Source of the DNA: Cochliopodium minus
Lineage: Eukaryota > Discosea > Himatismenida > Cochliopodiidae
NCBI GenBank assembly: GCA_024220525.1
Contig: JAMYWO010000420.1
Location: forward strand, 1 to 21,730
DNA length: 21,730 nucleotides
Direction: 5' to 3'
The position numbers and the translations under genes are program-made. Position 1 is the first letter of the stretch; each line of letters opens with the position of its first letter. Of this stretch, positions 1 to 21,730 are shown in pieces. The notes under the pieces were generated by a model. That model was given only the letters and a program-made list of their open reading frames with translations, was not told the origin of the DNA and ran no database searches.

Positions 1-110
1 AAAAATAAAAATAATGAAAAAATAATGAAAAAATATAATAAAAAATAAAAAATAAAAAATAAAAAATAAAAAATAAAAAATAAAAAATAAAAAATAAAAT
101 ATCAAAAATA
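1..110. repeat. AAAAAT-type low-complexity tract
   Basis: The first 110 bases are almost only A and T. From about 40 to 105 they form an imperfect tandem array of A(5-6)T units. The tract lies just downstream of a splice donor of the minus-strand GPALPP1-like gene (donor at 119-120). On that gene's sense strand it reads as a T-rich intron start, like the other introns here. It is best read as intronic simple sequence. Confidence 0.75.
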
Positions 111-1331
111 AAAAAATTACTTGGGACGTCACGGTCACCAAAACTAGTGACATTCCCCCTTTTCAACATGGTCATATAATCGTTCCTCTTTTCCCCAGGA
201 GGCAAAGACATCATCCACTGTTCACGCTGAATGTTGTCAGACTCTTTTCTTTCCTCATCTCTTCCCACTTTTGTTGCTCCAAGAGTTTTGTTTGCATGTC
301 CATCCTTTTTCAATCTCTTCTGCCATTTTAAGAGATTCTAGTGTGGGAGTGGTGGTCCTATTCTTACTAAATTTAAAAAAAATTATTGGAATATTGTTAA
401 ATTTTTTAAAAAATAATTAAATAAAATTAAAAAAATTATTAAAAAAATAGTATAAAATAATTTTAAAAAAAAAAAATAAAAAATAATTTAAAAAAATAAT
501 TTAAAAAAAAGTTAAAAAATTATTAAAAATTTAAAATTAATTAAAAAATTTAAAAATTAATTTAAAAATTTTGTTTAAATAAATTTATTAAAAATAAGAA
601 ATAATTAATTTTTTTTATAATAAATTTGTTGTTGAGTGAAAATGATGTTGTACAAGAAAATATTTAAAAAAAATATATGGGATTTTCACAAACATTAATT
701 TATCGAAGCATTTGGTTGTGGATCTTTCAAAAAAAGAAATTCAAAATTAATTGAAGGATAGATTTTTGATCCTTTATTTTTTTCTTTAACAAAGGATTCA
801 TATAGCAAGAATAATATCATATAAAGATATTAAATGGATTCATTCAAAAAGATTATAAATTAATTAAAAATTCCTCTCACCATTATTGACAGGATTATCA
901 CTGTGTACATCATTTGAGGTGAGAAAATCGAAAGATGGACCCTGCACAATCCTCTTCTTCTCCACCAACCCCACCTCCCTCTTATCCTCTCCATCAATAT
1001 CTTTATCACCCCTATCCTCTATCCCTACATTGATATTATTTACATTTGTATTGATGATAGTGTCATCTTCTTTCCTTCCCTCTCCTATATCCTTATCCTT
1101 TTCCTTTTTCTCTTTTTTTTCTTTCTTCCTCTTCTTTTTCTCCTTTTTGTGTTTCTTTTTATCTTTCTTCTTCTTTTCCTTTTTATCCTTCTTCTTCTTT
1201 TTATCTGATTGATTCATCGTCTCGATCTTCCTTTTCGGCTGGAAATCCTTCGAGGGCAAGGCTGGGCCCAATATCAAAGGTGATATATTATTTGTATTAT
1301 TGGGATTGATGTTCATATCTTTATCATTCAT
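1..1331 (-). CDS. GPALPP1: GPALPP1/DUF3752-like protein, 5' part (3' end outside window)
   Basis: Partial gene entering from the left edge. Exon 1 (about 1331 to 881) starts at the first in-frame ATG and ends at a good donor, G|GTGAGA. It encodes LILGPALPSKDF, the GPALP(P) motif that names the family, then a Lys-rich stretch of about 45 residues. Exon 2 (about 357 to 121) encodes REQWMMSLPPGEK, which matches the REsWMtxLPPE core of DUF3752, and ends at CCA A|GTAATT. Human GPALPP1 is a poorly characterised, probably nuclear protein; its function is unknown. Oddity: the phase predicted by the exon 1 donor puts a TAG near the start of exon 2 (see findings), so the exon 1/2 join is not settled. 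The intron between them (358-880) is AT-rich and I see nothing else in it. An in-frame acceptor at 1351-1352 leaves room for an upstream exon. Confidence 0.72.
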
Positions 1332-1689
1332 ATCCCAAAACAAATTCTCGCTAATTTTTTTTATTATTTTTTATATTTTAACTGAAAAACATCAAATATA
1401 GTTTTCAATGTTCAATTCAAGAGAACAAACAAATATTGATCCTTTTTTCTTCAAATTTTTAACTTTCATTTTCTGTTGAAAAAAAAAATAAATTTTAAGA
1501 GGACAAGAGTCAGGTTCTTTTTCTTAGTAAATTTGTGAATGAACTGAAATAACCTTGTAATATTTTTTTTCAAATTTTACAAAAAGTGATCTTAGATAAA
1601 GATATCAAAAGTAAAAAGAATTGTAATTCCATTTTTTTACTTGATTTTTTTTTTATTCTTTTATTAAAATTAAAAAAAGGGCGGAAGTG
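1332..1689. other. Intergenic, tandem minus-strand genes
   Basis: This 358-bp AT-rich gap separates the start of the GPALPP1-like gene from the stop of ARL8; both run leftwards. It should hold the GPALPP1-like promoter and the ARL8 polyadenylation region. I see no further coding segment or clear motif. Confidence 0.5.
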
Positions 1690-3162
1690 TTATTTGTTAT
1701 TTGTTGATTTAGCATGTTTCATCAACCATTCCAAAGTGACATCTATGTTAATCTGATTTTTACAAGAAATGGAATAACAACATACTTCTCTTCCTTGGAT
1801 TTTATTCAATTCACTATGCAAAAAAAAAATTTATAAGGAAAAGGTAATAAAAAATAAATAAAGTCAAACGAAAAATTTTTATTAATTCTATTAAAAGATA
1901 TCTATGTATAAAAAATTAAAATGTAAACAAATATAGTTTTTATGTTTCATATGATTGTGTTTAGGAAGGGATCAAGTGATAATCAAAAAATCGTTTTGAT
2001 ATTTTTGTTGAATAGAATGAATCAAAAAGTTGAATGAAATAAAGATTAAGGTGTGTGGGATGAATTATTTTGATATAAAGTTAAAATGAAATTATATATC
2101 ATTCTTTCAATGTTGATATATCATTCAAAGATATGTTTTGAGTAACCATAAAAGTTGATATATAAAAGGTAATATATTGATATTGAAAAAGATGTTTATA
2201 TTTCAGAAAAATGATTACAATGTTTCGATAATTTCAGGTACACCAATTGCATCTTTCAAATCATTTTTATTTCCTAATACGAGAAGAGGAATTCCTGCGA
2301 GTGGAGGTTTGGTAAGGAGATCAAATAATTCTTTCTTGGATGCTTCAAACTTTTCGCTATCGGATGCATCTACAACATAAACGATCGCATTTACTCCTCT
2401 ACAATATCTTTCCCACTAGAAAAAAATTTTTGTTGAAAAAATGATGGTAATAAAGGATAAATATTCAAATGAAATGAAATAAATTTCTATTGTGCAATAT
2501 CATTTCAAAATGATCACATATTTTCTCATCAAGAAATATTATTGGCTTTAAATACTTCTTAAATTCATTTTTCTACAGTATTAATTGATCAATTCTTCAT
2601 TAAATGTATGAAATATATGAGATATATAAAAAATTCTTTGATTTTAAAATTTTTTGATTATAAAAGTTTAATGAAGTAATTTATTAGAGCTCATATTACT
2701 TTATTTAATTAATATATGTCCGAATTGAAATATATATTTTTACCATTGATCTGAATCTTGGTTGACCACCAATATCCCACAATTTAATTGTCACACTTCC
2801 CTTTGTCACTAAATTAAAAAGAAAAATTTATATGAATGAGAAAATTGAATAAGAAAATTCAAAAAACAGCAAAAAAAAAAAATATAAAAAGACCTTTTTT
2901 CATATTAAAACCAACAGTTGGAATCATATCTTCATTATAGTTTCCATCCTTTATATTAAAAAAAAATTTTATATTTATTGATTATTTTATAAAAAGAGTA
3001 TAAAATGGTATTTAAATAAATGACACGCACAGTAATGACATTCACTAATGTAGTCTTTCCAGAATTTTGTAAACCAACAAGTGTCAATTCCATTTCTTGT
3101 TTCCAAAATTTAGATTTTATCCAATCAATAATGTTTTTGAAAAAATTTCTGATGGAATCCAT
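1690..3162 (-). CDS. ARL8: ADP-ribosylation factor-like GTPase 8 (ARL8), complete, five exons
   Basis: Exons: 3162-3031, 2948-2894, 2808-2744, 2415-2219, 1813-1690, giving 190 aa with every junction in phase; human ARL8 is 186 aa. Visible motifs are the P-loop GLQNSGKT, switch [10 protein letters not shown], switch [15 protein letters not shown], the guanine-specificity motif NKND and the final SCK box. The N-terminus has no Gly2, in keeping with ARL8 lacking N-myristoylation. In other eukaryotes ARL8 sits on lysosomes, recruits kinesin adaptors and tethering factors, and drives lysosome movement and fusion. The last exon lies 405 nt downstream; without it the frame stops just after [10 protein letters not shown] and the protein would look truncated. 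With it, [14 protein letters not shown] aligns without gaps to the human C-terminal region. The neighbouring V-ATPase gene is another endolysosomal gene, but nothing shows a functional link. Confidence 0.95.
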
Positions 3163-3529
3163 TTATGTATGAAATAAATGATTTCTATCCTTTTTCTTCT
3201 TTACAATACAAATTTTTTTTTTAATATTAAATTCGCTCTTTCTCCCACTTTAAAAAAAAATAAAATATAATAATATTTTTTATTTCACTTGATATATTTT
3301 TTCTTTTGAAGAATTAAACAGTATAATGGAAAGAAAATATTAACAATTATGGCAAAATTAATTCTTTTAACAAAAATATAAAAAGGAAAATTTTTTTTTT
3401 TTTTTGATTTTCTTTTTTAATTGTTTAAATAACAAAATGTATCATACATAATAGTTGTATTATGATTCCTATTTTGGATGATATATCTTTTTCTTTTTTT
3501 TATAAAAAATTCCAATTATTATATCAGGA
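3163..3529. other. Intergenic, no gene seen
   Basis: This 367-bp AT-rich spacer lies between the ARL8 start and the V-ATPase subunit e stop, both on the minus strand. It contains A and T homopolymers of up to about 14 bases. I see no exon, RNA gene or clear regulatory motif. Confidence 0.5.
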
Positions 3530-3966
3530 TTATGATCCGTACTGAGGAGGTTCAAGAGGATTTAACTGAGATGCCCAAACACAAAACCACCTTTATTTTT
3601 AAAATATAAAATTATATATTTGAGATATTTTAAAAATATTAGGAAGGTGAGAAAATGATGAAATATCTTAAAATTTTATTGAAAAGAAATGAGAAATTAC
3701 ATTATCCACAAACAAAATAATCCAACCCAAACACATAATCTCCAAAGTCTAAGTTAATGAATTAATGGTTAAATTTTATTCTATCCAAAAAAAGAATTTT
3801 GCATTTATATGAATCATATAAACTGTTTATCTTCTTTTTTTTTAAAAAGTATATATTTGTTTTACGCAGGATCGCTTGGTGAACATTTTCTTCCAAAAAG
3901 ACTTAATATAATACCAGCAACGAAAAGTAGAAGAGTATACCAAATCAATGGTGAATTCAAAGCCAT
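3530..3966 (-). CDS. ATP6V0E: V-type ATPase V0 subunit e (Vma9/ATP6V0E type), three exons
   Basis: Exons: 3966-3866 (101 nt), 3748-3701 (48 nt), 3590-3530 (61 nt), giving 69 aa, all junctions in phase 2. The family is about 70-81 aa. The protein has two hydrophobic helices: PLIWYTLLLFVAGIILSLF at residues 6-24, and a second from the LWRLCVWVG region to about residue 57. It ends with QLNPLEPPQYGS, matching the AQLNPLFGPQ signature of animal subunit e and QLHPLVAP of yeast Vma9. Subunit e is a small hydrophobic part of the membrane V0 sector; in yeast it is needed for V-ATPase activity. The start has a good context (GAGAAATGG). Read without splicing, the first exon would be a 34-aa single-pass peptide. 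The split into tiny exons makes this gene easy to miss. The call rests on short motifs, but topology, length and phases agree. Confidence 0.87.
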
Positions 3967-4125
3967 TTCTCCTTTTTTTTTTATTTGAATAAAAAATTAA
4001 TTTTTTTATATTTTTATAATACTGTGTAAAAATAAAAAAAAAAAAGAGGAAAAGTATTTGGAACATTTTTTTTAAAATTTGAAACATGTTTATTTGAATC
4101 AAATATTTTGGAGGTTTTATTTTTA

Positions 4126-5631
4126 TCAGATATGGTTTTTAAATTGTATTTGTTGATTGTTTCTTTGATTGAATTTCTTTCTCTTTTTGATATGGGGCTT
4201 TGATTTCAAATGAATATTGATTTGGAATTCACCCCAAATCTTCTTTTTGCAGAATTCACAATCGAGAATCTTATCATCATACTCTGCCTTCTGATTTCTT
4301 TTGGCGATAAAATCTTGATGTGGAATGGATAGATTATTCACAAAAGAATGAACAATATCTTTGGAGATGATAGACACTTTTTGATCCCATTTATCCAGAT
4401 AAGAAGTATCAAGATAATAGATAGGGATATCTCTTGTTAGAATTCGATTTTTGATCCATAAAATTTGCTTCTTGGCATACTTGATTGTATGATGATTCAA
4501 TTTATCAATACATTCACTCAATATTTTCTTTTCAACATCAATATCTTGAACAATATTTAAATCTTTGTCATCTTTTATGTTGTTTTCATCTTTATTCTTT
4601 CTATAACGAAGAATATCTTCAAATTCTTTGAAACCAATGGATTGAAGCAATCCACCACGTGATTTATAATAGTTTTCATATCCAAATGAAATCAATCTCT
4701 CATTCAATTCGTAGATTTCATCCAATCCACCATTATCAACCATCATTTGGGTCCTATTTTTAATTCTTTCACTTAAAATTGAATTTTCACAACCCAACCA
4801 AAAAATTAGAGCATCATATTTACATTCCAAACTTTGTTTATCTATCAATTCGGATTGCTTTTTATTATTTTGTTGAAAGATTTGTATGCTTCTCAAGATT
4901 TTTCTCCTTTGATTGGGATGATATTTAAGTGACATTTCTTTATCTATCTCCTCCAATATTTTGTGCAACTCTTCATTTGAATTAGCTTTGTATTTCTCCT
5001 CCATTTCTTCATTCAATACCTCATTTTCTTTCATTTCAATTGTATTCTCCCTATCGAAAAAAATGTATTAATTATAATTCTATTTTAATCAATAGGTATA
5101 CCATAATAGTGATTCAACATAGTAAATTGTTCCTCCTTTTTTTTTTAAAATTATATTTCCAAAATTAATCTTTTTACTTTTATAAAAATCGAATATAAAA
5201 AGTTTTTGATGGATCGAATTACCCACTATAATTGGTATTTGACCTTTATCATTTATTTCCTTTATTTTAATTTTACAATATTCATTAAATTTGTTTACAT
5301 CAAACTGATCATCTTCAATAGGATCTATCATCGAGATCAAATGATGTTTTATTCCATCCATTTCTTTTTCTGTTGCTTTATTGGTGAAATTATCCAATCC
5401 CTTATAAACTTGCATGGAATCTGCACTTATAATTTCAGATTTTAATTGTTTTGCTATTTCTATTCCAATTTTCGTTTTTCCAACCGAAGTTGTTCCTATT
5501 TTTATTTAAAAAAAATTTGAATGGAAAATATAAAGTTAAAATAAATGCAAAACAAAATTTAGTCTTTCAATTCGATTAATGATACCTATTATTACTATTA
5601 ATTTTTGTTTAGGAGAAATATTTTCTTTCAT
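4126..5631 (-). CDS. TRIT1: tRNA dimethylallyltransferase (TRIT1/MOD5/MiaA family), complete, four exons
   Basis: Exons: 5631-5586, 5495-5223, 5135-5102, 5050-4126, giving 425 aa in frame. The enzyme transfers an isopentenyl group from DMAPP to N6 of A37 in tRNAs that read UNN codons (i6A37); family members act in cytosol, mitochondria and nucleus. Visible features: P-loop GTTSVGKT (residues 16-23), the DMAPP-binding region SADSMQVY (39-46), VGGTIYYVESLLW (about 105-117), which forms only after removal of an 87-nt intron, and GLLQSIGFKEF of the tRNA-binding part. Near the C-terminus is a C2H2 zinc finger, C-x2-C-x12-H-x5-H (C382, C385, H398, H404), as in MOD5 and TRIT1 but not bacterial MiaA. 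A Lys-rich tail follows. The first exon is short and ends in VIIG, the beta strand before the P-loop, so the start is secure. Confidence 0.95.
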
Positions 5632-6427
5632 TTTTTTTTAATTTAATTTTTCATTTATCTGAAAAAAAAAATTTAGTTGAAAAATATAGAAATTTCATTT
5701 TGATTGCTTTCACATTTTTTTTGAATAACAGATTTGAATGCAAGATATATATCTCCTTTCTTGTTTTTGTTTTTGTTTGAATTGAGGAAGATAATTAAAT
5801 TTAAAATGAAAAATATATTTCAAAGTTCCTCTCAATAAAGATTTAAATTTCCTTCTAAGATATTAATTTCTTTGGACACGCAAGTTAATATATACTCTTG
5901 AAAATCATTTTTTTTTTTCAGTTGAAATGAACAGGATATTAATTTTTAAGTGAAAAATATGTTATAATGTAATTTTTTATTTTAATTACAAAAATTGAAG
6001 ATGAAAATAGTGATGAATGTAATAACTTGTTGTCTTTCTTTCATTTATTTTTTTTTTTTGAATACTTTCTCGTAATTTAAATTTTTCAACAAATGAAAAT
6101 ATAAAAAAAGATTTGTTGTTCATTTTTTGATTCAAAAATAATAAAAAAAAATTAAAAAAAAATCACTCTCAAAAAAAAAAAAAAAAGAATCAAAGAAAGA
6201 CAAGGCTTTACTGAAAGGAATTAAATCTAGGATCTTTATCTAAAAGTAAATTTATTTACTCACCAAGAAAGAATATCTATTCTTATACCCACCAACTAAA
6301 AAACTATAAACAAATCAACAAATCATTTGTCAATAATAATAAATACTGTATAAAAAAATATTCAAAAAATAAATACAATAATAACACAAAAATCAACCCG
6401 ATTTCAAAAACAATACACATCCTCTAA
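5632..6427. promoter_or_regulatory. Divergent intergenic region between TRIT1 (-) and kinase (+)
   Basis: This 796-bp AT-rich spacer lies between two divergent start codons and must contain both promoters. It has A runs (about 6170-6190) and T runs, and a relatively C-containing stretch just upstream of the kinase ATG (about 6260-6427), probably its 5' leader. I cannot point to a specific transcription-factor site, and no exon was recognised. Confidence 0.5.
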
Positions 6428-7430
6428 ATGACAAGCGTAGATTTTAATATTGGTTATCTCATCGGAAGTGGAGCAGATGCAGAGTAAGAGAAATACAAAT
6501 TTTTTAAATTATACTTCCTGCAATCTGATTATGCAATCTAATTTAATTATACCCTTAGTTCCAAAAATAAAATAATAATATAAAAAAAAATTTTTTTAAT
6601 TCAAATAAAAAAATCCATTCAATAATAATCCTCAATTTCAAATTATGCGAAATATTAAAAAAATAATTAAATCAAATTAAATAAAAAGAGTAAGATTGGC
6701 ATCACTCTCAGACGGAAAACAATATGCAGTGAAGATATTGAAGATAAAAAATGATGATCAGAGAGATAGATTCAAAAGGGAGATAGAGATAACCAAATTT
6801 CTCAACCACGAGAACATAATAAAATTCTATGAAACCAAAGAGATGGATGAGGGAACCATCTATTTGTTCATGCAACATATCAAGGGACAGAATCTCGATA
6901 AACACATGAACGACCACGAAGATGGCATAGAAGAGAAGAAGGTCAAGGGATTGTTCTACCAACTCATCAATGCAGTGACATTCATCCATTCCCAAGGGAT
7001 TTACCACAGGGATATCAAATTGGAGAATATCTTGCTCGATGAAGACTCTCAGAAAATTTATCTCATTGATTTTGGCTACTGCGGCCTCTCTTCATCCAAC
7101 GGATCCACCATTTTCAGCGAACCTGTCGGATCCCCTTTGTATCTTTGCCCTGAGAAGATCAAAAGTGTTCCTTATTGTGGTCAATCCAGCGATGTTTGGT
7201 CTTTGGGTGTTTGTTTGTTCAAACTTTTGAACGGCTTCTATCCTTTTTATCCTTATGACACCATGGGCAACCAGGAGTTGGCTGAACTTATTTTGAACTC
7301 TGATGTTTACTTTAACCCCACTCTTTCTCCTCTCGCTAATGATCTCCTATCAAAGATGTTGGACAAAAATCCTCAGAACCGGTTGACTGTCCACCAAATT
7401 TTGCAACATCCTTGGTTTAACTCCAAATAA
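6428..7430 (+). CDS. Ser/Thr protein kinase, CAMK/SNF1-like, two exons
   Basis: Exons: 6428-6483 and 6689-7430, giving 265 aa, essentially a bare catalytic domain. The acceptor at 6687-6688 was chosen because it restores the Gly-loop valine: GSGADAEVRLA at residues 13-23. Catalytic residues are all present: Lys34 in YAVKIL, the helix-C Glu in FKREIEI, YHRDIKLEN with Asp127, DFG at 146-148, GSPLYLCPE of the activation segment, DVWSLGV, and the terminal HPWF typical of CAMK/SNF1 kinases. The Gly-loop lacks the third glycine (D-A-E in its place), which is tolerated in active kinases. There is no regulatory tail or calmodulin-binding segment. Substrate and pathway cannot be deduced. The TAA stop is 117 bp from the stop of the convergent TIPIN-like gene. 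Confidence 0.93.
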
Positions 7431-7547
7431 TATGTATTTTCTTAGCTATTATTATTTTCAAAACAGGAAAAAAAAAATTCTAAATTAAATGTAAATTTTA
7501 AATTATATTGCTTTTTTATTTTATATCTTTAATTCTTATCTTCCACT

Positions 7548-9568
7548 TTAATTTGAGATAAATATTTTTTTTGTTATGTTTTCGTACATCAAAAGTCCTT
7601 CACTTTCCATTATCTCCAGGATAGAGTTTAATTCATTTTCATTCAAATCAATAGAAGCTTTTTTCTTTACTTCCTCTTCGAAATCGGCTCTATCTATCTC
7701 ATCTTCTCTCCTTCTGTTAATCATTTCTTGAAATGTTTTCCTGCATACTTTCAAAGATTCTTCGTTTACCTCTACCTTTGGTTTTGACTCAAATTGTTTG
7801 GTTTCTTCATCCTTGCTTTTTTCTACACTATCTTGTTCATTGTCGAGATCCACCACAAGCTCACTTTCGAAATCAATGTTCATGCTTGATTCAATATTGT
7901 TGTCAAGGTTCACTACAAGTTCACTGTCAGGACTTGCTTCTATCTTTTTGTCAAGAATTGTTTCTTTTTCAAGATTGACTTCTATTTCACTGTCGAGGTT
8001 AATTTCAATTTCTTCATCAATATTTGCTTCGTCAAGGTGGAGATCTATCTCATCATCCATATCTTCTTCCAAATTTTTCTTTGTGTTGGACTTTTTCACC
8101 AACTTTTTCGGTTTTCTCTCTTCTATTGTTGATTTTGATTTCTTCTTTTTATCATCAGAGGCATTCGAAGTTTCTTTTTTTCTTTTTGAAGTTTCTCTTT
8201 TACTTTTAGTCCTCTTTTCTTTTTTCTTTTTTGGTTTCTTTTCTTTAACGGGAGATTCTTCTTCCATAATTTTTTGTTCCACTGGCTCTTCTTCTTCAGA
8301 CAAAACAGTTTCTTTGATCTTTTCTTTATCAATTTCGGATTCATCCTCAATGACCAACTTATCAGAAGGAGACAAAGGTACATCCTTATTTTCAATGTCC
8401 CCCAAAATGATGTCATCCTCTCCATCATCAAGAACGATATCATCTTCCTCCACTCTGTTGTTTATAGATTTTGAAGTCATAGTGTTGTTTTTGAAAAGTC
8501 TTCCTCCATTGTTTGGTTTTTTCTTTTTTTTTTTTTTGAAAAAAATTTGTAAGTATAAAGAAAGTATAATATAAATATGAAGAAAAAAGATCAAATATTA
8601 AAGAAATGATCATTTTCTTATGATTTGAAAAAATCTTGAAAAAGATTCTTACATTCTCCACTATATCATCTTCATAGATATCTGGTGAAGATTCTCTCAC
8701 CCTTTCTACCTCTTCTTCTTCGTCCTGGATGATTTCAGGCTCAGGATCTCTTTGCCTTTTGTTCCTGCTTTGGCGGACATTTATATCTTCGTTTTCATTC
8801 TCGTATCTATCCTCCCCTTCTTCTATTTCGAGCCTTGCCTCGTTCTTTCTCTTTCTTTCCTTTCCAAATGCATCCATGTAGAGTGTATCAGATAGTGCTT
8901 GGTTTGATCCCAATCTTTCTGCCCTTGCGATGAAATCATCTGTTGATATCTTGGGGAATACTTTCTTGCAGAACATTTCATACTGTGTTATCATTTGTAT
9001 CAAGAAATCATCCTTTTATTTCGATTGAGTATTAATAAACATAAAGTTTTTATGTAGATATACTTTAAAAATAAAAAATTATAAAGTTATTATTGTTCAT
9101 AATCAGATATATCATTCTTCCACTCAATTGGGATCTATCCATTTCATAAATAATCAAATAAATTTTTTTATAATTAGTGAAGATAATATTTGATTTGTTT
9201 ATTATGAAAGTATACAAGAAATAAAATTGTTTAATAAGAGTATCTCAAAATATATGTAAGGATATAACCTTTATAGATTATATTAAAAACTAAATATAAC
9301 GATTTATATTTGATTGTTATATTGTTTTTACTTTTCCTTTTTGATAATCAGGTATTGATTTATAAAAATTGTCGAATAAATTCAAATTCTCTTTTAACAT
9401 ATCTGAGGTTAGTTTTGGCCTTTCTCTCTTCTTTTTGATTGGAACAATTTCATTCTCAATGTTTTCCTTATCAGTTGGTGGGAGCACATTCAAGTCCATA
9501 TTGGTGTCGTCATTATCATCTTTAGAATCCTCTTCAAAAGAATAATTGTTTTCTTCATCCAATAGCAT
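7548..9568 (-). CDS. TIPIN: TIPIN/Swi3/Csm3 replication-fork protection protein with long charged tail
   Basis: Exons: 9568-9332, 9012-8653, 8522-7548, giving 523 aa, all phase 0. The Swi3 domain spans residues 50-115: RERPKLTSDML, then after the first intron VFPKISTDDFIARAERLG, matching LFPKLQFEDFIDRVEKLG of human TIPIN. TIPIN/Csm3 pairs with Timeless/Tof1 at the replisome, stabilises stalled forks and supports the S-phase checkpoint. Residues 116-199 are charged. The third exon adds about 324 residues, rich in Glu, Lys and Ser, with acidic repeats (ILDxxIEAS, VVNLDN type), and ends in a folded-looking 66-residue segment. Human TIPIN is only 301 aa. The join between exons 2 and 3 (intron 8523-8652) is in phase but uses an A-rich acceptor, so the last exon might instead be a separate gene starting at 8480. 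The Swi3 call is firm; the fusion is likely but unproven. Confidence 0.85.
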
Positions 9569-9886
9569 TTTTTATTATATTTGAATAAATATTAAACGTT
9601 CTTTATTTCTTATTTAAAAAAAAAGCGCCAAAATATATTTTGATAATTCTCCAAACATCCTTTTCAATAAGCATCCAATATATTTCATTTGTGATTAATA
9701 ATCAATAAGAATATATATTTTTTTGGATATTCTATTATAATAGAATATCTTAATATATCGAAAATCAAAATGTTCTAGATTCATCATCGAAGTGATATAG
9801 ATTAAAAATTGAATCATGTTCCCATCTACTTCCACCAATCTTTGATCCCCAAAAACTAAATTTAAATAAAAAAAAAAAATAAGAGG
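9569..9886. promoter_or_regulatory. Bidirectional promoter region, TIPIN (-) / UQCC2-like (+)
   Basis: A 318-bp spacer between two divergent ATGs. It is AT-rich, with GCGCC at about 9624-9629 as a rare GC-containing spot, and an A-rich leader (about 9868-9880) directly before the plus-strand start. The motif resembles an E2F/MBF-type core (GCGCCAAA), which would suit a replication gene, but one short match is weak evidence. Confidence 0.4.
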
Positions 9887-10515
9887 ATGAATAATTCAAA
9901 AAAACAAGTATTGGGAACATATAAATCATTGATCAAATTAGCCAGAAAATGGCCTATAGATGAAAATAAGAAAGGGCGAAACATGAAAGATTTTTTGTTT
10001 TTAAAAATTAGAGAAAATTACAGAAATAACAAAGATCAGAATGATAAGGAGATAATTGATTCATTGATAGAACATGCTAATTCTGAAATAGAATCATTGA
10101 ATTCCATATTTGAAGATTCAATGAGGAAACAAGTAAAAATATTATTTATAAAAAGATTATATATCTGAAATTGGGAAGGAATAAAAGCCGATTAATAAAT
10201 AGATTGATTATGATACGGATATGTTGTAAATAGTATATAAAACAATATCTTTCCATAATAAGTATAGCATCTCAAAGTATACTTATGAATCAAAGCAATA
10301 TATCTCCATAATAATTATTTTTTTCATATACATAGTATGGTTCTCAAAAGGCTATAGATTCTATATCTCCATTAATCATGGAACATGCTAAAAATGAAAT
10401 CAACACAAAATCCGTCCAAAAAACATCAAAAAAGAAACCAACACCAAAATTCATGAGGCCAGAGAAAGTGCCAATAGAAGAGGAAGGAGGAGAAAAAGCA
10501 CCAGTCAAAAATTAA
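9887..10515 (+). CDS. UQCC2: UQCC2-like complex III assembly factor, two exons
   Basis: Exons: 9887-10132 and 10336-10515, giving 141 aa (human UQCC2 is 126 aa). The diagnostic stretch is residues 11-33, including KLARKWPIDENKKGRN followed by MKDFLFLKIRENYR; it matches KLCEEWPVDETKRGRD with LGAYLRQRVAQAFR of human UQCC2. UQCC2 (yeast counterpart Cbp6) works with UQCC1/Cbp3 in the mitochondrial matrix to support cytochrome b synthesis and early complex III assembly. The exon 1 donor is CAA|GTAAAA; the acceptor ATACATAG|TATGG keeps the frame open to a TAA and places MRKQY where human has YKHKYP. The C-terminal third is low in complexity and Lys/Pro/Glu-rich, with no family counterpart I know. 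A short motif is repeated on both sides of the intron (see findings). Confidence 0.82.
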
Positions 10516-10717
10516 AAAGAAGGAAAATAAATTTGACAGTATATGCGATTATATAAAAAAAATATATTTCTATTTCAAGTATACATTCATTGGAAGGAAA
10601 GAAAGATAAATTTGCTTATTTATTCACTTTTGTTTTGTTTATTTTATTCTTTTTTTTTTTTATATTTTGCAAATAATATTAATATCTGAATGTGATTTCT
10701 CCCTTATTCAAGAATCT

Positions 10718-11068
10718 CTATAGATCTTTATATCTTTCATCCACATTTTTAATATGTTCTTCTCTTCTTTTCATTGTGATAAAATCATTTCTTTTGAACT
10801 AAATATTTTGTCAACAAAATATTAATATTTATATCTCTTTGTATAAATTTATATATGAAGATATATTGAGGTATAATGATAGGTATTTAAAATCTTTAAA
10901 AGATATTATTTATTTTACTTCTTTAGAATGATATAGACATTCGAAATAATCATCTCTGAAATCCACACATAATCTTGGATTATCTTTTGTGCTTATGCAA
11001 AGTGTAAAATCTCTCCAAAATGGAAAACATCTCCCTGTTGTACCTTGTGCTCCAAATCCTGATGCCAT
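10718..11068 (-). CDS. NDUFS5: NDUFS5-type complex I subunit (15 kDa, CHCH), two exons
   Basis: Exons: 11068-10919 and 10798-10718, giving 76 aa, phase 0. The protein starts MASGFGAQGTTGRC and continues FWRDFTLC, then NPRLC and YFECLYHSKEFKRN, very close in layout to plant NDUFS5 (MASGWG..GRC..FW.DF..C ... DYLECLHHSKE). Four cysteines (14, 23, 33, 44) sit as C-x8-C and C-x10-C, close to the twin CX9C pattern of intermembrane-space proteins imported by the MIA40 pathway. NDUFS5 is an accessory subunit on the intermembrane-space side of the proton-pumping arm of complex I. Each single reading frame is short, so the gene is easy to miss. It ends convergently to the UQCC2-like gene (202 bp apart) and starts 237 bp from the aminotransferase start. 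Confidence 0.9.
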
Positions 11069-11305
11069 ATTTTAAACAACAATTTTTTTTTTTTTTTTCA
11101 TCGAATTCAATTTATATTAAAGGAAACAATTAAATTTGAAAGATAACTTGGATCAAGAATGGAAATGCAGATTTTGAAGCATAGAACGAATAAAGGGATT
11201 TTGATTTGAGATATATTTTCTATTTTCAGTTTTTAAAATTTATTTTTTAAAATCATTACAAATTAAAAAAAATAAAATAAAATCTCTTTTGAAAAAGAAA
11301 ATAAA
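11069..11305. promoter_or_regulatory. Bidirectional promoter region, NDUFS5 (-) / aminotransferase (+)
   Basis: A 237-bp spacer between two divergent ATGs. It includes a T14 run just upstream of NDUFS5 (about 11083-11098) and an A-rich leader before the aminotransferase ATG. The short distance implies a shared or overlapping promoter. No specific site was identified. Confidence 0.45.
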
Positions 11306-13633
11306 ATGGAAGAAATTTTCTCATGGAGGATCAAGCAGTTCAATAGTTTTAGTTTCTGGACCGAATTTCTACAATTGAACAAAAATTTTAAAGCGTATGA
11401 TAAAAAATTAATCAAAATCAAAAAAAAAAAAATATTTTAATTACCCAATTGAACCTAAATATATCACCCATTTAAATCGATTTAATATTTGATTTATGTA
11501 GAGTCAATCTTGGATTGGGCTTCCCTAATTTTCCAATACCCAAATATCTTAAAGTGGCAGCTACAGAAGCGATAAATAATGATTTGAATCAATATACAAG
11601 AGGACAAGGACATGAAAGTAAGATATAAATAAAAAAATAGTTTTTTTTTAATTAAGAAAACATAAATTTTTGTTTAACTTTTAAATAAATTTTTTTAAAC
11701 TTTTTAATAGGACTTGCTATTGCAATTGCAAAAGAATACTCTCCAATTTTTAACAAAACAATAGATCCATACAAGAATATTGTTGTGACAGTAGGAGCAG
11801 CAGAGGTAAAAAAAGAAATATTTTTTCATAAATATTTTTAAATTCTTTTAAAAATTTTGTTGTATTAACTATCAAAAAGATAAATTTTAATTCTACTGTA
11901 GTTTATTAATCTTTTTTTTTTTATTTTAAATCTATGATTTATTTTTATTCTAATTTATTTTTTTTTATTTTAAAACTTAATTTTTATTCTGTTTTATTTT
12001 ATTTTTTATTATTATTTATTTTTATTTTTACATAAAACTTTAATCAATTTTTTTTTATTTAAAGTCTTTTTGTTTTTATTTAAGAATAATTTTTTTTTGA
12101 TATTAAACTTTCAACCATTTTTTTTTTTCATTTTTTATTTAATTTTGAATATTTTAATTTTTTAATGTTTTTTTAAAATACAACTAGGCTTTACAAAACG
12201 TATTCCAAACATTACTGAACGACGGAGACGAAGTGGTGGTGTTCGAGCCCTTCTTCGATTTCTACCTCAGACAAGTCCAAATGGCACACGCAAAAGTGAT
12301 CGGAATTCCCTTCGTCCTCCCCAAAACTAAACCCATCGATGGGTTCATCAAAGCAGACGACTGGACAGTGGATTACGATTTGTTCGAAAAGTCTGTCAAC
12401 GAGAGAACCAAGATTGTTGTGTTGACTAATCCTACGAATCCTTTTGGAAAAGTTTTTACTCGTGAGGAATTGATCAAGTTGAATGAAATTTTGAAGAAGA
12501 AAAATCCCAAGACTGTCATTCTATCTGATGAAGGTAACTTTTTTAGTTTTTTTTTTTTAAATGTTTTTTTATTTTTTAGAAATTTTTATTGTAATTTTTA
12601 TTTTAATAGTCCATTTTTTTTAAATTTTCCATTTTTTTTTTGTTTTAATATCATACATATTTTAAAACTTTTTATAATTAAGTCAGTTTTTGATTTTTGG
12701 CTTTTTTTTTAAACAAAATAAAAATTTTATTTTTCTTATTTTTTTAATTTTTGGCATTTATTTTTATGTTTATTTTGAATCCATTTTTTTATTTTTTATT
12801 TTTATTTTTGATTAAATTTATTATTAATTTTTTTCTTTTGAATTTTAGTTTATGAAAGAATCTATTTTGATGATAAAGTTCATACACACATTGCCACCAT
12901 TGTCGAGGAAGAAGATAGGCTCGTCACTATTTTTTCCATTGGAAAACTTTTTAGTTGCACTGGTTGGAAAATAGGGTAAAAAAAATTTTAAACTTATTTC
13001 TTTTTTAAAATTTTTATTTATTTTCATTTTTAATTTTATTGTATTTATTTTCATTTTAAATTATTATTTTTACTTTATTGATACTTTCATCTTTTTTTTT
13101 CAATTTTTTCTTTCTTTTTAATTCCATTTTTTTATTTATTTTAAATTCATTTTCCATTTTTTTTTTTGAAATCAATTTTAATTATTTTTTAAATTTTTTT
13201 TATTTTAATTTTAATCTATTTATTTTTATATTTAAATCTTATTTTTTTTACTTTATTGATATAAAATTATAATAATTAATTTTTAATGATTTTTTTTTAT
13301 TTTATTCTTTTTAATTGCATTTTTATTTATTTTTATTTATTTTAAATTTATTTTTCATTTATTTTTTATTTTTTTTTTCAATTTTTTTTTTATTTTTTCT
13401 AAAAATTAGATTTGCTATTTCTTCAGAAAAATTAATATCCAAATTGGCCATTGCTCACCAAAACAACGTGTTCAATATGTGCACTCCTCTGCAAGAAGCA
13501 TCAGCAATAGGCTTTGAAAACAGGGAGGAGTTCGGCAAATATCTCTCCAACTTGCGCTCTGATCTCCAAACCAAACGTGACAAGCTCTCCAAAGCTTTAA
13601 GGGAATTTGGTTTCATTGTACATCTTTGTTCTG
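11306..13633 (+). CDS. KYAT1/KYAT3: Kynurenine/glutamine aminotransferase-like (fold type I), 3'-truncated
   Basis: Exons: 11306-11394, 11502-11617, 11711-11805, 12188-12533, 12849-12975, 13410-13633. They join in frame to 332 residues; family members have about 420. Visible motifs: FKAVNLGLGFPNFP, QYTRGQGHERLAIA, VTVGAAEALQNV, EPFFDFY, LTNPTNPFGKVF, SDEVYE and the PLP-lysine segment SIGKLFSCTGWKIG with Lys248 as the Schiff-base residue. The family transaminates kynurenine or glutamine with a 2-oxo acid acceptor and can have cysteine-conjugate beta-lyase side activity. The last exon ends FIVHLCSG at a donor (G|GTATTT), where homologues continue with the glycine-tyrosine-phenylalanine strand and about 90 more residues, including the substrate-carboxylate-binding Arg. 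No exon for that part exists downstream; the opposite-strand kinase begins within 65 bp. The copy is therefore broken, or the assembly is. Confidence 0.93.
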
Positions 13634-13698
13634 GTATTTTTTTTTTAATTTTTTTTATTTTTTTTATTTTTTATTTTTTATTTATAATAAAATTTTAC
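13634..13698. other. Junction of two head-on, truncated introns
   Basis: These 65 bases lie between the last donor of the plus-strand aminotransferase (GT at 13634-13635) and the last donor of the minus-strand TKL kinase (AC at 13697-13698 on the plus strand). They are T-rich on the plus strand to about 13680, like aminotransferase introns, and then switch. Neither gene has an acceptor or a final exon beyond its donor, so both introns lack a 3' end. Confidence 0.7.
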
Positions 13699-16598
13699 CT
13701 CTTCAAAGGATCTTCTTCACAACAACTCTGGACAAGTTGGATGAGTTCATTAGGAGGCTTGAAATTCTTCAAATAAGGTTCAATGAGAGAAACATCAACA
13801 CCAAAAGTGAGATCGTTCTTTTCTATGGTGAACAGAAGCCTCAGGTTCTCTCCTTCCTCCCTTGATATTATTTCTCCAAACACGATCCCCAATGAAAAAA
13901 TATCCGCCATTTCTGGGTCATATTCAGGCACATTTTCTACTTCCTAACAGAAATATTTGGAGAAATAAACCAATTTAATAAAAAATCAAAAAGAAGAAAT
14001 AATAATATTCAAAATTAATAAAATTAATAAAATTAATTTAAAAAATAATCGAAAAAATAAAAATAAAAATAAAAATAAAAAATAAAAAATAAAAAATAAA
14101 AAACAGAAAACAGAAAAATAAAAATTAATCTAAAAAATAAAAATAAAAATTTAAAATGAAAATAAAATAAAGAAAAAAATCAAATGTTAAAAATAAAAAA
14201 ATTAAATAATTAAAATAATCAAAAATTAATATAAATCAAAATATGAAATTAAAAATAAGTTGACATAATATTGAAAATCAATCAAACAAATTCTAAAATT
14301 AAAGAAATCGTAAAAATAAAATAAAAAATAAAATAAAAAATAATTTAAATAAATTATAATAAAAAATTAAAATAAAAGAAAAAATAAAAATCAAAAATTA
14401 TTTTAAAAAATCAAATAATTAAAAAAGTTAAAATTGATAAATTAATTTGAAAATTTTGAGTTACAGGAGCTTTTATAAACCAAGTACCAACAGAAGAATT
14501 CTGTTTAATGATTCCCCTCTTCTCATTGTCCATCTCATTCTCTTTTTGTCTCGCCAACTTGAAGATCTCGTGTTTCTCTTGAAGGAGGGACAAACCAAAA
14601 TCTGATATTTTCACTGTGTACATTATCCTTTCGTTGTCTCCCGCTGGGAAAATTAATATGTTGTCTCCCTAATTTATTTAAATATTAAAAATTAAAATTT
14701 AAAATTAAAATTAGAATAAAAATCATTAAAATTATAAAAATAAAATATTAAATTAAAAAAAAGTAAATATTAAAAATTAAATATCAAAAATAAAATATTA
14801 AAAATAAAAATCAGGCCTTCCCAAAATTAGTATACTAATTATCTAAAATATATCAGATTAAAAAAATTATTTAAGATTCTACTATTGCTAACGATTATTT
14901 TCGATTATTTTGTATTGAAATGGATTATTGACTAATAAAAATTAAGTATACTAAATTTCGGAAGGACTAAAATATTTTAGGCCTGATAAAAATTTTAATT
15001 GAATAAATTTTTTGATTATTGTTGTAAATAAATTCAAAAAAAAAAATTCTACAAATAATAATAAATTTAAAAAAATTAACAAAATTTTTTTTACTTTTAA
15101 ATCTCTATGAAATATTTGTTTGGAGTGCAAGTAAGTTAAACCACTGACAATCTGCTTACAAATCTCCAAACGAGTCTCCCAAGAAAGTTCCAAATCGAAT
15201 CCCTTTTTCATTCCTTGAATGAAGCTGGCGCTTTGATGGCTTTTGAGGAGATGGATTAGACTTCCTTTTGGCGCCAACTCTGTTATCATGTAGAAGTTTA
15301 GTTCTTTGTCTATGCTCACTCCCAAAAATGTCAATATGTTTGGGTGCCTTAATGATCTTTTTTTTTTGAAATTTAATAAAATAAAATAAAATAAAATAAA
15401 TTAAAAAAATAAAAAAATAAAAAAATAAAAAAATAAAAAATAAAAAAATAAAAAATAAAAAAATAAAAAATAAAAATAAAAATAAAATAATTTAAACTTT
15501 AAAAAAAAATAAAAACTTTTCAAATGAGAGATTAGAAAGAAATGAGAACAAAATAAAACAAAATAAAAAAATGAAAAATGAACAAAATAAAGAAAAGTTA
15601 ATTAAAAAATAAATAAAATTTATTTTGGTCTTAAAACTTGGAAAAAAGCTTACTGAAGGATTTCAACTTCTTTTCTTATTTCTTCAATTATTTTTTCTGA
15701 TTGTTTTCCTTTCATTAGCCCCTTAAATATTCCAATCGCTGTGAAAATTTTTTTTTAAGGAAGGATTCAGAGGAGAATGATTTAGGAAAAGAAATTCAAT
15801 TGTTAATTAATTAATTAAATAATTTAATAGAATAATGATGTAAGAAATTAATTTACCCACTGGCGCATTCAAAAAGGTTCCTATTTTTCGAGATTAATAA
15901 ATAAAAGTTATTTATTTAAAGATTATTTGAAAATATAATTTGTATGAGGAATACTGAATTCTGTTTTTTTTTCTATATGTATCAAGTTGAATTCATTTAT
16001 TGGATATATTCTTATTTTATAGTATAAAATTATTCATAGGAGAAAATATAAAATTTTATTTATATTCAATACTAGTCTATTCCAATACTAATCTTTTATA
16101 AATGGGATGAATCTTTGGATATAGGTGATTCTTTTATTTATATTCCAATAATAATTATATTCCTCCTCAATTCATTTTACCCTTCCATACTTCCTTGAAG
16201 AAGCCTTGCCCTATCTTCGACATAAGGCCTAATTCTTCGAATTTGATCGAGAAATGGGCCATTTCAACCAATTGGGAGATACTCTTGAATCTATTGGGTG
16301 ATTGGAGGGGTGATTTTGATTCGTTATTGTTATCATCTTCTTCTTTTTTAGAATTTATCGTTATTTTCAAACCTTTATGTTCACCTATTTTGTTTTTCTT
16401 CTCTTCACTATCACTCTTTGAATCTATCTTTAAATTATCCAATATATCCTCTTTATTGACATCATTCCTTTTGAATGTGATGCTCTTGTTGAATGAAAAA
16501 CTGTTATTCATGGTATCTTCATCTTCTTCATCATTCATCTCACTGCTATTCAAAAAAGCATTTGTCAAAGAATTTCTAAATGAAGACTTATTATTCAT
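13699..16598 (-). CDS. TKL-type protein kinase, six exons, 3'-truncated, Gly at the ATP-Lys position
   Basis: Exons: 16598-16181, 15880-15857 (24 nt), 15738-15654, 15356-15095, 14668-14465, 13943-13699. They join in phase to 412 residues. Residues 1-115 are polar, rich in Asn, Ser, Asp and Glu. The kinase domain follows: Gly loop KIGQGFFKEVWKG, helix-C Glu in IRKEVEIL, HRDLKGDNIL (Asp261), ISDFGLS (286-288), GTWFIKAPE and DIFSLGIVFGEII. The mix of HRDLKGDN and CW-like QSCCEEDPLKR near the end suits the tyrosine-kinase-like group. Two oddities: the beta-3 VAIK motif reads VAIG (residue 150 is Gly), and the protein stops after DPLKR at a donor, without the RPSF..I...L segment that ends this domain. 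It may be a pseudokinase, a decaying copy or an assembly break. The 138-nt intron at 15357-15653 and others are A/T simple sequence. Confidence 0.88.
14040..14460. repeat. A/T simple sequence inside kinase intron
   Basis: Most of the kinase intron at 13944-14464 is A-rich on the plus strand, with arrays of AAAAAT at about 14055-14100 and AAAATAAAAA types beyond. On the gene's sense strand this is T-rich, like every other intron in the window. No coding segment is visible. Confidence 0.75.
15361..15490. repeat. (AAAAT)n / (AAAAAAT)n tandem array in kinase intron
   Basis: An AAAAT-type array (about 15369-15400) passes into units of 6-7 bases, A(5-6)T, up to about 15490. It lies in the intron between exons 3 and 4 of the TKL-type kinase. 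Unit length drifts gradually, as expected from slippage. Confidence 0.8.
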
Positions 16599-17046
16599 CA
16601 AATGATTCTAATAGGTTTATAGTGTTAATGATTTCCAATAAAAATCTCCTCAACAAATTTTTTTTTTATATTTTTAAAAAGGAAACTAAATGATTTCAGT
16701 GAGATAATGAAATAATCAAGTCTAATTCAGACAATTAATGAAGGGATTCAAATTTCTTTTATATTATTTTATGAAATTGCTTATTTTGTAAAATTTAGAA
16801 TCAAACAAAATACATTCAAAATTCTTTGGTTTTCCAATTAGGATCCATTGCCATTATTCATTTTCACAAAGCAAAATTTAATTATTTTCAGTGCAAAAAA
16901 AGCTCGGAGATAAAACTAAAAAATAAGAGTGTTTTTTGAAAATGTAATCTATCAAAAATTTGATGAAATAGAAATTAATCTAATGAGATTATTTAACCAT
17001 TTTTGTTTTGAATTTCTTGATAAAAAAAAAATTGACGTTTTGATAA
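16599..17046. promoter_or_regulatory. Divergent intergenic region, TKL kinase (-) / LRR gene (+)
   Basis: A 448-bp AT-rich spacer between two divergent start codons, carrying both promoters. No additional exon, RNA gene or recognisable site was found. Confidence 0.45.
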
Positions 17047-18412
17047 ATGGGAAATACAAGTAATATCAAGGATATATTCAATTCAGTAGTTTCCAATAAA
17101 GTATAACTGATCAAATAAATAATTATCCAATCTTAATATTTTGCCTTTAAATCTCTTCCACCCAAAAAGCTGAAAGAAAATTCAGAAATATTGGATTTTA
17201 GGAATGATGAAATAGGAGATGATGGATTAATACATCTGACAAAATCAACAATGGAAAATACAGTTATCAAATCATTGAATTTATCAAAAAATAAAATTAC
17301 ATCAGAGGGATTAAAAGTTTTTTGCGAAACAAACAAAATAATCAACTTGAAAAACTTGGATTTATCCGAAAACAATTTTGGAGAAAAGGGGGTCATTTAT
17401 TTGACAGAGTACATGAAAAAGAACAAAACAATAAAAAATCTCAATATTTCTTTGAATGGAATAGGACACATGGGGGCTGTAAAATTCAGTGAGTGTTTGC
17501 GGAATAATAAGTAAAAAATAATCAATTTAAAAAATTTAAAAATTTGAAAATTAAAAAATTTGAAAATTATAAAAAAAAAAACTTTAAAAATTAAAAAAAA
17601 ACTTTAAAAAAATTGATTTAAAAAATCTGAAAATTTAAAATTTTTATAAAATAAAAAACTTTGAATTTAAAAACTTTTATTATAAAAATTTTTTTTTTTA
17701 GAACTTTGTTGAGACTGAATCTTTCAGGGAACAAATTTGAAATTAACACATTGGATCACATGACTAACAATTTTATCGTAAATAACACTTTGGAGTGTCT
17801 TTATCTTAGCCACAACTTGTTAGGCTTGGGAGCTTTTTGTAGCTTGTTTCTTCCTAAGAACACTTCGATTAGTGTGTTGTCCCTGAGTCATTCTCAATTA
17901 CAAGATGTAAATGATCTGTTTAAAAGTTTAGAAAACAATTCTACACTTTGTAAGCTAGATTTAAGGTTCAACTCATTAAACTACATTAATGAAGAATCAG
18001 GTTTTAAAAGCTTTTATTATTTCTTTAAAATCTTTTTTAAATCAAAATTTTTTTCAACAAGCTTTTAATTAATTTAAGTTTCTTCCATATTATTTCATAA
18101 AATTTTTTCATTTTACAAATAGTTTTATTGTTAAAAAATTAAAATAATTTTGAAGATTCTTTTTTAATTAATTCTTAAAATTTTTTTAAAAAAGTATGTA
18201 AAGTGTTGAAGAACAAGGCTTTGCATTATCTAGATTTTAGAGGGAACTTTCTTTTGAGCTACAACCCAATCAACATCAACGCCTTGCTGAGAGAAAATAA
18301 TGTGGTCCTCAAGCTCAAATATACAGCTTTGATGATTAGGAAAGTGAAGGGATCTCCATTATCAATTTTTCCGAGGAGACTTCTTTTATATATTTTGGAA
18401 TTCGTCAAATAA
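17047..18412 (+). CDS. Leucine-rich-repeat protein (RI-like LRRs), four exons
   Basis: Exons: 17047-17100, 17170-17510, 17702-18000, 18195-18412, giving 303 aa. The protein has about eight repeats of the ribonuclease-inhibitor type, roughly 28 residues each: IKSLNLSKNKITSEGL, LKNLDLSENNFGEKGV, IKNLNISLNGIGHMGA, LLRLNLSGNKF, LECLYLSHNLLGLGAF, ISVLSLSHSQL, LCKLDLRFNSL and LHYLDFRGNFL. Such solenoids bind proteins; the partner cannot be told. The start MGNTSN has Gly2 and could be N-myristoylated, although residue 6 is Asn rather than the preferred Ser/Thr. The third intron uses a weak donor, G|GTTTTA, but phase and the LRR pattern support it. The C-terminus PRRLLLYILEFVK is amphipathic and F-box-like. 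There is no signal peptide, TM segment or NACHT domain. Exact function is unknown. Confidence 0.88.
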
Positions 18413-18691
18413 TTAAAAAATATTTGATAAATTTCAAAATTTTTTTTCAACATTTGACAAAGATTAAAATAATTTTTTACAAAATTTCCAAAATGAAAAA
18501 ACAAATTCTAAGATGTTGGGTAACTAACAAAAAACAACTGAAAAAATTTTGAATATAAAAAAAAAATTTCCAAGTAAATTATTTAATTGTTTTAAATTTT
18601 TTTGTTTTCCAAGAATTTGCAGATAAAATTAATTCTTATCCACTGAATCCTAATGTAATTTGAAGTGAGAAAATAATAAAAATGTTAAAAA
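18413..18691. other. Convergent intergenic spacer
   Basis: A 279-bp AT-rich spacer between the stop of the plus-strand LRR gene and the proposed stop of the minus-strand coiled-coil gene. It presumably holds both 3' ends. No feature was recognised. Confidence 0.45.
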
Positions 18692-19312
18692 TTATTTTAC
18701 TTTTCCAGATGGGGAGATGGATGAATCATTTTCTCGCTGAAAAAGAAAATAAAAAAAAAAGATTAAAAAAGATTATAATTTGAAGAAAATTTTTACAATT
18801 TCTATTTATAACTTGTAGAATGGATAATATCAATAAAAATTTTCAAGAATTGATAAAAATTGATTTACCCTTTTTTTGGGTTGTTCACTTTCTTGAGTTT
18901 TATCAAGGAGCAGTTCTTGTAATTCTAATTATTTTTTTTTACTTTGTAGATTTCTAGATCTTTTTTGTAGATTTCTAGATCTTTTTTGTAGATTTCTTGA
19001 GTTTTTTTGTAGATTTCTTCAAATTTTAATTTTTTTTCTGAAATCAACATTTTTTTCAAATCAAAGTTCTCTTTTTCAAGATCTTTTTCAAATTTGATAA
19101 AAAGAATTTTTTAATTTTTAAAGGTATTTTAATAATTTTACTTATCTCTTTTTTCTTAAATTATTGATTTTCTGGTTAATTTATAATTGAGAAGTGGAAA
19201 CTTTTATTATTCCCTCTCGTAAGTACTTTTCCAAAATTAATTGAAAATAATCATTTTTAAAAATTTTTTTTTGGATTTACCATCAGTGTCTTTGGAATTT
19301 AAAAGGGAAAAT
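18692..19312 (-). CDS. Putative 3' exons of a coiled-coil protein
   Basis: Candidate exons, none matched to a known family. 19312-19281 (32 nt) reads FSLLNSKDTD in phase. 19082-18943 starts LEKENFDLKK and runs into four heptads of the EIYKKDL kind. 18924-18869 reads LQELLLDKTQESEQPKKR. 18736-18692 reads RENDSSISPSGKVK then TAA. The last two exons join cleanly (KKR|REND). The heptad exon ends in phase 0, but the next needs phase 1, and only 18 nt separate them, so those two cannot be neighbours in one mRNA unless the models are wrong. The 32-nt exon, ending in phase 1, fits either. This is probably the 3' part of the gene whose 5' exons lie at 20.0-21.0 kb. Coding potential is moderate. Confidence 0.4.
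18946..19029 (-). repeat. 21-bp tandem repeat, four units, encoding heptads
   Basis: Units at 18946-18966, 18967-18987, 18988-19008 and 19009-19029. The first two are identical (GTAGATTTCTAGATCTTTTTT on the plus strand is 21 bases; it opens with GTAGATTTC in all four units) and the last two diverge in their second half. On the minus strand the frame reads EIYKKDL, EIYKKDL, EIYKKTQ and EE-start variants: exactly one coiled-coil heptad per DNA unit. Confidence 0.85.
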
Positions 19313-20022
19313 CTATTTATCAACTTTTTAAATTTAAATATTAGTTTATTTGAATCTTAAAAGAAGAAATTTTTTCTCACTCCTTTATCCAAATCATTTG
19401 ATAAGCCATTGATATCTAAATTGGCCTTTCTTACGCATATTATTTCATCCAAATTATTTCTCTTCATTTATTTGCCCGTTTAGGTTTTTTTTTAAAATTT
19501 TATCATTTTTATGATTTTTAATAAGAAATAAGAATGGGTTAAGAAGATACCTTTTAAAGATTGAATACAAATTAAACTTTGACTCATCATTAACCTACAT
19601 CTAGTAATTCCATTAAATTCTTTTATTGTTAGATTCCTTGAAAGTTAAAGCTTATTATTGCACATCTTATTATCAATTAAGGTGAAAGCGATTTTTAATT
19701 TTTTATTTAATTGTTAATCATTTGAAAAAAATAATGAAAAAAACTAGTTTTGTAATTCGTGCAATAAAAAATCAATCCTTTCTACTTTAAAACAATTTCT
19801 ATCTTCCATAAAATTTTGATCAAAAAAAAAAATTTCAAATTCTAAAGATACAAATTGTATTCTTTGATCTCCTCGAGAATCAAATGGAAATATCATTATT
19901 GTTTTACAAATAATTTTGGTTGTGTTTTTTAATATGAAATTTTGTGAAACTAAATAAAAAAAAATGGAAGGAGAAAATTTGGTGAATGATTATAATGAAG
20001 TGGCAAACATTATTAGAAACTT
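19083..20022. other. Unresolved stretch with small minus-strand reading frames
   Basis: No confident gene. On the minus strand there is an ATG-started 50-codon frame at 19896-19744 (MIFPFDSRGDQRIQF at its start), open further upstream without a stop. A second short frame starts MKRNNLDEIICVRK near 19470. They could be exons linking the 5' and 3' parts of the coiled-coil gene, but I found no set of junctions that keeps phase throughout. A run of T in the first frame gives FFF, so chance opening is possible. Confidence 0.3.
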
Positions 20023-20023
20023 N
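20023..20023. other. Ambiguous base (N)
   Basis: The only N in the window. It falls in the last readable codons of exon 7 of the unrecognised gene, next to two near-copies of GTTGTATCTCCT (about 20026-20039 and 20045-20057). The short repeat may have caused the uncertain call. Confidence 0.95.
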
Positions 20024-21022
20024 TGTTGTTGTATCTCCTTCAAATGTTGTATCTCCTGATCTTTCTCACTAATTTGCTGAAAGAGGTTACCTTTCCTTTC
20101 TTCTGTAAGTGTTGCTTGTTTCATCTTCTCTTTTGTTCCTTGTGGAGCTTTGCGAAGGCTTGGATCATCTTTGGCCTTGAGTTTGAGCATCTCTAATATT
20201 AAAAAATAAAAAATAGGATGAAAAATTTATTGGAAAAATTTAATTCAAAACAAATGTAAAAAGAAGATTATGTAATATGAAAGAAAAAAACAAACCTTTG
20301 CTTGGAGATTCAACCTTTTTATCTATTTTTTCAACGATATCTTGTTTTCCATCTGATTGGAGAAAGCATATTAATTATTTTGTATATTTATTTTATACTC
20401 ACATCGTTTGTGATACTTATAATCAAGGCATTATCTTTGTAATTCAAAGATATTTATGTAATAATTAATTTTGAAAAAAGTTCACCATCTTTGCTTGGAG
20501 ATTCCACTATTTCTTGATTGGTGACTAATTCTTCTTGATTTATACATTTATGTAAAAAAGATTAATTATTTGTTGGTTTATATGTGAAAGAATAATTATA
20601 AAATTTGTAAATTTAACTCTTTAATTTTGTATTACCATCAAAGTCTGATGTAATTTTCTTTATTTCTTCTTGCATGCTTTCTTTTTTTAAATTTTTTTTT
20701 TATTTATTTCAATTTTGGTGGGAGATATGTATAAAAAAAAAAAAAAATTTACTTTCATGATTGTTGATAAGAACACAAATCAAAAGAGGTGCATATTTCA
20801 ATTTTCTTTTTTCCCTTCGCAAATAGGCTTTCGATGATAATTCATCTTTTCTGGAATTATTTTGGTGAGTTTAATAATTATATTTTACTTAAGATGCTAT
20901 AATTATACCCATTGATTTGATGATCACCAATATTCTATTTGATTTTATGTTCGTCATAAGATAAAAAAAAATTTAAAATTCATTTTTACTATATATTGGA
21001 GTGTCCCAATTCTATGATTCAT
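20024..21022 (-). CDS. Unrecognised charged protein, 5' seven exons
   Basis: Exons: 21022-20990, 20934-20909 (26 nt), 20850-20753, 20680-20636, 20533-20486, 20352-20296 and 20192 to about 20024. All six junctions agree in phase; the last four are phase 1. The read starts MNHRIGTLQYINIGDHQING, then LSSKAYLRREKRKLKYAP and LLICVLINNHEK, then Glu/Lys-rich segments, two copies of VESPSK, and a coiled-coil-like end with ISEKDQEIQHLKEIQQ. The repeated SPSK has the form of a CDK-type S-P-x-K site. I do not recognise the family. The start is the first ATG of the first exon found; a further upstream exon in phase (near 21100) is possible. The gene runs into an ambiguous base at 20023, and the 3' part is uncertain. 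The phase agreement across six introns is the main support. Confidence 0.55.
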
Positions 21023-21607
21023 TTGATGGCTTAATTTGAAAAATTAAAAAAATTGTTGTGTCAAAAGAAAAATATTTCATACCTATTTACTTTGAGTTAT
21101 TCTTGTTGAGAATTCTATTTTTTTTTTGTCTTGGTTTCAAGGTTAAGAAATGGTTCTTTTTTTATTTTTAAATTTTTTTCAATTAGAAGTTTTCATGTTT
21201 TTTTAACTAATTCTTAAAATCTCGTTTTAAAATTAATCAAAAATGATTAGTTTTATAATAATAACATTAATCTATAAAGTAAAAACTCATTTGTCCTCCA
21301 AAAAAATTTCTTATTTAAATTCTAAAGTATCATAATAATAATCACCTTTTTATTCAGTCCGAAACAAATCTTTTGAATCTAAATAATTCAATTGTTATTC
21401 AATTTCAAATTATATTAATAAAAAAAAAGAATGAAATTGAATTGGCCAAAATTTCCTTTTCTTTCAAAAACTTATTGATTGAAATTAAAAACAAATTTAT
21501 ATTTTGTTTTCTAAAATAAAAAGGTCAGATTTCTATTGAATGTGTTTGAAATTTATTTAATTATTCGCTTTTTGAAGAAAATTTTTTTTTGGTAGGAGAA
21601 AGTTTGC
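21023..21607. other. AT-rich spacer between two minus-strand genes
   Basis: A 585-bp region upstream of the proposed start of the unrecognised gene. A possible extra exon in phase with it reads ILNKNNSN and lies around 21078-21112. Otherwise I see only A/T-rich sequence with no recognisable gene or site. Confidence 0.4.
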
Positions 21608-21730
21608 TTAGATCTTCTTTCCAAATCTGTAAAGACTTCCATTTTTGACAGCAACAAAAGTATTTTCAGTCAAAAAGTACAATTTCCATTGATCAGAGGA
21701 TGGGATTTCGCATTGATAGCTGTAATCTGC
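21608..21730 (-). CDS. 3' end of an unrecognised gene (5' part outside window)
   Basis: The last 123 nt read on the minus strand as 40 codons and TAA: it opens with ADYSYQCEIPSSDQWKLYF and ends FVAVKNGSLYRFGKKI. The region is richer in G and C than its surroundings and has third positions typical of coding sequence here. The frame begins at the window edge, so the exon continues to the right. The ending recalls the last strand of a beta-propeller-like repeat, but that is only an impression; family unknown. Confidence 0.7.
   Translation of the reverse strand, partial: ADYSYQCEIPSSDQWKLYFLTENTFVAVKNGSLYRFGKKI

Follow-up and report, generated by a model that had tools for sequence, protein, structure and literature searches.

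The window analyzed here is the whole of contig C415, 21,730 nucleotides of a Cochliopodium minus assembly that spans 44.65 Mb in 598 contigs. Two genes converge in it on a 65-base junction (13634-13698) flanked by facing GT donors, a kynurenine-aminotransferase-like gene on the plus strand (11306-13633) and a protein kinase gene on the minus strand (16598-13699). The 12 exons of the two genes all read as open frames with GT and AG at their borders. Other genes named by Pfam encode an IPP transferase in two frames (4126-5505, minus strand), a second protein kinase (6681-7430, plus), a Swi3-like protein (8440-9015, minus), an LYR/complex III assembly factor, UQCC2 (9866-10168, plus), and leucine-rich repeats (17137-18068, plus). 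A lone N at 20023 falls within an open minus-strand frame (19990-20226), and both of its flanks are ordinary, unlike those of the other N sites described below.

The aminotransferase gene was modeled from its exon borders, open frame, and protein matches as six exons (11306-11394, 11502-11617, 11711-11805, 12188-12533, 12849-12975, and 13410-13633) without a tail. Its product contains a fold type I domain of the kynurenine aminotransferase/glutamine transaminase K type, and mosquito KAT was its best solved relative (E 9.4e-70), followed by KAT3, yeast BNA3, and human KAT1; all of the top eight solved sequences were KATs or yeast BNA3. The match to Pfam Aminotran_1_2 (PF00155, E 2.4e-47) covers positions 4-297 of 361, while alignments end at residue 328 of 422 in human KAT1 and at residue 337 of 427 or 429 in mosquito KAT. 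The missing part, approximately 90 residues, covers the region of the substrate-binding arginine. In KAT1, Arg398 pairs with the carboxylate of the ligand through a salt bridge (PMC4926479), and the C-terminal part with this arginine was not found in the window.

The kinase gene was likewise modeled as six exons (16598-16181, 15880-15857, 15738-15654, 15356-15095, 14668-14465, and 13943-13699, minus strand) from its exon borders and open frame, together with matches to PK_Tyr_Ser-Thr and to LIMK1, its best solved relative (E 1.8e-23). The second exon (15857-15880) is a microexon of 24 bases that is required for the frame. The HRD and DFG motifs are present in the model (FHRDLKGDN and ISDFGLS), and we assigned the protein by judgement to the TKL type. 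The match to PK_Tyr_Ser-Thr (PF07714, E 5.5e-33) stops at position 248 of 258 and that to Pkinase at 251 of 263; the query carried a sequence error at the join of exons 1 and 2, which leaves the domain end unaffected. The last helix behind the DPxxR motif is thus missing from the gene, and a TAA follows. Separately, at the place where kinases usually carry the VAIK lysine, the window kinase has a glycine (VAIGIFKG, 15654-15738, minus strand), as does the paralogue most similar to it in this genome, on contig C341 (CAIGVFKG, L049). Because the glycine occurs in both, the two sequences may represent a subfamily in which the ATP-site lysine is altered.

The ends of both genes largely agree with the original prediction, in which two converging genes were cut at facing donors 65 bp apart. 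Aminotransferase exon 6 ends at 13633 with the residues GFIVHLCS plus one base, followed by a gtattt donor, and the expected loss of some 90 residues after FIVHLCSG is confirmed by the KAT1 alignment. Kinase exon 6 ends at 13699 with EEDPLK plus two bases, followed by gtaaaa, and the boundary GAAGAG/GTAAAA together with homology points to a donor at this position, as proposed. The proposed kinase shortfall of 15-25 residues may be too low, since the C341 paralogue continues for at least 134 residues beyond DPDKR in one open frame; judged by this paralogue, the window kinase may lack more than was thought. In addition, reading exon 6 onward brings an in-frame TAA (13697-13695, minus strand) directly after DPLKR.

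Since its frame enters this TAA, the kinase gene could end there, which raises the explanation that both ends are natural. The kinase would then stop after DPLKR, and a shortened aminotransferase would either read into the junction or be spliced at 13708, with a stop near 13776. Both aminotransferase readings are indeed open as far as GGLKFFK before they stop. However, such an enzyme would do without approximately 64 of the 361 domain positions and without the region of Arg398, which in KAT1 binds the ligand carboxylate (PMC4926479), and the C341 kinase paralogue runs past the place where the window kinase would stop. We therefore regard natural ends for both genes as improbable.

The junction itself consists almost entirely of A and T. 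Inside it lies an A/T-only run of 63 bases (13635-13697), which ranks fourth in length among such runs in the window, so the description of the site as AT-only sequence applies to 63 of its 65 bases. Positions 13634-13683 are T-rich (AT skew -0.71), like three of the five aminotransferase introns (+0.18, -0.02, -0.31, -0.44, and -0.43 for introns 1-5), whereas four of the five kinase introns gave +0.45, +0.18, +0.45, and +0.12 with borders slightly off the final model. The proposed flip in skew at about 13,680-13,697 depends on the last 15 bases (13684-13698; 8 A and 6 T), which are too few for placing it. Part of the junction (13660-13683, plus strand) is a 24-mer belonging to a (TTTTTTA)n array; elsewhere in the window this 24-mer occurs at the left end of the contig (43-94) and, in inverted orientation, in the kinase intron adjoining exon 6 (14073-14103, minus strand, with starts at 14073 and 14080). 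Exact matches between the junction and other retrieved loci did not exceed 28 bases. The join contains no N and is short enough to be spanned by one read.

Neither missing tail was found elsewhere in the window, in line with the original prediction. A profile built from four aminotransferase tails was run against 1107 six-frame segments of the window (at least 12 amino acids each) and gave a best E of 0.19. Searching the window by tblastn with the tails of the C341 kinase and of a second aminotransferase gene on contig C111 yielded no convincing match apart from the known kinase exon, which was the best match of the C341 tail (E 0.042, the others being weak), and the kinase motif RP[ST][FYAVIM] was absent from all six frames. 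These whole-window searches also found no tail nested in an intron of the other gene or lying past a neighboring gene. One plus-strand frame over the kinase exon, IFFTTTLDKLDEFIRRLEIL (approximately 13710-13770), faintly resembles an aminotransferase end; we rejected it as an antisense effect. This frame is out of phase with the aminotransferase donor, which leaves one base, and a splice at 13708 yields another frame; the segment was also not among the best 21 matches of the four-tail profile search.

The search was extended to the genome, where the original prediction had proposed looking for tail exons that lack their 5' parts. Three aminotransferase tail queries (human KAT3, mosquito KAT, and the C111 gene) matched only C111, so that no separate aminotransferase tail was recovered from the readable assembly. 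The C111 locus (L045, 107357-109221) is a second kynurenine-aminotransferase-like gene, complete with tail exons and with introns at other places, and is 46% identical to the window gene over 46 residues in the best piece. The motifs GYF, IPPSxFY, and RFCF occur in the C111 tail and in other aminotransferase tails. As the KAT3 query found the C111 tail at 37% identity, an ordinary tail should have shown up if present in one piece, although a tail divided into very short exons, or one outside the readable sequence, could be missed by these queries. A Pfam family search of the genome gave 11 matches, including an aminotransferase on C334 that is more distant (28% identical to the window gene) and spans domain positions 16-361. 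Judging by these sequences, other aminotransferase tails are present in the genome and none appears to resemble the missing tail. For the kinase, the tail is too short for good searching, and the single genome query used for it, the C341 tail, returned C341 itself and one chance match, giving no sign of the proposed orphan kinase exon. That match, on C259 (E 0.06), was rejected as an orphan tail, as it is antisense to a gene that by eye resembles a DHHC palmitoyltransferase.

Intact donors that face A/T-only DNA, behind which the searches located no tail exon, would also be expected of split genes, whose tails would be encoded in unseen parts of the genome and trans-spliced from two donors sharing one A/T-only element. 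Pieces below approximately 10 kb are probably missing from this assembly, and the searches covered its readable part, which makes unseen tails possible. In Giardia, Hsp90 is reported to be encoded by a split gene that is joined by trans-splicing (PMC8494341), and the window genes resemble it in having a 5' part that ends in a donor and whose tail was not located downstream. They differ from it in that the second part was not found and that two converging genes are hit at one place. A separate 3' part with its own acceptor was not recovered for the aminotransferase in the searched assembly by the three tail queries, nor for the kinase, for which the C341 tail was the sole query. Moreover, both genes otherwise have ordinary cis introns, and two unrelated genes would need to have been split at the same 65 bases. 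Trans-splicing of split genes is thus highly improbable here.

A single lost segment that joined two introns of converging genes is the simplest reading of the locus, given that both edges resemble the donors used by the two genes at their other introns and that the tails were not found in the window nor, for the aminotransferase, elsewhere in the readable assembly. The join inside two introns that had been proposed is thus retained, with the assembly evidence leaning toward an artefact rather than settling between a real and an assembly-made event. An inversion, which had also been suggested, is unneeded because one lost segment suffices, and an inverted remnant was not found in the window. 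Both genes may have been disabled, as the original prediction had it.

We propose that 13634-13698 is a false or collapsed assembly join, a reading that we hold to be probable but by no means secure. In the real chromosome, the T-rich aminotransferase intron would lead to the tail exon or exons of that gene, past which would lie the tail of the converging kinase, followed by a kinase intron rich in A on the plus strand. The A/T-only arrays of the two introns would have detached the middle piece during assembly, leaving it absent from the assembly, and the two flanks would then have been bridged at 13634-13698. If so, the join would be absent from the actual DNA and both tails would exist. Loss by assembly is favored because the junction 24-mer also occurs at contig ends, N breaks often adjoin A/T arrays, and no contig shorter than 10,038 bases was seen.

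Of 16 readable contig ends, out of 20 from ten contigs that included C341 and C111 owing to their earlier matches, 4 carry the 24-mer in their terminal 100 bases, and 5 of the 16 had five or fewer G+C in those bases. For comparison, 39 of 2455 windows had at most 5 G+C per 100 in a 25-kb sample of five 5-kb pieces, and 7 separate 24-mer arrays were present in 65,221 bases of this sample and two contigs. Among eight distinct single-N sites in the scanned loci, two of them (L007 and L008) from loci chosen for their likeness to the junction, seven have a side with 0-2 G+C in 40 bases and three are no more than 80 bases away from the 24-mer; one connects an A-array to a T-array. The shortest contigs seen were 10,038 bases (C598, the last number) and 10,089 bases. 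As none smaller was seen, smaller pieces are probably not in the assembly, which could therefore lack a small contig from the middle of this locus. Contig rank was also considered as a mark of lost gap sequence, which would make C415 approximately 7 kb short: in C404-C426, 13 of the 23 contigs are in strict size order, ten, including C415, are shorter than the order implies, and none is longer. We rejected this measure, since C418 is short without an N and C413 is in order with two.

Several observations weaken the case for assembly loss. The 24-mer has 10,565 copies in the 44.65 Mb, 5364 of them forward and 5201 reverse; a control made by reading the pattern backwards was as common, being almost the same repeat. 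Most copies, those in the neighboring kinase intron among them, were therefore assembled through, which makes the 24-mer at the junction weak evidence by itself. Likewise, C413 has ten A/T runs of at least 63 bases and yet only two N. The absence of an N from the join, the possibility of spanning it by one read, the choice of two of the eight N sites for junction likeness, and the lack of a longer junction match in the other retrieved loci point in the same direction.

The next most likely reading is a real deletion, in which a segment with both tails and the spacer between them would have been lost recently from between two A/T-rich introns. The join is continuous, both breakpoints would be intronic in A/T-only DNA with repeats, and the C111 gene has its tail, so that this second aminotransferase gene may have eased the loss. 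On the other hand, many assembly breaks occur at similar A/T DNA, and none of the 12 exons shows decay. With all exons intact, neither gene has decayed, and a real loss would have to be recent. This lack of decay fits assembly loss and a recent deletion alike, and a deletion explains the sequence equally well. On balance, we consider loss by assembly more likely than loss from the chromosome, and view the deletion as possible but rather doubtful.

Either outcome is ordinary and would be of little surprise to a specialist. If the deletion is real, two genes were truncated by one recent event, and another aminotransferase gene remained. If the loss arose in assembly, gene ends beside A/T arrays in this genome would be unreliable, and claims of gene loss based on them would need checking. 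One deletion can truncate two converging genes, and the window resembles such cases in that a single event would take both 3' ends; it differs in that the loss is seen in assembled sequence, and its presence in DNA would have to be deduced from it. Assembly gaps and false joins occur at low-complexity A/T arrays; a literature search on exons lost beside A/T-rich gaps returned no paper. Although the join in the window is unmarked by N and known from assembled sequence alone, it shares with such gaps a break in A/T-only sequence, the loss of unique sequence, and intact flanks.
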